Shown: positions 1 through 64,000 of the stretch, in pieces
How positions within the stretch are numbered: the first letter of the stretch is position 1
Layout of the letters: every line of letters starts with the position of its first letter
DNA from: Stenotrophomonas raiganjensis (SeqCode)
GTDB taxonomy: Bacteria > Pseudomonadota > Gammaproteobacteria > Xanthomonadales > Xanthomonadaceae
Direction of reading: 5' to 3'
NCBI RefSeq assembly: GCF_030658505.1
Contig: NZ_JAUTXR010000115.1
Coordinates: 20,205 to 84,204, forward strand
Length of the DNA: 64,000 nucleotides
Notes under the pieces: generated by a model
The model's input: only the letters and a program-made list of their open reading frames with translations
Told to the model about the DNA's origin: nothing
Database searches by the model: none
Translations under genes and position numbers: made by a program

Positions 1-192
1 CAGGATCGAGGCATAGAACCACTCGTTCTGCTGGGCCAGCCAGATTTCGTTGTGGTCCAGGCTGATGGCGACCGGCTCGGCGTTGCCGCCGTACACGATG
101 GCCGGGATCACACCAGCGTGACGCAGGCGGCGGCTCGCACCCTTACGCTGCAGTTCACGCTTGGTGACCTTGATTTCATGGGTCTTCGACAT
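1..192 (-). CDS. rplY: 50S ribosomal protein L25/Ctc (5' part, cut by window edge)
   Basis: Only the N-terminal 64 codons are present; the gene runs off the left edge. The product starts [18 protein letters not shown] and continues through VIPAIVYGG and [11 protein letters not shown], the typical beginning of the bL25/Ctc family that binds 5S rRNA. The start is the ATG at 190-192. It lies 110 bp downstream of prs on the same strand; prs followed by rplY is a common proteobacterial order. Domain content beyond residue 64 (for example a Ctc C-terminal domain) cannot be judged. Confidence 0.93.
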
Positions 193-302
193 TTTCGACT
201 ACTCAGGTTGTTGCCGCGCCCTGCGGCGTGGCGGTTGAAGATGCTTCCGCGACCAGAAGCACCCGGGGTATGCCCCCACCGTTGCCGGCGAGGGCGAAAA
301 AC

Positions 303-1265
303 TCAGTCGACGTACAGCGAGCTGACCGACTCGCCGAAGGCGATGCGGCGCATCGTTTCGGCCAGCATTTCCGCCACGCTCAGCTGGCGGATCTTGCTGC
401 ACACCCGCGCCGCGTCCTTCAGCGGGATGGTGTCGGTCACCACCAGCTCGTCGAGCTGGGAATTGGTGATGTTGTCCACCGCCGGGCCGGACAGCACCGC
501 GTGGGTGCAGTAGGCGGCGACCTTGAGCGCACCGCGCGCCTTCAGGGCAGCGGCAGCGGCGCACAGGGTGCCGGCGGTGTCGACGATGTCATCGACCATC
601 ACGCAGGTCTTGCCTTCGACGTCACCGATGATGTTCATCACGGTGGAGACGTTGGCGCGCGGGCGGCGCTTGTCGATGATCGCCAGGTCGGCGTCATCCA
701 GGCGCTTGGCCACGGCACGGGCGCGGACCACGCCGCCCACGTCCGGCGAGACGACGATCAGGTTCTCGGTGCCGTAGGCGCGCCAGATGTCGGCCAGCAG
801 CAGCGGGGACGCATAGACGTTGTCGACCGGAATATCGAAGAAACCCTGGATCTGGTCGGCGTGCAGGTCGACGGTCAGCACGCGGTCAGCGCCAGCGGTG
901 CTGAACATCTTGGCCGCCAGCTTGGCGGTGATCGGCACGCGCGAGGAACGCATGCGGCGGTCCTGGCGCGAGTAGCCGAAGTACGGCACCACGGCGGTGA
1001 CGCTGGCCACCGATGCGCGCTTGAGCGCGTCGATCAGCACCAGCAGTTCCATCAGGTTTTCCGCGCTCGGCGCGCAGGTCGGCTGGATCACGAACACGTC
1101 CTGCTTGCGGACGTTTTCTTCGATCTCCACCTGCACTTCACCATCGGAGAAGTGCGAGACCAGCGCCTTGCCCGGGCGAACCCCCAGTTCCTTGCAGATG
1201 TTCTGCGCCAGACGTTTGTTGGCGTTGCCGGAAAAGACCAGCAGGTTCGGGGACTCTTGCATCAT
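303..1265 (-). CDS. prs: Ribose-phosphate pyrophosphokinase (PRPP synthetase)
   Basis: Makes PRPP from ribose 5-phosphate and ATP for nucleotide, histidine and tryptophan synthesis in the cytosol. At 320 aa it is close to the class I length. Visible motifs are the flexible-loop residues SRQDRRM (about 99-105), the family signature [17 protein letters not shown] (132-148) and the PRPP-binding loop [10 protein letters not shown] (224-233). The frame is open further upstream, through the tRNA-Gln gene, but homology begins at MMQESPN, so one of the two adjacent ATGs (1263-1265 or 1260-1262) is the start. It lies between tRNA-Gln and rplY and may be co-transcribed with both. Confidence 0.97.
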
Positions 1266-1402
1266 GATTGTCTCGGGCGGGGACGAGTGGCGGGGATCCG
1301 GAGTCGGCAAGGACCCGGATGGACCCTTGCTGCTGACAACACCGCGGTTGTTTCCACGTCCCGCGCGGGCGATGCGCTGGAAGGCGCGGACACAGCCGCT
1401 AT

Positions 1403-1479
1403 TGGCAGGGGCGGTAGGATTCGAACCTACGAATGCCAGGATCAAAACCTGGTGCCTTGGGCCTCTTGGCGACGCCCCT
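1403..1479 (-). tRNA. tRNA-Gln (anticodon TTG), CCA encoded
   Basis: Read on the minus strand the 77 nt give a full cloverleaf. The acceptor stem AGGGGCG pairs with CGCCCCT. The anticodon stem-loop ACCAGG-TTTTGAT-CCTGG carries TTG. The T arm contains GGTTCGAATCC. Discriminator G and an encoded CCA end follow (minus-strand 3' end at 1403). It lies between ispE (ends 1491) and prs, so it is probably processed from an ispE-tRNA-prs transcript. Confidence 0.96.
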
Positions 1480-1490
1480 GCATTGATAAA

Positions 1491-2360
1491 TCAGTGTTGC
1501 TCGAGTGCATCCAGCAGTGGCGAACGCGCAACGCCCGCTGCCACCCTTGCCCGCAACTCCTTCGGCAATTTCGACCGTCCCTGCTCTGCAGCAGACTGCG
1601 ACGCGAACTCGACGAAACAACCACTTCCCGAACCGGTCAGCCGCGCAGACCCGATGTCGCTCAACGCGGCAAGCGCTGCCTCGACGGCAGGCTCACGGCG
1701 GCGCAGCACCGGTTCGAACGCGTTCCCGACCAGAGTCCCGGAAGCGAAGTCCTCTATTTTCGCCACTGGGCTGTCGCGCGTCAAATCCGGGTCTGCGAAC
1801 AGGGCCGGGGTGGGAACATGAACGCCCGGTTCGACCACCACATACCAGGCCGGCGCCAGCGTGATCGGCTGCAGGCGCTCGCCCACCCCTTCGGCCCAGG
1901 CGTTGCGGCCGCGCACGAACACCGGCACGTCCGCCCCCAGGCGCAGGCCCAGCGCGGCCAGCGCATCCTCGTCCAGACCGGCCCGCCAAAGCCGGTTGAG
2001 CACCACCAGCACCGTGGCCGCATCGGACGAACCGCCGCCGAAGCCACCGCCGGCCGAAACATGCTTTTCAACGATGATGTCCGCACCTTGCGCGACATTT
2101 GCCACTTCTTTCAGCAGCTTCGCGGCCCGCACCGCCAGATCGTCGGCCTCGGCCACGCCGGCCAGACCCTCGCCCTGCCGACGCACCTGGCCGTCTTCAC
2201 GCAGGCGCAGGCCGATGCGATCCCCCCAGTCCAGCAGGCGGAACACGGTCTGCAGTTCGTGGTAGCCGTCGGCGCGGCGCCCAGTGATGTGCAGGAACAG
2301 GTTCAGCTTGGCCGGGGCCGGCCACCAGGACCAGCCCGCGTCGTCGGCTGCGCCAGTCAT
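1491..2360 (-). CDS. ispE: 4-diphosphocytidyl-2-C-methyl-D-erythritol kinase
   Basis: GHMP-family kinase of the MEP isoprenoid pathway; phosphorylates CDP-ME at the 2-hydroxyl. The 289-aa product has the N-terminal substrate motif [12 protein letters not shown] (about 14-25), the Gly-rich ATP loop [14 protein letters not shown] (about 102-115) and the C-terminal motif [12 protein letters not shown]. The start ATG (2358-2360) overlaps the lolB stop as ATGA, so translation is probably coupled to lolB. A start six codons further upstream would lie inside lolB and is less likely. Confidence 0.96.
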
Positions 2361-3016
2361 GGGGTGACCTGCCCCCACTGGTCCACCAGCAGGCGTACCT
2401 TGGCGTCGCCACTGCTGGCCTCGATCCGGCGCGGCAACGCCGGGCGCCCGACCTCGGCGGGATACCAGTCCAGGTACTGCACCTGCCAGCCCATCTGCTG
2501 CATGCGGCGCGGCCGGCCTTCACCGTCGCGCTCGACCTTCTCCGGACCGGCAGCATCGCCGGCCACCAGGCCACGGATCCACTCCGGCAGCTGGTTGACG
2601 GGGATGTCCCAGCCGGTCGCCTCCAGCAGCAGCTGCTGGGCGTCCTCTCCGTCACGGGTGCCACCGGCCAACCCTTCCAGGCGACCGGCTTCGGAATGGG
2701 TATCGCCGGTCAGCTTCCAGCTCTGCCGGGTCACCGGCGCGCTCAATTCGACCACGTAGCGGCGGCCGTCCTGCCTCCAGTCGATGCGGCCACTGCCGCC
2801 ATCCTTGCCCTTGCTGACCGCGACCCGGCCCTGGAAAGCCCAATCCGGCTGTGCCTGCAGCGCGGCCACGCGCGCGGCCTCGGCCTGCGCGGCTTCGGCG
2901 GACACGATCTCGACCACGGCCGGCGCCGGGGTCTTCTGCGTGCCGACGGTGGTGCAGGCGGTGACCGCCAGGGTCGCGGCCGCCAACAGCAGCGGCCGGA
3001 TCAGGGAAACACTCAT
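2357..3016 (-). CDS. lolB: Outer-membrane lipoprotein LolB
   Basis: Receives lipoproteins from LolA and inserts them in the outer membrane. The 219-aa product starts with a lipoprotein signal peptide whose lipobox LAVTAC puts the lipidated Cys at residue 21. The mature part has LolB-like segments ([18 protein letters not shown], then WRQDG and [15 protein letters not shown]). The start overlaps the TPR-gene stop (ATGA at 3013-3016) and the stop overlaps the ispE start. TPR protein-lolB-ispE opposite hemA is a familiar gammaproteobacterial arrangement. Confidence 0.92.
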
Positions 3017-4707
3017 GGATTGAATTTCTCACGGGCGCGCAGCAGCGCGCGGTTTTCGGGGTCGAGCTTGGCCGCCTCTTCGAAGAAATGGCGGGCCTCA
3101 TCGTGCTTGCCCAGCACCCACAGCACTTCGCCGACATGGGCAGCGATCTCCGGGTCCTTGGCCAGGGTCCAGGCACGACGCAGCTGCACCAGCGCCTCTT
3201 CCTTGCGGCCCAGGCGATACAGCACCCAGCCATAGCTGTCGACGATGGCGGCGTTGTCCGGCTCGGCCACGCGGGCGCGGTCGATCAGCTCCAGTGCTTC
3301 CTGCAGGCGGCCGGTGCGATCGGCCAGGGTGTAACCCAGCGCGTTCAAAGCCGGCACGTTCTCCGGATCGGTCACCAGGATCTTGCGCAGATCGGCCTCG
3401 GCGCGCGGGATGTCGTCGCGGCGTTCCCAGGTGAGCGCACGGGCGTACAGCAGGCCGTTGTCATCCGGATAAGCGGCCAGGCCGCGGGCCAGCGCATCCA
3501 GTTCACCGGCACTGTCGTCGGCGCGCTGGCGCAGTTCGGCTTCCAGCAGGTAGGCGTCGCGGCGCACATCGTCGTCGACCACCGCATCGGACTGGATCGC
3601 GTGCACTTCATCCAGCGCCAGCGGCAGGCGCCCGGCCAGGGCCTGGGCATTGGCCGCACGCAGGCGCGCCTCGCTCAGTTCATCGCCACCGGGCACGCTG
3701 TGATACCACTGCACCGCCTCGGGATAACGCTTCAGGTACTCGGCGATCTTGCCCAGCAGCAGGCGCTGCGCCGGATCCGGCTTGGCCGCCTGCCGCGACA
3801 GTTCGTTGTAGAGGTTGGACAGCGCGGCCTTGTCGCCCTGCTTGGCCAGCAGCGAGGCGCGCATGCCCCAGGTCTGCACGTCCTGCGGGCCGAACGCCAG
3901 CACGCGCTCGGCGGCGGCGGGCTGGCCGAGGCTGTCATAGGCGATGGCCACGGCATTGCGCAGTTCCGGGTCCTGGCGGGTTTTCGGCTCCACGTCGTGC
4001 AGCAGCGACAACGCCTTGTCGGTCTCGCCGGCCTGCTGCAGCTGGCTGGCACGCAGCAGCGCCACGCGCGGCTCTTCAGGGAAGCGCTTGACCACTTCAT
4101 CGATCATGCGCCGCGCCAGGTCGGGCTTGTCCATGCGCAGGGCGAGACGGCCGAACTCCTGCCAGGCCTCGATCTTCGGCGGAATGGCGTTGGCATCGAC
4201 CAGCTCACCCAGCACCTGCGCCGGCACCGCCGGATCGCGGCCACCGCCAACCAGTGCGGCCAGGGCGAACTTCCAGCCACGCTCGTCAGGGTCGGCGAGC
4301 AACGCCTGCAGGTCACCGCGTGCCGTCTTCACATCGCCCTGGCGCATGGCCAGCGCGGCAGCGGCGCTGCGCATGGTCAACGAACTGGGGGCGCGCTGCT
4401 GCCACAGCGCCAGACCCTTGGCCGCGCTGGCGTCGTCGTTGGCCAGCATGGAAATGCGGGTCGCGCGCTCGGCCAGGCCGGCGTCGCCGTCGGTCTGCTG
4501 GGCGGCCTGCAGGTACCAGCGCGCGGCCTCGGCCAGCTTGCCGGCCTGCAGGGCGAACTCACCGGCCATCACCGGTTCCAGCGCCAGTTCCTCAGTGGCC
4601 GGGGCCCGTACGGGGGCCTTGGCTGGCACCGCCGCCAGGGCCAGGCTGCAGGCCAGAGACAGCAGCAGAACACTGGGGATGCGAATCAATGCGGGCATCG
4701 TCGGCAT
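3013..4707 (-). CDS. Tetratricopeptide-repeat protein, exported
   Basis: 564 aa from the ATG at 4705-4707; a second in-frame ATG three codons later is also possible. A hydrophobic N-terminus ([18 protein letters not shown]) looks like a signal peptide. The remainder is Ala/Leu/Arg-rich helical repeat with several TPR-like units, clearest at the C-terminus ([57 protein letters not shown]). Proteins of this kind often precede lolB in Xanthomonadaceae and Pseudomonadaceae; the specific role is not known. It is the first gene of the TPR-lolB-ispE unit and divergent from hemA across 54 bp. Confidence 0.85.
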
Positions 4708-4761
4708 CGGGGCCTTAAAATGTCGTCCAATGGCCAGCAGCTTATCGCAAGCAACTGAACA

Positions 4762-6045
4762 ATGACCCTGTGGGTGCTCGGACTGAATCACCAGACCGCA
4801 CCGGTGGAGCTGCGCGAGCGCGCGGCCTTCGCCGGTGAGGCGTTGCCGCGCGCGCTCGGTTCGCTGCGCGATACCCCGCAGATCGCCGAGGCGGTGCTGC
4901 TGTCCACCTGCAACCGCACCGAGCTGTATGCCGTGGCCGAATCGGCACAGGTGCTGGACCAGTGGCTGCACAGCCAGGCAGGCGACCTGCAGGGCTACCT
5001 GTACCAGCATGCCGATGCCGAGGCCGTGCGCCACCTGTTCCGGGTCGCCACCGGGCTGGACTCGATGGTGCTGGGCGAACCACAGATCCTCGGCCAGGTG
5101 AAGGACGCGTGGTCGACCGCGCGTGACCACGGCCTGCTCGGCCAACGGTTGGACCGCCTGTTCCAGCAGACCTTCTCGGTCGCCAAGCGTGCGCGCACCG
5201 ACACCCAGGTGGGCGCCAATCCGGTGTCGGTCGCCTCGGCCGCAGTGCGCCTGGCGCAGAACGCCTTTGCGCGCCTGGACGATTCCACCGTGCTGCTGGT
5301 CGGCGCGGGCGAGACCATCGAGCTGGCCGCACGCCACCTGAGTGAAGGCAAGGTGCGGCGATTGCTGATCGCCAACCGCACCCTCGCCCACGCGCAGGAG
5401 CTGGCCAGCCGTCATGGCGGCGTGGCGCTGCCGTTGACCGAACTGGACCGCCACCTTGGCGAGGCCGACGTGGTGTTCTCGGCCACCGCTGCGCGCGAAC
5501 CGGTGATCCACCGCGAGATGGTGGCCAAGGCCCTGCGCGCGCGCCGGCACAAGCCGATGCTGCTGTTCGACCTGGCCGTGCCGCGTGACATCGAGGCGGA
5601 GGTCGGCACGCTCAACGACGCCTTCCTCTACACCGTCGACGACCTGGAGCGCGCGGTGGAAGACAACCGCCGCGGACGCCGCGAGGCGGCCGCCGAGGCC
5701 GAGGCGATCATCGACCTTCAGGTATCGCGTTTTATCGAGACCCAGCAGGCCAGCGCCCACCAGGCGCCGCTACGACAGCTGCGTGCGTTCGGCGAGGCCA
5801 CCCGCACTGAACTGCTGGAACGCGCGCGCCAGCAGCTGGCCAACGGCAAGCCGGCCGACGAAGTGCTAGAACTGCTGGCCCACGGCCTGACCAATCGATT
5901 GCTGCATCCTCCTACCGCTGCGCTGCGCGCTGCCGCACTGAGCGGCGATGCCGACCTGACCCGCGCCGCCGAGCGCCTGTTCCCGGCTACGCCGGGTTAC
6001 CGCCACCCACCCGTGAGACCCGATGACGCCGACCCTGCGCCGTAA
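4762..6045 (+). CDS. hemA: Glutamyl-tRNA reductase
   Basis: Reduces glutamyl-tRNA-Glu to glutamate-1-semialdehyde, the first committed step of C5-pathway tetrapyrrole synthesis. The 427-aa product has the catalytic Cys50 in STCNRTE, the tRNA/active-site segment [20 protein letters not shown], an NADPH-binding [17 protein letters not shown] stretch and a C-terminal helical dimerisation domain. Its 3' end overlaps prfA by 23 nt; hemA-prfA coupling is common. The 54-bp gap to the divergent TPR gene must hold both promoters. Confidence 0.98.
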
Positions 6046-7105
6046 GCTGGAAGCGCTGGCCGAGCGCCGCGAAGAACTGGAACGCCTGCTCGCCGAACCC
6101 GACGTGGTCGCCGACAACACCCGTTTCCGCGACCTTTCGCGCGAATTCGCCCAACTTGAACCGATCGCCATCGCCCTGGCCGATGAATCCCGTGCCAAGG
6201 CTGATCTGGCCGCCGCCGAAGGCATGCGTGCCGACCCCGACCTGCGCGAACTGGCCGACGAGGAAATCGCCGCCGCGCAGTCGCGCCTGCAGGAACTGGA
6301 GCAGGAGCTGGCGCTGCTGCTGGTGCCGCGCGACCCGCGCGACGAAGGCAACCTGTTCCTGGAAGTGCGTGCCGGCACCGGCGGCGACGAGGCGGCGATC
6401 TTCGCCGGCGACCTGTTCCGCATGTATGCCCGTTATGCCGAGCGCCAGGGCTGGAAGGTCGAGATCGAATCGGACAACCCCGGCGAACATGGCGGCTACA
6501 AGGAAGTGGTGGCACGCGTGGTCGGCCGTGGTGCGTTCTCGCGCCTGAAGTTCGAATCGGGCACGCACCGCGTGCAGCGCGTGCCGGCCACCGAATCGCA
6601 GGGCCGCATCCACACCTCGGCGGCCACCGTGGCGATCATTCCCGAGGCCGACGAAGTCGATGACATCGTCATCAACCCGGCCGACCTGAAGGTGGATACC
6701 TTCCGCTCCTCCGGCGCCGGTGGCCAGCACGTCAACAAGACCGAGTCCGCGATCCGCATCACCCACGTGCCGACCGGCGTGGTGGTGGAGTGCCAGACCG
6801 AACGCAGCCAGCACGCCAATCGCGACAAGGCGATGAAACGCCTGAAAGCGCAGCTGCTCGACGCCGAGCGCCAGCGCCAGGATGCGGCACAGGCCGAATC
6901 GCGGCGCCTGCAAGTCGGCAGCGGTGACCGCAGCCAGCGCATCCGCACCTACAACTTCCCGCAGGGCCGGATCACCGATCACCGCGTGGAAGGCCTCACG
7001 TTGTACGACCTGCCCAACATCCTGGCCGGCGACCTCGACCCGCTGCTGCAGCGGCTCAGTCACGAACACCAGGTCGACGCCCTGGCCCAGCTGTCGGCGG
7101 GCTGA
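6023..7105 (+). CDS. prfA: Peptide chain release factor 1
   Basis: Recognises UAA and UAG and triggers peptide release. The 360-aa product has the codon-recognition tripeptide PAT at 188-190, the hallmark of RF1 rather than RF2, and the catalytic GGQ at 233-235 within [17 protein letters not shown]. Both positions match E. coli RF1. The ATG at 6023 lies inside the end of hemA, so translation is probably coupled. A prmC homologue, which methylates the GGQ glutamine, is also in this window (32592-33449). Confidence 0.98.
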
Positions 7106-7110
7106 GCACG

Positions 7111-8817
7111 ATGTCGGCCTGGCAGCAGCGACAGCACCTGCAGCAGGCGATCGCCCGCCAACCCAACGACTTCGTCGCGTGGGTGATGCTGGCCGATGTG
7201 GAACTGGAAGCCGGCGACATCGCTGCCGGCGAACAGGCCGCACGACGCGCCCTGCAACTGCGCCCGAACCACCCCGAAGCACTGGCACGGCTGGGCCGCG
7301 TCGCGTGGATGGCCGGCGCACATGCCGATGCGGCGAAGCTGCTCGGCCAAGCCTCGGCGCTGGCACCGCAGCATCCGGGCATTGCCCTGTGGCTGGGCCA
7401 CGCGCTGGAAGATGCCGATGATGCCGAAGGTGCAGCGGCGGCCTATCGCCGCGCCCATGCGTTGATGCCGGACGAGCCCTACATCGCCGCCCAGCGCCTG
7501 GCCTGGCAGCGTCGCCTGTGCGACTGGCAGGACGTGGACGTGCTGGCCGCACAGGTGCGTGCTGCGCTGGCCTCCGGACACGGCGTGGTCGAACCGTTCG
7601 CCTTTCTCAGCGAAGACGCCAGCGCCGCCGAGCAGCTGGCCTGCGCCCGCGCCCGTGCATCTGCCGTAGCCGCCTCGGTACGGCCGTTGCCGCCAGCGAA
7701 GGTGCGTGCCCGGGGCCCACTGCGGATTGGTTTCCTCTCCAATGGTTTTGGCGCCCATCCCACCGGGCTGCTGACCGTGGCCCTGTTCGAGCAGCTGCGT
7801 CATGACCCGGCGTTGCAGCTGCATCTGTTCGCGTTGAACCACGCTGATGGCAGCCGCATCCGCCAGCGCCTGCAGGCAGCCACGCAACTGCATGATATGG
7901 CCGGGTTGCGCCATGCAGACACTGCCGCACGCATCCGCGCACAGGGCATCGACCTGTTGTTCGACCTGCGCGGCTGGGGCGGTGGCGGTACACCGGAAGT
8001 GCTGGCAATGCGTCCTGCCCCGCTGCAGTTGAACTGGCTGGCTTACCCCGGCACGTCCGGGGCGCCGTGGCTGGATGCGGTGATCGGCGACAGCTTCGTT
8101 CTGCCACCGTCACTGGAACCCCATTACAGCGAACGCGTGCTGCGCCTGCCGCGAGCTTTCCAGCCATCGGACAACACCCGCCTGCTGGAGCCAGCGCCGA
8201 CCCGGGCCGAGTGCGGCCTGCCCGAACAGGGCGTGGTGTTCTGCTGCTTCAACAACAGCTACAAGCTCAACCCACGCAGCATGGGCCGTGCCTTCGCAGT
8301 GCTGCAGTCGGTGCCCGGCAGCGTGTTGTGGCTGCTGTCCGGGCCGGGCCAGGCCGATGCGCGCCTGCATGCGGCCGCGCAGGCCGCGGGCCTGGATCCG
8401 GCGCGCCTGGTGTTCATGGCCAAGCTGCCGCATCCGCAGTACTTGGCCCGTTATCAGCTGGCCGACCTGTTCCTCGACACGCATCCTTACAACGCCCACA
8501 CCACCGCGTCCGATGCGCTGTGGGCCGGCTGCCCGGTGCTGACCTGCCCCGGCGAGACCTTCGCCGCACGCGTGGCCGGCAGCCTCAACCATCATCTGGG
8601 CCTGGCACGGATGAACGTCGCCGACGATGCCGCATTCATCGCCACTGCCAGTGCACTGGGCAACGACCCGGTGGCGCTGGCAGCGTTGCGTGCCGAACTG
8701 GCGCAGGCACGCGAAGACAGTGGTGTATTCGACATGGCAGGTTTTGCCCATGACCTCTCCGCCCTGCTGCAGACGCTGGCGGGCGAGCAGGGCTGGCAGG
8801 GCGTCGACACGCCCTGA
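7111..8817 (+). CDS. TPR/GT41 O-GlcNAc-transferase-like glycosyltransferase
   Basis: 568 aa. The N-terminal ~130 residues form TPRs (PNDFVAWVMLADVELEAGD, PNHPEALARLGRVAWMAGA, HPGIALWLGHALEDADDAE), followed by a SPINDLY/OGT-type GT-B catalytic region. The segment SNGFGAHPTG places a His at 216 where the family has its active-site His, and CFNNSYKLNPRS places a Lys at 385 matching the UDP-binding Lys. HPYNAHTTASDALWAGCPVLTC is the usual nucleotide-sugar segment. Length and architecture match the structurally known Xanthomonas campestris OGT homologue. Substrate is unknown. It begins 5 nt after prfA and is probably in the same operon. Confidence 0.9.
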   Translation: MSAWQQRQHLQQAIARQPNDFVAWVMLADVELEAGDIAAGEQAARRALQLRPNHPEALARLGRVAWMAGAHADAAKLLGQASALAPQHPGIALWLGHALEDADDAEGAAAAYRRAHALMPDEPYIAAQRLAWQRRLCDWQDVDVLAAQVRAALASGHGVVEPFAFLSEDASAAEQLACARARASAVAASVRPLPPAKVRARGPLRIGFLSNGFGAHPTGLLTVALFEQLRHDPALQLHLFALNHADGSRIRQRLQAATQLHDMAGLRHADTAARIRAQGIDLLFDLRGWGGGGTPEVLAMRPAPLQLNWLAYPGTSGAPWLDAVIGDSFVLPPSLEPHYSERVLRLPRAFQPSDNTRLLEPAPTRAECGLPEQGVVFCCFNNSYKLNPRSMGRAFAVLQSVPGSVLWLLSGPGQADARLHAAAQAAGLDPARLVFMAKLPHPQYLARYQLADLFLDTHPYNAHTTASDALWAGCPVLTCPGETFAARVAGSLNHHLGLARMNVADDAAFIATASALGNDPVALAALRAELAQAREDSGVFDMAGFAHDLSALLQTLAGEQGWQGVDTP

Positions 8818-8863
8818 GCAACCCGTGCGTTACGCTCCGGCTTCCTCCCCGCGTGGTGTGACG

Positions 8864-9646
8864 ATGGCCAAGCTCAAGCGCAAGGCGTACGACGAACTGC
8901 TGCTGCCACTGCAGCTGGAACTGACCGCGATGGCGCGCTGGGTGCAGCACAGCGGGCAGCGCCTGCTGGTGCTGTTCGAGGGCCGCGACACCGCCGGCAA
9001 GGGCGGTGCGATCCAGGCCATCAGCCAGCACCTCAACCCGCGCCAGTGCCGGGTGGTGGCGCTGCCCAAGCCCACCGACCGCGAAGCCACGCAGTGGTAC
9101 TTCCAGCGCTACGCGAGCCATCTTCCCGCTGCCGGCGAGATCGTGCTGATGGACCGCAGCTGGTACAACCGCGCCGGCGTGGAACGGGTGATGGGTTACT
9201 GCAGCGAGACCGAGTACCAACAGTTCCTGCGCCAGGCGCCGGTGTTTGAACAGCTGCTGGTGGACGACGGCATCCTGTTGTTCAAGTACTGGCTGTGCGT
9301 GGACCAGGAGCAGCAGGAGAAGCGTTTCTGCGAACGCCATGTCGATCCGCTGAAGGGCTGGAAGCTGTCGCCGGTGGACCTGAAATCGCGTAGCAAGTAC
9401 AGCGCATACACCGAAGCCCGCGAGGCGATGCTGCGCGCCACCCATCGCGAAGCGGCGCCGTGGACGCTGGTGGATTTCAACGACCAGCGCCTGGGCCGGC
9501 TGACCCTGGTGCGCAACCTGCTGGACCGGTTGCCCGACACACGGGTGGACGCGCCGTTGCCGGAGCTGCCGAAGCTGAAGGGCAAGCTGCATCGCGAGCA
9601 CTACGATGTGCTGAAGCCGATCGAGGACTTCCCGGTCGAGGATTAG
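8864..9646 (+). CDS. ppk2: Polyphosphate kinase 2 family protein
   Basis: Predicted to transfer phosphate between polyphosphate and nucleoside mono- or diphosphates. 260 aa from ATG 8864 (MAKLKRKAYDELLLPLQ); the frame is open upstream but that part overlaps the previous gene and lacks family similarity. A Walker-A-like loop FEGRDTAGKGG (38-48), the Walker-B/lid segment VLMDRSWYNRAGVERVMGY (from about residue 94) and KYWLCVDQEQQEKRF identify the one-domain PPK2 fold. Whether it prefers AMP, ADP or GDP cannot be read from the sequence. Last gene of the hemA cluster, converging on the 10182-10757 gene. Confidence 0.92.
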   Translation: MAKLKRKAYDELLLPLQLELTAMARWVQHSGQRLLVLFEGRDTAGKGGAIQAISQHLNPRQCRVVALPKPTDREATQWYFQRYASHLPAAGEIVLMDRSWYNRAGVERVMGYCSETEYQQFLRQAPVFEQLLVDDGILLFKYWLCVDQEQQEKRFCERHVDPLKGWKLSPVDLKSRSKYSAYTEAREAMLRATHREAAPWTLVDFNDQRLGRLTLVRNLLDRLPDTRVDAPLPELPKLKGKLHREHYDVLKPIEDFPVED

Positions 9647-9655
9647 GGTGGGTCG

Positions 9656-9674
9656 GCAGGGCCTGCGGCCCTGC
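9656..9674 (+). repeat. Outer 19-bp inverted repeat of locus A, left copy
   Basis: The 19-mer starting GCAGGGCCTGCGG is an exact reverse complement of 10151-10169. Each copy also folds on itself (GCAGGGC paired with GCCCTGC). A related 17-nt hairpin lies at 63937-63953 in locus C. Confidence 0.9.
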
Positions 9675-9690
9675 ACCTGCCGAAGCCAGA

Positions 9691-9714
9691 GCAACGGCAA
9701 CAGCAACAGCAACG
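9691..9714 (+). repeat. Hexamer array (GCAACR)4
   Basis: Four tandem hexamers, GCAACG GCAACA GCAACA GCAACG, lie on the outer side of the first long palindrome of locus A. They are the reverse complement of the TGTTGC-type array on the other side. Confidence 0.9.
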
Positions 9715-9732
9715 GCGGGCTTCCTGAGGGAT

Positions 9733-9834
9733 GGCGGGGCGGGTCCGGGTGCGGGGGGCGCTGCAAGTACGTCCATGTAAGCTCGGTCGCCGCATCCATG
9801 CGGCTCACGCCCCCGCACCCGGACTCGCCCCGCC
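9733..9834 (+). repeat. Long palindromic element A1 (forward core)
   Basis: 102 nt. The left arm (9733-9760) pairs with the right arm (9808-9834) almost throughout, with one G-U pair and one bulged G. The core between them contains GCAAGTACGTCCATGTAAGC and an inner hairpin GCCGCAT-CC-ATGCGGC (9789-9804). The core is identical to C1 at 63556-63602, but the arms are different sequences. Confidence 0.9.
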
Positions 9835-9858
9835 TTCGACAGATATCCGCGATCTGTC

Positions 9859-9948
9859 GTTGATCCACACCATGCGTGGATGCTCTTCGAATTCAACTCG
9901 AAATATTCGATTTGTCTGGAGAATCATCCACGCATGGCGTGGATCTAC
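9859..9948. repeat. GTAG-type REP/SMAG-like pair inside locus A
   Basis: Two facing palindromes, GATCCACACCATGCGTGGATG (left) and CATCCACGCATGGCGTGGATC (right), the latter ending in CTAC. They are separated by an AT-richer spacer holding TCGAATTCAACTCGAAATATTCGA. Confidence 0.75.
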
Positions 9949-9970
9949 CAGACATGAGGAATCTGTCAGA

Positions 9971-10072
9971 GGTGGGGCGGTGTCGGAGTGCGGGGTGTCA
10001 GCCGCATGGATGCGGCTGCCAAGCCTACAGGGACGTACTTGCGGCGTCCCCGCACTCCGACACCGCCCCGCC
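9971..10072 (-). repeat. Long palindromic element A2 (reverse core)
   Basis: 102 nt, the same length as A1 but in opposite orientation. Arms 9971-9995 and 10048-10072 pair over 25 positions with one wobble pair. Read on the minus strand, the core has GCAAGTACGTCCCTGTAGGC and the inner hairpin with CATCCATG. It is preceded by CTGTCAGA and followed by CCCACGGA. Confidence 0.9.
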
Positions 10073-10088
10073 ATCCCACGGATAGCCC

Positions 10089-10118
10089 GCTGTTGCTGTT
10101 GCTTTTGCTGTTGCTGGG
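10089..10118 (+). repeat. Hexamer array GCTGTT-type (5 units)
   Basis: GCTGTT GCTGTT GCTTTT GCTGTT GCTGGG lies just outside element A2, the mirror image of the array at 9691-9714. Confidence 0.88.
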
Positions 10119-10150
10119 GTTGCCGGCCAGCGGCCGGCACTACCGAGGGT

Positions 10151-10169
10151 GCAGGGCCGCAGGCCCTGC
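10151..10169 (-). repeat. Outer 19-bp inverted repeat of locus A, right copy
   Basis: Exact reverse complement of 9656-9674. It lies 12 bp from the stop codon of the 10182-10757 gene, so its hairpin could act as that gene's 3' transcript end. Confidence 0.85.
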
Positions 10170-10181
10170 CGCCCAACCCCA

Positions 10182-10757
10182 TTACTTGGCAGCCGCGATC
10201 TGCTTTTCGATGTCGGCAGCCGTCACCGGGCCGAGGAAGCTGTGCGCCAGCTTGCCCTGCGGATCGATGAGATGCGTCAACGGCAGGCCGCGTGGCGTGG
10301 CAAAGTCCGCCGGCGGATCGAACGGGTCCGCGATCACGATCGGATAGGTGACCGGATGCTTGGTCAGGAACGCCTGCATTTCCGGTGCCTCGATGTCCTC
10401 ATAAGCCAGGCCGACCACTTCGATGTTGCTGCGCATCGCATGCAGTGCCGACAGCTCCGGCATTTCCTTGCGGCACGGCGCGCACCAGGTCGCCCAGAAG
10501 TTCACCACCACCCACTTGCCGCGGTGCGCGGCCAGGTCGTAGTCGCTGCCATCCACCGCCTTCATCTTCAGCGCCGGGAACTCGGCGGTGGTGCGTTCAG
10601 CCGGGGTCTCCTCGACCGGTGCCGGCGTGCTCGGTGTCGGCGCCTGCGCCTGCGCCGGCGGCTGGCTGCTGGCCGGCGCAGGCGCCTGTGCCGGCTTGCA
10701 GGCCGACAGCGCCAGCAGCAGCGCCAGCGGAAGCAGCAATGGGGTCCTGCGGGTCAT
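10182..10757 (-). CDS. TlpA-like thioredoxin-fold lipoprotein
   Basis: 191 aa. A lipoprotein signal ends in the lipobox LALSAC (Cys20), followed by a Pro/Ala/Gln-rich linker (about 21-50) and a TlpA/ResA-type thioredoxin domain with the redox motif [10 protein letters not shown] (Cys92, Cys95). The cis-Pro position is GLPLTHL. Predicted periplasmic, membrane-anchored thiol-disulfide oxidoreductase; partner not known. The ATG (10755-10757) overlaps the YihY stop as ATGA. Confidence 0.88.
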
Positions 10758-12028
10758 GGCATGTCTCCGGAATCGGTGTAGATATCGCTGACCTTGCGCT
10801 TCAGGCGTTCGCGCAGGGGCAGCCGCAGATCGTCCAGTGCCGCCAATGCAGCACGGCCCAGGCTGTCGTCGCGGTAGGGCAGATGCTGTTCGGCCACCGG
10901 GATGCGCAGCTGGGTGCACTCATACAGATCGGCCAGGCTGACCTGGTCCAGGTCGCGCGACAGCAGCCACTCGCCGCGCTCGTCACGACGCAGCAGGCCG
11001 ATCTCCTGCAGGTTGCAGGCCAGGTCATGCAACAGCGAGTCGGTCAGCATCGGCTCCAGCCGCAGGATTTCATCGTCGGCCAGGCCCCTGCCCTTGGCAC
11101 GTGCATGGTGGAAGCGACCGAGCAGGCGCAACAGGCCATAGAACTCGTAGCCCTGTGGCAGGCGCAGTTCCACCGGCTGGTAGCGGAAAGCCGCCATCGA
11201 CGAGGACAGCGACGCGCCCAGCAGCACCGCCACCCAGCACAGGTAGATCCACAGCAGCAGGATCGGCACGAAAGCCACCGTGCCGTAGAGCTTCTGGTAG
11301 GACTGGAAGCTGCCCAGATAGGCACCGATGCCCCACTTCACCAGCTCCAGGATCACCGCGGCCAGGATCGCGCCGGGCACCGCGTGCCGCCATTTCACCG
11401 TGTGGTGCGGCACCACCCGGAACATCAGCGTGATGCAGACGAACTCGATCAGGATCGGTGCCAGCCGCAGCGCCAGTTCGGCCAGCCAGCGGCCCTCCTG
11501 GGTGCCGAACAGCGGCATCGCGAACACCCGCGCTGACACCGCCAGCGAAGCGGCGGCAAGCATCGCGCCCAGGGTCAGCACGGTCCAGTAGACCAGGAAG
11601 CGGGTCAGCTTGGGCCGGGTCGAACCCACCCGCCAGATCTGGTTGAAGGTTTCTTCAACGCTGTTGAGCGTGATCAGCAGCGACACCACCAGCGCAATGA
11701 AGCCGGCAGCGGTGAGCTGGCCGGCACTGGCCGAGAACTGCCGCAGGTAGCCTTCTGCCGCGCGCGCGGCGTTGGGCACGAAGTTGGAGAAGACGTAGTC
11801 GCTGAGCTGGTCGCTCCAGCGGTCGAAGACAGGGAAGGCCGAGAGCACACCGAACACCACGATGGCCAGCGGCACCAGCGCGAACACCGTGGTGTACGCC
11901 AGCGCCGCCGCTGCCTGGAACAGGCGGTCGTCGAGGAAGCGATGCCACAGGAAGCGGCCGAAACTGATGGCCCGTGCGCGATCCCGCGCGCGCTCCATCC
12001 ACAGGTTGAGCGTATCCAAAGGTTCCAT
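10754..12028 (-). CDS. YihY/BrkB-family inner-membrane protein
   Basis: 424 aa from ATG 12026-12028. The N-terminal ~280 residues carry about six hydrophobic segments with the family features ALAYTTVFALVPLAIVVF and INSVEETFNQIWRV. Then comes a cytoplasmic ~140-residue C-terminal part (GRGLADDEILRLEPMLTDSL), resembling the winged-helix-like tail of many YihY proteins. Old annotations as RNase BN are not supported for this family. Function is uncertain. It is translationally coupled to the TlpA-like gene and divergent from the WrbA-like gene. Confidence 0.88.
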   Translation of the reverse strand: MEPLDTLNLWMERARDRARAISFGRFLWHRFLDDRLFQAAAALAYTTVFALVPLAIVVFGVLSAFPVFDRWSDQLSDYVFSNFVPNAARAAEGYLRQFSASAGQLTAAGFIALVVSLLITLNSVEETFNQIWRVGSTRPKLTRFLVYWTVLTLGAMLAAASLAVSARVFAMPLFGTQEGRWLAELALRLAPILIEFVCITLMFRVVPHHTVKWRHAVPGAILAAVILELVKWGIGAYLGSFQSYQKLYGTVAFVPILLLWIYLCWVAVLLGASLSSSMAAFRYQPVELRLPQGYEFYGLLRLLGRFHHARAKGRGLADDEILRLEPMLTDSLLHDLACNLQEIGLLRRDERGEWLLSRDLDQVSLADLYECTQLRIPVAEQHLPYRDDSLGRAALAALDDLRLPLRERLKRKVSDIYTDSGDMP

Positions 12029-12105
12029 CGGTGGAAGGGTACCCGATGCGGAATGCTGGCAGGATAGCCATACTGGTGGCCACACGACGAGGAGAAGCAG
12101 GCACG

Positions 12106-12699
12106 ATGGGCGAGATTCTGGTGCTGTACTACAGCCGGGGCGGTTCGGTGGCACGGCTGGCGCGCCAGATCGCGCGGGGCATCGGCGAAGTGCCGGGCAT
12201 GGGCGCGCGCCTGCGCACGGTGCCGCCGGTGGCGGCCGTGACGCAGACCGCGCAGCCGCCGGTGCCCGACGATGGCGCTCCCTATGTGAGCGTGCAGGAT
12301 CTGGTCGAGTGCCAGGGCCTGCTGCTCGGCAGCCCCACCCGCTTCGGCAACATGGCCGCGCCGGTCAAGCATTTCCTGGATGGGCTGGGCGCCGAATGGG
12401 TCAACGGCACCCTGTCCGGCAAGCCGGCCGGGGTGTTCACCTCCACCGCTTCGATGCATGGCGGCCAGGAATCGACCCTGTTGTCGATGCAGGTGCCGCT
12501 GCTGCACCACGGCTGCGTGATCGTGGGCATCCCGTTCACCGAACCGGCGCTGAGCCACACCACCAGTGGCGGCACGCCCTATGGCGCCAGCCACGTGGCC
12601 GGTGCCGCCGACGACCCGCAGCCCACCGACGACGAGGCCGTACTGGCGCGCGCGCTGGGGCGCCGGGTGGCCGACATCGCACAGCGGTTGGCCCGATGA
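12106..12699 (+). CDS. wrbA: WrbA-type flavodoxin-like NAD(P)H:quinone oxidoreductase
   Basis: 197 aa. It has the FMN phosphate-binding start VLYYSRGGSVARLARQIARG, followed by GLLLGSPTRFGNMAAPVKHFLD and FTSTASMHGGQESTLLSMQ, characteristic of WrbA. Start ATG 12106 follows AGGAGA; an upstream in-frame ATG at 12031 has no such signal. Predicted cytosolic two-electron quinone reductase. Its stop overlaps the DUF2069 start. Confidence 0.92.
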   Translation: MGEILVLYYSRGGSVARLARQIARGIGEVPGMGARLRTVPPVAAVTQTAQPPVPDDGAPYVSVQDLVECQGLLLGSPTRFGNMAAPVKHFLDGLGAEWVNGTLSGKPAGVFTSTASMHGGQESTLLSMQVPLLHHGCVIVGIPFTEPALSHTTSGGTPYGASHVAGAADDPQPTDDEAVLARALGRRVADIAQRLAR

Positions 12700-13031
12700 G
12701 CGCCGCGCCGCGCACGGTCCTGCTGCTGGCCCTGATGGGGCTGGCCGCGCTGTTCGCGGGCTGGTTCATCAATGACAAGCACTGGCTGGCGACCCAGCTG
12801 GTGTTCACTGCGCCCCCGCTGGCGCTGGCGGTTGCCGTGCGCCTGGGCTGGCGCAAGGCGGGTTTCTGGGCTTCGGTGCTGGCCCTGGGCTGGTTCAGCC
12901 ACGGCGTGATGAGTGCCTGGAGCCATCCGGAGACGCGCTGGCTGGCCCTGATCGAAATCGCGCTGGCGCTGCTGGTGATTTTCAGTGCCAGCCTGCCGGG
13001 CCTGCGCGCCCGCTTCGGCAAGCGACGCTGA
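12696..13031 (+). CDS. DUF2069 small membrane protein
   Basis: 111 aa with three or four hydrophobic segments (TVLLLALMGLAALFAGWFI, LVFTAPPLALAVAVRLG, FWASVLALGWFSHGVMSAW, LIEIALALLVIFSASL). The pattern FSHGVMSAW...R.LALIEI is typical of DUF2069 proteins, which commonly follow wrbA in gammaproteobacteria. ATG 12696 overlaps the wrbA stop (ATGA). Function unknown. Confidence 0.88.
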   Translation: MSAAPRTVLLLALMGLAALFAGWFINDKHWLATQLVFTAPPLALAVAVRLGWRKAGFWASVLALGWFSHGVMSAWSHPETRWLALIEIALALLVIFSASLPGLRARFGKRR

Positions 13032-13101
13032 CGCTGCGCCCGCAGGGCCGTATCATCTGCATTCCTGGCCCCGCGCCGCAGTACCTGTCCTGGTTTCGCG
13101 C

Positions 13102-13596
13102 ATGCACATGATGGAAGAGCTCCTGGTCGTTACCACCGGTGGCACGATCGACAAGATCTACTTCGACGACAAGTCGGACTACCAGATCGGCGATCCGCAG
13201 ATCGGCATGATCCTGCGCGAGCTGGGCGTGACGTTCCGCTTCAACGTGATTCCGATCCTGCGCAAGGATTCGCTGCACATCAACGATGAGGACCGCGAAC
13301 TGATCCGCGCCACCATCGCTGCGCAGCCGACCCGCCACGTGCTGGTGACCCACGGCACCGACTCGATGGTGCAGACCGGCCAGGTGCTGGCGACGATCCC
13401 GGACAAGACCATCGTGATGACCGGTGCGCTGAGCCCGGCGCGTTTCCGCGGCTCGGATGCCGAGTTCAACATCGGCTGCGCGATCGGTGCGGTGCAGTCG
13501 CTGCCCACCGGTGTGTACATCGCGATGAACGGCCGGATCTTCGATCCGCAGCATGTGCGCAAGAACGTGGCCGCGAACCGCTTCGAGTCGGTCTGA
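13102..13596 (+). CDS. Asparaginase-family protein, N-terminal domain only
   Basis: 164 aa. It contains the asparaginase/glutaminase catalytic start VVTTGGTIDKIYFDDKSDY and the second-threonine motif VLVTHGTDSM, but stops where the N-terminal domain ends. Type I/II L-asparaginases are about twice as long. No continuation is found downstream in any frame, so this is a short family member rather than a broken gene. ATGs at 13102, 13108 and 13111 are all possible starts. Enzymatic activity is uncertain. Confidence 0.85.
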   Translation: MHMMEELLVVTTGGTIDKIYFDDKSDYQIGDPQIGMILRELGVTFRFNVIPILRKDSLHINDEDRELIRATIAAQPTRHVLVTHGTDSMVQTGQVLATIPDKTIVMTGALSPARFRGSDAEFNIGCAIGAVQSLPTGVYIAMNGRIFDPQHVRKNVAANRFESV

Positions 13597-13604
13597 GGAA
13601 CCGC

Positions 13605-13731
13605 GTGCCGACCAAGATCGGCACCTGCCAGAGCGCTGCCCTTGTAGTGCCGAGCCATGCTCGGCAACCGCGTGCCAGCGCGGCACAACGGTCCGCAGCC
13701 GGAGCAGCCGAGCATGGGCTCGGCTCTACAG
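13605..13731. repeat. REP/SMAG cluster at a convergent junction
   Basis: Three palindromes: GTGCCGACCAAGATCGGCAC (13605-13624), GTAGTGCCGAGCCATGCTCGG (from 13644) and GCCGAGCATGGGCTCGGCTCTAC (near 13707-13729). They lie between the asparaginase-family gene and the oppositely directed subtilase. Confidence 0.85.
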
Positions 13732-13740
13732 AAGCAAGAA

Positions 13741-13762
13741 CGCCCCGGCCGGAGCCGGGGCG
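13741..13762 (-). terminator. Hairpin terminator of the subtilase gene
   Basis: CGCCCCGGC-CGGA-GCCGGGGCG is a perfect 9-bp stem with a 4-nt loop. On the minus strand it is followed by TTCTTGCTTC. It sits 24 bp past the subtilase stop. Confidence 0.65.
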
Positions 13763-13785
13763 TGCCCATGGAGAGGGACTTGGGC

Positions 13786-15528
13786 TCAGTACTGGGCGCT
13801 GAGGGTCAGGCCCGAGAAGGTGCTGTACGCCTTCACCCGCACATACCAGGTGCCGGCGGCAGGGCTGTTGATGGTGCAGGTCTCGCTGTTGCCGCTCAGG
13901 TATGGACGGCAGGTATAGGTGGTATCGGTCGGGGCACTGCCCTGGCGCAGGTACAGGTCGGCATCACCGCTGCCGCCACTGATCGTCACGCGCAGCTGGG
14001 TGCTGCCGGCCGGAACCGCGACGGTGTAGTTCAGCTCGGCACCGGTCGCGGCACCCAGGCCGGTCACCGGCACGTTGTTCTGCAGCACGTTGCCGCCCGG
14101 GTTCGGGTTGCCACCGCCATTGATCGCTGCAGCCACGGCCGCGTTGGCGTCGATGATGCCGGCGCCGCAGCCACCCGAGCAGGCGCCCGGCAGCGGGCGT
14201 GCAGTGCTCTTGATGATGCTTTCGACCTGTGCCGGACTCAGTGGGCTCGGCGCCACCGACTGCATCAATGCAACCACACCGGCCACATGCGGCGCCGCCA
14301 TCGAGGTGCCGTTGTAGGACGCGTAGGTGGCGCTGCCCGGCGTGGTGGTGCCGGTGTTGAGGGTGGACAGGATGCTCTGGCCCGGGCCGGAAATATCGAT
14401 GCCGGCACCATAGTTGGAGAAGCTGGCACGCGCACCGGCCGAGGTCGTGGCGGCTACCGCGATCACGTTCGCACAGTTGGCCGGCACCGACGAGGACACG
14501 TTGGTGTTGCTGTTGCCAGCGGCGACCACCACGGTGGTGCCACGGCTGACCGCGCCGTTGATGGCGTTCTGGTAGGTGGCCGAGCAGGTGCCACCACCAC
14601 CCAGCGACATGTTGATGACTTCGGCCGGGTTGGCATTGGCCGGCACGCCACTGACGGTGCCGCCAGAGGCCCACACGATCGCGTCGGCGATGTCGGAGGT
14701 GTAACCGCCGCACTTGCCCAGCACGCGCACCGGCACGACCTTGGCATTGAACGCAGTACCAGCCACGCCGGTGCTGTTGTTGGTCACCGCCGCCACGGTG
14801 CCAGCGACGTGGGTGCCGTGCCAGCTGGAGTTGGAGGCCGGGATGCCCGAGCCGCACTCGTTGGCACCGTACCAATCGCCCTCGTCGTTCGGATTGTTGT
14901 CGCGACCACCGCCATCGCGTGCCATCGCGGCGTCACTGATGAAGTCGTAACCAGGCAGGATGTTGGCATTCAGATCCGGATGGTTGGTGATGCCGGTATC
15001 GATCACGGCCACCACCACGCCGGTGCCGGTGGCCTTGTCCCAGGCCGGCTGGATGTTGATGCCGGCACTGGAGGTGCCAAAGCCCCACTGCTCGCTGAAA
15101 CGGGTGTCGTTCGGCGTCAGCGTCGCGCGCATGATCTGGTCGACTTCGACGTATTCCACGTTCGGATCGGCAGCGAGCTTGCGCATCAGCAGCTCGGATT
15201 CGGCCTGGTCGAGCGGACGGTCGGTCTTGACCAGAGTCGGGCCAACGGCCAGCTTGCGGACCTGCTGCAGGCCCAGCGCGCGGCCCTGGCTGCTGGCCAG
15301 GCCGGCGGCGGCACTCTTCAGTGAAGAAGCCAGTGCAGTGGTGTTGGCCACCGGCGCACTGCCGTCGCGGTACTTCACAATGAAGCGCTGGTGCGTCGGC
15401 GCGGACTGCAGGCCGCTGAGCTGGACGTCACCGGCCAGCGCAGGCGTGGCCAGCAGCAGCGATGACAGAACGGACGCACCAAGGACCACCCACACTCGAC
15501 GCACACGCGGTTGCGTTACCTGGGACAT
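13786..15528 (-). CDS. Secreted subtilisin-like serine protease (S8) with PPC domain
   Basis: 580 aa. Layout: signal peptide (about 1-33), an inhibitor_I9-like propeptide (about 48-130, starting HQRFIVKYRDG), the S8 catalytic domain, and a C-terminal pre-peptidase C-terminal domain (about 500-580, with GDADLYLRQGS and YVRVKAYSTFSGLTL). The triad is visible: Asp177 in VVAVIDTGI, His237 in HGTHVAG, Ser409 in GTSMAAPH, with oxyanion Asn339 in AAGN. It resembles the StmPr proteases of S. maltophilia, but which paralogue it is cannot be settled here. Probably exported by Sec to the type II system. Confidence 0.93.
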   Translation of the reverse strand: MSQVTQPRVRRVWVVLGASVLSSLLLATPALAGDVQLSGLQSAPTHQRFIVKYRDGSAPVANTTALASSLKSAAAGLASSQGRALGLQQVRKLAVGPTLVKTDRPLDQAESELLMRKLAADPNVEYVEVDQIMRATLTPNDTRFSEQWGFGTSSAGINIQPAWDKATGTGVVVAVIDTGITNHPDLNANILPGYDFISDAAMARDGGGRDNNPNDEGDWYGANECGSGIPASNSSWHGTHVAGTVAAVTNNSTGVAGTAFNAKVVPVRVLGKCGGYTSDIADAIVWASGGTVSGVPANANPAEVINMSLGGGGTCSATYQNAINGAVSRGTTVVVAAGNSNTNVSSSVPANCANVIAVAATTSAGARASFSNYGAGIDISGPGQSILSTLNTGTTTPGSATYASYNGTSMAAPHVAGVVALMQSVAPSPLSPAQVESIIKSTARPLPGACSGGCGAGIIDANAAVAAAINGGGNPNPGGNVLQNNVPVTGLGAATGAELNYTVAVPAGSTQLRVTISGGSGDADLYLRQGSAPTDTTYTCRPYLSGNSETCTINSPAAGTWYVRVKAYSTFSGLTLSAQY

Positions 15529-15848
15529 CGTATTTCCCTTTCTTGTGGTGTGAATGCCGGAATCGGCAGAAGCACCGGCCCGAACCGTGGGCTGGCTTGC
15601 GTTGGCGAGGTTCGAAGTCCGGCGAGTCAGCGGATCCCCCTATCGATCCGCCGTGCACATGACGCTAATGACCAAAACCGGACACCACAAGATTTTCAGC
15701 GTCTTTTCAGCAAGATGAAATGTCTGATCTGAGACTTTCCGGGTCGAAGGTTTGTGAAGGTGAAGGAACTTTCTCGCGCCCTGCACGCACCTGACTGGGT
15801 CATCACGTGTCTCGTGATGACTTTGCCGACATCGGCGTCCGCCGATCA

Positions 15849-15887
15849 GGGTCGGATCCCTTTTCCCAAGGAAAAGGGATCCGACCC
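15849..15887. repeat. Perfect 18-bp inverted repeat with GGATCC, 3-nt loop
   Basis: GGGTCGGATCCCTTTTCC (15849-15866) and its exact reverse complement (15870-15887) are separated by CAA. The T4/A4 tract lies within the stem, so the hairpin could end transcription in either direction. It is unlike the GTAG REPs. Confidence 0.88.
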
Positions 15888-15908
15888 CACCCGCCTGACC
15901 AGAACGCA

Positions 15909-15935
15909 GAAAGCCCGTCACGGGGACGGGCTTTC
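15909..15935 (-). terminator. ilvE terminator hairpin
   Basis: GAAAGCCCGTC-ACGGG-GACGGGCTTTC has an 11-bp perfect stem, with the GAAAG/CTTTC ends giving A and T tracts on both sides. It lies about 50 bp past the ilvE stop. Confidence 0.7.
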
Positions 15936-15945
15936 CGGAAGAACC

Positions 15946-15968
15946 GTCGAGCATGGCTCGACGCTACA
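15946..15968. repeat. Single REP (GTCG...CTAC)
   Basis: GTCGAGCATGGCTCGACGCTAC, a GTCG/GTAG-class palindrome, lies between the ilvE stop and its terminator. The same unit recurs at 33525-33546. Confidence 0.8.
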
Positions 15969-15983
15969 GGTCAGTGCAGGCGA

Positions 15984-17078
15984 TCAGCCCAGCTTGACCA
16001 GCCAGTTGTGGCGGTCCGGCAGGCGGCCGTACTGGATGTCGGTCAGTTCCTTGCGCAGCGACATGGTCACTTCGCCGGCCGGCGCGTTGATGTCGCCCAC
16101 CGAGAAGCCCTCGCCCTTCAGCTGGCCGATCGGGGTGACCACTGCGGCGGTGCCGCAGGCGAACACTTCACTGATGGCACCGGACGCAACACCGTCCTTC
16201 CATTCGTCGATGCTGACCTTGCGCTCTTCGACCTTCATGCCGCGGTCGCGGGCCAACTGCAGGATGCTCTCGCGGGTGATGCCCTCGAGGATGCTGCCGG
16301 ACAGTTCCGGGGTGACCAGGGTGCCGTCCTTGTAGACCAGGAACACGTTCATGCCACCCAGTTCTTCCAGATACTTGCCCTCGACCGGATCCAGGAACAG
16401 CACCTGCGAGCAGCCCTGCGCCTGCGCCTTCTGCTGCGGCAGCAGCGAGGCGGCGTAGTTGCCGCCGCACTTGGCGGCGCCGGTGCCGCCCTTGGCTGCA
16501 CGCGCGTATTCGGTGGACAGCCAGATCGACACCGGGGCGACGCCCTTGGCGAAGTACGGGCCCGCCGGGCTGGCGATGACGTAGTAGCCGGCCTTGTGTG
16601 CGCCACGCACGCCGAGGAAGGCTTCGTCGCCGATCATGAACGGACGGAAGTACAGGCTCGACTCATCGGCCGACGGCACCCAGGCGCTGTCGACGGCAAT
16701 CAGCTGCTTCAGCGATTCGACGAAGATCTCCACCGGCAGTTCCGGCAGCGCCAGGCGCTGCGCCGAACGCTGCAGGCGACGGCCGTTGGCATCCGGGCGG
16801 AAGGTCCAGATCGAACCGTCGGCATGGCGATAGGCCTTGATGCCTTCGAAGATTTCCTGGCCGTAGTGCAGCACGGCCGCGGCCGGGTCCAGCTGCAGCG
16901 GGCCGTAGGCACGCACGTTGGCGTTGTGCCAGCCGGCATCCTTGTCCCAGCGCACTTCCACCATGTGATCGGTGAAGTGCAGGCCGAAGCCCGGCTTCTC
17001 CAGGATCTGGGCGCGCTCTTCAGCGCTGCGCGGGTGGTCCGAACGGGTGACGGCAAAGCTGGGGATGGACTGGGACAC
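15984..17078 (-). CDS. ilvE: Branched-chain amino-acid aminotransferase
   Basis: PLP fold-type IV enzyme that interconverts leucine, isoleucine and valine with their 2-oxo acids. The 364-aa length fits the longer BCAT2-like subgroup. The substrate loop VLHYGQEIFEGIKAYR and GGTGAAKCGGNYAASLL are visible; Lys203 in the latter is the likely PLP lysine. The C-terminal motif VFACGTAAVVTPIG is also present. It is 59 bp downstream of sufT on the same strand. Confidence 0.96.
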   Translation of the reverse strand: MSQSIPSFAVTRSDHPRSAEERAQILEKPGFGLHFTDHMVEVRWDKDAGWHNANVRAYGPLQLDPAAAVLHYGQEIFEGIKAYRHADGSIWTFRPDANGRRLQRSAQRLALPELPVEIFVESLKQLIAVDSAWVPSADESSLYFRPFMIGDEAFLGVRGAHKAGYYVIASPAGPYFAKGVAPVSIWLSTEYARAAKGGTGAAKCGGNYAASLLPQQKAQAQGCSQVLFLDPVEGKYLEELGGMNVFLVYKDGTLVTPELSGSILEGITRESILQLARDRGMKVEERKVSIDEWKDGVASGAISEVFACGTAAVVTPIGQLKGEGFSVGDINAPAGEVTMSLRKELTDIQYGRLPDRHNWLVKLG

Positions 17079-17111
17079 CGGAGGATTCCTGTTCTGGTTG
17101 CGGGTAGTGCC

Positions 17112-17133
17112 GGGCCCGCGTCACTGCGGGCCC
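17112..17133 (-). terminator. GC hairpin between sufT and ilvE
   Basis: GGGCCCGC-GTCACT-GCGGGCCC is a perfect 8-bp stem a few bases beyond the sufT stop. No T tract follows, so it may be an attenuator or mRNA-stabilising hairpin rather than a full terminator. Confidence 0.45.
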
Positions 17134-17137
17134 TGGG

Positions 17138-17689
17138 TCAAAGCATGCCGGTCTCTAGCCGGGCCGCCTCGGACATCATGTGCTGGTTCCACGGCGGGTC
17201 GAACACCAGCTCGACGTCGGCCTCGGCCACCGTCGGGATCATTTCAAGCTTGCTGCGCACGTCGTCGACCAGGATGTCGCCCATGCCACACGCGGGCGCC
17301 GTCAGGGTCATCTTCACGTCGATCTCGCGCTGGCCTTCGTCCAGGTGCTTGATCTCGACCTCGTAGACCAGGCCCAGTTCGACGATGTTCACCGGAATTT
17401 CGGGATCGAAGCAGGTCCGCAGCTGCTGCCACACCAGCTGTTCCACCTGTTCATCGGTGGCATCGGCCGGCAGCTCCAGCGGCGCCGGTGCCTCCTTGCC
17501 GATGGCGTCGCCGTCCTTGCCGGCGATGCGGAACAGGTTGCCCTCGACAAACACCGAATAACTGCCGCCCAGCGCCTGGGTGATGTACCCATAACTGCCG
17601 GCGGGCAGGGTCACGGTATCGCCCTGCGGGACCATCACGGCCTCGCAATCACGTTCGAAGTGGACAGGTTCGCTGCTACGGGAATACAT
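17138..17689 (-). CDS. sufT: SUF-system Fe-S assembly protein SufT
   Basis: 183 aa. The N-terminal ~75 residues are the SufT-specific extension (CEAVMVPQGDTVTLPAGSYG, YITQALGGSYSVFVEGNLFR). A MIP18/DUF59 domain follows, with the conserved CFDPEIPVNIVELGLVYEV and the reactive-Cys segment LTAPACGMGDILVDDV. Predicted accessory factor in Fe-S cluster maturation. ATG 17687-17689 is chosen because the extension begins there; the frame remains open 12 codons upstream. No other suf genes are in the window. Confidence 0.93.
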   Translation of the reverse strand: MYSRSSEPVHFERDCEAVMVPQGDTVTLPAGSYGYITQALGGSYSVFVEGNLFRIAGKDGDAIGKEAPAPLELPADATDEQVEQLVWQQLRTCFDPEIPVNIVELGLVYEVEIKHLDEGQREIDVKMTLTAPACGMGDILVDDVRSKLEMIPTVAEADVELVFDPPWNQHMMSEAARLETGML

Positions 17690-17811
17690 GGGGACCGATA
17701 TGGGGCCGTGGCCGAGGCCACGCAAGACGGCATTCTAGCCCAGCCGCCCTGCCGCCGCCGGTGCACTGCGGCAAACCACAGTATCCTGTGGGTGATCTTC
17801 AGGGAGCTTCG

Positions 17812-18231
17812 ATGTCCTCCAATGCCGCGCGTACCAGGACCGTGACCTGGCTCTGGCCCATCATGCTGTTGCTGGGTCTGGTTGTTGCTCCCCTCGCCTG
17901 GATGGTACTGGCGCTGATGACCGGCCGGCAGGTCGGCTGGATGGCGGTACTGACCGCCCTGGAACTGGTGTTCATGCTGCGCATGGGTACGCTGGGCCCG
18001 GGCCGGCTGCGCATCGTGCTGGTCGTGCTGGGCACCCTGCTGGTAACCGCCGTGGCCAACTGGACCATTGCCAGTGCCTGGATGGGCGGTTCGATCGGAC
18101 TGGACCTGTGGGACGCCAGCCTGCGCATGGGCCCGCACCTGGCCTGGACCCTGATCACGCTGGCCAACGGCGCGATGGAATGGATCTGGTTGGCGCTGGC
18201 CGTGGCCGTAGGCGCCTGGCTGGCGCGCTGA
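17812..18231 (+). CDS. Small membrane protein of unknown function
   Basis: 139 aa with about four hydrophobic segments (TWLWPIMLLLGLVVAPLAWM, GWMAVLTALELVFMLR, IVLVVLGTLLVTAVANWTIA, MEWIWLALAVAVGAWLA). Start ATG 17812 follows AGGGAG. No family is recognised. It is a single gene, divergent from sufT and convergent with pntB. Confidence 0.7.
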   Translation: MSSNAARTRTVTWLWPIMLLLGLVVAPLAWMVLALMTGRQVGWMAVLTALELVFMLRMGTLGPGRLRIVLVVLGTLLVTAVANWTIASAWMGGSIGLDLWDASLRMGPHLAWTLITLANGAMEWIWLALAVAVGAWLAR

Positions 18232-18246
18232 GCGCACGGGTGCCGA

Positions 18247-18315
18247 TAGCGCCGGGCCATGCCCGGCGAGCGCAGCGGCCGATGCAGAAAGCCGCCGGGC
18301 ATGGCCCGGCGCTAC
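18247..18315. repeat. Facing SMAG pair at a convergent junction
   Basis: TAGCGCCGGGCCATGCCCGGCG and its near mirror GCCGGGCATGGCCCGGCGCTAC can fold separately or as one long stem. They fill the 94-bp gap between the small membrane-protein gene and pntB. Confidence 0.88.
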
Positions 18316-18325
18316 CGGTACAGCC

Positions 18326-19786
18326 TCAATGCCCGCCGTCGAGCGCCTTCAGTTCGCTCACCAGCGAGGCCGCCGCTTCGGCGCCATCGCCGTACAGCAT
18401 GCGGGTGTTGTCGGCGTAGAACAGCGCATTCTCGATGCCGGCAAAACCAGTGCCCTTGCCGCGCTTGATCACCACCACGTTGCGGGCGTTGACCACGTCC
18501 AGCACCGGCATGCCGTAAATAGGACTGGCCGGATCGGTGTGCGCCACCGGATTGACCACATCGTTTGCACCGATCACCAGCACCACGTCGGTGTTGGCGA
18601 ATTCCGGGTTGATGTCGTCCATATCCGCGATCAGGTCGTAGGGCACGCCCGCCTCGGCCAGCAGCACGTTCATGTGCCCGGGCATGCGCCCCGCCACCGG
18701 GTGGATCGCGAACTTCACCTTGACCCCACGCTGGCCCAGCCGCTGCGCCAGCTCCCAGATCTTGTGCTGGGCCTGCGCCACGGCCATGCCGTAACCGGGC
18801 ACGATCACCACGCGCTCGGCAAACGCCATCATCGCCGCCACATCGGCCGCTTCGATCGGCTTCTGCGAACCCGAGATCGCCTGCGCCTCGCCAGCCGCAC
18901 CTCCGCCGAAGTTGGAGAACAACACGTTGCGGATCGGCCGGTTCATCGCCTTGGCCATCAGCCGGGTCAGCAGGATGCCCGCCGCGCCGACCATCATGCC
19001 GGCGATGATCAACGCCTCGTTGCCCAGCACATAGCCCTCGAACGACACCGCCAGGCCGGTGAACGCGTTGTACAACGAGATCACCACCGGCATGTCGGCG
19101 CCACCGATCGGCAACGTCATCAGCACGCCCAGTGCCAGTGCCAGCACGAAGAAGGCGACGATCGCCCAGGTACTGAGCGTGCTGGCCGCGATGATCGCCA
19201 GCACCACCACTGCCAGCGCCACCAGCAGGTTCATCACCTGCTGGCCGGGCCAGGTCACGCGCTTGTCCAGGCGCCCATCCAGCTTGGCCCAGGCGATCAC
19301 TGAACCGGACAGCGACACCGCACCGATCGCCGCGCCGACCACCGCCAGCATCAGCACGGTGGCCGAGGGCTGGCGCGCGGCCAGGTCGGCCAGCGCCTGT
19401 GCGCTCCAGTGGCGGGTATCGCGGTGGGCCAGGAAGGCATAGCGCAGCAGTTCCACCGCGCCGATCGCCGCCGCCGAACCACCGCCCATGCCGTTGTACA
19501 GCGCCACCATCTGCGGCATGTCGGTGATGGCGACCTTGCCGGCCGACCACCAGGCCAGGCCGGCACCCAGCAGCAGCGCCACCAGGATCAACGGCACGTT
19601 GTGCAGTTCGGGCAGGAAGAAGGTCGCCGCAGTGGCCAGCAACATTCCCAGCCCGGCCCAGCGGATGCCGCTGCGCGCGGTCAGCGGCGAGGCCATGCGC
19701 TGCAGGCCGAGCAGGAACAGCGTGGCGGCGACCAGGTAGCTGGCCTTGACCAGCCAATCGAGCAGTTCAACGGTGCTGATGTTCAA
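18326..19786 (-). CDS. pntB: NAD(P) transhydrogenase subunit beta
   Basis: 486 aa. The membrane domain occupies the N-terminal ~280 residues (NISTVELLDWLVKASYLVA and on, about nine hydrophobic stretches). The NADP(H)-binding domain III has VVIVPGYGMAVAQAQHK, VKFAIHPVAGRMPGHMNVLL, VVLVIGANDVVNPVA and VVVIKRGKGTGFAGIENALF. It couples hydride transfer between NADH and NADP+ to inward proton movement. The start overlaps the pntAB stop (ATGA, 19783-19786). Confidence 0.97.
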   Translation of the reverse strand: MNISTVELLDWLVKASYLVAATLFLLGLQRMASPLTARSGIRWAGLGMLLATAATFFLPELHNVPLILVALLLGAGLAWWSAGKVAITDMPQMVALYNGMGGGSAAAIGAVELLRYAFLAHRDTRHWSAQALADLAARQPSATVLMLAVVGAAIGAVSLSGSVIAWAKLDGRLDKRVTWPGQQVMNLLVALAVVVLAIIAASTLSTWAIVAFFVLALALGVLMTLPIGGADMPVVISLYNAFTGLAVSFEGYVLGNEALIIAGMMVGAAGILLTRLMAKAMNRPIRNVLFSNFGGGAAGEAQAISGSQKPIEAADVAAMMAFAERVVIVPGYGMAVAQAQHKIWELAQRLGQRGVKVKFAIHPVAGRMPGHMNVLLAEAGVPYDLIADMDDINPEFANTDVVLVIGANDVVNPVAHTDPASPIYGMPVLDVVNARNVVVIKRGKGTGFAGIENALFYADNTRMLYGDGAEAAASLVSELKALDGGH

Positions 19787-20103
19787 GCCTGCGGCTCCTT
19801 CGGTTCGTCCTTGCCGCCCTTGGGCGCGCTCGGCTTGAACATCTCCAGCATGCGCGCGGTGACCACGTAGCCACCGGCGGCGTTGCCGGCACCGAGCACC
19901 ACGGCGAGGAAGCCCAGCGCCTTCTCAAGCGGCGTCTGCGCGTGCCCCAGCACCACCATCGCGCCGATCAGCACGATGCCGTGGATGAAGTTGGAACCCG
20001 ACATCAGCGGGGTGTGCAGGATCACCGGCACCCGCGAAATGATCACGTGGCCGGCGATGGCGGCCAGCATGAAGATGTACAGCGCTACGAACCCGTCACT
20101 CAC
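19783..20103 (-). CDS. pntAB: NAD(P) transhydrogenase alpha subunit, membrane part
   Basis: 106 aa from the GTG at 20101-20103 (reading MSDGFVALYIFMLAAIAGHV), which is 8 nt from a GGGAG ribosome site; a TTG two codons upstream is too close to that site. Three hydrophobic segments and the conserved VPVILHTPLMSGSNFIHGIVL match the C-terminal membrane domain of PntA encoded as a separate chain. The NAD-binding chain (pntAA) lies 1.6 kb away at 21677-22756. Confidence 0.93.
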   Translation of the reverse strand: MSDGFVALYIFMLAAIAGHVIISRVPVILHTPLMSGSNFIHGIVLIGAMVVLGHAQTPLEKALGFLAVVLGAGNAAGGYVVTARMLEMFKPSAPKGGKDEPKEPQA

Positions 20104-20201
20104 TGGCAACGCTCCCGCTCTGTCTTCGTCGGCCCATCATAACCACGGGCTGAACCCCACGTGCACCCGGCGTCAACCGGACGCGCGCTCACGCGTTGTC
20201 G

Positions 20202-20786
20202 ATGGTGACCCCGAGCGAGGAACCGTACCCTGTGCTGGTGAGCAGCCCCGTCCCCCCGAGCGCCGAGACCGATGCCCTGCCGGCGTCGCTGGAAGCGTTC
20301 CTGGCCAGCGTCGGCCCGCGTGCGTTCCGTTTCGCCGAGGCCGGTCTGCGCCAGCGCGACGACGCCATGGACGCCGTGCAGGACTCGCTGATGCGCATGC
20401 TGGACTACGCCGACAAGCCGGCCGCCGAATGGGCGCCGCTGTTCTGGAGCATCCTGCGCCGGCGCGTGATCGACCTGCAGCGCCGACGCCGCTTCCGCCT
20501 GCCGTTCTGGCGCGACAACCAGGATGCCGACGGTGGTGGGATCGACTGGGCCGACCCCGGCCCGGACCCGGCGCAGGCGCACGAACAGCGCCAGCAGTAC
20601 CAGCAGCTGGTGCAGGCGCTGCGTACCCTGCCCGCCCGCCAGCGCGAAGCCTTCACCCTGCGCGTGCTGCAGGACCTGGACGGGGCCACCACCGCTCGCG
20701 CCATGGGCTGCAGCGAAGGCGCGGTAAAAACCCATCTGGCACGCGCCCGGCAGGCGCTGCAGGACTACCTGGAGACCCATCCGTGA
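20202..20786 (+). CDS. RNA polymerase ECF-type sigma factor
   Basis: 194 aa. Region 2 is at about 45-95 (QRDDAMDAVQDSLMRMLDYA, then LFWSILRRRVIDLQRRRRF). Region 4 is C-terminal (LRTLPARQREAFTLRVLQDL, then TARAMGCSEGAVKTHLARAR as the helix-turn-helix). ATG 20202 is the first ATG; GTG 20232 is also possible. The stop overlaps the GTG of the next gene. It heads a three-gene plus-strand unit inserted between the two pntA parts. Confidence 0.88.
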   Translation: MVTPSEEPYPVLVSSPVPPSAETDALPASLEAFLASVGPRAFRFAEAGLRQRDDAMDAVQDSLMRMLDYADKPAAEWAPLFWSILRRRVIDLQRRRRFRLPFWRDNQDADGGGIDWADPGPDPAQAHEQRQQYQQLVQALRTLPARQREAFTLRVLQDLDGATTARAMGCSEGAVKTHLARARQALQDYLETHP

Positions 20787-21109
20787 ACCGCTCCCTGCCC
20801 CCCGATGACATCCTGCGCAACCTGCACGCGCAGTCGCTGCAGGCGTTGTCGCCGGCCACGCTGGCACGGCTGCGGCAGGCCCGCCACGGCGCTGGCGCAG
20901 CACGGCACGGGCGCCTGCGCTGGTGGCTGGCCAGCGCCTGTTCTCTGGTTGTGGCGCTGGGGATCGGCCTGCAGTTCAGCGGCCACGGCCCGCTGTCGCC
21001 CCCCGTGCAGGCGCCGGTGCTGGCCTCGGTGGAAGACAACAGCGCGCTGTACGACGAAAATCCCGATCTGTACCTGTGGCTGGGCGATACCGACCTGGCG
21101 ATGGAGTGA
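20783..21109 (+). CDS. Single-span membrane protein, possible anti-sigma factor
   Basis: 108 aa starting at GTG 20783, which overlaps the sigma-factor stop as GTGA. A cytoplasmic ~45-residue N-terminus (LPPDDILRNLHAQSLQALSP) is followed by one transmembrane helix (WWLASACSLVVALGIGLQF) and a ~40-residue acidic periplasmic tail ending DLYLWLGDTDLAME. Position, coupling and topology suggest an anti-sigma role; no zinc-binding HxxxCxxC motif is seen. The order sigma factor, small one-span protein, DUF3106 is also known from betaproteobacteria (with DUF3619), so it may be a DUF3619-like protein. Confidence 0.7.
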   Translation: MNRSLPPDDILRNLHAQSLQALSPATLARLRQARHGAGAARHGRLRWWLASACSLVVALGIGLQFSGHGPLSPPVQAPVLASVEDNSALYDENPDLYLWLGDTDLAME

Positions 21110-21112
21110 ACC

Positions 21113-21574
21113 ATGCCCCGATTGAACATCCTGCCGCTGTTGCTGGCCCTGTCGCTGCTGCCGGCCGTCCCCGCGCTGGCGCAGAACACCGCACCCGCCC
21201 CTGCCGCACGCCCCGCGCCTGCCGCACCGCTGCCGGCCTGGGAACAATTGAGTGAAGCGCAGCGGGAATCCCTGCTGGCTCCCCTGCGCGACCGCTGGAA
21301 CAGCGCCGATGCAGGCCAGCGCCAGCGCATGCTCTCGCATGGCCAGCGCTGGCAATCGATGAGTCCGGAGGAACGCGACAAGGCGCACCGTGGCCTGCGC
21401 CGCTTCGAGCACATGAGCCCGGAACAGCGCGAGCAGGCACGCGCCCTGTTCGGTCAGATGCGGGACATGCCGCCGGAACAGCGCAATGCCCTGCGCGAGC
21501 GCTGGTCGCAGATGACGCCGGAACAGCGCAAGGACTGGGTGCGCGACAATCCACCGGCGGCGAAGCCGCGGTAA
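21113..21574 (+). CDS. DUF3106 exported protein
   Basis: 153 aa. The signal peptide (LPLLLALSLLPAVPALAQ) and a Pro/Ala linker are followed by tandem ~13-residue helical units built on MSPEERDKAH, MSPEQREQARAL, MPPEQRNALRERW and MTPEQRKDWVRDNP, the mark of DUF3106. Periplasmic; function unknown. It starts 3 nt after the putative anti-sigma gene, so one operon. Confidence 0.88.
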   Translation: MPRLNILPLLLALSLLPAVPALAQNTAPAPAARPAPAAPLPAWEQLSEAQRESLLAPLRDRWNSADAGQRQRMLSHGQRWQSMSPEERDKAHRGLRRFEHMSPEQREQARALFGQMRDMPPEQRNALRERWSQMTPEQRKDWVRDNPPAAKPR

Positions 21575-21593
21575 AGGCAGCGTTCAACCCTTT

Positions 21594-21662
21594 GTGGAGC
21601 CGAGCCCACGCTCGGTTGCTTTATCGCGCCTGCGCAAGCCGAGCATGGGCTCGGCTCTACAG
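21594..21662. repeat. Facing SMAG pair at a convergent junction
   Basis: GTGGAGCCGAGCCCACGCTCGG and GCCGAGCATGGGCTCGGCTCTAC flank a short spacer between the DUF3106 gene and pntAA. Confidence 0.85.
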
Positions 21663-21676
21663 AAGGCATATGAGGT

Positions 21677-22756
21677 TCACGCCTGCCAGCGCGTCTTCGC
21701 CAGCAGCTCGTCTTCCCAATCGAAACCGAGCTGCCCCTCACGCACGAACAGCGCGACGAAGTTGAGCAGATTGCGCGCATACATTTCGCTGGCCTGGGTC
21801 GCGCCACGACTGGCCAGGCCCAGCGGGCCATCGATGGTCACGCCCTGGTGTTCGATGCATTGCCCCGGCTGGGTCAGTGCGCAGTTGCCACCGCTCTCGG
21901 CGGCCAGATCCACGATCACGCTGCCGGTGGCCATGCCTTCCACCATCGCCGCAGTGACGATGGTCGGTGCCGGGCGCCCAGGCACCGCCGCCGTGCAGAT
22001 CACCACGTCCACGCCGCGCAGGTGGTCGGCCAGGCGGCGCTGCTGCTCGGCGCGCTCCTCATCGGTCAGCGCGCGTGCATAGCCGCCCTCGCCGGCCGCG
22101 CTCACCCCCAGGTCGAGGAAGCGCGCACCCAGCGACTGGATCTGCTCGCGGGTTTCCGGGCGCACGTCGAAGCCTTCCACCTGCGCGCCGAGACGCCGGG
22201 CGGTGGCAATGGCCTGCAGGCCCGCCACGCCCGCGCCGATCACCAGCACCTTGGCCGGTCGCACGGTACCCGCGGCCGTGGTCAGCATCGGGAAGAAGCG
22301 TGGTGCACGTTCGGCGGCGATCAGCGCCGCCTTGTAGCCGGCCATGCCGGCCTGCGAACTGAGCACGTCCATCGCCTGCGCACGGGTGGTGCGCGGCAGC
22401 TGCTGCAGCGGGAACAGGTGCAGGCGGTCATTGGCCGCCAGTGCCGCCAGCGCCGGATCCGTGGCCGGGGCCAACAGGCCGACCACGCTGGCACCGGGCC
22501 TGAGCTGTTCCAGTACGGTTGCTGGCGGCGCCTGCACGCACAGCAGGATGTCGATCTCGGCCCAACGACCGGCGTCGAAGGCTCGCGCACCGGCATCGTC
22601 ATAGGCGGCATCGGTGAAACCCGCGGCCAAACCCGCGCCCGCCTCATACCAGACGGTGATGCCCAGGGCACCGAGCTTGCGCGCGGTCTCCGGCGTCAGT
22701 GCCACGCGCCGTTCGCCCGGCGCGGTCTCCTTGATCCCCAGCAACGCCACGGCCAT
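21677..22756 (-). CDS. pntAA: NAD(P) transhydrogenase alpha subunit, NAD-binding part
   Basis: 359 aa covering only domain I of PntA. It has the AlaDH/PNT N-terminal part (LLGIKETAPGERRVALTPE, SSQAGMAGYKAALIAAE), the Rossmann loop VLVIGAGVAGLQAIATARRLGA, and VIVDLAAESGGNCALTQPGQ near the end. No membrane domain is attached; that is the separate pntAB chain. ATG 22754-22756 gives MAVALLGIKETAPGE. It is cut off from pntAB-pntB by the opposite-strand sigma-factor unit. Confidence 0.95.
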   Translation of the reverse strand: MAVALLGIKETAPGERRVALTPETARKLGALGITVWYEAGAGLAAGFTDAAYDDAGARAFDAGRWAEIDILLCVQAPPATVLEQLRPGASVVGLLAPATDPALAALAANDRLHLFPLQQLPRTTRAQAMDVLSSQAGMAGYKAALIAAERAPRFFPMLTTAAGTVRPAKVLVIGAGVAGLQAIATARRLGAQVEGFDVRPETREQIQSLGARFLDLGVSAAGEGGYARALTDEERAEQQRRLADHLRGVDVVICTAAVPGRPAPTIVTAAMVEGMATGSVIVDLAAESGGNCALTQPGQCIEHQGVTIDGPLGLASRGATQASEMYARNLLNFVALFVREGQLGFDWEDELLAKTRWQA

Positions 22757-22808
22757 GCAGGTCCCCGCTGATCGGTGAGTTTTTCCGATCCTAGCAGGCG
22801 GCACCCGC

Positions 22809-25136
22809 TCAGTGCAGCGTGGCGCTGCCCGGGTCCAGCCGATCGATCACGCCCTGCATGGCGCTGTCGAACGCACCATCATCGACATGGGCGCGCAGGC
22901 GGCCCAGCCGCACCATCACCGCCAGTTCTTCCGGCGAGGCCACGCAGAAGCGCACCCCGCGACGGTTGACGAACAGCAGGCGCGAGGAAATCGGGCTGAC
23001 CCAGGACAACTTGCCGGCCTGCACCTTGCCATCCTTGTCGACGAAGTCCAGCCAGTTGCCGATCTCCATGCGGCGGAAACGGTCGGCGTCGGCGTTGTCG
23101 AAATCATCGGCGTCGATCTGCCCGCCCAGCTCCACCGCCGGCGATTCAGCGACCGGCGGCGCAGGCAGCGCGACCTGCGGCAGCTCCGGCAGCGCGCGCT
23201 GCAGCTCCGGCCGCGATTCGGCAATGCCCTGCAATGTGTCATGCAGGGCATCGATGGCGCCGGTGGCCGCATCGCCGTGCACGCCGACACTGGCGAATAC
23301 CTTGGCCAGCACCGGCTGCCAGGCCTGCAGCCACGGCTTGCCGACGATCTGGCGGCGGGCCTCGGCCACTTCCTCCAGCAGGCCGTCGCCCAGGCTCAGG
23401 GCCTCGGCCACCGATGCACCCTCCTCGCCCTCGCGCAGCAACGCAAGCGTCAGGTGGTGCTGCCACGGCTGGCGCAGGAATTCAGCGATGGCCGGCGGCA
23501 GGGTGGCATCGCCAATGCGGCGGTCCAGCTCGGCACCGGCACGGGTGCGGGCCATTTCCAGCTTTTCCTGGCCACGCTGCGTTTCGGCGGCGCGGCGCTC
23601 GGCGATTTCCACGCGGCGGCGATGCTGCACGAGGAACTCGCGGAATTCTTCTTCCAGGGTCAGGAAGATAGCCAGGTTCTCGTTGAACTCGGCGACCAGG
23701 CGCTCGATGATCTCTTCGACCTTGGCCATCAGCATGCGCTCGGCCTGGCTTTCGCCGGTGTTGCCTTCGCAGGCTTCGGCCAGCGAGTTGAGCAGCTTGC
23801 GCGCCGGATGGGTCTTCTGCACGAACATGCGGCGGTCGAGCATGGCGACCTTGACGAACGGCACCACCAGGCGGCCGATCAGCTCGCGCGAGCGGCCTTC
23901 CAGTTCGCGCTCATCCAGCATCACGTCGAACAGCATGCCGACCAGATCGATCGCATCCTCGTCCTGCGGGTCCAGCCGGGTCTGGCCCGGGTCGACACCA
24001 AGACGGGTGGCGCTGGACAGCACTTCGCTCTTCAGCCGCTGTGCCAGTGATTCGCCATCCTCGCCGATCGCCGCGCGCAGGGTCGCGCTGGGCGTGGCCT
24101 GCAGCAGCGACAGCACCGACATCATCTCGCGCTGGCTGAGCGGGCGCTGCTGGCCGATCGCCACCTGCGCGGCCGAGGTGGCATCTTCGCGCACGTGGCG
24201 GGTCTGCTGCAGCAGTTCATGCAGCGCTTCCAGCAACATGCCCTGCTGGCCCGCATAGGCCTCGCTGCCGCTGCCGTCGTCGCCACCCGCCAGGTGCTGC
24301 TGCATGTGGCCACGGCGCTCTGACCAGCGCGCGGCAAAACGCTGCGCCCACGCCGGCGCAGCCTGCTCGTCATCACCGGGCTCGCCGTCGAAGCCCGCGC
24401 TCTGGCGCTGCTCCACCAGATCATCCAGGCCCGAGGCGGCCATGCGCGGATCGGGCGTGGCCGACCGCGGACGCTGCGGTGCCCCCATCTGCGACATCAC
24501 CCCGGCCGCGGCCAGTTGTTCATCCAGCTTCTCGTAGATGCGGCCGACCGGTGCGCGCAGGTCGCGCTCGCACAGCTTGATCAGCACCAGATGTACTTCC
24601 GGGGCCAGTTCGCAGCCGGCAAAGGCCTCGTGGATGGCCACGCCCAGATGTTCGGGGCTGATCGGATTGTGGTCGGCGTCCAGTTCCGCGCCGCCGATCA
24701 ACCGGCCCAGGCGGCGGTCCAGCCGCGCCAGCACCGGCTTGAAGTCGCGCAGCAGCACGGTGGCGAAATTGCGCACCGCCAACCGCGATTCCAGTACATG
24801 TTCGGCCAGCAGGCTCAGGCCATCTTCGGCAGGACCAGACAGGGTCGCCTCGGCCGACAGCGGCTCGCCGCTGGCCAGCGCCTCCCAGGCACGCTGCAGA
24901 TGGCCGGCAAAGGCACCGGCGATGTCCTCGCGGCGGCGGCGCAGTTCGCGCATCGCATCCAGGAACAGCAGCTGCGACGAACCGGCATTGCCGGCCCGGT
25001 CGAACAGGGCATCGTCGAAGCGCGCCAGTGCGGCCCCGAAGGCCTGGCACAGCGCCGGCAGGACCATGTCCCGGGCACGCTGGAGCTGGGCCGGGTCACG
25101 CCCCGGCGATCCCATCGGTGTGGGCACGCTCATCAT
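22809..25136 (-). CDS. DUF1631 protein
   Basis: 775 aa from ATG 25134-25136 (a second ATG follows directly), about 10 nt after GGGGAG. It is hydrophilic and mostly helical. Recognisable DUF1631 stretches are LVVPFVKVAMLDRRMFVQ, THPARKLLNSLAEAC, RLVAEFNENLAIFLTLEEEF and near the end the PilZ-like FRRMEIGNWLDFVDKDG with KLSWVSPISSRLLFVNRRG. That end resembles a degenerate PilZ domain, hinting at a c-di-GMP link, but the RxxxR motif is not clear. Function unknown. Confidence 0.88.
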   Translation of the reverse strand: MMSVPTPMGSPGRDPAQLQRARDMVLPALCQAFGAALARFDDALFDRAGNAGSSQLLFLDAMRELRRRREDIAGAFAGHLQRAWEALASGEPLSAEATLSGPAEDGLSLLAEHVLESRLAVRNFATVLLRDFKPVLARLDRRLGRLIGGAELDADHNPISPEHLGVAIHEAFAGCELAPEVHLVLIKLCERDLRAPVGRIYEKLDEQLAAAGVMSQMGAPQRPRSATPDPRMAASGLDDLVEQRQSAGFDGEPGDDEQAAPAWAQRFAARWSERRGHMQQHLAGGDDGSGSEAYAGQQGMLLEALHELLQQTRHVREDATSAAQVAIGQQRPLSQREMMSVLSLLQATPSATLRAAIGEDGESLAQRLKSEVLSSATRLGVDPGQTRLDPQDEDAIDLVGMLFDVMLDERELEGRSRELIGRLVVPFVKVAMLDRRMFVQKTHPARKLLNSLAEACEGNTGESQAERMLMAKVEEIIERLVAEFNENLAIFLTLEEEFREFLVQHRRRVEIAERRAAETQRGQEKLEMARTRAGAELDRRIGDATLPPAIAEFLRQPWQHHLTLALLREGEEGASVAEALSLGDGLLEEVAEARRQIVGKPWLQAWQPVLAKVFASVGVHGDAATGAIDALHDTLQGIAESRPELQRALPELPQVALPAPPVAESPAVELGGQIDADDFDNADADRFRRMEIGNWLDFVDKDGKVQAGKLSWVSPISSRLLFVNRRGVRFCVASPEELAVMVRLGRLRAHVDDGAFDSAMQGVIDRLDPGSATLH

Positions 25137-25449
25137 TCGGGAAGGCTCCCCACCTTCTCTGGTACGACAGACAGCATGGACATCGCAACGACCGATACAC
25201 CCCATGTACCGGTACGTCGATGGTAGGCCGGCCAGCCCGTCACGGACAGTGAAACAGTCCTCACTTCAAACCTCATGACCGGCGGCCCGGCAAGATGGAT
25301 ATCGTAAGCCGGGCAAGGCCTGCGAGGCGAGGGGAAGCGGTCGTCCGTTTCCCACCAGTGGCATGACGTTCATCACAGTTTGATATTCAAGGTCCGGACG
25401 CGACACAAACGGCGTCATTAACCACCCCGACTATAATCAACCACCCGTG
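25137..25449. other. Divergent intergenic region, DUF1631 gene and nitroreductase operon
   Basis: 313 bp without a gene, holding promoters for both directions. The only strong signal is the TATAAT at 25432-25437 for the plus-strand operon. No palindromic REP is seen here. Confidence 0.75.
25432..25437 (+). promoter_or_regulatory. Consensus -10 box very close to a start codon
   Basis: A perfect TATAAT stands 9 nt before GTG 25447 and 12 nt before ATG 25450. No good -35 is seen 16-18 bp upstream. Transcription from here would give an almost leaderless mRNA. Confidence 0.55.
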
Positions 25450-26049
25450 ATGACCGGTTCAGATTCCATGCCCGACCCTGCCGCCCTGCTCGCCCTGGAT
25501 GCCCGCCGCTCAGTGCCCTCGCGGCAACTGGGCGAGCCTGGACCGGACCCGGCCACCCTGCAGCGGATGCTGGCCTCGGCGGTGCGCGTGCCCGACCACG
25601 GCAAGCGCGTGCCGTTCCGCTTCCTGAAGATCGCTGGCGATGCACGTCACACTCTGGGCGACTTCCTGGCCGAACGCAGCCATCAGCGCGACCCGCATGC
25701 CGGTGAGGCCGTGTTCGAGAAGGACCGCCAGCGCTTCAGCCATGCGCCACTGGTGATCGTGGTGGTGGCCAGCCCGCGCCCGGACCCGAAAGTACCGGAA
25801 CAGGAACAGCTGATGACCGCCGGCTGCGTGTGCTTCGCGCTGCTGCAGGCCGCCCAGGCGCTGGGCTTCGGCGCGCAGTGGCTGACCGCCTGGATGGCCT
25901 TCGACCCCGCCGTGCACGCCCATCTGGGCTTGGCCGAAGGCGAACGCATCGCCGGATTCATCCACATCGGTACGCCCAGGACCACCGTGCCCGAACGCGA
26001 GCGCCCGGACCCGGCAACGCTGCTGCGCGACTGGACGCCGCCGGCATGA
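25450..26049 (+). CDS. Nitroreductase-family protein (YdjA-like)
   Basis: 199 aa from ATG 25450; GTG 25447 and ATG 25468 are alternatives and none has a clear ribosome site. FMN-binding family features are ALDARRSVPSRQLGEPGP at the N-terminus, VRVPDHGKRVPFRF, LMTAGCVCFALLQAAQALG and GFGAQWLTAW. The short YdjA-like form lacks substrate clues. The stop overlaps the exonuclease start (ATGATG), so it is coupled. Confidence 0.88.
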   Translation: MTGSDSMPDPAALLALDARRSVPSRQLGEPGPDPATLQRMLASAVRVPDHGKRVPFRFLKIAGDARHTLGDFLAERSHQRDPHAGEAVFEKDRQRFSHAPLVIVVVASPRPDPKVPEQEQLMTAGCVCFALLQAAQALGFGAQWLTAWMAFDPAVHAHLGLAEGERIAGFIHIGTPRTTVPERERPDPATLLRDWTPPA

Positions 26050-26981
26050 TGCAGCCGGCACCGGCACCTTCGCTGTATCTGGTCGATGCCAGCATCTACG
26101 TGTTCCGCGCCTGGCATTCGCTGCCGGACCAGTTCCAGGACGCCCAGGGCTGGCCGACCAACGCGGTACACGGCTTCGCCCGCTTCCTGCTGGACCTGCT
26201 CGAGCGCGAGCGCCCGCAGCACATCGCCATCGCCTTCGACGAAGCGCTGGACAGCGGCTTCCGCCACCGCCTCTATCCAGCCTACAAGGCCAATCGCGAC
26301 CCGGCGCCGGAAGCGCTCAAGCGCCAGTTCGTGCACTGCAAGGCCCTGTGCGCGGCGCTTGGCTTGGCCGTTCTGGCCCACCACGAGTACGAGGCCGACG
26401 ACCTGATCGGCAGCGCCCTGCACGTGCACCGTGGCAGCCATCGCGGGGTGATCATCTCGGCCGACAAGGACCTGTCGCAGCTGCTGCTCGACCACGACGA
26501 ACAGTGGGACTACGCGCGCAACCAGCGCTGGGACGTGGCCGGGGTGAAGGCACGGCACGGCGTGCATGCGCACCAGATCGCCGACTACCTGGCGCTGTGC
26601 GGCGATGCCGTCGACAACATTCCCGGTGTCAGTGGCGTCGGCAGCAAGTCCGCCGCCGTGCTGCTGGCCCATTTCGGCAGCATGGATGCGCTGTACGAAC
26701 GCCTGGACGAAGTGCCGTTCCTGCGCCTGCGCGGCGCCGCACAGATGGCGGTGCGCCTGCGCGAGCAGCGCGAGCACGCCCAGCTCTGGCGCCAGCTCAC
26801 TACCATCGCGCTGGATGCGCCGTTGGAGGGCAGCCAGCCTGGGCTGCTGCGCCAGGCGGCCGACCCGGAGCTGCTCGGCGGCCTGTGCCAGACCCTGCGC
26901 TTCGGCCCGATGACCCGCCGCCGGTTGTTCGATGCCGCCGGTGTAGCCGACCCTCTTCCCACCCACAGCGAGCCCGCATGA
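26046..26981 (+). CDS. 5'-3' exonuclease / flap endonuclease-like protein
   Basis: 311 aa, two adjacent ATGs at 26046 and 26049. It corresponds to the stand-alone 5' nuclease domain of PolA: YLVDASIYVFRAWHSLP, IAFDEALDSGFRHRLYPAYKANR, EYEADDLIGSAL, IISADKDLSQLL and the helix-hairpin-helix VDNIPGVSGVGSKSAAVLLA. Acidic metal-binding residues sit in DEALD, EADD and DKD. Similar to ExoIX/Xni-type proteins; activity is not certain. It overlaps both neighbours by 4 nt. Confidence 0.9.
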   Translation: MMQPAPAPSLYLVDASIYVFRAWHSLPDQFQDAQGWPTNAVHGFARFLLDLLERERPQHIAIAFDEALDSGFRHRLYPAYKANRDPAPEALKRQFVHCKALCAALGLAVLAHHEYEADDLIGSALHVHRGSHRGVIISADKDLSQLLLDHDEQWDYARNQRWDVAGVKARHGVHAHQIADYLALCGDAVDNIPGVSGVGSKSAAVLLAHFGSMDALYERLDEVPFLRLRGAAQMAVRLREQREHAQLWRQLTTIALDAPLEGSQPGLLRQAADPELLGGLCQTLRFGPMTRRRLFDAAGVADPLPTHSEPA

Positions 26982-27532
26982 GCCAGCGCAATACCGAAGC
27001 CCCGCGCGTCGTCTATGAAGGCAAGTACCAGCGCATGCTGGTGCGCGGCACCTGGGAATACAGCGAACGCACCCATGCCGGTGGCCTGGCGGCGATCATC
27101 ATCGCCGTCACCCCCGAGGACAAGGTGCTGTTCGTCGAACAGTTCCGCGTGCCGCTGCAGGCCCCTACCATCGAGATGCCGGCCGGCCTGGTCGGCGACA
27201 TCCATGCCGGCGAGTCGATCGAAGTCTCGGCGGTGCGTGAACTGGAAGAAGAAACCGGCTGGACCGCCGATCACGCCGAAGTGCTGATGATCGGCCCCAC
27301 GTCCTCCGGGGCCAGCAGCGAGAAGATCGCCTTCGTGCGCGCTACCGGCCTGCGCCGTATCGGCGAAGGCGGCGGCGATGACAGCGAAGACATCACCGTG
27401 CACGAGATTCCGCGTGCACAGGCCGCCGCCTGGCTGGTGCAGAAGATGGGCGAAGGCTACGAGCTGGACGCCAAGCTCTGGGCCGGGCTGTGGATGATCG
27501 AGCACCACCTGGACGGGCGCCCGCGTGGCTGA
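26978..27532 (+). CDS. Nudix hydrolase (ADP-ribose pyrophosphatase-like)
   Basis: 184 aa, ATG 26978 overlapping the upstream stop. The Nudix box GLVGDIHAGESIEVSAVRELEEETGW fits GX5EX7REUXEEXGU with a few extra residues in the first spacer. The preceding VLFVEQFRVPLQAPTIEMPAG matches the ADP-ribose pyrophosphatase subfamily. Substrate assignment is by family only. Confidence 0.9.
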   Translation: MSQRNTEAPRVVYEGKYQRMLVRGTWEYSERTHAGGLAAIIIAVTPEDKVLFVEQFRVPLQAPTIEMPAGLVGDIHAGESIEVSAVRELEEETGWTADHAEVLMIGPTSSGASSEKIAFVRATGLRRIGEGGGDDSEDITVHEIPRAQAAAWLVQKMGEGYELDAKLWAGLWMIEHHLDGRPRG

Positions 27533-28322
27533 CGCCGACCTGCACACGCTGCCGGCGCTGCTCGGCGCCGACGATCCGGCGATCTACGCGATCCACCGGG
27601 CGCAGGGTGAGTCGCCGTTCCTGCTGCTGGCCGACCATGCTGGCCAGCAGGTTCCGCGTGCGCTGACCGGGCTCGGTCTGGCACAGGCCGAACTGGACCG
27701 CCATATCGGCTGGGACATCGGCATTGCCGGCACCACCCGCGCACTGGCCGAACGGCTGGATGCCTGGGCAATCGAACAGACCTATTCGCGGCTGCTGATC
27801 GACTGCAACCGCCCGCTGGCCTCGCCCACACTGATTCCGGAAGTGAGCGACCACACCGTGGTCCCGGGCAATGGCGGGCTGTCGGCGGCGCAGCGGCAAC
27901 AGCGCATTGATGCGATCCACGCGCCGTACCACGCACGCATCGACGCGGAACTGGACGCACGCCGCGATGCCGGTCGCCCCACCCTGCTGGTGATGATGCA
28001 CAGCTTCACGCCAGCGATGAACGGCATGCAGCGGCCGTGGCATGCCGGCGTGCTGTACCACCAGGACACGCGCTTTGCCCATGCCTTGCTGCAGGCACTA
28101 CGCGACGAAGGCGACCTGGTGGTGGGTGACAACGAACCGTATTCGGTCAGCAGCACCAGCGACTATGCGGTGCCGGTACACGGCGAAGGCCGTGGGCTGG
28201 TGCACGTGGAACTGGAAATCCGCCAGGACCTGATTGCCGATGTGGCTGGGCAGCAGTCGTGGGCGGAACGGCTGGCGCGGATCTTCAGCGCATTGCAGCC
28301 GCAGTTGCTGGCGTTCGGTTGA
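27525..28322 (+). CDS. N-formylglutamate amidohydrolase-like protein
   Basis: 265 aa starting at GTG 27525, inside the end of the Nudix gene. Family features are LLLADHAGQQVP, DRHIGWDIGIAGTTRAL, SRLLIDCNRPL, LVMMHSFTPAMNG and the C-terminal VHVELEIRQDLIADVAGQQ. In histidine degradation such enzymes release formate from N-formylglutamate, but no hut genes are nearby, so another acyl-amide substrate is possible. Last gene of the four-gene operon. Confidence 0.88.
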   Translation: MADADLHTLPALLGADDPAIYAIHRAQGESPFLLLADHAGQQVPRALTGLGLAQAELDRHIGWDIGIAGTTRALAERLDAWAIEQTYSRLLIDCNRPLASPTLIPEVSDHTVVPGNGGLSAAQRQQRIDAIHAPYHARIDAELDARRDAGRPTLLVMMHSFTPAMNGMQRPWHAGVLYHQDTRFAHALLQALRDEGDLVVGDNEPYSVSSTSDYAVPVHGEGRGLVHVELEIRQDLIADVAGQQSWAERLARIFSALQPQLLAFG

Positions 28323-28349
28323 GCGCACGGGGATCCATCCCGGATCGGT

Positions 28350-28431
28350 AGTGGCGGGCCCGGGGCGGCCCCCCCCCCGGGGGGGGGGACAAACCGATGC
28401 GCCCCCCCGCCCCCCCCCCCCCCCCCACTAC
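28350..28431. repeat. Degenerate SMAG with long C and G homopolymers
   Basis: The tract begins GTAGTGGCGGGCC and ends CCACTAC, so the outer ends match a SMAG pair. The interior has C10 (28369-28378), G10 (28379-28388), C7 (28402-28408) and C17 (28410-28426), unlike any other REP in the window. It lies between convergent genes. A sequencing or assembly artefact is a serious possibility. Confidence 0.7.
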
Positions 28432-29105
28432 CGCAACGTTGGAACCTCCATCCACGGGAACGGCTTGAAGCCCTGCACTTGCAGCGTCGCGCCGATGGCG
28501 TCGAAGTCATCCTTGATCGCCTGCGCACGGCGACGATCCAGCGCTTCACCCAGCGGCAGCGGCAGCGGCAACGCGCGGCAGCGCGCCAACGCCTCGCCCA
28601 CCGGAATATCCAGCAGGCGCGCCACGCGCTGGGCTGCGGCTTTGACCTGCACTCCCGGGCACGCGCGCAGCGCCAGGTCGAAGGACGCGAAGATGCCTGT
28701 GCCCACACCCGCCTCGCGCGCAGCCGCCTGTTCCGCAGCTTCCGCTTCGCCCAGGGCCTCGTCGATGCCCTCGACCTGCCGGAACGCGTCGTACTCGGCG
28801 TAGTACGCCAGCGCCTGCGCGTAGTCCTGCACCAACGACAGCGGGCGTTGCCGCTTCTGCACGTCCAGCACGTCGGCAAACGTGGCCGGTTCCAGATACG
28901 GGAACAGCCCCATCGCTGCCGACGCGGCCGATCGCTCGCCGTCGTCATCCAGCGCTTCATCACTGGATGACGGCAACCACAACCGTGCTGCCAGCAGGTT
29001 CTCGTCGCTGGCCATCACCCAGCCGAAGGCGTTCCACACCTCATCGTCGTCGTTGCAGGCTGCGAAGGCATGCAGGGCCTGTTGCAGGTCCAGCAGTTCG
29101 ATCAT
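28428..29105 (-). CDS. Hypothetical acidic cytoplasmic protein
   Basis: 225 aa, ATG 29103-29105 overlapping the MFS stop (ATGA). No signal peptide or membrane segment. The N-terminal half is acidic (ACNDDDEVWNAFGWVMASDE, SSSDEALDDDGERS); the C-terminal half is richer in Arg (VAAR, ARCRALPLPLPLGEALDRRR). No family recognised. The final codons lie right against the homopolymer tract, so the C-terminus depends on that tract being correct. Confidence 0.7.
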   Translation of the reverse strand: MIELLDLQQALHAFAACNDDDEVWNAFGWVMASDENLLAARLWLPSSSDEALDDDGERSAASAAMGLFPYLEPATFADVLDVQKRQRPLSLVQDYAQALAYYAEYDAFRQVEGIDEALGEAEAAEQAAAREAGVGTGIFASFDLALRACPGVQVKAAAQRVARLLDIPVGEALARCRALPLPLPLGEALDRRRAQAIKDDFDAIGATLQVQGFKPFPWMEVPTLR

Positions 29106-30520
29106 GCGTCGGTGCTCAGGCAGGCGGTCGCAGCCGAGTCTACCGGCGCCGGGCGCAGGCCCAGCGCGATCACCACCCCAAGCGCGGCGAACAGCGCGGC
29201 GCCATACTGGGCATTGACCATGCCCTGCAGGGCGTCGGCACTGGTTGCTGCCTGCGTGCCGCGCGCAGCATTGGCTACCATCACCAGCACCGCCAATCCC
29301 AAGGCGCCGCCGATCTGCTGGGCGGTGGCCGCCATGCCCGACGCCACACCCTGCTGCGGCCCCGGCACACCCTGCCCGGCCACGATCCACATCGCCGTCC
29401 AGCTCATGCCCTGGCCCACGCTGAGCACCACGATGCCCGGCAGCAGCGGCCAGTAGCCGGCGCCATGCGGCATCGCCAGCGCCACTGCGGCAATGCCGAT
29501 GGCGCCCGCAGCGAAGCCCCAGGCCAGTACCTGCCGTGGCGAACGGCGCCGCAGCATGCGTTCGGCAATGCGGATGCCGAAGGTGCACACCAACGTCGGC
29601 AGCAGGAAGGCCATGCCAGCCTGCAGCGGGCTCCAGCCGTAGCCATCCTGGAAGTACAGCGCCAGGAAGTAGTACTGCACGCCATAGCTGCTCATGAAGG
29701 CGAAGGTCAGGCCCAGCGCAGCCCGCAGGCCCGGCAAGCGCAGCAGCGCGAACTGCATCAGCGGGTCACGGCTGCGCTTTTCGATCTGTACGAACACCGT
29801 CAACAGTACGGCTGAAAGCAGCAGGCAGATCAGCGTAGCCGGTGCCGTCCAGCCCCACTCCGGCCCTTGCACCAGGGTGGTGACCAGCAGGCTGCCGCCA
29901 GCGGTGACGGTGAGGCAACCGGCCAGGTCGAAGGAGCGGCCCTGAACCCGTGGACCATCGGCCGGCAGCCAGGCACCGGCAGTCACGGCACAGGCGGTGG
30001 CCAGCGGCACGATCACCGCCAGCACTGCCGGCCAGCCGAACGCTTGGGTCAGCACACCGCCGAGCAGCGTGCCCAGCGCCAGGCCGACCGCGCTGGCCAT
30101 GCTCCAGATCGCCAGCGCACGGTTGCGCACCGGCCCCTGGGCGTAAAGCGTATTGATCAGCGCCAGCGTGGCCGGAAACAGTAGCGCCGCGCCGATGCCC
30201 TGTGCGGCGCGCGCGATGATCAGCAGGGTGGCGTTCGGCGCCAGCGCGCCAAGCAGCGAGGCCAGCGCGAACAGCAGCATGCCCAGCCGGTAGAAGCGGC
30301 GGCGCCCGATCAGGTCGGCGGCGCGCCCCCCCAGCAGCAGGCTGCCACCGAAGGCGACGGTGTAGGCACTGACCACCCATTGCAGCTGTTGCGCATTGAT
30401 CTGCAGCGCGCGGCCCATGTCGTGCAGGGCGACGAAGATGATGGTGGCGTCCAAGGCAATGATCAGCTGGGCAGTGGCCAGCAGGGTCAGCGCCCAGCGT
30501 GGGTATTTGAGGGGAGGCAT
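29102..30520 (-). CDS. MFS drug-exporter-like transporter (DHA2 type)
   Basis: 472 aa with about 14 hydrophobic segments. DHA2 signatures are LDATIIFVALHDMGRAL near the start of TM1, GRRRFYRLGMLLFALAS as motif A, and LALGTLLGGVLTQAFGWPAV as motif C. It is likely a proton-driven exporter of small hydrophobic compounds; the substrate is unknown. The divergent LysR gene across 105 bp is its likely regulator. Confidence 0.9.
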   Translation of the reverse strand: MPPLKYPRWALTLLATAQLIIALDATIIFVALHDMGRALQINAQQLQWVVSAYTVAFGGSLLLGGRAADLIGRRRFYRLGMLLFALASLLGALAPNATLLIIARAAQGIGAALLFPATLALINTLYAQGPVRNRALAIWSMASAVGLALGTLLGGVLTQAFGWPAVLAVIVPLATACAVTAGAWLPADGPRVQGRSFDLAGCLTVTAGGSLLVTTLVQGPEWGWTAPATLICLLLSAVLLTVFVQIEKRSRDPLMQFALLRLPGLRAALGLTFAFMSSYGVQYYFLALYFQDGYGWSPLQAGMAFLLPTLVCTFGIRIAERMLRRRSPRQVLAWGFAAGAIGIAAVALAMPHGAGYWPLLPGIVVLSVGQGMSWTAMWIVAGQGVPGPQQGVASGMAATAQQIGGALGLAVLVMVANAARGTQAATSADALQGMVNAQYGAALFAALGVVIALGLRPAPVDSAATACLSTDA

Positions 30521-30553
30521 CGGCGGCCTGGAGCAGTGGGGGAGCGCAGTCTC

Positions 30554-30573
30554 ATTGATGCGACCACATCAAT
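30554..30573. promoter_or_regulatory. LysR-type operator candidate
   Basis: The perfect dyad ATTGATG-CGACCA-CATCAAT sits in the MFS/LysR divergent gap. It contains the T-N11-A pattern expected of LysR-family sites and lies 34 bp from the MFS start and 53 bp from the LysR start. Confidence 0.6.
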
Positions 30574-30625
30574 AAACCCCCTTTCACCCATATCTGTCAT
30601 GATTTTCCGCATGAATGGAGCCTCG

Positions 30626-31510
30626 ATGGACCTCAATGCGGTGCGCATGCTGGTGCAGGTGGCCGAGGCGCGCAGCTTCACGGTGGCCGCCGGCCAGCTC
30701 GGCCTGAGCCAGTCCGGCCTGTCGCGCGCCATCGGCCGGCTGGAGGCCACGCTGGGGGTGAAGCTGCTGCAGCGCAACACCCGCAACGTGGCGCTGACCC
30801 CGGATGGTCGCCAGTTCGTTGACCAGGTGGCCCCGCTGCTGGCCGGCATGGACGATGCCGAGCGCCAGCTGGCCGATCGCCCCTGCACGCCGTCGGGCAT
30901 CCTCAAGATCAGCGCGCCATCGATGTTCGGGCGCAAGGTGCTGGTGCCACTGCTCGGGCCATTGCTGCAGCAGCATCCTCACCTGCAGGTGGAAGCGGTG
31001 CTCAGCGACCGCCTGGTCGATCTGGTCGAGGAAGGCTTCGACGCGGCCCTGCGTACCGGCGTCATCGCCGACCAGCGCATCGTCGCGCGCCCCTTGCGGC
31101 CGCTGCGCTGGGTGACGGTGGCCAGCCCGCAGTATCTGGCACGCTGCGGCACACCGGCCATTGTGGAGGACCTGCGTCGCCACGCCTGCCTGGCCGTGCG
31201 CAACCTGCGCAGCGGCCGTGTGGTTGATTGGCAGTTCCTGCAGGACGGACGGTTGCGCGAGGCCACGCCGTCGACGCGGATGGTGTTCGACAGCGGCGAT
31301 CCACTGGTGGAAGCCGCGATCGCCGGCATCGGCATCGTGCAGGTCATGGATTTCGCCGTGGCCGACGCGTTGGCCGACGGCCGCCTGCAGCGCGTGCTGC
31401 AGCCGTTCGAGGGCCGCAGTCGCGAACTGTCGTTGATCTATCCGCCGTCGCGCCAGCATTCGCCGAAGCTGCAGGTGCTGGCCGACGCGTTGCTGGCCGG
31501 GGATTGGTAG
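30626..31510 (+). CDS. LysR-family transcriptional regulator
   Basis: 294 aa from ATG 30626, which follows GGAG at normal spacing; ATG 30611 is possible. The N-terminal winged HTH reads DLNAVRMLVQVAEARSFTVA, then SQSGLSRAIGRLE and LGVKLLQRNTRNVALT. The effector domain has LKISAPSMFGRKVLVPLL and GFDAALRTGVIADQRIVARP, typical of the LTTR subgroup that often regulates a divergent exporter. Confidence 0.92.
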   Translation: MDLNAVRMLVQVAEARSFTVAAGQLGLSQSGLSRAIGRLEATLGVKLLQRNTRNVALTPDGRQFVDQVAPLLAGMDDAERQLADRPCTPSGILKISAPSMFGRKVLVPLLGPLLQQHPHLQVEAVLSDRLVDLVEEGFDAALRTGVIADQRIVARPLRPLRWVTVASPQYLARCGTPAIVEDLRRHACLAVRNLRSGRVVDWQFLQDGRLREATPSTRMVFDSGDPLVEAAIAGIGIVQVMDFAVADALADGRLQRVLQPFEGRSRELSLIYPPSRQHSPKLQVLADALLAGDW

Positions 31511-31599
31511 ATCCACGCCATGCGTGGATGAGCGTTGATGCCGCCGGGCATGGCCCGGCGCTACCAGTAGGGCGTTGCCGGCCAGCGGCCGGCACTACC
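31507..31599. repeat. Dense REP cluster at a convergent junction
   Basis: Three palindromes in 93 bp: GTAGATCCACGCCATGCGTGG, GCCGGGCATGGCCCGGCGCTAC and a GTAG unit with GCCGGCCAGCGGCCGGC. The first begins within the LysR stop codon region and the last ends 2 bp before the pip stop. Confidence 0.88.
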
Positions 31600-31601
31600 G
31601 A

Positions 31602-32543
31602 TCAGGCGAAGCTATCGGTGGCGCGCACCAGCGCGTCCACGTTCTCTGCCTCGAACGCCGAATGCCCCGAAGCCGGGGTGATTTCCAGCTTGGCCTTCGG
31701 CCACACCTTGGTCAGGTCCCAGGCGTTGGCCAGCGGGCAGACCACGTCGTAACGGCCGTGCACGATCACGCCCGGGATGTCGGCGATGCGGTGCGCATCG
31801 CGCAGCAGCTGGTCTTCCACCTCGAAGAAACCACCGTTGACGAAGTAGTGGTTCTCGATGCGGGCAAACGCCAGCGCGAAGTGCGGGTCTTCGTGGCTGT
31901 TGATGAAATCATCATCAACATGCAGGAAGCTGGTCGCGCCTTCCCACACCGCCCACGCCTTGGCCGCTTCCAGGCGGGTGGTTTCGTCGTCGCTGGTCAA
32001 GCGGCGGTGGAAGGCCGAGATCAGGTCATGACGCTCCACCGACGGAATCGGCTTCAGGTAGTGCTCCCACGCATCCGGGAACAGGCGGTTGGCGCCTTCC
32101 TGGTAGAACCATTCCAGCTCCCAGCGGCGCAGCATGAAGATGCCGCGCAGGACCAGTTCGGTCACGCGCTGCGGGTGGGTTTCGGCGTAGGCCAGCGCCA
32201 GGGTCGAGCCCCAGCTGCCGCCGAACACCTGCCAGCGATCAACCTTCAGATGCTCACGCAGCTTTTCGATATCGGCGACGAGGTCCCAGGTGGTGTTGTC
32301 CACCAGGTCGGCGTGCGGGGTGGAACGGCCGGCACCACGCTGGTCGAACAGGATGATCCGGTACTTCGACGGGTCGTGGAACTGGCGCATCTTGTCGCTG
32401 CAGCCGCCGCCCGGGCCACCGTGCAGCATCACCACCGGCTTGCCGTCCGGGTTGCCGCACTGTTCGAAGTACAGCGTGTGGCGGTCGTCAACCTTCAGGG
32501 TGCCGACGTCGTAGGGGGTGATGGCGGGGTACAGCGTACGCAT
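31602..32543 (-). CDS. pip: Proline iminopeptidase
   Basis: Alpha/beta hydrolase (family S33) that removes N-terminal proline. The 313-aa product has the oxyanion segment VVMLHGGPGGGCSDKM, ILFDQRGAGRSTPHA, the nucleophile elbow VFGGSWGSTLALAYA (Ser in GGSWGS), Asp in HGRYDVVCPL and His in ASGHSAFE. The start MRTLYPAITPYDVGTLKV is standard. It lies 48 bp downstream of prmC on the same strand. Confidence 0.95.
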   Translation of the reverse strand: MRTLYPAITPYDVGTLKVDDRHTLYFEQCGNPDGKPVVMLHGGPGGGCSDKMRQFHDPSKYRIILFDQRGAGRSTPHADLVDNTTWDLVADIEKLREHLKVDRWQVFGGSWGSTLALAYAETHPQRVTELVLRGIFMLRRWELEWFYQEGANRLFPDAWEHYLKPIPSVERHDLISAFHRRLTSDDETTRLEAAKAWAVWEGATSFLHVDDDFINSHEDPHFALAFARIENHYFVNGGFFEVEDQLLRDAHRIADIPGVIVHGRYDVVCPLANAWDLTKVWPKAKLEITPASGHSAFEAENVDALVRATDSFA

Positions 32544-32591
32544 GCTTGCAGCTCCAGGGTGATGCCCTGCCGGGGCAGGAGAACCTCCATT

Positions 32592-33449
32592 CTAGGCCGG
32601 TCGCCGGCCCAGGGTGATGCGGTCGCGCTGCTCCAGGTCCTGCACGGTCTGCACGTCGGCGAAACCGGCCGCGTCGAACAGCGCGCGGATCGCCTCGCCC
32701 TGGTCCCATCCGTGCTCGATCAGCAGCCATCCACCGGGCAGCAGACGCGCCGGGCCACCGTCGACGATGCGGCGGATGTCATCCAGGCCATCCCGACCCG
32801 AAGCCAGCGCGGTGGCCGGCTCGAAGCGCAGGTCGCCCTGTTCCAGGTGCGGATCGTCGCTGGCGATGTACGGCGGATTGCTGGCAATCAGGTCGAAACG
32901 CGCGCCCTGCAGCGGCGCGTACCAGTCGTGGCCGCCCTCGGCGAAGCGGACGTTGCGCAGTTCATGACGGGCGGCATTGCGCGCGGCCACGGCCAGCGCG
33001 CCCGGGCTGGCATCGGTGGCCAGCACCTGCGCCTGCGGCCGCTCGCTGGCCAGCGCCAGCGCGATCGCGCCGCTGCCGGTCCCCAGGTCGGCCAACTGCA
33101 GCGCGTGGTCCGGCGGCAGGCGCTCCAGCGCCAATTCGACCAGCAGTTCGGTTTCCGGGCGCGGAATCAGCGTGGCCGGGTCGACCTCCAGGTCCAGCGT
33201 CCAGAAGCCGCGGCGTCCGGTGAGGTAGGCCACCGGCTCGCCGGCCACGCGCCGGGCCAGCAATGTTTCAAAGGCAGCCTGGTCGGCGGCGGCCAGCGGA
33301 TCGGTAGCGTGCGCGAACAGCCAGCTGCGCGGGCGCTCCAGCACGTGCAGGAGCAGCAGTTCGACTTCGTGGCGGGCGTCGACACCGCCCAAGCGGGCAC
33401 TGGCGTCGGCTACGACCTGACGCAGGGTGGGTTCGGGTTGGAAAGACAT
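32592..33449 (-). CDS. prmC: Release-factor glutamine N5-methyltransferase
   Basis: Methylates the glutamine of the GGQ motif in RF1 and RF2. 285 aa. A helical N-terminal domain ([20 protein letters not shown]) is followed by the AdoMet fold with [16 protein letters not shown] as motif I and the catalytic NPPY in [27 protein letters not shown] is also conserved. Its substrate gene prfA is at 6023-7105. Confidence 0.96.
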
Positions 33450-33458
33450 GCCTCAATT

Positions 33459-33515
33459 GTAGAGCCGAGCCGATGCTCGGCTGCTGCTGGAACAGCCGAG
33501 CATCGGCTCGGCTAC
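33459..33515. repeat. Facing SMAG pair
   Basis: GTAGAGCCGAGCCGATGCTCGG and CCGAGCATCGGCTCGGCTAC form a 57-nt inverted repeat upstream of prmC. Confidence 0.88.
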
Positions 33516-33524
33516 AGATCCACT

Positions 33525-33546
33525 GTCGAGCATGGCTCGACGCTAC
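33525..33546. repeat. Single REP (GTCG...CTAC)
   Basis: GTCGAGCATGGCTCGACGCTAC is identical to the unit at 15946-15968. Confidence 0.85.
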
Positions 33547-33691
33547 AAAAAGCTGGAATCCGTTCAGGTTTCGCCAGAGGGTATAAGGAGGGGCTATCAG
33601 CCCTCTTCACACGTCCCGGGCGATTTTCCTTGTCACACAAGCAGTTGCAGGATGGGAGCGGCAGGGTTCAGTGCCTGCTCATGGCTCTTTG

Positions 33692-33728
33692 ATAGACTCT
33701 ACCTATCAAATAGATGCAATCAATGGAT
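33692..33728 (+). promoter_or_regulatory. Probable OxyR binding site upstream of ahpC
   Basis: ATAG-N7-CTAT (33692-33706) matches the OxyR half-site consensus exactly. A second, weaker half (ATGC...GGAT) follows at the expected 7-bp spacing. It ends where the putative -35 begins, the position expected for an activator. Confidence 0.75.
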
Positions 33729-33757
33729 TGTTCTTATCGCGAGCGAATGGGTAACCT
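33728..33757 (+). promoter_or_regulatory. Putative ahpC promoter
   Basis: TTGTTC (33728-33733) and TAACCT (33752-33757) are spaced 18 bp apart directly after the OxyR-type box. The match to consensus is moderate, as expected for an activated promoter. Confidence 0.5.
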
Positions 33758-33799
33758 AGCTCCTGTCGATTCACCCACTCCCCTTCACCAAGAGGAAAA

Positions 33800-34366
33800 A
33801 TGATGTCCCTCATCAATACCCAGATCCAGCCGTTCGAAGCCAACGCCTACCACAACGGCGAGTTCATCAAGGTTTCCGACGCCAGCCTGAAGGGCCAGTG
33901 GTCCGTCCTGATCTTCATGCCGGCCGCCTTCACCTTCAACTGCCCGACCGAGATCGAAGACGCAGCTGACCATTACGCCGAGTTCAAGAAGGCGGGCGCC
34001 GAGGTCTACATCGTCACCACCGACACCCACTTCTCGCACAAGGTGTGGCACGAGACCTCGCCGGCCGTCGGCAAGGCCCAGTTCCCGCTGGTCGGCGACC
34101 CGACCCACCAGCTGACCAACGCCTTCGGCGTGCACATTCCGGAAGAAGGCCTGGCCCTGCGCGGCACCTTCATCATCAACCCGGAAGGCGTGATCAAGAC
34201 CCTGGAGATCCACTCCAACGAGATCGCCCGTGACGTGTCCGAGACCCTGCGCAAGCTGAAGGCTGCCCAGTTCACCGCCGCCAACCCGAACCAGGTCTGC
34301 CCGGCCAAGTGGAAGGAAGGCGAGAAGACCCTGACCCCGTCGCTGGACCTGGTCGGCAAGATCTAA
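33800..34366 (+). CDS. ahpC: Alkyl hydroperoxide reductase subunit C (peroxiredoxin)
   Basis: Reduces H2O2 and organic peroxides. 188 aa from ATG 33800, or 187 from the next codon, after AAGAGGAAAA. The peroxidatic Cys is in FTFNCPTE (Cys47 counting from MSL) and the resolving Cys in NQVCPAKW near residue 165. The usual V before the Cys is N here. It is the first gene of ahpC-ahpF-oxyR, with an OxyR-type site in its promoter. Confidence 0.97.
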   Translation: MMSLINTQIQPFEANAYHNGEFIKVSDASLKGQWSVLIFMPAAFTFNCPTEIEDAADHYAEFKKAGAEVYIVTTDTHFSHKVWHETSPAVGKAQFPLVGDPTHQLTNAFGVHIPEEGLALRGTFIINPEGVIKTLEIHSNEIARDVSETLRKLKAAQFTAANPNQVCPAKWKEGEKTLTPSLDLVGKI

Positions 34367-34412
34367 AGCAGTACCGGCCTGCCGTGGCCCCACGCCACGA
34401 CGCGCCCTTCAT

Positions 34413-34518
34413 CCCCGTGCCGGCCCCCCCGCCGGCGTGGGGGTGAACCCAAGACAGCCAACGCGCGCCAGCCTTGGCCAGCCAGCCCCTTCCACGGTCG
34501 CTGTCTTGGGTTCACCCC
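34413..34518. repeat. Hairpins in the ahpC-ahpF spacer
   Basis: There are two structures. A 12-bp stem, 34413-34424 with 34431-34442, has a C6 loop and two wobble pairs. A perfect 18-bp inverted repeat, GGGGTGAACCCAAGACAG (34440-34457) against 34501-34518, has a 43-nt loop. They overlap by 3 nt, so they may be mutually exclusive in RNA. Confidence 0.8.
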
Positions 34519-34591
34519 TACCCCCTGCTGGTCCGCTACCTTCTACAGCGGTGCCACGCCCCCTGTTTGCCTGAAGCCAGGAGATGACCCG

Positions 34592-36184
34592 ATGTTGGAC
34601 GCCAACCTGCAGTCGCAGCTGAAGACCTATCTGGAGCGCGTGACCCGCCCGATCCAGATCACCGCGCACGCCGACGATGGCGCCAAGTCTCAGGAAATGC
34701 TGGACCTGCTGCAGACCCTGGAAAGCCTGTCGGACAAGATCTCGCTGCAGGTCCTGCGCGACGGCCAGGGCCGCGTGCCCTCGTTCGACCTGGGCACGCC
34801 GGGCCAGGACATCCACCTGACCTTCGCCGGCCTGCCGATGGGCCACGAGTTCACCTCGCTGGTGCTGGCGCTGCTGCAGGTGGGCGGTCATCCGTCCAAG
34901 GCCACCGCCGAGCTGATCGAGCAGGTGCAGAACCTGGAAGGCGACTACAGGTTTGAAACCTACTTCTCGCTGTCCTGCCAGAACTGCCCGGACGTGGTGC
35001 AGGCGCTGAACCTGGCCGCAGTGCTCAACCCGCGCATCCAGCACGTGGCCATCGACGGTGCCCTGTTCCAGGACGAAGTCGAGAAGCGCGAGATCATGTC
35101 GGTGCCGACCGTGTACCTCAACGGTGAAGTGTTCGACCAGGGCCGCATGACCCTCGAACAGATCGTGGCCAAGCTGGATACCAACGCCAGCAAGCGCGAC
35201 GCCGAGAAGATCGCCGCCAAGGACGCCTTCGACGTGCTGGTGGTCGGCGGTGGCCCGGCCGGTGCTGCAGCGGCGATCTATGCCGCACGCAAGGGCATCC
35301 GTACCGGCATCGCTGCCGAGCGTTTCGGTGGCCAGGTGCTGGACACCATGGCGATCGAGAACTTCATCTCGGTGAAGGAGACTGAAGGCCCGAAGCTGGC
35401 CACGGCGCTGGAGCAGCACGTGCGCGAGTACGATGTGGACATCATGAACCTGCAACGCGCCAGTGCGCTGGTGCCGGCCGGCGAAGATGGCCTGGTGCAG
35501 GTGCAGCTGGAGAACGGCGCCGTGCTGAAGTCGCGTTCGGTGATCCTGTCCACCGGCGCTCGCTGGCGGCAGATGAACGTGCCGGGCGAGGACCAGTATC
35601 GCAACAAGGGCGTGGCCTACTGCCCGCACTGCGATGGCCCGCTGTTCAAGGGCAAGCGCGTGGCGGTGATCGGCGGCGGCAACTCCGGCGTGGAAGCGGC
35701 CATCGACCTGGCGGGCATCGTGTCGCATGTGACCCTGCTGGAATTCGATTCCAGCCTGCGTGCCGATGAAGTGCTGCAGAAGAAGCTGCGCAGCCTGGGC
35801 AATGTCACCGTGCTGACCAGCGCGCAGACCACCGAGGTGCTGGGCGACGGCAGCCGCGTCACCGGCCTGGTCTACAAGGACCGCGTCGGCGGCGACGCCC
35901 ACCGCGTCGAGCTGGAAGGCATCTTCGTGCAGATCGGCCTGCTGCCGAACACCGAATGGCTGAAGGACACCGTGGCGCTGTCGCCGCGTGGCGAGATCGT
36001 CATCGACGACCGCGGCCAGACCAACCTGCCGGGTGTGTTCGCCGCTGGCGATTGCACGACGGTGCCCTACAAGCAGATCATCATCGCCATGGGCGCCGGT
36101 TCGACCGCCGCACTGAGCGCGTTCGACCACCTGATCCGCTCGTCGGTGAGCAACAGCAGCGGTGCCGTTGCTGAAGCGGCCTGA
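34592..36184 (+). CDS. ahpF: Alkyl hydroperoxide reductase subunit F
   Basis: NADH-dependent flavoprotein that re-reduces AhpC. 530 aa: an N-terminal tandem thioredoxin-like domain with redox motif SCQNCPDV (about 129-136), then a thioredoxin-reductase-like part with the FAD loop [19 protein letters not shown], the CxxC YCPHCDGP, the NADH loop [19 protein letters not shown] and the C-terminal [16 protein letters not shown]. It follows ahpC by 225 bp. Confidence 0.97.
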
Positions 36185-36269
36185 TCCACCGTTCCCAGAT
36201 CACCGGGAACATTGTCTGCCTGTCGGGTAACCACGCCGTCAGCCGGTCCGTTATCCCTGGGGTGTAAGG

Positions 36270-37232
36270 ATGAACCTACGTGATCTGAAGTACCTGGTAG
36301 CCCTGGCCGACCACAAGCATTTCGGCCGGGCTGCCGCCTCCTGCTTCGTCAGCCAGCCCACGCTGTCCACGCAGATCCGCAAGCTGGAAGAAGAGCTGGG
36401 CCTGCCGCTGGTGGAACGCGCACCGCGCAAGGTGATGCTGACCCCGGCCGGCCAGGAAGCGGCGGCGCGGGCGCGGGTGATCGTGTCCGAAGTGGAGCAG
36501 CTGAAGGAAGCGGCGCGACGCAGCCGCGATCCGGAAGCCGGCACGGTGCGCCTGGGGATCTTCCCGACCCTGGGCCCCTACCTGTTGCCGCATGTGATCC
36601 CGCGCATCCGCGAGCGCTTCCCGGAGCTGGAACTGCTGCTGGTCGAAGAAAAGAGCGACGTGCTGCTGGACCGCCTGCGCGAAGGCAAGCTCGACGCGGC
36701 ACTGCTGGCCCTGCCGGTGATCGACGACCAGCTGCACGCCGAATTCCTGTTCGAGGAACCGTTCCTGCTGGCCGTGTCCGGGCGCCACCCGCTGGCCCGC
36801 CGCGAGCATCTGGACGTGCAGGAACTGGCCACGCAGAAGCTGCTGCTGCTGGAAGACGGGCACTGCCTGCGCGACCAGGCGCTGGAAGTGTGCCGCCTGT
36901 TCGGCGCCAACGAGAAGTCCGAGTTCCGCGCCACCAGCCTGGAGACGCTGCGGCAGATGGTCGCCGCCGACGTCGGCATCACCCTGCTGCCAAGCCTGTC
37001 GGTGCAGCCGCCAGTGCCGCGCTCGAACAACATCCGCCTGCTCGATTTCACCGGCGAGGGCCGTCCCAGCCGCCGCATCGCCATGATCTGGCGCCGCAGC
37101 TCGGCCATGAACGACTTCCTGATGGAGCTGGCCGACCAGTTCAAGCGCTTGCCGCAGGCGTTGTTCACCCTTGAGGCGCTGGATGCCGCCAGCGATGCGC
37201 CGGCCCTGCCCGGCCCCGCGCTGAACGGCTGA
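36270..37232 (+). CDS. oxyR: Hydrogen-peroxide-sensing regulator OxyR
   Basis: LysR-family, 320 aa. The N-terminal winged HTH has FGRAAASCFVSQPTLSTQIRK. The redox cysteines sit in LEDGHCLRDQALEVCRLFG at 199 and 208, the same numbers as in E. coli OxyR, which sets it apart from other LysR regulators. It lies 85 bp after ahpF, as in Xanthomonas. It probably binds the site at 33692-33728. Confidence 0.96.
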   Translation: MNLRDLKYLVALADHKHFGRAAASCFVSQPTLSTQIRKLEEELGLPLVERAPRKVMLTPAGQEAAARARVIVSEVEQLKEAARRSRDPEAGTVRLGIFPTLGPYLLPHVIPRIRERFPELELLLVEEKSDVLLDRLREGKLDAALLALPVIDDQLHAEFLFEEPFLLAVSGRHPLARREHLDVQELATQKLLLLEDGHCLRDQALEVCRLFGANEKSEFRATSLETLRQMVAADVGITLLPSLSVQPPVPRSNNIRLLDFTGEGRPSRRIAMIWRRSSAMNDFLMELADQFKRLPQALFTLEALDAASDAPALPGPALNG

Positions 37233-37301
37233 GCCCCCGCAGTACCGGCCTGGAATCGGTGGGAGTCGATTCCGGCCGCATTTGTCCCCACAATACAGAC
37301 A

Positions 37302-37327
37302 GGCGGCGCCAGCAGGTGCCGCCTTTT
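37302..37327 (+). terminator. Intrinsic terminator after oxyR
   Basis: GGCGGCGCC-AGCA-GGTGCCGCC forms a 9-bp stem with one wobble, followed by TTTT. It lies 70 bp past the oxyR stop and just before rnk. Confidence 0.65.
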
Positions 37328-37355
37328 GCATGGCTTTCAACCAAGGAGCTTCACC

Positions 37356-37760
37356 ATGAGTACCGCCAGCGGCCTGCCGCCGTCGATCACCGTTTCTACC
37401 TTCGACATGGACCGCCTGGACGCCATGCTCGAATCCCCTGCGCTGAGCCAGACGCCTGCCGCGCTCGCGCTTGCTGAAGAACTCAACCGGGCCACCGTGC
37501 TGGCACCGGACCAGATTCCCGAAGGCATCGTCATGATGCATTCGCGCGTGGAGTGCGAAGATGAAGTGTCGGGCGAGAAGCACGTCCTGACCCTGGTCTT
37601 CCCCCGCGAAGCCAACGTCGACGAAGGCAAGGTTTCCGTGCTGGCCCCGGTCGGCAGTGCCCTGCTGGGCCTGGCCATCGGCCAGAGCATCGACTGGAAC
37701 GCGCCCGGCGGCCGCAAGCTGCGCCTGCGCGTGACCGCGGTCCACAACGACCGCCCCTGA
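37356..37760 (+). CDS. rnk: Nucleoside diphosphate kinase regulator (GreA/GreB C-terminal fold)
   Basis: 134 aa from ATG 37356 after AAGGAG. A short N-terminal helix pair ([15 protein letters not shown]) is followed by a GreA/B C-terminal-like domain ([55 protein letters not shown]). Rnk proteins bind RNA polymerase but lack the cleavage coiled-coil. It corresponds in position to the orf following oxyR in Xanthomonas. Confidence 0.9.
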
Positions 37761-37810
37761 TTACCGCTGCGCACCGCGCGCGATTCGATTTCCCTGCACC
37801 AGGAGCCGTA

Positions 37811-38767
37811 ATGAGTACCCCGTCCAAACTGTCCCAGCTGCGCGAACTGTCCGTGGTCGTTGCCGATACCGGTGACTACGACGCCATCAAGCGCCTGCAG
37901 CCGGTGGACTGCACCACCAACCCGACCCTGGTGAAGAAGGCGCTGGACCTGCCGGTCTACGCAGAGCTGATCGAACGCGAGCTGACCTGGGGCCGGCAGC
38001 AGGCGGGCGACCGCGAAGCCGTGGTGCACGCCGTGGCCGACCGCCTGACCATCGGCGTCGGCGCGCTGCTGAGCACGCTGGTGCCGGGCCGCGTGTCCAC
38101 CGAAGTGGATGCCGACCAGGCCCACGATACCGCCGCCACCGTGGCCAAGGCCCGCCAGTTCATCCAGATGTACGCCGATGCTGGCGTGCCGCGCGAGAAG
38201 ATCCTGATCAAGATCGCCGCGACCTGGGAAGGCGTGGAAGCTGCGCGCATCCTGCAGGCCGAAGGCATCGACTGCAACCTGACCCTGATCTTCAACCCGA
38301 CCCAGGCGCTGGCCTGCAGCGAAGCCGGCGCGTTCCTCATCTCGCCGTTCGTCGGCCGTATCCTCGATTGGTACGTGGCCAACGGCCAGACCCCGGCCAC
38401 CATCGACGAAGACCCGGGCGTGAAGTTCGTGCGTGGCGTGTATGCCGAATTCAAGCGCCGCGGTTCGCCGACGGTGGTGATGGGTGCCTCGTTCCGTTCG
38501 ACCGCGCAGATCGAAGCGCTGGCCGGCTGCGACCGCCTGACGATTTCGCCGGACCTGCTGGAGAAGCTGGACGCCGACCACGGCGAGTTGCCGCGCAAGC
38601 TGGTGGCCGGTGCCGCCGATGGCACGGCGGTGACCCCGATCGACGCGGCGAAGTTCGCCGCCGACCTGGCGGCCGATCCGATGGCCACCGAGAAGCTGGC
38701 GACCGGTATCGATGCGTTTGCCAAGGATCTGGAAGCACTGCGCGCGCGCATTCGTTCGGAACTGTGA
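37811..38767 (+). CDS. tal: Transaldolase
   Basis: Pentose-phosphate-pathway enzyme. 318 aa, the type I length. Seen: [19 protein letters not shown] near the N-terminus, the Schiff-base lysine in [11 protein letters not shown] (Lys134), and [21 protein letters not shown] 37811 follows AGGAG. It converges with msrA across the 712-bp locus B. Confidence 0.97.
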
Positions 38768-38842
38768 TTCCGGCCAACGGCTGAGCCCCTCGTGGCGGGG
38801 GGCTGGGTCGCGAACTGCGTGGAGCAAAAGCCGCGCTGGGTC

Positions 38843-38953
38843 GGGCGGGTTGGGTTCGCGGGGGACGCCGTGAACCCATCCATGAAGTGACCCCCGGGGC
38901 TTGGCCGCGGCATCCATGCCGCGGACACCCCCGCGAACCCAACCCACCCGCCC
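38843..38953 (+). repeat. Long palindromic element B1 (forward core)
   Basis: Arms 38843-38864 and 38928-38953 pair, with a perfect run over GGGTTGGGTTCGCGGGGG. The core has GCCGTGAACCCATCCATG, GGGGCTTGGCC and the inner hairpin CCGCGGCAT-CC-ATGCCGCGG. Outside the right arm is CTCTGACAG, the reverse complement of the CTGTC-type boundary of other copies. Confidence 0.85.
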
Positions 38954-39150
38954 TCTGACAGTTTTCTGTGGCCGCCCGCCACGGAAGAAAGAAAGAAGAG
39001 CAACAGCGGGTCGCGCGCTTCGCTTGCTCGCAGCCGAGCATGGCTATGCCGGTCGTCCTGACCGGCACCCTCCGGGCCGTCGCGCAAGCGACGTTGGCAG
39101 CGGCTCCTGCCGCTGCCTTCGGCTCTACAGAAAGCACTGCAGAACCAAAC

Positions 39151-39182
39151 AAAAAGGACGCGGCGAACGCCGCGTCCTTTTT
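39151..39182. terminator. Bidirectional intrinsic terminator
   Basis: AAAAAGGACGCGGCG-AA-CGCCGCGTCCTTTTT is a perfect 15-bp stem with A5/T5 ends, plus GTTTTTC on one side and CAAAC on the other. It can stop transcripts from tal and from msrA. Confidence 0.88.
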
Positions 39183-39243
39183 GTTTTTCTTCAGTTCGTC
39201 AGTAACCAATGCTCTCGCCCACCGTCACCGGGAAACTGTCGGA

Positions 39244-39347
39244 GGTGGGACGGGTGCAGATGGCGGGACCGTCCACGGCATGGATGCCGTGGCCGAGCCC
39301 CCAAGGACGGGTTTACGGCGTGTCCCGCCATCTGCACCCGTCCCGCC
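39244..39347 (-). repeat. Long palindromic element B2 (reverse core)
   Basis: Arms 39244-39269 and 39322-39347 pair over 26 nt with one wobble. Read on the minus strand the core is GCCGTAAACCCGTCCTTGGG, then GGCTCGGCC and the inner hairpin CACGGCAT-CC-ATGCCGTG. It is preceded by AACTGTCGGA. Confidence 0.88.
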
Positions 39348-39370
39348 AAACTCACAGCAAACCAGAGCCG

Positions 39371-39436
39371 CTTGGCTTTGGCTTTGGCTTTGGCTTTGGC
39401 TTTGGCTTTGGCTTTGGCTTTGGCCTTGGCCTTGGC
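39371..39436 (+). repeat. Hexamer microsatellite, 11 units of YTTGGC
   Basis: One CTTGGC, eight uninterrupted TTTGGC, then two CTTGGC. It sits outside element B2, in the place where loci A and C carry GCTGTT arrays, and begins 44 bp downstream of the msrA stop. Confidence 0.93.
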
Positions 39437-39479
39437 TTTCAGCCGTTGACGTTGCCCGCCGCAGGCGGACCACCGCGCG

Positions 39480-40166
39480 TCAGCGCGGCGCCTCCACATC
39501 CAACCCGATCGGGCAGCTCACGCCGGTGCCGCCAATACCGCAGTAGCCGTTCGGGTTCTTCGCCAGGTACTGCTGGTGGTAGTCCTCGGCGTAGTAGTAC
39601 GCCGGTGCCGGGTAGACGATCTCAGTGGTGATCGGGCCGTAGCCGGCTGCGGCCAGCTGCGCCTGGTAGGCCTCGCGGCTGGCCAGCGCGGCCTTGTACT
39701 GGGCCTCGTCGGTGGCATGGATCGCCGAACGGTACTGGGTGCCGGTGTCGTTGCCCTGGCGCATGCCCTGGGTCGGGTCGTGGCTTTCCCAGAACAACTG
39801 CAGCAGCCGTTCCAGGCTCACCACCGCCGGGTCAAACACGACCTGCACCACTTCGGTGTGGCCGGTCAGGCCCGAGCAGACCTCTTCATAGGTCGGGTTC
39901 GGCGTAATGCCACCGGCATAACCGACCGAGGTGCTGTACACGCCCGGCTCGGTCCAGAACTTGCGCTCTGCGCCCCAGAAACAGCCCAGCGCAAAGCGGA
40001 TCTGCTGCAGGCCGGCGAAACGGTCCTTCAGCGGATGGCTGTTCACGAAGTGCTGGTTGCTATGCAGCGGCAGCGGCTGGTCACGCCCCGGCAGCGCCTC
40101 TTCCGGACGCGGCAGGCGCTGCTTGAAGGCGCCGATGCCGAGGATGCCCTGGCCAATTCCCAACAT
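39480..40166 (-). CDS. msrA: Peptide methionine sulfoxide reductase A
   Basis: Reduces methionine-S-sulfoxide. 228 aa, with an N-terminal ~55-residue extension before the catalytic motif [13 protein letters not shown] (Cys62), as in the longer MsrA type. [31 protein letters not shown] and the C-terminal [20 protein letters not shown] follow, with another Cys in the last. ATG 40164-40166. Close to the peroxide-defence locus, but separately transcribed. Confidence 0.95.
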
Positions 40167-40175
40167 GATGCGCTC

Positions 40176-40439
40176 CTACGCCGGAAGGCCGGCAATGTCG
40201 TCTGCATCGGAAATGGGGTCGGACGGGGCTTGGCCCAAGTCCAGCGCCGCCACGATGTCCTCGGCCTGCAGGCGTGCCGCATCGGGGATTCCCACCCGCA
40301 GCACGCCAAACAGCGGCAGCTCCCCCATCCCGCCCAGCAGCTGCTCACCGAACACGAAGGCGGGAATACCGGCATCTTCCAGCGCGTGCTTGACCAGATG
40401 GGCGTCGAACAGGTTGTCGGCCTTGTACACGATGTGCAT
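40176..40439 (-). CDS. DUF2007 small protein
   Basis: 87 aa. VYKADNLFDAHLVKHALEDA and GIPAFVFGEQLLGGMGELPL, then VGIPDAARLQAEDIVAAL, match DUF2007 (a predicted GlnB-like signalling fold). It ends 9 bp before msrA and is probably co-transcribed with it. Role unknown. Confidence 0.85.
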   Translation of the reverse strand: MHIVYKADNLFDAHLVKHALEDAGIPAFVFGEQLLGGMGELPLFGVLRVGIPDAARLQAEDIVAALDLGQAPSDPISDADDIAGLPA

Positions 40440-40519
40440 GCGGCGGCTCCTCGGGACAGGGGTCCAGCATACGCCCGGGCGCTGAATGCCGCCGGTGACG
40501 GCGGATGGCCGTTCCGCCT

Positions 40520-40574
40520 GCCAGCGGCCGGCGCTACCTGAAGATGGGCTGGTAGTGCCGGCCGCTGGCCGGCA
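40520..40574. repeat. SMAG pair in the DUF2007/glnS divergent gap
   Basis: GCCAGCGGCCGGCGCTACC and GTAGTGCCGGCCGCTGGCCGG face each other with the GTAG ends inward. It sits 79 bp before glnS. Confidence 0.85.
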
Positions 40575-40652
40575 TGCCCACACCCCCACCGGGCAGCCCT
40601 GCCCCGTACGCGCTAGACTGTTGGTCTTTCTGCCCTTTTTCGCCCCAGACTC

Positions 40653-42401
40653 ATGTCCGAGCATACCCCCGCCAGCCCCGAGACCCCCGCCGACAGCCAC
40701 GAGAAGCGCGACTTCATCCGCCAGATCGTGCGCGAGGACCTGGCCAGCGGAAAGCACCAGGCGATCAAGACCCGCTTCCCGCCCGAGCCGAACGGCTACC
40801 TGCACATCGGTCACGCCAAGTCGATCTGCCTGAACTTCGGCATCGCCGGTGAATTCAGCGGCGTCTGCAACCTGCGCTTCGACGACACCAACCCGGCCAA
40901 GGAAGATCCGGAATACGTGACCGCCATCCAGGACGACGTGCGCTGGCTGGGCTTCAGCTGGAACGAGCTGCGCCATGCCTCGGACTACTTCCAGACCTAT
41001 TACCTGGCTGCCGAGAAGCTGATCGAACAGGGCAAGGCCTATGTCTGCGACCTGTCCGCCGAGGAAGTGCGCGCCTACCGCGGCACCCTGACCGAGCCGG
41101 GCCGCCCGTCGCCGTGGCGCGACCGCAGCGTCGAGGAAAACCTCGACCTGTTCCGCCGCATGCGTGCCGGTGAGTTCCCGGATGGCGCGCGCACCCTGCG
41201 CGCGAAGATCGACATGGCCAGCGGCAACATCAACCTTCGCGATCCGGCGCTGTACCGCATCAAGCACGTCGAGCACCAGAACACCGGCAACGCGTGGCCG
41301 ATCTACCCGATGTACGACTTCGCGCACGCACTGGGCGACTCGATCGAGGGCATCACCCACTCGCTGTGCACGCTGGAATTCGAAGACCACCGCCCGCTGT
41401 ACGACTGGTGCGTGGACAACGTCGATTTCGCCCATGACGACACGCTGACCCAGCCGCTGGTCGATGCCGGCCTGCCGCGCGAAGCGGCCAAGCCGCGCCA
41501 GATCGAGTTCTCGCGCCTGAACATCAACTACACGGTGATGAGCAAGCGCAAGCTGATGGCGCTGGTTACCGAGCAGCTGGTGGACGGCTGGGAAGACCCG
41601 CGCATGCCGACCCTGCAGGGCCTGCGTCGCCGTGGCTACACCCCGGCCGCGATGCGCCTGTTCGCCGAGCGCGTGGGCATCAGCAAGCAGAACTCGCTGA
41701 TCGACTTCAGCGTGCTGGAAGGCGCGTTGCGCGAAGACCTGGACAGTGCAGCGCCGCGCCGCATGGCAGTGATCGATCCGGTCAAGCTGGTGCTGACCAA
41801 CCTGCCGGAAGGCCATGAAGAACAGCTGACCTTCAGCAACCACCCGAAGGACGAGAGCTTCGGCAGCCGCGAAGTGCCGTTCGCACGCGAAGTGTGGATC
41901 GACCGCGAGGACTTCGCCGAAGTGCCGCCGAAGGGCTGGAAGCGTCTGGTGCCCGGTGGCGAAGTGCGCCTGCGCGGCGCCGGCATCATCCGCTGCGACG
42001 AAGTGATCAAGGATGCCGACGGCACCATCACCGAGCTGCGCGGCTGGCTGGATCCGGAATCGCGTCCGGGCATGGAAGGCGCCAACCGCAAGGTCAAGGG
42101 CACCATCCACTGGGTCAGCGCCGTGCATGGCGTGCCGGCCGAGATCCGCCTGTACGACCGCCTGTTCTCGGTGCCGAACCCGGATGATGAATCGGAAGGC
42201 AAGACCTACCGCGATTACCTCAATCCGGAATCGCGCCGCACCGTCACCGGCTATGTCGAGCCGGCCGCGGCCAGCGCCGCGCCGGAGCAGTCGTTCCAGT
42301 TCGAACGTACCGGCTACTTCGTCGCCGACCGCCGCGACCACACCGAAGCCACGCCGGTGTTCAACCGCAGCGTGACCCTGCGCGACACCTGGTCGGCCTG
42401 A
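40653..42401 (+). CDS. glnS: Glutaminyl-tRNA synthetase
   Basis: Class I aminoacyl-tRNA synthetase, 582 aa. The HIGH motif lies in [19 protein letters not shown], followed by [16 protein letters not shown]. The KMSKS-like motif is VMSKRKL. The C-terminal beta-barrel anticodon domain is complete (VMLTNLPEG-like strand through [11 protein letters not shown]). Its substrate tRNA-Gln(TTG) is at 1403-1479. Confidence 0.97.
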
Positions 42402-42444
42402 GGACCTGCGCGGGCGCCTGGATGGCGCCCGCACGACCGCGACG

Positions 42445-43092
42445 ATGATCACCGCCCTTTCCGCCCTGCTCTGGTTCATCTCGCAGCATCCGCTGCTGAC
42501 GTTCTTTGCAGCGATGGTGCTGGCCGGGCTGGTCTCGTGGTGGCGGCGCTTTCCGGGCTACGCCATCGTGGTGTTCCCGCTGGCGATGCTCAACATGTTC
42601 CTCGGCCATTTCCTCAACGCCACCTTCCTCAACATGGTGGGCGAGCGCGGTGAAGCGGTGATTGTCAAGGCCGAGCGGACCAGCTCCACGCTCAACGAAC
42701 AGTACATCTGGCGCTACGAAGGGGTGCTGCGTACCGCCGAGGGCCGCGATGTGGAGGTGGTGTTCCACACCAATACCGCTTCGCTGTGGCCGCTGGAAAA
42801 CGCCATCCGTATCCCGGCGCGCGACCAGCCGTTCGTGGTCAAGTACACGCCGGGCTTCCCACGCAACTTCGTCATCCTCACCAATGAATCCCCGCACGGC
42901 GTCGCCCAGGCCCGGGCCAGCGCGCGCGAGCGGGTGGAGGTGGCGGCACGCAAGCTGCATTTCAGCCCGGGCAATGCCGATTTCCGCGCGGACTATCGCC
43001 GCGAGCTGGAAACCTGGCTGCGCGAGCACGGCAACGATCCGCAGCAGCAATCCGACGCGCAGCGATATCGGGCCGAACTTGACGCGCTGTGA
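42445..43092 (+). CDS. Hypothetical inner-membrane protein
   Basis: 215 aa with two N-terminal hydrophobic segments (LSALLWFISQHPLLTFFAAM, YAIVVFPLAMLNMFLGHFL) and a ~145-residue soluble part with a beta-rich stretch (GEAVIVKAERTSSTLNEQYI, VEVVFHTNTASLWPLE) and an Arg/Glu-rich helical C-terminus. No family recognised. It lies 43 bp after glnS. Confidence 0.72.
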   Translation: MITALSALLWFISQHPLLTFFAAMVLAGLVSWWRRFPGYAIVVFPLAMLNMFLGHFLNATFLNMVGERGEAVIVKAERTSSTLNEQYIWRYEGVLRTAEGRDVEVVFHTNTASLWPLENAIRIPARDQPFVVKYTPGFPRNFVILTNESPHGVAQARASARERVEVAARKLHFSPGNADFRADYRRELETWLREHGNDPQQQSDAQRYRAELDAL

Positions 43093-43154
43093 GGTTGGGG
43101 CTGCTTCTTACACTACGAGAATTCGATTGACAGGTCGGTTGAGACAAATCACGC

Positions 43155-43619
43155 ATGAGGATTGACCGCGATTTCATGATTTTCTGCGCCGCGTTCTCAG
43201 GGATCGCTGAACGAAAGAAGTGTGTCGGCATACAAGGAAGCGAGTCGGAGCCCTTCATGCTGAAGGTATACGACGAATATCTCTCGACCTCACATCCAAA
43301 ACCCGACATCAAGTGGATCGACTCTGTCTCTGGCGCAGTCCAAGCGTGGATGATCGAAACCATCGACAGGTACTTTCTCTCGATGGACAAAGCACCTCGT
43401 TGGGTGCGTGAACCCAGCTGGCGCTTCATTGATGACAACCCCATGGTCTTTGTCAGCCAGATAGATCTTGAAGACAACGCGACAATGAGGAACAACGCGT
43501 CGGCAGGTGAGGTTCTTTATCTGTTCAGCGGCAGGCAGGCGTGCGACGGGGGCTGGGAGCTGAAGGTAAAGCTCGTCAAGCAGGACAAAGCGACTCCCGG
43601 AACAAGCTACCTTGGTTAG
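43155..43619 (+). CDS. Hypothetical protein, lower-GC, possibly acquired
   Basis: 154 aa, about 50% GC, well below neighbouring genes, with rarer codons such as ATA, AGG and TCA. No signal peptide or membrane segment. The central PRWVREPSWRF...NPMVFVSQIDL resembles a motif of YwqG/DUF1963-like and some immunity-type small proteins, but no family is assigned. No clear ribosome site precedes ATG 43155; ATG at codon 8 is possible. A TTGACA at 43127-43132 has no matching -10. Confidence 0.6.
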   Translation: MRIDRDFMIFCAAFSGIAERKKCVGIQGSESEPFMLKVYDEYLSTSHPKPDIKWIDSVSGAVQAWMIETIDRYFLSMDKAPRWVREPSWRFIDDNPMVFVSQIDLEDNATMRNNASAGEVLYLFSGRQACDGGWELKVKLVKQDKATPGTSYLG

Positions 43620-43703
43620 TTCTGGCTGGACCGGCACTTCGTGCATTTCTGAGACACCAGGCCATGCCCATTGATGGCATTCCTCTTACCAACCTGTGCC
43701 CTT

Positions 43704-44426
43704 ATGACCGACGGTGCTTCTCCACTCCTCCCGCTGCTGCAGCAGGTCCTGCAGGACGCCGGCATCGCCAGCCGCGCCGACGGCGGCGCGCTGCTGCTGG
43801 ACAGCGGCCTGCGCCTGACCCCGCATGCGATGGCGGCGCACGCACGCGACAACGGCGGCTGGCAGACCTCCACCGTCATCGAAAGCCAGCATCCGCAGCT
43901 GTTCGCCGATGGCCTGTTTGAGTACCAGCACGCCAACGGTGCCGATGAGCAGGCATCGCTGTTGTCCGGCTTCCAGGCCTGGGTGCGGGTGGACCTGGCG
44001 ACCCTGCAGACCGCGATCGGCGCCGAAGATGCACAGGGCCTGCCGATGATGGGCCTGACCTATCCGGCCAGCGACGACGGCGCGGAACACGAACGCACCG
44101 TGGTACTGGGGCCGCTGGCCCATTACCGCGCGCAGGAAGTGGATGCCTCCACCTGCAGCGAGGACGATCATGGTTCCTGCCCCTGCTGCCTGTTCACGCG
44201 CAGCATGGAGGCCTTCGACGAGCTGCTGAAAGCCCGCCAATTCCTCGCCATCCGCCTGTTCGCCTCGCGCGATGCCGACGGCCTGTGCGAGGCCGATTGC
44301 CGGGTCAACGGCCACGACTTTGCCGCCGCCCTGCCCCTGCTGCGCGCCTACGCCGCCAGCTGGCCGCAGGCCGGGCTGGAATTCCGCAAGCAGTACGTGG
44401 TGATCCGCACCGGCTCGCCGGGCTGA
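43704..44426 (+). CDS. Hypothetical protein, possibly DUF6348 family
   Basis: 240 aa from ATG 43704. No signal or membrane segment. It begins SPLLPLLQQVLQDAGIAS, has FQAWVRVDLATLQTAIG and a Cys-rich patch STCSEDDHGSCPCCLFTRS (about 149-167). The C-terminus is FAAALPLLRAYAASWP...KQYVVIR. The overall pattern recalls DUF6348 proteins, from memory only. Neighbours give no clear functional hint. Confidence 0.65.
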   Translation: MTDGASPLLPLLQQVLQDAGIASRADGGALLLDSGLRLTPHAMAAHARDNGGWQTSTVIESQHPQLFADGLFEYQHANGADEQASLLSGFQAWVRVDLATLQTAIGAEDAQGLPMMGLTYPASDDGAEHERTVVLGPLAHYRAQEVDASTCSEDDHGSCPCCLFTRSMEAFDELLKARQFLAIRLFASRDADGLCEADCRVNGHDFAAALPLLRAYAASWPQAGLEFRKQYVVIRTGSPG

Positions 44427-44523
44427 TCCGCCGCCACACCCGATACAGGCCTGTGCGGCTACACTGCGCGCCGGTTTCCCAAGCAACCGCACCTTCTTCC
44501 ATTCCCTACGAGGCACCCCCGCG

Positions 44524-45084
44524 ATGCTGTATGCGCAAGTCCACCTGACCCTTCCCGCCTGGATCCACGACCAGATCGACCTGGATCGTCGATATCCGGG
44601 CGATGAGGCCAAGGTCGCGCTGGCGATCGAGCTGTCGCGGCTGAACGTCGAGCACGCCAGTGGCGGCCCGTTCGGTGCCGTGGTGTTCGGCCCGGATGAC
44701 AAGGTGATCGCTGCCGGCGTGAACCGGGTGATGCCGCACGCGACCTCGCTGGCGCATGCCGAGAACATGGCCTACATGCTGGCCCAGCAGCGCCTGCAGA
44801 CCCCGCGCCTGAACGCGGTGCTGTCGCCGGTCACCCTGGCCACCAGCTCGCAGCCGTGCTGCCAGTGCTATGGCGCCACCGTGTGGGCCGGCATCGACCG
44901 CCTGCTGATCGGTGCCAACTCGGCCGACGTCGAGGAACTGACCCCGTTCGATGAAGGCCCGCTGCCGGCCGACTGGGTGGGCGAGCTCAACAAGCGCGGC
45001 ATCGAAGTGGTGCAGGGCCTGAACCGCGACGCCGCGCGCAGCGTGCTGCGTGCCTATGGGGAAAGCGATGGCGCCCGTTACTGA
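44524..45084 (+). CDS. Nucleoside/base deaminase (CMP/dCMP-type zinc fold)
   Basis: 186 aa. The zinc and proton-shuttle motif HAEN in SLAHAENMAYMLAQQ and the second zinc motif PCCQC in SSQPCCQCYGATVWAG define the cytidine-deaminase-like fold. GGPFGAVVFGPDD is the usual strand before it. The closest type is guanine-deaminase/TadA-like nucleoside deaminase; the substrate is not determined. The 3' end overlaps rlmM by 17 nt. Confidence 0.88.
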   Translation: MLYAQVHLTLPAWIHDQIDLDRRYPGDEAKVALAIELSRLNVEHASGGPFGAVVFGPDDKVIAAGVNRVMPHATSLAHAENMAYMLAQQRLQTPRLNAVLSPVTLATSSQPCCQCYGATVWAGIDRLLIGANSADVEELTPFDEGPLPADWVGELNKRGIEVVQGLNRDAARSVLRAYGESDGARY

Positions 45085-46135
45085 GGCCGGCATCGGCCTG
45101 CTGTGCCTGTGCCGGCAGGGCTTCGAGCCCGAGCTGGCCGGCGAGCTGCAGTTCCGCGCCGGTGAAGCCGGTTTCGCCGGTTATGCGCGCACCCAGCGCA
45201 ATGACGGCTACGTGCTGTTCATGTGCGACGAAGCCGCGGCGCTGGCACCGCGCCTGCGCTGGCGCGAACTGATCTTCGCGCGGCAGAAGCTGGTGGTGCT
45301 GGCCGAGCTGCCACAGCTGGATCCGAGCGACCGCATTACGCCGATGCTGGAGGTGCTGGCCGATGCGCCGCGCTTCGGCGACCTGTGGGTGGAACATCCC
45401 GATTCTGACGCCGGCAAGCCGTTGTCGGGCCTGGCGCGTGCCTTTGGCAATGCGTTGCGCCCGGCGCTGCGCAAGGCTGGCAAGCTCAGCGACAAGCCGA
45501 ACAACCGCCTGCCGCGCCTGCATGTGGTGTTCGTCGACGGCACCCATGCCTTCGTCTGCGTGGCCGACCCGGCCGACAGCGCGCCGTGGGCACTGGGCAT
45601 CCCGCGCCTGAAGCTGCTGCCCGAGGCCCCCTCGCGTTCGGCACTGAAGCTGGACGAAGCGCTGCTGACCCTGCTGACGCCGGAAGAACGCGAGGCACTG
45701 GCCAAGCCCGGGATGCGCGCGGCCGACCTCGGCGCCGCACCCGGCGGCTGGACCTGGGTGCTGACCCGCCAGCACATGCACGTACTGAGCATCGACAACG
45801 GCCCGCTGCGCCAGCACGTGCTGGACACCGGGCTGGTCGAGCACCTGCGCGCCGACGGTTTCCACTGGCACCCGGAACAGCCGCTGGACTGGATGGTCTG
45901 CGACATGGTCGAGCAGCCGCGCCGCGTGGCCGAACGCATGGCCACCTGGTTCCGCGAAGGCTGGTGCCGGCACGCGATCTTCAACCTGAAACTGCCGATG
46001 AAGAAGCGCTGGGACGAGACCCGGCTGTGCCTGGACCTGTTCCAGGACCAGGCCGGCAAGCCACTGGTGGTCCGCGCCAAGCAGCTCTATCACGATCGTG
46101 AAGAGATCACCGTACTGGCTTCGCCGCTGCGCTGA
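45068..46135 (+). CDS. rlmM: 23S rRNA (cytidine-2498-2'-O)-methyltransferase
   Basis: 355 aa from ATG 45068, close behind GGGGA. An N-terminal THUMP-like domain (LLCLCRQGFEPELAGELQFR) precedes an RrmJ/Rossmann methyltransferase domain with the AdoMet loop ADLGAAPGGWTWVL, DWMVCDMVEQP and FNLKLPMKKRWDE carrying the K of the K-D-K-E tetrad. YHDREEITVLASPLR at the end is typical. The start lies inside the deaminase gene. Confidence 0.95.
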   Translation: MAPVTEAGIGLLCLCRQGFEPELAGELQFRAGEAGFAGYARTQRNDGYVLFMCDEAAALAPRLRWRELIFARQKLVVLAELPQLDPSDRITPMLEVLADAPRFGDLWVEHPDSDAGKPLSGLARAFGNALRPALRKAGKLSDKPNNRLPRLHVVFVDGTHAFVCVADPADSAPWALGIPRLKLLPEAPSRSALKLDEALLTLLTPEEREALAKPGMRAADLGAAPGGWTWVLTRQHMHVLSIDNGPLRQHVLDTGLVEHLRADGFHWHPEQPLDWMVCDMVEQPRRVAERMATWFREGWCRHAIFNLKLPMKKRWDETRLCLDLFQDQAGKPLVVRAKQLYHDREEITVLASPLR

Positions 46136-46199
46136 TCCGTCATCGGCGGCACAGGTTGCCGGGAGTACGCTCCCGGTACCCTCTGGCAAGGAGCCTGTA

Positions 46200-46598
46200 A
46201 TGAGCATTCCGCGTTCCGCCGTGCTGTTGGCCGCCCTGCTGGCAACCGTGCCGGCCATGGCCCAGCACGGCCCGTCCACGCCGGCGCAGAGCCAGCCGCT
46301 GGGCCCGACCGGCGGTGCCATCCGCCAGCAGCCGCTGGGCGCCGGCCAGGTCACCGGCAGCGTCGAGATTCCGCAGCCCGCCGGCGAAGCACACGTCACC
46401 GTTCGCTCGCTGGAGCCGAGCAGCGTGATCGGCCAGTACCGCATCCGCTTCAGCGACCTCGACGTGAACGGCGATGGCTTCATCAGCCGCCAGGAAGCAC
46501 AGGCCAACCCTGCGCTGGCCGATGAATTCAATTCACTGGACCGCAGGCACCGCGGCAGGCTGCACCGTGCCGACCTGGCCGGTTGGCTGGTGGATTGA
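46200..46598 (+). CDS. Exported EF-hand protein
   Basis: 132 aa from ATG 46200 after AAGGAG. Signal peptide SAVLLAALLATVPAMAQ. A low-complexity Gln/Pro/Gly stretch is followed by one canonical calcium loop FSDLDVNGDGFISRQEAQ (D, N, D, G, I, E in place) and a weaker second one (FNSLDRRHRGRLHRADL) lacking the acidic ligands. Likely periplasmic; role unknown. Confidence 0.85.
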   Translation: MSIPRSAVLLAALLATVPAMAQHGPSTPAQSQPLGPTGGAIRQQPLGAGQVTGSVEIPQPAGEAHVTVRSLEPSSVIGQYRIRFSDLDVNGDGFISRQEAQANPALADEFNSLDRRHRGRLHRADLAGWLVD

Positions 46599-46616
46599 TC
46601 CGCCGTCGCGATCTTC

Positions 46617-46697
46617 CTCCACGCATGGCGTGGATCCATTGAATCAGCGCCGGTAACGCAGCCCGCTTTGGCCAGGTGCCAACCTTGGTTGGCACCT
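46617..46697. repeat. Two REP-like palindromes at a convergent junction
   Basis: TCCACGCATGGCGTGGA (46617-46634) and AGGTGCCAACC-TT-GGTTGGCACCT (46674-46697). The second belongs to the CC/GG-centred class also found at 13605 and 63710. Confidence 0.8.
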
Positions 46698-46719
46698 GCC
46701 AGAGCGGCCTGTATTCCGG

Positions 46720-47901
46720 TCAGACGCCGGCGGCGCGCTTCCAGAACGCCTGCACCAGCGGCGGCCATTTTCCGACACAGCCCAGCGCGCGGCCGCGGGC
46801 CAGGGTCAGGTGTATTTCGTCGTTGGAAAACAGGCGGTTGATCGCATCGAAGCTGTAAGCGGCGATGTGGTTGTCGCTGCGACGTTCGCGCGCCCAGCGC
46901 TGCAGGCGCTGCGGCGACAGGCGCGGCTGGCCGCGGCGTTCGACCGACGGCGCCAGCCACTGCTGCAGGGCGGCCACATCGCGCAGGCCCAGGTTCACGC
47001 CCTGCCCGGCCAGCGGGTGCACCACATGCGCAGCGTCGCCCAATGCCAGTACGCGGCCGGCCACGTAGTGACGCGCCAGCTGGCGGCGCAGCGGGAATGC
47101 TGCGCGCGGTGACGCCAATCGCAGCTCACCCAGGCGTGCAGCGAAGGCTCGGGTCAGCTCGCGATTGAAGGCGCCCTCGTCCAGCGCCAGCACGCGCGCG
47201 GCCTCATCCTCGGGCAGGGTCCAGACGATCGAGCTGCGGCGCTCGGCCACCGGCAGCAGCGCCAGCGGCCCGCTTGGCAGGAAGCGCTGCCAGGCCGTGG
47301 CCTGGTTGGGAAGATCGCTGTCCACATAGGCCACCACGCCACGCTGGTGGTAGTCATGCTTTTCAACCTCGATCCCGGCCAGCTGGCGCAAGGTCGATTC
47401 GGCACCGTCGGCGGCCACCGCCAACGACGCTTCGAGGCGACGCCCATCGTCCAGGCGCAGGCGCACGCCGTCGTCGTCCTGCTCCAGCGCGTCCACCCGT
47501 GCCGGGCAGTGCAGCTGCACGCCCGCCGCGGGCAGCGCCGCCCACAGGCGATCCTGCAGCAGGCCGTTCTCGACGATGTAGCCCAGCTCGCGCCGACCGA
47601 AGCGGTCGGCGTCGAACAGCAGATCCTCGCCACCGGCAGCGTCCCACACCTGCATGCGCCGGTAGGGCCAGGCACGCGCTTGGCAAATCGCCGGCCACAC
47701 GCCGAGGCGGTTCAGCAGCTGCACGTTGTCAGCGGCGAAGGCGAACACGCGCAGGTCCGGCTGTGCAGCCTGCCACGGCGCCGGCTCGCGGCCTTCCACC
47801 AGCGCGACCGACAGCCCGGCGTCGGCCAGCGCCAGCGCGCACGCGGCACCGACCACGCCGCCGCCGACGATGGCCACATCCAGGCGCGCGCGGCGGTTCA
47901 T
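46720..47901 (-). CDS. UbiH/UbiI-family FAD monooxygenase (second copy)
   Basis: 393 aa. It has the FAD loop DVAIVGGGVVGAACALALAD, DGAESTLRQLAGI as the DG motif and VLALGDAAHVVHPLAGQGVN, the second FAD motif of ubiquinone hydroxylases. Its ATG (47899-47901) overlaps the stop of the adjacent ubiH-like gene, so the two are coupled. Likely carries out another aromatic hydroxylation in ubiquinone synthesis (UbiI/VisC-like or UbiF-like); which carbon is not decidable. Confidence 0.9.
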   Translation of the reverse strand: MNRRARLDVAIVGGGVVGAACALALADAGLSVALVEGREPAPWQAAQPDLRVFAFAADNVQLLNRLGVWPAICQARAWPYRRMQVWDAAGGEDLLFDADRFGRRELGYIVENGLLQDRLWAALPAAGVQLHCPARVDALEQDDDGVRLRLDDGRRLEASLAVAADGAESTLRQLAGIEVEKHDYHQRGVVAYVDSDLPNQATAWQRFLPSGPLALLPVAERRSSIVWTLPEDEAARVLALDEGAFNRELTRAFAARLGELRLASPRAAFPLRRQLARHYVAGRVLALGDAAHVVHPLAGQGVNLGLRDVAALQQWLAPSVERRGQPRLSPQRLQRWARERRSDNHIAAYSFDAINRLFSNDEIHLTLARGRALGCVGKWPPLVQAFWKRAAGV

Positions 47902-49106
47902 GCGGCCTCTCCACGGCACAGGCGCGGCACTTCGCCACGGAAGCCCATCGCGCCACCGACCAGCATCGACTGCACCGAGGCACGTTGTGCGGCCACCAGG
48001 CCGAGACTGCGCAGCGGCCGCATCAGCGGTGCCGGGTTGCTGGTCAGCCGCGCCAGGCCGCCGGAGAACGCCACTGTCTGCCGGCGGTCTTCCTCGCGGC
48101 GCGCGGCATAGGCCTGCAGCAGTGCATCGCTGCCGGCATCGTCCGGCGCGTCCTCCAGCAGTTCGGCCAGGGTCAGCGCATCACGCAGGCCCAGGTTGAA
48201 GCCCTGCGCGCCGAGCGGATGGATGGTCTGCGCGGCATTGCCCAGCAGCACCGCACGTTCGCCGGCCAGCGCGCGGGCCAGCACCTGGATGAGCGGATAG
48301 GCACTGCGCGGGCCGGAGTCGAGCAGGCGGCCGGCACGCCAGCCGATCGCATTCTGCAAGCGTTGCAGCCAGGCCGCGTCGTCCAGCGCCATCACGGCAT
48401 CAGCCTGGTCGCGCGCCACACCATGCACGGTGCCGAAGTGACGGTCGCCACGCGGCAGCAGGGCGGTCGGGCCGGTATCGGTGAACCGCTCCCAGGCGGT
48501 GCCGTCCGGTGCGCGCTGGCTGCGCACGCGGGCCACGAACAGGGTCTGCTGGAAATCATGGCGGTCGACCTCGATGCCCAGCGCGCCACGCACGCCGCTG
48601 GTGGTGCCATCGGCCCCCACCACCAGCCGTGCCAGCAGCACGCGTTCGCCAGCCTCGTCAGCCACCCGCACCTGGCGGAAGCCGTCGACCACCTCACCCA
48701 GTCCCACGAACCGCATCGGCCGGTAGCGGCGCAGGCGCGGCAGTTCCTGAAGCCGCGCTTCCAGCGCCTGGCCGAAATCACGCGCGACCACCACCTGGCC
48801 GAACCACGGCCGGTCGTAATCGGCCGCCTCGAGCTGTACGCGGCCGAAATCACCGGCACGGCTGACGTGGATGCGACGGATCGGGCCCGGTGCCATCGCC
48901 AGCTTCTGCATCACCCCCAGCGCGGTCAGCGCATTGACCGTGGCCGCAGCGAAACTGAGGTTGCGCTGGTCGAACACCGCCGGCAGCTCGCCGGCCGGGC
49001 TGGCCTCGAGCAGGCCCACGTCGCGACCCAGGCGGTCCAGGGCAATGGCCAGGCTGGCGCCCACCAGGCCACCACCGACAATCAGCACGTCATGTCGTTC
49101 ACTCAT
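47898..49106 (-). CDS. ubiH: 2-octaprenyl-6-methoxyphenol hydroxylase-like monooxygenase
   Basis: 402 aa from ATG 49104-49106. FAD loop VLIVGGGLVGASLAIALDRL, DG motif VVGADGTTSGVRGALGI and AVLLGNAAQTIHPLGAQGFN. The N of GNAA replaces the usual D, as in some UbiH proteins, and NLGLRDALTLAELLEDA follows. First of the tandem ubi pair. Assignment as UbiH rather than UbiI rests on similarity patterns and gene order. Confidence 0.88.
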   Translation of the reverse strand: MSERHDVLIVGGGLVGASLAIALDRLGRDVGLLEASPAGELPAVFDQRNLSFAAATVNALTALGVMQKLAMAPGPIRRIHVSRAGDFGRVQLEAADYDRPWFGQVVVARDFGQALEARLQELPRLRRYRPMRFVGLGEVVDGFRQVRVADEAGERVLLARLVVGADGTTSGVRGALGIEVDRHDFQQTLFVARVRSQRAPDGTAWERFTDTGPTALLPRGDRHFGTVHGVARDQADAVMALDDAAWLQRLQNAIGWRAGRLLDSGPRSAYPLIQVLARALAGERAVLLGNAAQTIHPLGAQGFNLGLRDALTLAELLEDAPDDAGSDALLQAYAARREEDRRQTVAFSGGLARLTSNPAPLMRPLRSLGLVAAQRASVQSMLVGGAMGFRGEVPRLCRGEAA

Positions 49107-49177
49107 GTGTTCATGATACGCGCTCGCCCCGGCTGTACGCCGAACGGGGCGCGCCTGCGCCAACCCGCGCGGCGGGC

Positions 49178-49183
49178 TAGAAT
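49178..49183 (+). promoter_or_regulatory. Putative -10 of the btuM operon
   Basis: TAGAAT lies 31 bp before the btuM ATG in the 107-bp divergent gap with ubiH. No good -35 is visible. The gap also holds a GC hairpin (CGCCCCG...CGGGGCG, 49124-49149), but no cobalamin-riboswitch-sized leader fits. Confidence 0.45.
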
Positions 49184-49213
49184 GAAACCTGAATCCGCTC
49201 CGGGCCCGCTGCC

Positions 49214-49798
49214 ATGTCCGCCACCGCCAACCGCGCCTTCGTCCTGTCCGTACTCGTGCTGTTGCTGGCGGCGACCCGGGTCAACCACTTCGCGGCGATC
49301 CCCGATGCCTCCTGGGCCGTGTTCTTCATCGGCGGCTTCTACCTGGCCGGCTGGACCCGCTGGGCGTTCCCGCTGCTGATGCTGTTCGCCGTGCTGGTGG
49401 ACTGGATCGTGATCCGCAGCAGCGGCCTGGACTTCTGGCAGCACTACTGCGTGTCGCCGGGCTACTGGCTGCTGCTGCCCGCCTATTTCTCGCTGTGGGC
49501 CGGCGGCATGCTGCTGGGCCGCAACTACCAGAGCGCGCGCTGGCCGGTACTGGCCAAGGGCGCGCTGCTGCTGGTCGCCTCGGTGGCGGTCTGCCACCTG
49601 CTGGCGCAGGGGGGGTTCTACTGGACCAGCCGCAACGTGGCCGAACCGACCCTGGCCGGCTGGGCACAGAACTACGCGCAGTGGTTCGGACCGTACCTGC
49701 GCACCACTGCGATCTACGTGGCGCTGGCCGCTGCCCTGCAGCTGGCCGTGGAGCAGGTGCTGAAGCTCCAGCAGGCCCGCCGCGATATCCGCCACTGA
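49214..49798 (+). CDS. btuM: Vitamin B12 transporter BtuM-like (solitary ECF S-component)
   Basis: 194 aa with about six hydrophobic segments (FVLSVLVLLLAATRV, WAVFFIGGFYLAGWTRWAF, LLMLFAVLVDWIVI, YWLLLPAYFSLWAGGMLLG, ALLLVASVAVCHLLAQGG, TTAIYVALAAALQLAVEQVL). BtuM proteins are stand-alone S-component homologues that bind cobalamin through a conserved Cys near residue 80; here Cys79 lies in DFWQHYCVSPGYWLL at the expected place. The next gene, 8 nt on, is a PduO-type cobalamin adenosyltransferase, which supports the call. Confidence 0.82.
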   Translation: MSATANRAFVLSVLVLLLAATRVNHFAAIPDASWAVFFIGGFYLAGWTRWAFPLLMLFAVLVDWIVIRSSGLDFWQHYCVSPGYWLLLPAYFSLWAGGMLLGRNYQSARWPVLAKGALLLVASVAVCHLLAQGGFYWTSRNVAEPTLAGWAQNYAQWFGPYLRTTAIYVALAAALQLAVEQVLKLQQARRDIRH

Positions 49799-49806
49799 GC
49801 CGCGCC

Positions 49807-50361
49807 ATGGGTCATCGCCTCTCGCGCATCTACACCCGCACCGGCGACGACGGCAGTACCGGCCTCGGTGACGGCCAGCGCGTCGCCAAGGATGACGCCC
49901 GTGTGGCCTCCTACGGCACGGTGGACGAGGCCAACGCCGCGCTCGGCCTGCTGCTGGCGGCAGCATTGCCCGACGACGTGCGCACGCTGGTCGTGCACCT
50001 GCAGCACCAGCTGTTCGATCTCGGCGCCGAGCTGTGCATCCCCGGCCATGCCGCGATCCACGCCGCTGACGTCTCGGCGCTGGAACAACAGCTGGACCAC
50101 TACAACGCCAGCCTGCCGATGCTGAAGGAATTCATCCTGCCCGCTGGCGGCGAAGCGGCCGCCCGCTGCCACCTGGCCCGCACCATCGTCCGCCGCGCCG
50201 AGCGCGAGACGGTCACCCTGGCCCGCCACGAGGCTGTGCGCAGCGAAGCGCTGCAGTACCTCAACCGGCTGTCCGACCTGTTGTTCGTGCTGGCCCGGGT
50301 ACTGGCCCGTGCCGACGGCCAGGGCGAGGCGCTGTGGCAGCCACAGCAGCGCCAGCGCTGA
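49807..50361 (+). CDS. Cob(I)alamin adenosyltransferase, PduO type
   Basis: Transfers the adenosyl group of ATP to cob(I)alamin. 184 aa from ATG 49807. The N-terminal ATP motif YTRTGDDGSTGLGDGQRVAK, then VASYGTVDEANAALGLLLA, and the C-terminal RTIVRRAERETVTLA and LQYLNRLSDLLFVLAR define the family. It follows btuM by 8 nt and precedes the HDAC-like gene by 9 nt. Confidence 0.95.
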   Translation: MGHRLSRIYTRTGDDGSTGLGDGQRVAKDDARVASYGTVDEANAALGLLLAAALPDDVRTLVVHLQHQLFDLGAELCIPGHAAIHAADVSALEQQLDHYNASLPMLKEFILPAGGEAAARCHLARTIVRRAERETVTLARHEAVRSEALQYLNRLSDLLFVLARVLARADGQGEALWQPQQRQR

Positions 50362-50370
50362 GGCGGCGCG

Positions 50371-51309
50371 ATGCTGGTCTTCACCCATCCCTCCTGCCTG
50401 CTGCACGACCCCGGTCCCGGCCATCCGGAGTGCCCGCAACGCCTGCAGCATGTGCTCGACGCACTGCAGGCGGCCTTTCCCGGCCAGCTGGACTGGCGCG
50501 AAGCACCGCCGGCCAAGTTCGGCGAGCTGACCCGGGTCCACGACAGTGCCCTGCTCGACTTCGTGCTGCAGCCACAGACCGTGCCGCTGCGCCAGCTGGA
50601 CATGGACACCTGGACCTCGCCGGGCTCGGCCGGCGCCGCCGTGCACGCCGCCGGCGCCGGCGTGGCCGCGGTCGATGCGGTGATGCTGGGCGACGACCCT
50701 GTGGCCTTCTGCGCCGTGCGCCCGCCCGGCCACCACGCCACCAGCAGCACCGCGATGGGCTTCTGCCTGCTCAACAACATCGCCATCGCCGCTGCCTACG
50801 CCCGTGACCGCCACGGCCTGGAGCGGATCGCGGTGGTCGACTTCGACGTGCACCACGGCAACGGCACCCAGGACATCTTCCAGCACGATGCCCGCGTCTC
50901 GTACTACAGCACCCACCAGGCCGGCCTGTTCCCCAACTCGGGCCTGCGCCGCGACCGCGGTGCCGGCAACCTGATGAACATCCTGCTGCCGCCCGGCAGT
51001 GGGGGATTCCGCTTCCGCAATGTCTGGGCCGACGAGATGCTACCGGCCATCGACGACTTCCGCCCGCAGCTGCTGCTGATCTCGGCCGGCTTCGACGCCC
51101 ACCTGCGCGACCCGCAGGCCGACCTGATGCTGGAGACCGACGATTTCGCCTGGATCACCCGTGAACTGCACGCGCTGGCGCGTCGTCACGCGGCAGGCCG
51201 TGTGGTGTCGATGCTGGAGGGCGGCTACGACCTGCAGGCCCTCGCCGAGTGCAGCGTGGCCCACCTCCAGGCCCTGATGTCACCGGCTTCCAGCGCCGCC
51301 GCCGGATGA
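50371..51309 (+). CDS. Histone-deacetylase-family amidohydrolase
   Basis: 312 aa of the zinc-dependent HDAC/acetoin-utilisation/acetylpolyamine amidohydrolase superfamily. Seen: HPECPQRLQHVLDAL, RPPGHHATSSTAMGFCLLNN with the tandem catalytic His, VVDFDVHHGNGTQDIF with the zinc ligands Asp and His, LISAGFDAHLRDPQ with the other Asp, and EGGYDLQALAE. Natural substrate is unknown. It overlaps the lptD start by 4 nt. Confidence 0.93.
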   Translation: MLVFTHPSCLLHDPGPGHPECPQRLQHVLDALQAAFPGQLDWREAPPAKFGELTRVHDSALLDFVLQPQTVPLRQLDMDTWTSPGSAGAAVHAAGAGVAAVDAVMLGDDPVAFCAVRPPGHHATSSTAMGFCLLNNIAIAAAYARDRHGLERIAVVDFDVHHGNGTQDIFQHDARVSYYSTHQAGLFPNSGLRRDRGAGNLMNILLPPGSGGFRFRNVWADEMLPAIDDFRPQLLLISAGFDAHLRDPQADLMLETDDFAWITRELHALARRHAAGRVVSMLEGGYDLQALAECSVAHLQALMSPASSAAAG

Positions 51310-53900
51310 ACCCGAACCGGCACCCCGGGGCGCCCTTCATTGCCCCTATGCAAGGGATGGGGCAAGCTACCGTCCGTTTTCGCCCGAATCCGAACCGCGT
51401 GCGCCGAGCCCTCCGCCTGCTTCCCCTGCCTCTGAGCATCGCCATCTGCCTGCCGGCAATGGCCGATGAAAAGCCGCTCAACTGGGGCCTGTGCCCGGCT
51501 ACCGACGTGATTCCCGCGTTCACCGATGCGCCCACCCCGGTCCCGGGGCAGGACAAGGCCGCCGCCAGCGCTGCGCGCGAGCAGCAGCCGACCGACATCG
51601 AGGGCGACCAGCTGCTGGGCACGACCACCGTGCCGCAGTACGAAGGCAACGTGGCCCTGCGCCGAGGCGACCAGTTCGTCGGCACCGACAAGCTCAGCTT
51701 CGATACCGAGAGCGGCAACTACATCGCCGACGGCAATGTCCGCTACCAGGACTCCTCGATCCGCATGGTCGCCAAGCGCGCCGAGGGCAACCAGGAAAGC
51801 GACACCCACAAGATCACCGACATCAAGTACCAGCTGGTGTCGCGCCGCGGCAACGGCGATGCCGAGTCGGTCGACCTGCAGGGCGCGGTCGGCCAGATGC
51901 ACCGCTCCACCTACACCACCTGCGACCCCTCGCAGCCGGTGTGGAAGCTGTCGGCGCCGCAGATCGAAGTGGACAACGACGAAGGCTTCGGCACCGCCCG
52001 CAATGCGGTGCTGCGCATCGGCAAGGTGCCGGTCCTGTGGGCGCCCTACTTCAAGTTCCCGATCGATGACCGCCGCAAGACCGGCCTGCTGTTCCCGCAG
52101 CTGGGCATGTCCGGGCGCAACGGCTTCGACTACGCCCAGCCGATCTACTTCAACCTGGCGCCGAACTACGACGACACGCTGACCCCGCGCTACATGAGCC
52201 GGCGCGGCCTGCTGCTCGACAACGAGTTCCGCTACCTCTACAACGGCGGCCGCGGCGAGGTGTTGACCTCGTTCATGCCCAACGACCGCCTGCGTGACCG
52301 CGACCGCGGCCGCGTGATGTTTTCCGGTTACCACAACGTGGACGACCACTGGCAGGCCCGCGCCAACCTGGCCTGGGTCAGCGACGAGCGCTATGTCGAG
52401 GATTTCGCCAACCGCCTGGTGGGGGTGACCGCGTCCAACCTGCAGAGCACGGTGGGCCTGTATGGCACCGGCACGAACTGGACGGCCGGCATCATGGCCG
52501 ACCGCTGGCAGCTGACCGACTACACGCTCGACGAGCGCGCCCTGCCCTACAACCGCCAGCCGCGCCTGTACTTCAACTGGGACAAGCCGGTCCGGCCCTG
52601 GCTGGAAGCCGGCATCTACGCCGAAGCGGTGCGCTTCACCCACGACGACATCAACTTCAAGAACGCCGTCGGCACCGGTAAGGATCTGCAGTACACCCGC
52701 AACGGAGTGCAGTGGACCGACGGCGTCGGTGTCAGCGGCGGTTCGCGATTGGACGTGAAGCCGTATGTGTCATTCCCTATCAGCGGCGCGGCCTGGTATG
52801 TGACCCCGACCCTGGCCTACCGTTACACCGCCTATCAGCTGGACCGTGGCCTGGTGGATGGTGTGAGAGGCATCCAGGCCCAGATCCTGAGTTCGCAGGG
52901 CATCGACCCGAACACGGCCACGCCCGAGCAGCTGCGCGGCAATACCTCGCCCAGCCGCAGCCTGCCGATCGGCAGCATCGACGCCGGCCTGTTCTTCGAC
53001 CGCGAAACCAGCATCCGCGGCAAGTCCTTCCTGCAGACCCTGGAACCGCGCCTGTTCTACCTGCGCACGCCGTACCGCAACCAGGACGAGCTGCCGATCT
53101 TCGATACCCGTGACTTCACCTTCAGCTGGGGCCAGCTGTTCCGCGACTCGCGCTACACCGGCGCCGACCGCCAGAACGACGCCAACCAGCTGACCCTGGC
53201 GGTGAGCACCCGGTTCATCGACCAGACCACCGGCAAGGAACGTTTCTCGGCCTCGATCGGCCAGATCCAGTACTTCGATGAGTCGCGGGTGACCACCACC
53301 CCCGGCGGCGCCCCGGTGGAAAAGGGCAAGTCGGCCTGGATCGCCGACGGCAACTACATGATCAACGACCGCTGGACCCTGGGCGCCACCTACCAGTGGG
53401 ACCCGAAGTACAAGCGCGAGGATCTGGCCAGCGTCCGCGCCCGTTACCTGATGCCCAACGATGGCGTGGTCAACCTGAGCTACCGCTACCGCATCAATGC
53501 CGGTGCTCTGCCCGGTGCCAACAAGCATGACCGCACCCTGCTGGAGCAGGCCGACCTGTCGTTCCTGTACCCGCTGAATGCGCGTTGGAGCCTGGTCGGC
53601 CGCTATTACTACTCGCTGCAGGACAAGGAGCCGCTGGAAATCATCGGCGGCGTGCAGTGGGACAGCTGCTGCCTGGCCGTGCGCGTGGTCGGCCGCCGCT
53701 ACGTCCGCAACCGCGAGGGCGAGATGAACAACTCCATCCAGGTGGAGTTCGTTCTCAAGGGCCTGAGCTCCATCGGCCAGGACACGGACCGCACCCTGCG
53801 CCGTGCTATCCTCGGCTACAACCGCGACGACCTCTATCTCGTGCCGCCCAGCAACACCGGCGCGACCCGCGATGACTACGATCCGAATCTGATCCCATGA
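51306..53900 (+). CDS. lptD: LPS-assembly protein LptD
   Basis: Outer-membrane beta-barrel that inserts LPS at the cell surface with LptE. 864 aa from ATG 51306 (overlapping the previous stop); ATGs at 51348 and 51357 are alternatives and would place the signal peptide (RLLPLPLSIAICLPAMA) nearer the start. An N-terminal OstA/LptA-like beta-jellyroll is followed by the barrel. The cysteines of the essential disulfides are in place: NWGLCP, TTCDPSQP and the adjacent pair in WDSCCLAVRV. surA follows directly. Confidence 0.95.
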   Translation: MNPNRHPGAPFIAPMQGMGQATVRFRPNPNRVRRALRLLPLPLSIAICLPAMADEKPLNWGLCPATDVIPAFTDAPTPVPGQDKAAASAAREQQPTDIEGDQLLGTTTVPQYEGNVALRRGDQFVGTDKLSFDTESGNYIADGNVRYQDSSIRMVAKRAEGNQESDTHKITDIKYQLVSRRGNGDAESVDLQGAVGQMHRSTYTTCDPSQPVWKLSAPQIEVDNDEGFGTARNAVLRIGKVPVLWAPYFKFPIDDRRKTGLLFPQLGMSGRNGFDYAQPIYFNLAPNYDDTLTPRYMSRRGLLLDNEFRYLYNGGRGEVLTSFMPNDRLRDRDRGRVMFSGYHNVDDHWQARANLAWVSDERYVEDFANRLVGVTASNLQSTVGLYGTGTNWTAGIMADRWQLTDYTLDERALPYNRQPRLYFNWDKPVRPWLEAGIYAEAVRFTHDDINFKNAVGTGKDLQYTRNGVQWTDGVGVSGGSRLDVKPYVSFPISGAAWYVTPTLAYRYTAYQLDRGLVDGVRGIQAQILSSQGIDPNTATPEQLRGNTSPSRSLPIGSIDAGLFFDRETSIRGKSFLQTLEPRLFYLRTPYRNQDELPIFDTRDFTFSWGQLFRDSRYTGADRQNDANQLTLAVSTRFIDQTTGKERFSASIGQIQYFDESRVTTTPGGAPVEKGKSAWIADGNYMINDRWTLGATYQWDPKYKREDLASVRARYLMPNDGVVNLSYRYRINAGALPGANKHDRTLLEQADLSFLYPLNARWSLVGRYYYSLQDKEPLEIIGGVQWDSCCLAVRVVGRRYVRNREGEMNNSIQVEFVLKGLSSIGQDTDRTLRRAILGYNRDDLYLVPPSNTGATRDDYDPNLIP

Positions 53901-55240
53901 CCAAGCGCTTCCCCGTTCTACTCGCCTCGCTGCTGGCGGTGTCCAGCGTGTCCGCCCCCCTGCAGGTGCTTGCCCAGCAGGCACAGCCGCTGGACCGCAT
54001 CGCCGCCGTTGTCGATGAGGACGTGATCCTGCAGAGCGAGCTCCAGCGCGCGATCGCCAACATCAAGGCGCAGTACGTCGGCCGTGAGAACCAGCTGCCG
54101 CCGGAAGACGTGCTCAGCCGCCAGGTGCTCGAGCGCCTGGTGCTGGTCAAGCTGCAGGTCGCCCGTGCCCAGGGCAGCGGCATCCGTGTTGGCGACCAGG
54201 AACTGAACCAGGCGATGAACGCCATCGCCCAGCAGAACGGCTCGAACCTCGATGCCCTGCGCCAGCGCCTGGCCCATGACGGTATCGATTTCAACGATTT
54301 CCGCGCCTCGGTGCGTGATGAGATCACCGTGCAGCGCCTGCGCCAGAGCTTCGCGCAGAGCCGCATCAGCGTCAGCGAGGGCGAAGTCGATGCCGCGCTG
54401 AAGCAGCAGGCGACCATCGGCAACCAGTACCACCTGGCGCACATCCTGATCGCCCTGCCCGACGGTGCCAATGCCGACCAGATCGCCACCGGCCAGAAGA
54501 AGGCCGACGGCGTGAAGGCCCTGCTGGACAAGGGCGAGCTGGACTTCAACGCGGCCGCCGTGCGGTATTCGGACAGCCCCAATGCGCTGGAAGGCGGCGA
54601 CCTCGGCTGGCGCAGCCTGGACGAGATCCCGCAGGCCTTCGCGCAGATGATGGAAAAGATGAAGCCCGGTGAAGTGGTCGGCCCGATCCGCGGCCCCAGC
54701 GGCTTCCAGCTGCTGAAGCTGGTGGACGTGCGTGATGCCAGTGCCGCTGCCAGTGGCAACACCATCACCGAGTACCACGGCCGCCACATCCTGGTGCGCG
54801 TGGATGACCACCAGACCGACGCCGCCGCCAAGGCCAAGATCGATACCCTGCGTGCCCGCATCGCTGGCGGCGCGGACTTCGAGACCGTGGCCAAGGAGTC
54901 CTCCGAGGACAACAACAGCAAGGGCCAGGGCGGCGATCTGGGCTGGTTCCCGGCCGACGCGTTCGGTCCGGCCTTCGGCCAGCAGGTGTCTGGCATCCAG
55001 GATGGCAACGTCAGCCAGCCGTTCCGCACCGATGCCGGCTGGCACATCGTGCAGCGCGTGGCCACCCGCCAGACCGACGTGACCACCGACAACCAGCGCG
55101 CCCAGGTCCGCGAGACCATCGGCCGCCGCAAGCTGGAAGACGAGTACAACCGCTTCCTGCAGGAACTGCGTGGCGAAGCCTACGTCAGCTTCCGCAGCGG
55201 CGACCGCGCGGAAAACACCGCCACTCCGCCGCAGTCCTGA
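53897..55240 (+). CDS. surA: Periplasmic peptidyl-prolyl isomerase SurA
   Basis: Chaperone for outer-membrane proteins, notably LptD. 447 aa: signal peptide (VLLASLLAVSSVSAPLQVLA), an N-terminal chaperone domain beginning LDRIAAVVDEDVILQSELQ, and two parvulin domains (HLAHILIALPDGAN near 175 and EYHGRHILVRVDD near 295, each ending in the GGDLGW motif), then the C-terminal helix. Start overlaps the lptD stop (ATGA). Confidence 0.97.
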   Translation: MTKRFPVLLASLLAVSSVSAPLQVLAQQAQPLDRIAAVVDEDVILQSELQRAIANIKAQYVGRENQLPPEDVLSRQVLERLVLVKLQVARAQGSGIRVGDQELNQAMNAIAQQNGSNLDALRQRLAHDGIDFNDFRASVRDEITVQRLRQSFAQSRISVSEGEVDAALKQQATIGNQYHLAHILIALPDGANADQIATGQKKADGVKALLDKGELDFNAAAVRYSDSPNALEGGDLGWRSLDEIPQAFAQMMEKMKPGEVVGPIRGPSGFQLLKLVDVRDASAAASGNTITEYHGRHILVRVDDHQTDAAAKAKIDTLRARIAGGADFETVAKESSEDNNSKGQGGDLGWFPADAFGPAFGQQVSGIQDGNVSQPFRTDAGWHIVQRVATRQTDVTTDNQRAQVRETIGRRKLEDEYNRFLQELRGEAYVSFRSGDRAENTATPPQS

Positions 55241-55243
55241 CCG

Positions 55244-56224
55244 ATGCGCCCCGAGCTCGCGCTGGTACCGGGCGAGCCCGCCGGGATCGGCCCGGAACTG
55301 TGTGTCCGCCTCGTCCAGCAGCCGCGTGAAGATTGCCGGCTGCTGGCCTTCGCCGACCCGGATACCCTGCGCGCGGCTGCGGCCGCGCTGAACCTGCCCC
55401 TGCAGCTGCTGTCCGAGGACGCCGAAGCACGCGTCCCCGGTGATCTGCGCCTGCGTGCCGTTTGCAACGCAGCGCCCAGCCGCTTCGGCCAGGCCGATCC
55501 GGCCAATGCCAGCGCGGTCATCGGCGCCCTGCTCGGCGCCGGCCAGGCCTGCCTGTCCGGTGAGCTGCACGGCGTGGTCACCGGCCCGGTGCACAAGGCG
55601 GTCATCAACGAGGGCGGCATCGCCTACAGCGGCACCACCGAACTGCTGGCCGACCAGGCCGGGGTGAAGGTGGTGATGATGCTGGCCAATCACATTGTCC
55701 GCGTGGCCCTGGCCACCACTCATCTGCCGCTGCGCGAGGTGGCCGATGCGATCACCGCACCCAGCCTGGAACACACCCTGCGCACGGTGCATGCCGCGCT
55801 GCGCCGCGAGTTCGGCCTGCCTGCACCGCGAATCGCCGTGCTCGGGCTGAACCCGCACGCCGGTGAAGACGGCCACCTGGGCCGCGAGGAACTGGACCTG
55901 GTCATTCCCCTGCTGCAGCGCCTGCGCACGGAGGGCATGGACCTGGTCGGGCCGCTGCCAGCCGACACCGCCTTCCTGCCGGCCAAGCTGGCAGGCTTCG
56001 ACACCGTGCTGGCCATGTACCACGACCAGGGCCTGCCGGTGCTGAAGTACTCCGGCTTCGAGCAGGCGGTGAACCTGACCCTGGGCCTGCCCTACCCGCG
56101 CGTGGCGGTCGATCATGGCACCGCGCTGGACCTGGCCGGCCGCGGCATCGCCGATCCCTCCAGCCTGCAGGCAGCAACGACGCTGTGTGCGCAGCTGGCG
56201 CGGCAACGTACACTGAGCGCATGA
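55244..56224 (+). CDS. pdxA: 4-hydroxythreonine-4-phosphate dehydrogenase
   Basis: Oxidative step of pyridoxal-5'-phosphate synthesis. 326 aa. ALVPGEPAGIGPELCVRLV at the start, GVVTGPVHKAVINEGG, the metal-binding His in MLANHIVRVALATTHLPL, LGLNPHAGEDGHLGREE and VLAMYHDQGLPVLKYSGF are the family motifs. surA-pdxA-rsmA-apaG-apaH is the classical gammaproteobacterial order. Confidence 0.97.
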   Translation: MRPELALVPGEPAGIGPELCVRLVQQPREDCRLLAFADPDTLRAAAAALNLPLQLLSEDAEARVPGDLRLRAVCNAAPSRFGQADPANASAVIGALLGAGQACLSGELHGVVTGPVHKAVINEGGIAYSGTTELLADQAGVKVVMMLANHIVRVALATTHLPLREVADAITAPSLEHTLRTVHAALRREFGLPAPRIAVLGLNPHAGEDGHLGREELDLVIPLLQRLRTEGMDLVGPLPADTAFLPAKLAGFDTVLAMYHDQGLPVLKYSGFEQAVNLTLGLPYPRVAVDHGTALDLAGRGIADPSSLQAATTLCAQLARQRTLSA

Positions 56225-57024
56225 ATTCCCCGCATTCCCCCTCCGGCCCGGTGTTTACCGCCCCGGCCAAGAAGCAGCTTGGCCAGCATTTCCTGGCCGA
56301 CCGCCACTACATCGACAAGATCGTGATGGCGGTCAATCCGAAAGACGGCGACCGCCTGGTCGAGATTGGTCCTGGCCAGGGCGCGATCACGCTGCCGCTG
56401 CTGCGCGTGCATCCGACGCTGACGGTGATCGAGTTCGACCGTGACCTGATCGCACCGCTGACCGCGGCCGCCGAGCCACTGGGCGAGCTGACCATCGTCC
56501 ACCGCGACGTGCTGCGCGTGGATTTCACCGAGCTGGCCGCCGGCCAGCCGATCCGTCTGGTCGGCAACCTGCCCTACAACATTTCCTCGCCGATCCTGTT
56601 CCACGCACTGGAACATGCCGCGGTGATCCGCGACATGCACTTCATGCTGCAGAAGGAAGTGGTCGACCGCATGGCCGCCGGCCCCGGCAGCAAGGTGTAC
56701 GGCCGGCTCAGCGTGATGCTGCAGGCGTACTGCCAGGTCACCTCGCTGTTCGTGGTGCCGCCGGGCGCGTTCCGGCCGCCACCGAAGGTCGATTCGGCCG
56801 TGGTACGGCTGGTGCCGCGCGACCCGGCAACGATCAACATCAACGACCACACGCGCTTTGCCGAGGTGGTCAAGGCCGCTTTCGGCCAGCGCCGCAAGAC
56901 CCTGCGCAATGCCCTGAACAACGTGGTGTCCGCCGAGCAGTTCATCGCCGCCGGCGTGCGTCCCGATGCCCGCGCCGAACAGTTGGACGTGGCCGAATTC
57001 ATCGCTTTGGCCAATGCCTCCTGA
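56221..57024 (+). CDS. rsmA: 16S rRNA dimethyladenosine transferase
   Basis: Dimethylates A1518 and A1519 of 16S rRNA. 267 aa from ATG 56221 (overlapping the pdxA stop). The N-terminal [19 protein letters not shown], the AdoMet loop [15 protein letters not shown] and the catalytic NLPY in [18 protein letters not shown] are seen, with a helical C-terminal domain ([12 protein letters not shown]). Confidence 0.97.
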
Positions 57025-57037
57025 TTACACTGCCGGT

Positions 57038-57421
57038 ATGGAAGACGCTGACGTTTATGCCATCTCCGTCGAAGTCGCGCCGCGCTTCCTCGACGATCAA
57101 TCCACCCCGGAAGACGGCCGCTACGCGTTCGCCTACACGATCCGCATCCACAACCAGGGACGCGTTGCCGCGCGCCTGGTGGCGCGCCATTGGCGCATCA
57201 CCGACGCCAACGGCCGTGTCGAGCATGTCGATGGCGATGGCGTGATCGGCGAGCAGCCGCGCCTGCGCCCCGGTGAAGACTTCCGTTACACGTCCGGTGT
57301 CATGCTGGGGACCGATCACGGGACCATGCAGGGCCACTACGACATGGTCGCCGACGATGGCACCGAATTCGCCGCGCCGGTCGCACCGTTCGTGCTGGCC
57401 GTCCCACGTACCCTGCACTGA
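57038..57421 (+). CDS. apaG: ApaG protein (Co2+/Mg2+ efflux-associated fold)
   Basis: 127 aa from ATG 57038, the standard family length; an upstream ATG at 57014 lies in the rsmA end. A fibronectin-III-like fold with [40 protein letters not shown] and [20 protein letters not shown]. Cellular role is unsettled. Between rsmA and apaH as usual. Confidence 0.93.
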
Positions 57422-57436
57422 CACGGAGGCCGAACG

Positions 57437-58456
57437 ATGAGTGTGTGGGCGATCGGCGACCTGCAGGGCTGCTATGACGTCACCCAGCGACTGCTGGAGA
57501 AGATCCGTTTCGACCCGGCGCGGGACACCCTGTGGTTCTGCGGCGATCTGGTCAACCGCGGCGGCCAGTCACTGGAAACGCTGCGGCTGGTGCACTCGCT
57601 GCGCGAACACAGCGTGGTGGTGCTGGGCAACCATGATCTTTCACTGCTGGCCGTGGGTGCGCGCACCGAAGAGGAACAGCGCAAGGTCAACCCGGACCTG
57701 CTGCGCATCGTGCAGGCCGAGGACCGCGACGAACTGCTGGACTGGCTGCGCCTGCAGAAGCTGGTGCACGTGGACCGCGAACTGGGCTGGATGATGGTGC
57801 ACGCCGGCCTGGCGCCGAAGTGGACCACGCAGATGGCCGAGAAGCATGCCGCCGAAGTCGAAGTGCAGCTGCACGGCGCCGGCTACCGCAAGCTGTTCCG
57901 CAACATGTACGGCGACAAGCCGAGCTGGGCACCGAACCTGGCCGGCTACGACCGCTCGCGCGCGATCATCAATGTGCTCACCCGCATGCGCTACTGCACC
58001 CCGCGCGGGCGCATCGGCATCGAGGACAAGGGCACCCCCGGCACGCAGGAACAGGGACTCTACCCCTGGTTCGAAGTACCGGGACGGGTCGAGCGCGACC
58101 TGAAGATCGTCTGCGGCCACTGGTCGGCGTTGGGCCTGACCATCACCCAGGGCGTGCACGCCATCGACACCGGCGCGGTGTGGGGCGGCAAGCTGACCGC
58201 GATCCAGCTCGACACCGATGAGCTTCGCGTGGTGCAGGTACCGGGCCGCGATGTACCCGCACCGGTACCCAACGCACGTCCGCCAGCGCGACCGGCGCAC
58301 GAGCGGCCTGCGGCGTCGGCACCGGGCAAGGAACAGGGCGGCGGCAACGCCCCGGCCGCCAATCCGGGCGGTCGCGGCCCGCGTCGCCGCCGCCGTCGTG
58401 GTGGCGGTAGCGGTGGTGGTGGCGGCAACAACAGCAGCCCCCCGCCGCAGGCATGA
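57437..58456 (+). CDS. apaH: Symmetrical bis(5'-nucleosyl)-tetraphosphatase with Arg/Gly-rich tail
   Basis: Splits Ap4A into two ADP. 339 aa against about 275-280 for typical ApaH. The catalytic phosphoesterase part (1 to ~275) has IGDLQGC, WFCGDLVNRGGQSLET, VVLGNHD and CGHWSALG. The extra ~60 residues are low-complexity: Pro/Ala-rich, then GGRGPRRRRRRGGGSGGGGG. Such a basic Gly-rich tail could bind nucleic acid; that is inference. The stop overlaps the next ATG (58453-58456). Confidence 0.93.
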   Translation: MSVWAIGDLQGCYDVTQRLLEKIRFDPARDTLWFCGDLVNRGGQSLETLRLVHSLREHSVVVLGNHDLSLLAVGARTEEEQRKVNPDLLRIVQAEDRDELLDWLRLQKLVHVDRELGWMMVHAGLAPKWTTQMAEKHAAEVEVQLHGAGYRKLFRNMYGDKPSWAPNLAGYDRSRAIINVLTRMRYCTPRGRIGIEDKGTPGTQEQGLYPWFEVPGRVERDLKIVCGHWSALGLTITQGVHAIDTGAVWGGKLTAIQLDTDELRVVQVPGRDVPAPVPNARPPARPAHERPAASAPGKEQGGGNAPAANPGGRGPRRRRRRGGGSGGGGGNNSSPPPQA

Positions 58457-59101
58457 CGCGGCACCGCTGGGCACCATGGACGGTGCTGCTGCTGACGCTG
58501 GCCCTGGCCAGCGGCTGCCAGCCCGGTCCGGCCCCCCGCTCCGACGGCCGCGGAAAACGCCGGCCACACGCCATCGCAACCGCAGCTGCCGTCGCCACCG
58601 CTGGTGGCCGCGGCACGCGCGCAGATCGGCGTCACCACCCGCTACGATCCGGCCTACCGGGTGCTGGCGTACCCCGGTGGCGACGTGCCCGTGGACCGTG
58701 GTGTCTGCACCGACGTGGTGGTGCGCGCGCTGCGCAGCCAGGGCCTGGACCTGCAGGCCCGCGTGCATGAGGACATGCGCACCGACTTCAACGCCTATCC
58801 TGCGATCTGGGGCCTGTCACGACCGGACCGCAACATCGATCATCGCCGCGTGCCGAACCTGATGCGCTGGTTTGAACGGCAGGGCTGGCAGCAGCCGATC
58901 ACGGCCGCCGCTGCCGACTACGCGGCCGGCGACATCGTGGCCTGGAAGCTCAACGGCAATGGCCTGCTGCACGTGGGCATCGTCTCCGACCGTCACCTGG
59001 CCAACGGCACACCGCTGGTGCTGCACAACATCGCGCGCGGCACGCGCGAAGAGAACCTGCTGTTCCAGCACGCGATCATCGGGCATTACCGGATGCCGTA
59101 G
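58453..59101 (+). pseudogene. DUF1287 lipoprotein gene, frameshifted at a C6 run
   Basis: Frame 1 from ATG 58453 gives a lipoprotein signal (TVLLLTLALASGC, Cys23) but then runs off family. The DUF1287 domain (LVAAARAQIGVTTRYDPAYR, VDRGVCTDVVVRALRSQGL, DIVAWKLNGNGLLHVGIVSD) is in the next frame and ends at 59101. Dropping one C from the CCCCCC at 58532-58537 joins the two without a stop through PAPAPTAAENAGHTPSQP, giving about 215 aa. Either a natural frameshift, a slippery tract or a base-call error. Confidence 0.82.
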
Positions 59102-59107
59102 GTACCT

Positions 59108-59175
59108 GTAGAGCTGGGCCATGCTCGGCTACGGGAGGTGTCAGGCAACAGCAGCCGAGCATGGCTCGGCTCTAC
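59108..59175. repeat. Facing SMAG pair at a convergent junction
   Basis: GTAGAGCTGGGCCATGCTCGG and GCCGAGCATGGCTCGGCTCTAC fill most of the 86-bp gap between the DUF1287 gene and folA. Confidence 0.88.
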
Positions 59176-59187
59176 AGGAAACCATCC

Positions 59188-59688
59188 TCAGCGGCGCACG
59201 CAATGCACGAAGCGGAACGCATAGGCGTGGCGGTCATCGGCCGGATGCGGCTCGCTGCTCACTTCCTTCCAGTCCTGCGCGTCCACCTCGGGGAAATGCG
59301 TATCGGCGGTGACTTCGGCATCGACCCAGGTCAGGTACAGGTCGCTGGCCTGGTCGAGCAGCTGACGGAAGATCTGGCCGCCGCCGATGATGCACAGCTC
59401 ACTGGCGCCCTCGCCCTCGGCAATCGCCTTGGCTTCCTCCAGCGACGCCACCGCGCGCATGCCCTCGAACGGCACCTGGCCGCTGCGGGTCAGCACCAGG
59501 TTGGTCCGCCCCGGCAACACGCGACCGATCGATTCGGCGGTCTTGCGCCCCATCAGGATCGGCTTGCCCAGGGTGAGCGCCTTGAAGTGCCTGAAATCAT
59601 CCGGCAGGTGCCAGGGCATCGCATTGCCCTGGCCGATGCCACGGTTGCGGTCCAGCGCCACGATCATCGACAGCTTCATGGCACTCAT
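59188..59688 (-). CDS. folA: Dihydrofolate reductase
   Basis: Regenerates tetrahydrofolate after thymidylate synthesis. 166 aa from ATG 59686-59688 (overlapping the thyA stop); a second ATG is three codons in. Seen: [24 protein letters not shown] with the substrate-binding acidic residue after [24 protein letters not shown] as the NADPH phosphate site and [12 protein letters not shown]. Usual chromosomal, trimethoprim-sensitive type by sequence. Confidence 0.96.
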
Positions 59689-60479
59689 ACCGCCACCGGC
59701 GCCTTGATGGCCGGGTGCGGGTCATAACCATCGATGCGGATATCGTCGAACTGGAAGCCGAACAGGTCGGTCACCTCCGGGTTCAACCACAGCTTCGGCA
59801 GCGCGCGCGGTTCGCGCGACAGCTGCTCGCGGGCCTGCTCGAAGTGGTTCGAATACAGGTGCGCGTCGCCCAGCGTATGCACGAAGTCGCCCACGCCCAG
59901 GCCGGTGGCCTGCGCCACCATGTGGGTCAGCAGCGCGTAGCTGGCGATGTTGAACGGCACGCCGAGGAAGATGTCGCCACTGCGCTGGTAGAGCTGGCAG
60001 CTGAGCTTGCCGTCCACCACGTAGAACTGGAACAGGTTGTGGCATGGCATCAACGCCATCTGCGAAAGCTCGCCCACGTTCCAGGCGCTGACCACCAGCC
60101 GCCGCGAATCGGGGTTGCGCTTGATCTCGTCCACCAGCCACTGCATCTGGTCGATCTCACGACCATCGGCGGTGGCCCAGCTGCGCCACTGCTTGCCGTA
60201 CACCGGGCCGAGGTCGCCGTTGGCATCGGCCCACTCGTCCCAGATGCGTACCTGGTTGTCCTTCAGGTAGCCGATGTTGGTGTCACCCTTCAGGAACCAC
60301 AGCAGCTCGTGGATGATCGAGCGCAGGTGCAGCTTCTTGGTGGTGACCAGCGGGAAGCCGTCGGCCAGGTTGAAGCGCATCTGCCAGCCGAACACGCTGC
60401 GGGTACCGGTACCGGTGCGATCGCTCTTCTCGGCGCCGTGTTCCAGCACGTGCGAGAGCAGGTCCAGGTAAGCCTTCAT
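59685..60479 (-). CDS. thyA: Thymidylate synthase
   Basis: Methylates dUMP with methylene-tetrahydrofolate. 264 aa, identical in length to E. coli Thy[20 protein letters not shown], the catalytic Cys in [33 protein letters not shown] and the C-terminal [15 protein letters not shown]. Overlaps lgt upstream and folA downstream by 4 nt each, one tightly coupled unit. Confidence 0.98.
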
Positions 60480-61363
60480 GCCTTGCCCTCCGCGGCCACC
60501 GGCGGCTGCGGCTGCAGTACCGGCGCGCGGCGCGACATCACCAGCAGCACCAGGCCGAAGGCGATCAGCGGCAGGCTGAGGATCTGGCCACGGGTCAGCC
60601 AGTCGAAGGCCACGTAAACACCGTTGTCGGGCATGCGCACGAACTCGACGGCGAAGCGGAACAGGCCGTACATCAGCGCGAACAGGCCGCCGACCAGATA
60701 GCGATGGCGCGGCTTGGCCGACACGGCCCACAGCACCACGAACATCACCAGCCCTTCCAGCAACGCTTCATACAACTGCGAGGGATGGCGTGCGAACTGG
60801 TTCAGCGCGCCGGTCGCGAACTGTGCCTGCAGCGTTGCGTGATCCAGCTGGTTCAACGGTACCGGCAGGCCGGACGGGAACACCACGCCCCAGGTACCGT
60901 CGGTGTACTTGCCCCACAACTCGGCACCAATGAAGTTGCCGATGCGGCCGAAGCCCAGGCCCAGCGGCACCAGCGGCGCCATGAAATCCATGGTGTCGAA
61001 GAAGTGCAGGCGGTGCTTGCGTGACCACCACCAGCAGGCGCCCAGCACGCCCAGCAGGCCGCCGTGGAAGCTCATGCCGCCATCCCACACCTTGAACAGC
61101 AGCAGCGGGTTGTGCAGGAAATCGCCCAGCGCGTAGAACAGCATGTAGCCGATGCGGCCGCCCAGCACCACGCCGAGCATGGCGTAGAACAGCAGGTCGG
61201 AGAAGCCGTTGGCATCGACGCCCGGCAGGCGACCGGCGGCGATGCGCGTGCGGCCCAGCAGCCAGGCGGCGGTGAAGCCGAGCAGGTACATGATGCCGTA
61301 CCAGTGCACCTTGATCGGCCCCAGCGAAAGGGCGATGGGGTCGATGTCGTGGAAATAGATCAT
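60476..61363 (-). CDS. lgt: Prolipoprotein diacylglyceryl transferase
   Basis: Adds diacylglycerol to the lipobox Cys of prolipoproteins in the inner membrane. 295 aa, about seven hydrophobic segments. [40 protein letters not shown] and the signature [20 protein letters not shown] are present. Potential clients in this window are LolB, the TlpA-like protein and LemA. Confidence 0.97.
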
Positions 61364-61414
61364 GGAAGGTGCCTTGCGGTTGAACGTCTATTCTCGGGCC
61401 AGTGCCGCCCCGGC

Positions 61415-61912
61415 TCAACCAAGGATCTGCGGCGAGTTCGGCAACGCGTCATCGTTCGACCGCGTCGAGGCCGGAAAGTGCCCTTCCACCAGGCTGGAGA
61501 CCTCATCGATCGCATCCTGCAGCGCCGCCACCGGGTTGGCCCCGCGCAAGCCCTCGCGCAGATGGGTGCAGACCCGCTGCCACTGCGCCGGGCTGACCCG
61601 GCCGTGCAGGCCCCGGTCAGCGACGATCTCGATCGCATGGTCGGCCAGCAGCAGGTAGATCAGTACGCCATTGTTATGGGTGGTATCCCAGGTGCGCAGG
61701 CGGGCAAAGGCATGTTCGGCGGCTTGGCGCGGGGTGACCTTGTGCCACAACGCGGCCAACGGCAGATCGGCCTCCACCGCAAACATCACCTGCCCGCCGT
61801 GGCGCTGCTCACCGGCGGCGATGGCCTCGGTGATCGCCTGCAGCGTAGCCGGTGGGAACGCGCGCCGTACCGACGGCGAAAACACATGGCGGAACAGACG
61901 TTGGATCATCAC
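61415..61912 (-). CDS. TPM-domain protein (YgcG-related)
   Basis: 165 aa. A soluble TPM (TLP18.3/Psb32/MOLO-1) fold with AITEAIAAGEQRHGGQVMFA, AFARLRTWDTTHNNGVLIYL and VEIVADRGLHGRV-like strand (IEIVADRGLHGRVSPAQWQ). No signal peptide or clear membrane segment. ATG 61910-61912 overlaps the stop of the larger TPM protein. Function unknown; it travels with lemA. Confidence 0.88.
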   Translation of the reverse strand: MMIQRLFRHVFSPSVRRAFPPATLQAITEAIAAGEQRHGGQVMFAVEADLPLAALWHKVTPRQAAEHAFARLRTWDTTHNNGVLIYLLLADHAIEIVADRGLHGRVSPAQWQRVCTHLREGLRGANPVAALQDAIDEVSSLVEGHFPASTRSNDDALPNSPQILG

Positions 61913-62796
61913 CAGCCTCCCGAAGCACCGCCGCCGCCGGAACGGCCACCGCCGCCACCCCAGCCACCACCACCGCCGAATCCACCGCCCCCACCGAAAC
62001 CACCTCCGCCGCCCCAGCTGCCACCGCCCCAGCCACCGCCACCGGCAAAGCGCCCCGGATGGCCGGAGAGCATGGCCACGACCAGGCCCACCACGCCGGC
62101 CAGGCCACTGGCCAGCAGGGTGGAAGTGAACAGGAACGCTGCCACGGCGGCGCCGGCACCACCGAGCAGGCCACGCAGCGGGCGCGGCACGCGCGAGAAC
62201 ACGCCGCGCAGGATGCTGCCAGCGAACACGCCGATGAACAGCGCCATGAACCAGGTATCGCCGCCGCCATCAGGCTCGCGCCCACGATGGCCACTGACCG
62301 GTGCCGGCAGTGTTTCGCCGTCGATCAGCTTGACCAGCACCGCCGTGGCATCGGTGATGCCGCCGGCGTAGTCGCCGCTGCGGAAGCGCGGGACCAGGTA
62401 TTCCTGGATGACCCGGTTGGCGATGGCATCGGGAATGGCACCTTCCAGGCCGTAGCCCGGTTCGATGCGCACGCGCCGGTCGTCCTTGGCCACCACCAGC
62501 AGCACGCCATCGTCCACGCCCTTGCGGCCGATCTGCCACTGGTCGAAGACCCGCGTGGTGTACTGCGCGATGTCCTCCGGCTGGGTGGTGGGCACCACCA
62601 GCACCTGCAGCTGGCTGCCCTTGCGCTGCTGCAGGTCCAGCGCCTGCTGCACCAGCGCCTGCTTCTGCGCGGCATCCAGCGTGCCGGTGGTGTCGACCAC
62701 CGGCGAATCCAGCGCCGGAATCGGCGCCAGCTGCTGGGCCTGCGCCGCCAGCGGCAGCCACAGCAGCAGGGCCAGCAGCGCAGTGGCCAGGCGCAC
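61909..62796 (-). CDS. TPM-domain membrane protein with Gly-rich tail (YgcG-like)
   Basis: 295 aa: signal peptide (TALLALLLWLPLAAQAQ), periplasmic TPM domain (about 25-165, with VVDTTGTLDAAQKQALVQQ and VFDQWQIGRKGVDDGVLLVV), two hydrophobic segments (WFMALFIGVFAGSILRGVF; VAAFLFTSTLLASGLAGVVG) and a Gly/Trp/Phe-rich C-terminus. This is the standard YgcG layout; pairing with LemA is widespread. Role unclear. Confidence 0.9.
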   Translation of the reverse strand: MRLATALLALLLWLPLAAQAQQLAPIPALDSPVVDTTGTLDAAQKQALVQQALDLQQRKGSQLQVLVVPTTQPEDIAQYTTRVFDQWQIGRKGVDDGVLLVVAKDDRRVRIEPGYGLEGAIPDAIANRVIQEYLVPRFRSGDYAGGITDATAVLVKLIDGETLPAPVSGHRGREPDGGGDTWFMALFIGVFAGSILRGVFSRVPRPLRGLLGGAGAAVAAFLFTSTLLASGLAGVVGLVVAMLSGHPGRFAGGGGWGGGSWGGGGGFGGGGGFGGGGGWGGGGGRSGGGGASGGW

Positions 62797-62799
62797 GGG

Positions 62800-63420
62800 T
62801 CAGTGGCCCGGCTGCGGTGCCGGCTGCTGCTGCGGCGCGTTGCCGAAATCGACCGCCGGCGCGTTGGAGATCTGCGCCTCGTTCTCCACAGTGAAGTTCG
62901 GCTTGGTCTTGTAGCCGAAGATCTTGGCGGTGATCACCTGCGGGAACGAACGGATGTAGGTGTTGTAATCCTGCACCTGCTGGATGTAGCGGCCACGGGC
63001 GACGGTGACCCGGTTCTCGGTGCCTTCCAGCTGGGCCTGCAGGTCACGGAAGTTCTGGTCGGACTTCAGCTGCGGATAGTTCTCGGTGACCACCAGCAGC
63101 CGCGACAGCGCGCTGCCGAGTTCGCCCTGGGCCTGCTGGAACTGCTTGAGCGAGGCTTCGTCATCGGCATTGACGTTGATCTGGCCGACACGCGAACGGG
63201 CGTTGGTGACTTCGGTCAGCACGCGCTCTTCCTGGCTGGCGAAGCCCTTCACGGTCTGCACCAGGTTGGGCACCAGGTCGGCGCGGCGCTTGTACTGGTT
63301 GATGACCTCCGACCAGCTGGCCTTGACCGCTTCATCCTTCTGCTGGATGGCGTTGTAGCCGCAGCCGGACAACAGGGAGGCCAGCAGCATCAGGGGCAGG
63401 ACACGGGTGAACAGGCGCAT
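62800..63420 (-). CDS. lemA: LemA-family lipoprotein
   Basis: 206 aa from ATG 63418-63420. The lipobox LLSGC gives lipidated Cys20. The LemA four-helix domain follows: NAIQQKDEAVKASWSEVINQ, YKRRADLVPNLVQTVKGFAS, LLVVTENYPQLKSDQNFRDL and YNTYIRSFPQVITAKIFGYK. It ends 3 nt before the YgcG-like gene, giving a lemA-TPM-TPM unit. Cellular role is not established. Confidence 0.92.
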   Translation of the reverse strand: MRLFTRVLPLMLLASLLSGCGYNAIQQKDEAVKASWSEVINQYKRRADLVPNLVQTVKGFASQEERVLTEVTNARSRVGQINVNADDEASLKQFQQAQGELGSALSRLLVVTENYPQLKSDQNFRDLQAQLEGTENRVTVARGRYIQQVQDYNTYIRSFPQVITAKIFGYKTKPNFTVENEAQISNAPAVDFGNAPQQQPAPQPGH

Positions 63421-63530
63421 GGCGGGGGTTCCGGGTGGGCTTGGCGCCGAGCATGCCATGGTTCGGGTGAAAGACCGGCCATCGGGCGCCGCCCCCTCCG
63501 CGGTGGTTGGCGGGTTCTCTCTGGTTGGCT

Positions 63531-63626
63531 GGGAGGGTGGGTTGGCTGGGGGGCGCTGCAAGTACGTCCATGTAAGCTCGGTCGCCGCATCCATGCGGCT
63601 CACGCCCCCAGCCAACCCACCCTCCC
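63531..63626 (+). repeat. Long palindromic element C1 (forward core)
   Basis: 96 nt. Arms 63531-63555 and 63603-63626 pair over 24 positions with one bulged G. The 47-nt core (63556-63602) is identical to that of A1; the arms share no sequence beyond G-richness with A1. Confidence 0.9.
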
Positions 63627-63709
63627 GGCCACGGACAATTTCCTGCGCACCGCGGGAAGATCAAAAGAAAAAGAAAAATCAAAAGCGAAATCCGATTCTC
63701 CAGGCATTC

Positions 63710-63734
63710 GTGTCGACCAAGGTCGACACCTACC
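63710..63734. repeat. REP of the CC/GG-centred class
   Basis: GTGTCGACC-AA-GGTCGACAC followed by CTACC, similar to 13605-13624 and 46674-46697. It lies in the middle of locus C. Confidence 0.82.
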
Positions 63735-63776
63735 AGAGCGGGATGCCGTTCCAACAGACCGCGGAAAACTGTCGAA

Positions 63777-63878
63777 GGCGGGGTGGGTCCGGTTGAGGGG
63801 GCGTGAGCCGCATGGATGCGGCGATCGAGCTTACATGGACGTACTTGCAGCGTCCCCCTCAACCGGGCCCACCCCGCC
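63777..63878 (-). repeat. Long palindromic element C2 (reverse core)
   Basis: 102 nt. Arms 63777-63803 and 63851-63878 pair over 27 positions with one wobble and one bulge. On the minus strand the core has GCAAGTACGTCCATGTAAGC and the CATCCATG hairpin. Preceded by AACTGTCGA, followed by CCCACGGA. Confidence 0.9.
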
Positions 63879-63894
63879 AACCCACGGAATGCGC

Positions 63895-63920
63895 GCTGTT
63901 GCTGTTGCTGTTGCTGTTGC
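63895..63920 (+). repeat. Hexamer array (GCTGTT)4
   Basis: Four perfect GCTGTT units plus GC lie 16 bp outside element C2, as in locus A. Confidence 0.92.
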
Positions 63921-63936
63921 AGTGGCCTCTGCGGGT

Positions 63937-63953
63937 GCAGGGCGCAGCCCTGC
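63937..63953. repeat. Small GC hairpin at the outer end of locus C
   Basis: GCAGGGC-GCA-GCCCTGC is a 7-bp perfect stem. It corresponds in position and sequence to the 19-nt outer repeats of locus A. Confidence 0.8.
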
Positions 63954-64000
63954 CGTAACCCCTCCCCTCTCAGCAGGCCTCAGCCACCGCAGTGCGGGGA

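Follow-up and report, generated by a model that had tools for sequence, protein, structure and literature searches.

The original YPAL paper (De Gregorio 2006) reportedly describes dispersed intergenic copies of a Yersinia palindrome that lie close to stop codons. Passages of PMC2229807 report empty and filled YPAL sites, with target duplications of 3–26 bp, and in the part of PMC2759123 that prints it (Delihas 2007) the repeat RU-2/YPAL carries the same core as the palindromes considered here. Among RNA families, TwoAYGGAY (RF01731) belongs to the Rfam clan CL00106, which also holds RsmW, and is proposed in a passage of PMC4333381 to bind CsrA. The binding motif of CsrA/RsmA is given in a passage of PMC3937308 as ACARGGAUG, with GGA the most conserved part, and Xanthomonas genomes are said in a passage of PMC7286519 to code no CsrB or CsrC homologs. 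Excerpts of PMC3733652 name SMAGs as REPs and give the motif GGGGWSAS for the terminal repeat of TIRYT elements.

The family is thus known already in Yersinia, and the RNA motif in Rfam. A literature search that reached few subscription journals found no paper linking YPAL with CsrA, and short stretches of the core, sought in literature text, gave nothing relevant by title among the matches listed. The present analysis joins the dispersed palindromes of Yersinia, TwoAYGGAY and the palindromes that reach a hundred copies in Stenotrophomonas and related genera, three things that were not found connected in the literature passages available; nor do these passages link the Stenotrophomonas palindromes with either YPAL or CsrA.

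Six palindromes and their Yersinia relatives

The stretch analysed, here called the window, is 64,000 nucleotides of Stenotrophomonas raiganjensis DNA. An earlier note on it had described six palindromes, A1, A2, B1, B2, C1 and C2. These are real: each is about 105 nt long, and all six are matched by a covariance model, R1. Palindrome A1 (approximately 9731..9835, GGA strand on minus) has an outer stem, P1, enclosing two hairpins, P3 and P2. Its P2 hexaloop is AUGGAC (9771..9776, minus strand, GGA at 9772-9774) and its P3 hexaloop AUGGAU (9794..9799, minus strand, GGA at 9795-9797), each with a C-G closing pair, and the two GGA sites are spaced 23 nt apart. Palindrome A2 (approximately 9970..10074) has its GGA strand on plus, with the P3 hexaloop AUGGAU at 10006..10011 and the P2 hexaloop AGGGAC at 10029..10034, both on the plus strand and again closed by C-G. 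The covariance model and folding place B1, which has a short insertion in its P2 loop, at 38838..38953 (minus), B2 at 39244..39348 (plus), C1 at 63526..63630 (minus) and C2 at 63776..63880 (plus).

The arms of A1 and A2 are about 25 bp long and 93% and 96% complementary respectively. Folded as RNA, the core strand has z scores of -7.1 (A1) and -8.4 (A2) and the opposite strand, which shows GGA, of -7.4 and -10.0, and in each of the four cases none of 200 shuffles is as stable. The core pattern, with up to two mismatches, occurs at 4 places in the window, and at none in 100 shuffles. The six copies have six different arm sequences, each pairing with itself, as had been noted; the arms are, however, not unlimited in variety. 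Single-linkage clustering at 80% identity puts 130 copies of the same genome into 25 clusters, so part of the copy-specific appearance is subfamily membership.

The spacer between A1 and A2 (9852..9955, no strand assigned) holds an inverted pair with CTAC at the end of one side, which we take to be a SMAG-type REP. A GC-rich hairpin (9639..9677, no strand assigned) lies at the stop codon of the left gene and has an inverted counterpart at 10148-10186, 87% complementary to it; at L200, a site that looks empty of the element, a hairpin like the left one survives, along with a portion of its right counterpart. Between B1 and B2 (39150-39190) there is a hairpin resembling a bidirectional intrinsic terminator (AAAAAGGACGCGG..CCGCGTCCTTTTT), and beside B2 (39370-39440) a tandem array of GGCTTT units. 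Many of the copies inspected have short units of this kind 3' of the GGA strand. At its gathering cut-off, Rfam finds one tRNA over the window and nothing else. Weak matches to Rfam microRNAs were disregarded as generic long-hairpin matches.

The earlier note knew of no named family with this design. Here it was mistaken, as the core is that of YPAL/RU-2 of Yersinia, and the palindromes also resemble TwoAYGGAY and Ysr224 of Rfam; the match to an already described repeat, which the note had itself listed as a possible objection, thus exists at the level of the family. Model R1, built from copies of the Stenotrophomonas genome alone, matches four copies in Yersinia similis at E 3e-12 to 1e-13, and these are 97.6–99.4% identical to RU-2 in the excerpt that prints it. 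The same printed sequence is 79% identical to an own-genome copy over 71 nt (L051) and 75% identical to another over 53 nt (L001). Since R1 detects the Yersinia copies and the core of RU-2 matches, the palindromes form, judged by sequence, the branch in Stenotrophomonas of a MITE-like family of repeats to which YPAL/RU-2 also belongs. At least 118 stretches from named genomes match a 26-base pattern from the P2 region exactly. By title, the 80 matches listed are Gammaproteobacteria, including Yersinia similis, Pantoea, Rheinheimera, Marinobacter, Methylomonas and Cellvibrio; one viral contig also carries the exact pattern, within a YPAL-like copy. Searches of plasmids (with two single-copy queries) and of phages (with one) gave no match at 1e-5.

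A covarying three-way junction on one strand

In the genome of origin (the own genome), a search with a 340-base query gives 103 matches, the core pattern with at most one mismatch occurs at 57 places, and R1 gives 136 matches at E 0.001 or better (150 candidates scored). The set analysed consists of the 130 distinct matches above 50 bits, at 99 loci, out of 226 matches, the remainder being antisense matches and weak or partial copies. Many copies sit at contig ends of this assembly, which implies that the repeat breaks assembly and that the copy count is approximate. A second set, of 69 distinct copies, comes from other genomes: 65 of the copies belong to other genera and 4 to other species of the genus. 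One alignment, called A1 like the palindrome, excludes loci L002, L008, L020 and L052.

On the reverse of the AAGTACGTCC strand, the element folds as a three-way junction, with P1 (25 bp) followed by P3, with loop C[AUGGAU]G, and then by P2, with loop C[ANGGAY]G. The earlier note had seen in this design the signature of selection on a fold, and had suggested a covariance model and a test of covariation; a model was built and the test was run on the own genome and on others, and covariation is strong in both, well above that in shuffles. In 48 own-genome copies there are 260 cells changed on both sides compared with 72.5 in shuffles, a value reached by none of 500 shuffles. In these copies 91.6% of the cells are paired, 31 of the 39 pairs show changes on both sides, and the signal is lost when the partner is slid by 1 to 3 columns. 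The 69 copies from other genomes give 806 double-changed cells compared with 233.6 in shuffles, with 97.6% of cells paired, in an alignment that was fitted to R1 and hence leans towards the model. From that alignment RNAalifold predicts P1, P3 and the inner hairpin of P2, the outer P2 pairs being missing from the prediction; the third outer P2 pair is formed in 41 of 64 other-genome copies.

It could be argued that there is no selection at all, and that a few palindromes were recently duplicated and merely look structured. The small number of arm clusters in the own genome does imply many recent relatives, but the copies from other genomes fall into 45 clusters at 80% identity among 69 copies, remain almost completely paired, and like the 48 aligned own copies include compensatory changes across unrelated arms, as the earlier note had anticipated. 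Together with the failure of every shuffle to reach the observed covariation, this makes the argument hardly credible.

The earlier note also held that mismatches in the arms are mostly G-U compatible, which is true of the strand that is the reverse of the one reading AAGTACGTCC, and of that strand alone. On this GGA strand, P1 of the 130 own copies (25 pairs each) has 108 G·U, 17 A·C and 98 other mismatches. The 69 copies from other genomes (24 pairs each) have 81, 6 and 19 respectively, the 65 from other genera alone giving 76 G·U and 6 A·C, and 67 of 74 gammaproteobacterial copies have 96, 11 and 128. In an alignment of 49 own copies made with no preference for either mismatch, the numbers are 38 G·U, 6 A·C and 28 other; these copies were chosen by the P2 core pattern, so that their P2 letters are biased, and 9 of 61 were dropped for having no P3 match and 3 more for short arms. 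Of the palindromes in the window, A1 has a single transition-type arm mismatch that runs contrary to the trend, and that of A2 is in line with it. The favoured fold sits on one strand, namely the one that shows GGA. Inference from nearest neighbours over the 25 P1 pairs gives 44 changes of C>T against 11 of G>A, and 23 of A>G against 0 of T>C, these being cells and not independent events, with 90 mismatches undecided. Both transition routes are skewed, and cytosine deamination alone is therefore not enough, since it does not predict the skew of A>G over T>C.

GGA hexaloops and CsrA/RsmA

The loops are among the most conserved parts of the element. GGA is present in 128 of 129 P2 loops of the own genome (1 further loop is odd), with position 2 being T in 66, G in 37, A in 19 and C in 7, and in all of 124 P3 loops (6 odd). 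In other genomes it is present in 68 of 69 P2 loops and in 68 of 68 P3 loops (1 odd), where position 2 is free as well (T 47, G 16, A 4, C 1). In the own genome the inner P2 stem alternates between CCC/GGG, TAC/GTA and TCC/GGA while the loop is unchanged. Given that both hexaloops C[ANGGAY]G are kept in sequence, selection appears to act on structure and loop letters together. GGA conserved in hairpin loops whose stems vary is what would be looked for in a decoy of CsrA/RsmA, and by their letters the hexaloops match the published motif ACARGGAUG. CsrA tolerates any letter at loop position 2, and structural work on RsmE is said to find position 2 free and the closing pair within the site. A GGA spacing of 23 nt could be bridged by one CsrA dimer. 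The own genome has one copy of csrA. Within 30 nt on the 5' side of P1, GGA occurs in 91 of 124 copies, compared with TCC in 48 of 124.

We propose, with a confidence only a little above even, that the palindrome is a MITE-like element encoding an RNA that binds CsrA/RsmA at two neighbouring sites of a three-way junction. The GGA strand (the reverse of AAGTACGTCC) would be made as RNA, and would fold into the long stem P1, free in sequence, and two hairpins with C[ANGGAY]G hexaloops. The two GGA loops, 23 nt apart in A1, could then be bridged by one CsrA dimer, and the most likely effect would be that CsrA/RsmA is bound, either by a decoy RNA or within untranslated regions. The data establish a single family, the covarying fold, its preferred strand, the conserved loops, spread by copying and a position beside stop codons in the own genome; we infer transcription of the GGA strand, binding by CsrA and any cellular effect.

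The likeness to TwoAYGGAY is relevant here. Two hairpins with AYGGAY-type loops are indeed found inside an outer stem, although position 2 can be any letter and not only Y. In the own genome the Rfam model has 5 matches at E<=1, all of them on R1 copies and on the GGA strand, with a best score of 36.7 bits; none of the 5 reaches the gathering threshold of 43 bits, and A1 and A2 have no match even at E 10. The threshold is passed by one of 13 genomes, G039 (47.2). The at least 118 gammaproteobacterial stretches yielded 116 unique complete copies for a test of the P3 loop (and 85 with enough flank for the test of gene orientation described below). By a strict rule, C[ANGGAN]G closing a stem of 4 bp or more, 74 of the 116 have the P3 hexaloop, and the 42 that fail comprise many near variants and a few unrelated sequences.

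It is worth adding some observations on the loops and on neighbouring genes. Genome G004 has no R1 match among 64 scored candidates, yet it has three matches to TwoAYGGAY (L420, L421, L422); this repeat has different stems, with both types of C[ANGGAY]G loop, closed by C-G, in 2 of the 3 copies. At L016, L029, L031, L036, L038, L050 and L055, and at the orthologous sites L189 and L207, the P3 hexaloop is interrupted after AUGG by an insert of about 80 nt, which forms two extra hairpins on the GGA strand, with loops such as AGGAC and AGGACA. A different insert is found in the P2 hexaloop at L180, L187 and L207, and is about 90 nt long where its length is seen (L207). The P3 and P2 hexaloops thus seem to be targeted by something. 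A single copy of the element lies 54 nt from the 3' end of a response-regulator gene (L154:2697-3344), whose product presumably resembles UvrY/GacA.

Should CsrA/RsmA bind these loops, sites of a global regulator have been carried through many Gammaproteobacteria by a mobile repeat, and the element would become a candidate for the Csr decoys that are missing from xanthomonads.

Placement, copying and comparison with known systems

R1 matches are present in 32 of 61 genomes including the own genome (64 candidates scored per genome), and in 72 of 247 genomes, representing 16 of the 54 genera of the family (16 candidates per genome). In another family, two genomes reach 37 and 43 matches; an Rfam group I intron match (L275:2563-2816) lies roughly 1 kb from one of the copies in a genome of another family. 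One orthologous site was compared between species. The gene upstream of it, which from its protein we take to be ppk2-like, is present in 86 of 91 genomes, and the site downstream has at least one match in 28 of the 30 loci compared, own included. The exceptions are L200, which looks empty, and L188, which carries other DNA. The arm subfamily at a given position of this site differs between species.

The placement reported for YPAL, dispersed, intergenic and near stop codons, is found in the own genome. There, the gene 3' of the copy ends towards it in 77 of 122 cases, with its stop codon no more than 300 nt away (median 80 nt); another 22 copies look onto the start of a gene, and for 23 no gene is called over that distance, the open reading frames being those of a simple finder and not an annotation. 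The transcript of the adjacent gene would thus mostly carry the TCC strand (77/122). Genes were called on both flanks of 17 own pairs of copies, and in 9 of these the two genes are convergent. These numbers suit a double-sided hairpin at gene ends, acting on either transcribed strand as a barrier to transcription or a stabiliser of mRNA, as proposed for YPAL and REPs, and so does the choice of the TCC strand in the Rfam model of Ysr224, an sRNA family. The strand preference points the other way: a hairpin serving both strands should have equal numbers of G·U and A·C on both, which was not found, and the wobble polarity favours the strand that is mostly not transcribed by the adjacent gene. Such a hairpin also has no need of fixed loop letters, whereas the loops are strongly conserved. 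We therefore consider a gene-end hairpin improbable. In the 85 gammaproteobacterial copies there is no consistent gene orientation: 9 lie inside open reading frames, and the other 76 are distributed as (+,+) 20, (-,-) 24, (+,-) 18 and (-,+) 14.

The arrangement of the copies and the age of their mismatches bear on how the element spreads. Of the 91 groups in the own genome, 31 are pairs, and every one of these has its GGA strands pointing outward, as do all 12 multi-copy groups at other-genome loci. P1 mismatches that are common to related copies include no A·C among 99 (own and other genomes together), compared with 18 of 115 for private ones. The shared mismatches are 54 G·U, 0 A·C and 13 other in the own genome and 30, 0 and 2 elsewhere; the private ones are 35, 14 and 54 in the own genome and 6, 4 and 2 elsewhere (cells with too few neighbours were set aside, numbering 19, 3 and 31 in the own genome and 45, 2 and 15 in the others, in the same order). 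The lack of A·C among shared mismatches means that selection is visible in the copied lineages. The copied versions can fold on the GGA strand, and single copies decay far more freely, although private G·U still exceeds private A·C in the own genome (35 to 14). This contrast agrees either with selection at the copying step or with purging over time. For repeats in general, comparing shared with private mismatches offers a way to test whether selection acts in place or at copying.

Because private mismatches are much less constrained, single copies may not be individually selected. This weakens the case for every copy being a working regulator, and a sizeable share of the probability has to go to the main competing reading of the same fold, unlikely as we judge it to be: that the folded GGA strand is a substrate or intermediate of mobility, either single-stranded DNA for a putative nuclease or RNA that is copied back, with the loops as recognition letters of the enzyme and the likeness to CsrA sites due to chance. 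Copying of foldable versions only would account for the mismatch pattern, and G·T is the mildest mismatch in DNA; the outward pairs and the lack of orientation to genes in the wider set also fit. On the other side, the difference between shared and private mismatches could be one of age, with young harmful changes awaiting purge, and loop position 2 is free where CsrA sites are free. Nor has an enzyme been found. At 30 of 35 places with a Y1 transposase in 13 genomes, some of which carry few or no R1 copies, there is no R1 match above 22 bits within flanks of up to 1.5 kb.

Several candidate partners were considered and rejected. The three Y1 places of the own genome each have an inverted pair with GTAG/CTAC ends, like SMAG REPs. 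An autonomous parent between distant pairs was sought in the complete genome G011, where no transposase was recognised by eye in five wide pairs; they contain REP-array-like tandem repeats (two pairs), an eda-like frame, a short stretch and a 117-codon frame (one each). Membership of TIRYT was also rejected: the repeats GGGGTCAG/CTGACCCC stand beside the Y1 genes of L209-L212, and no R1 match above 22 bits is found there. These repeats fit GGGGWSAS of TIRYT, and similar palindromes occur in the spacer of some R1 pairs.

A role in mobility explains the strand of Ysr224, the gene orientation and the private mismatches better than CsrA binding does; with no enzyme in hand, it leaves the CsrA likeness as chance. 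The two are not mutually exclusive. Our preferred reading remains the CsrA/RsmA-binding RNA. For it we count the covariation, the strand skew, the loop conservation, the likeness to TwoAYGGAY, the repeat of G004, the single csrA and what the passage of PMC7286519 says of Xanthomonas; against it, the sub-threshold score of every TwoAYGGAY match in the own genome, the strict P3 loop failed by 42/116 and the weakness of the outer P2 pairs. The strongest facts against it are that Ysr224 is modelled on the opposite strand, that gene orientation is not fixed and that private mismatches are loosely constrained. A slim chance may be given to a combination of the two, in which the element is copied by way of its own folded strand, like a SINE, has thereby spread more than a hundred CsrA sites that feed back on the Csr network, and through the joint work of its copies replaces the missing CsrB/RsmZ of xanthomonads.

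Of the known systems, GTAG and CGTC REPs, SMAG, BIMEs and TIRYT are, in the parts of PMC3733652 seen, likewise dispersed extragenic palindromes of the same genomes, often in inverted pairs. The present element is not an ordinary REP, as the earlier note had rightly said: it is much longer and forms a three-way junction, with no GTAG or CGTC tag conserved at the alignment ends and no Y1 partner in the places examined. The decoys CsrB/CsrC and RsmX/Y/Z are single genes with a regulated promoter. They likewise offer several GGA hairpin loops to CsrA/RsmA, whereas the palindrome has two fixed sites per copy and is a dispersed repeat. TwoAYGGAY (RF01731) shares with the element its strand and the order of its parts, namely two hairpins with ANGGAY-type loops, an AG linker and an outer stem. 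The Rfam model differs in having a longer second hairpin and an outer stem of different sequence. Ysr224 (RF02770, Yersinia sRNA 224) is the same element as the YPAL copies, modelled on the strand opposite GGA; it scores 126–134 bits at three Yersinia similis loci, on the TCC strand, and an own-genome copy reaches 35.1 of the 70 bits required, also on that other strand. The closest relative is YPAL/RU-2, which has the same core, two GGA-loop hairpins in a long stem and a dispersed intergenic distribution. The Stenotrophomonas arms are GC-rich and of other sequence, with RU-2 and A1/A2 being 75–77% identical over 43–53 nt, and unlike YPAL/RU-2 the Stenotrophomonas branch has 130 copies in the own genome, often as outward-pointing pairs with REP-like repeats between them.
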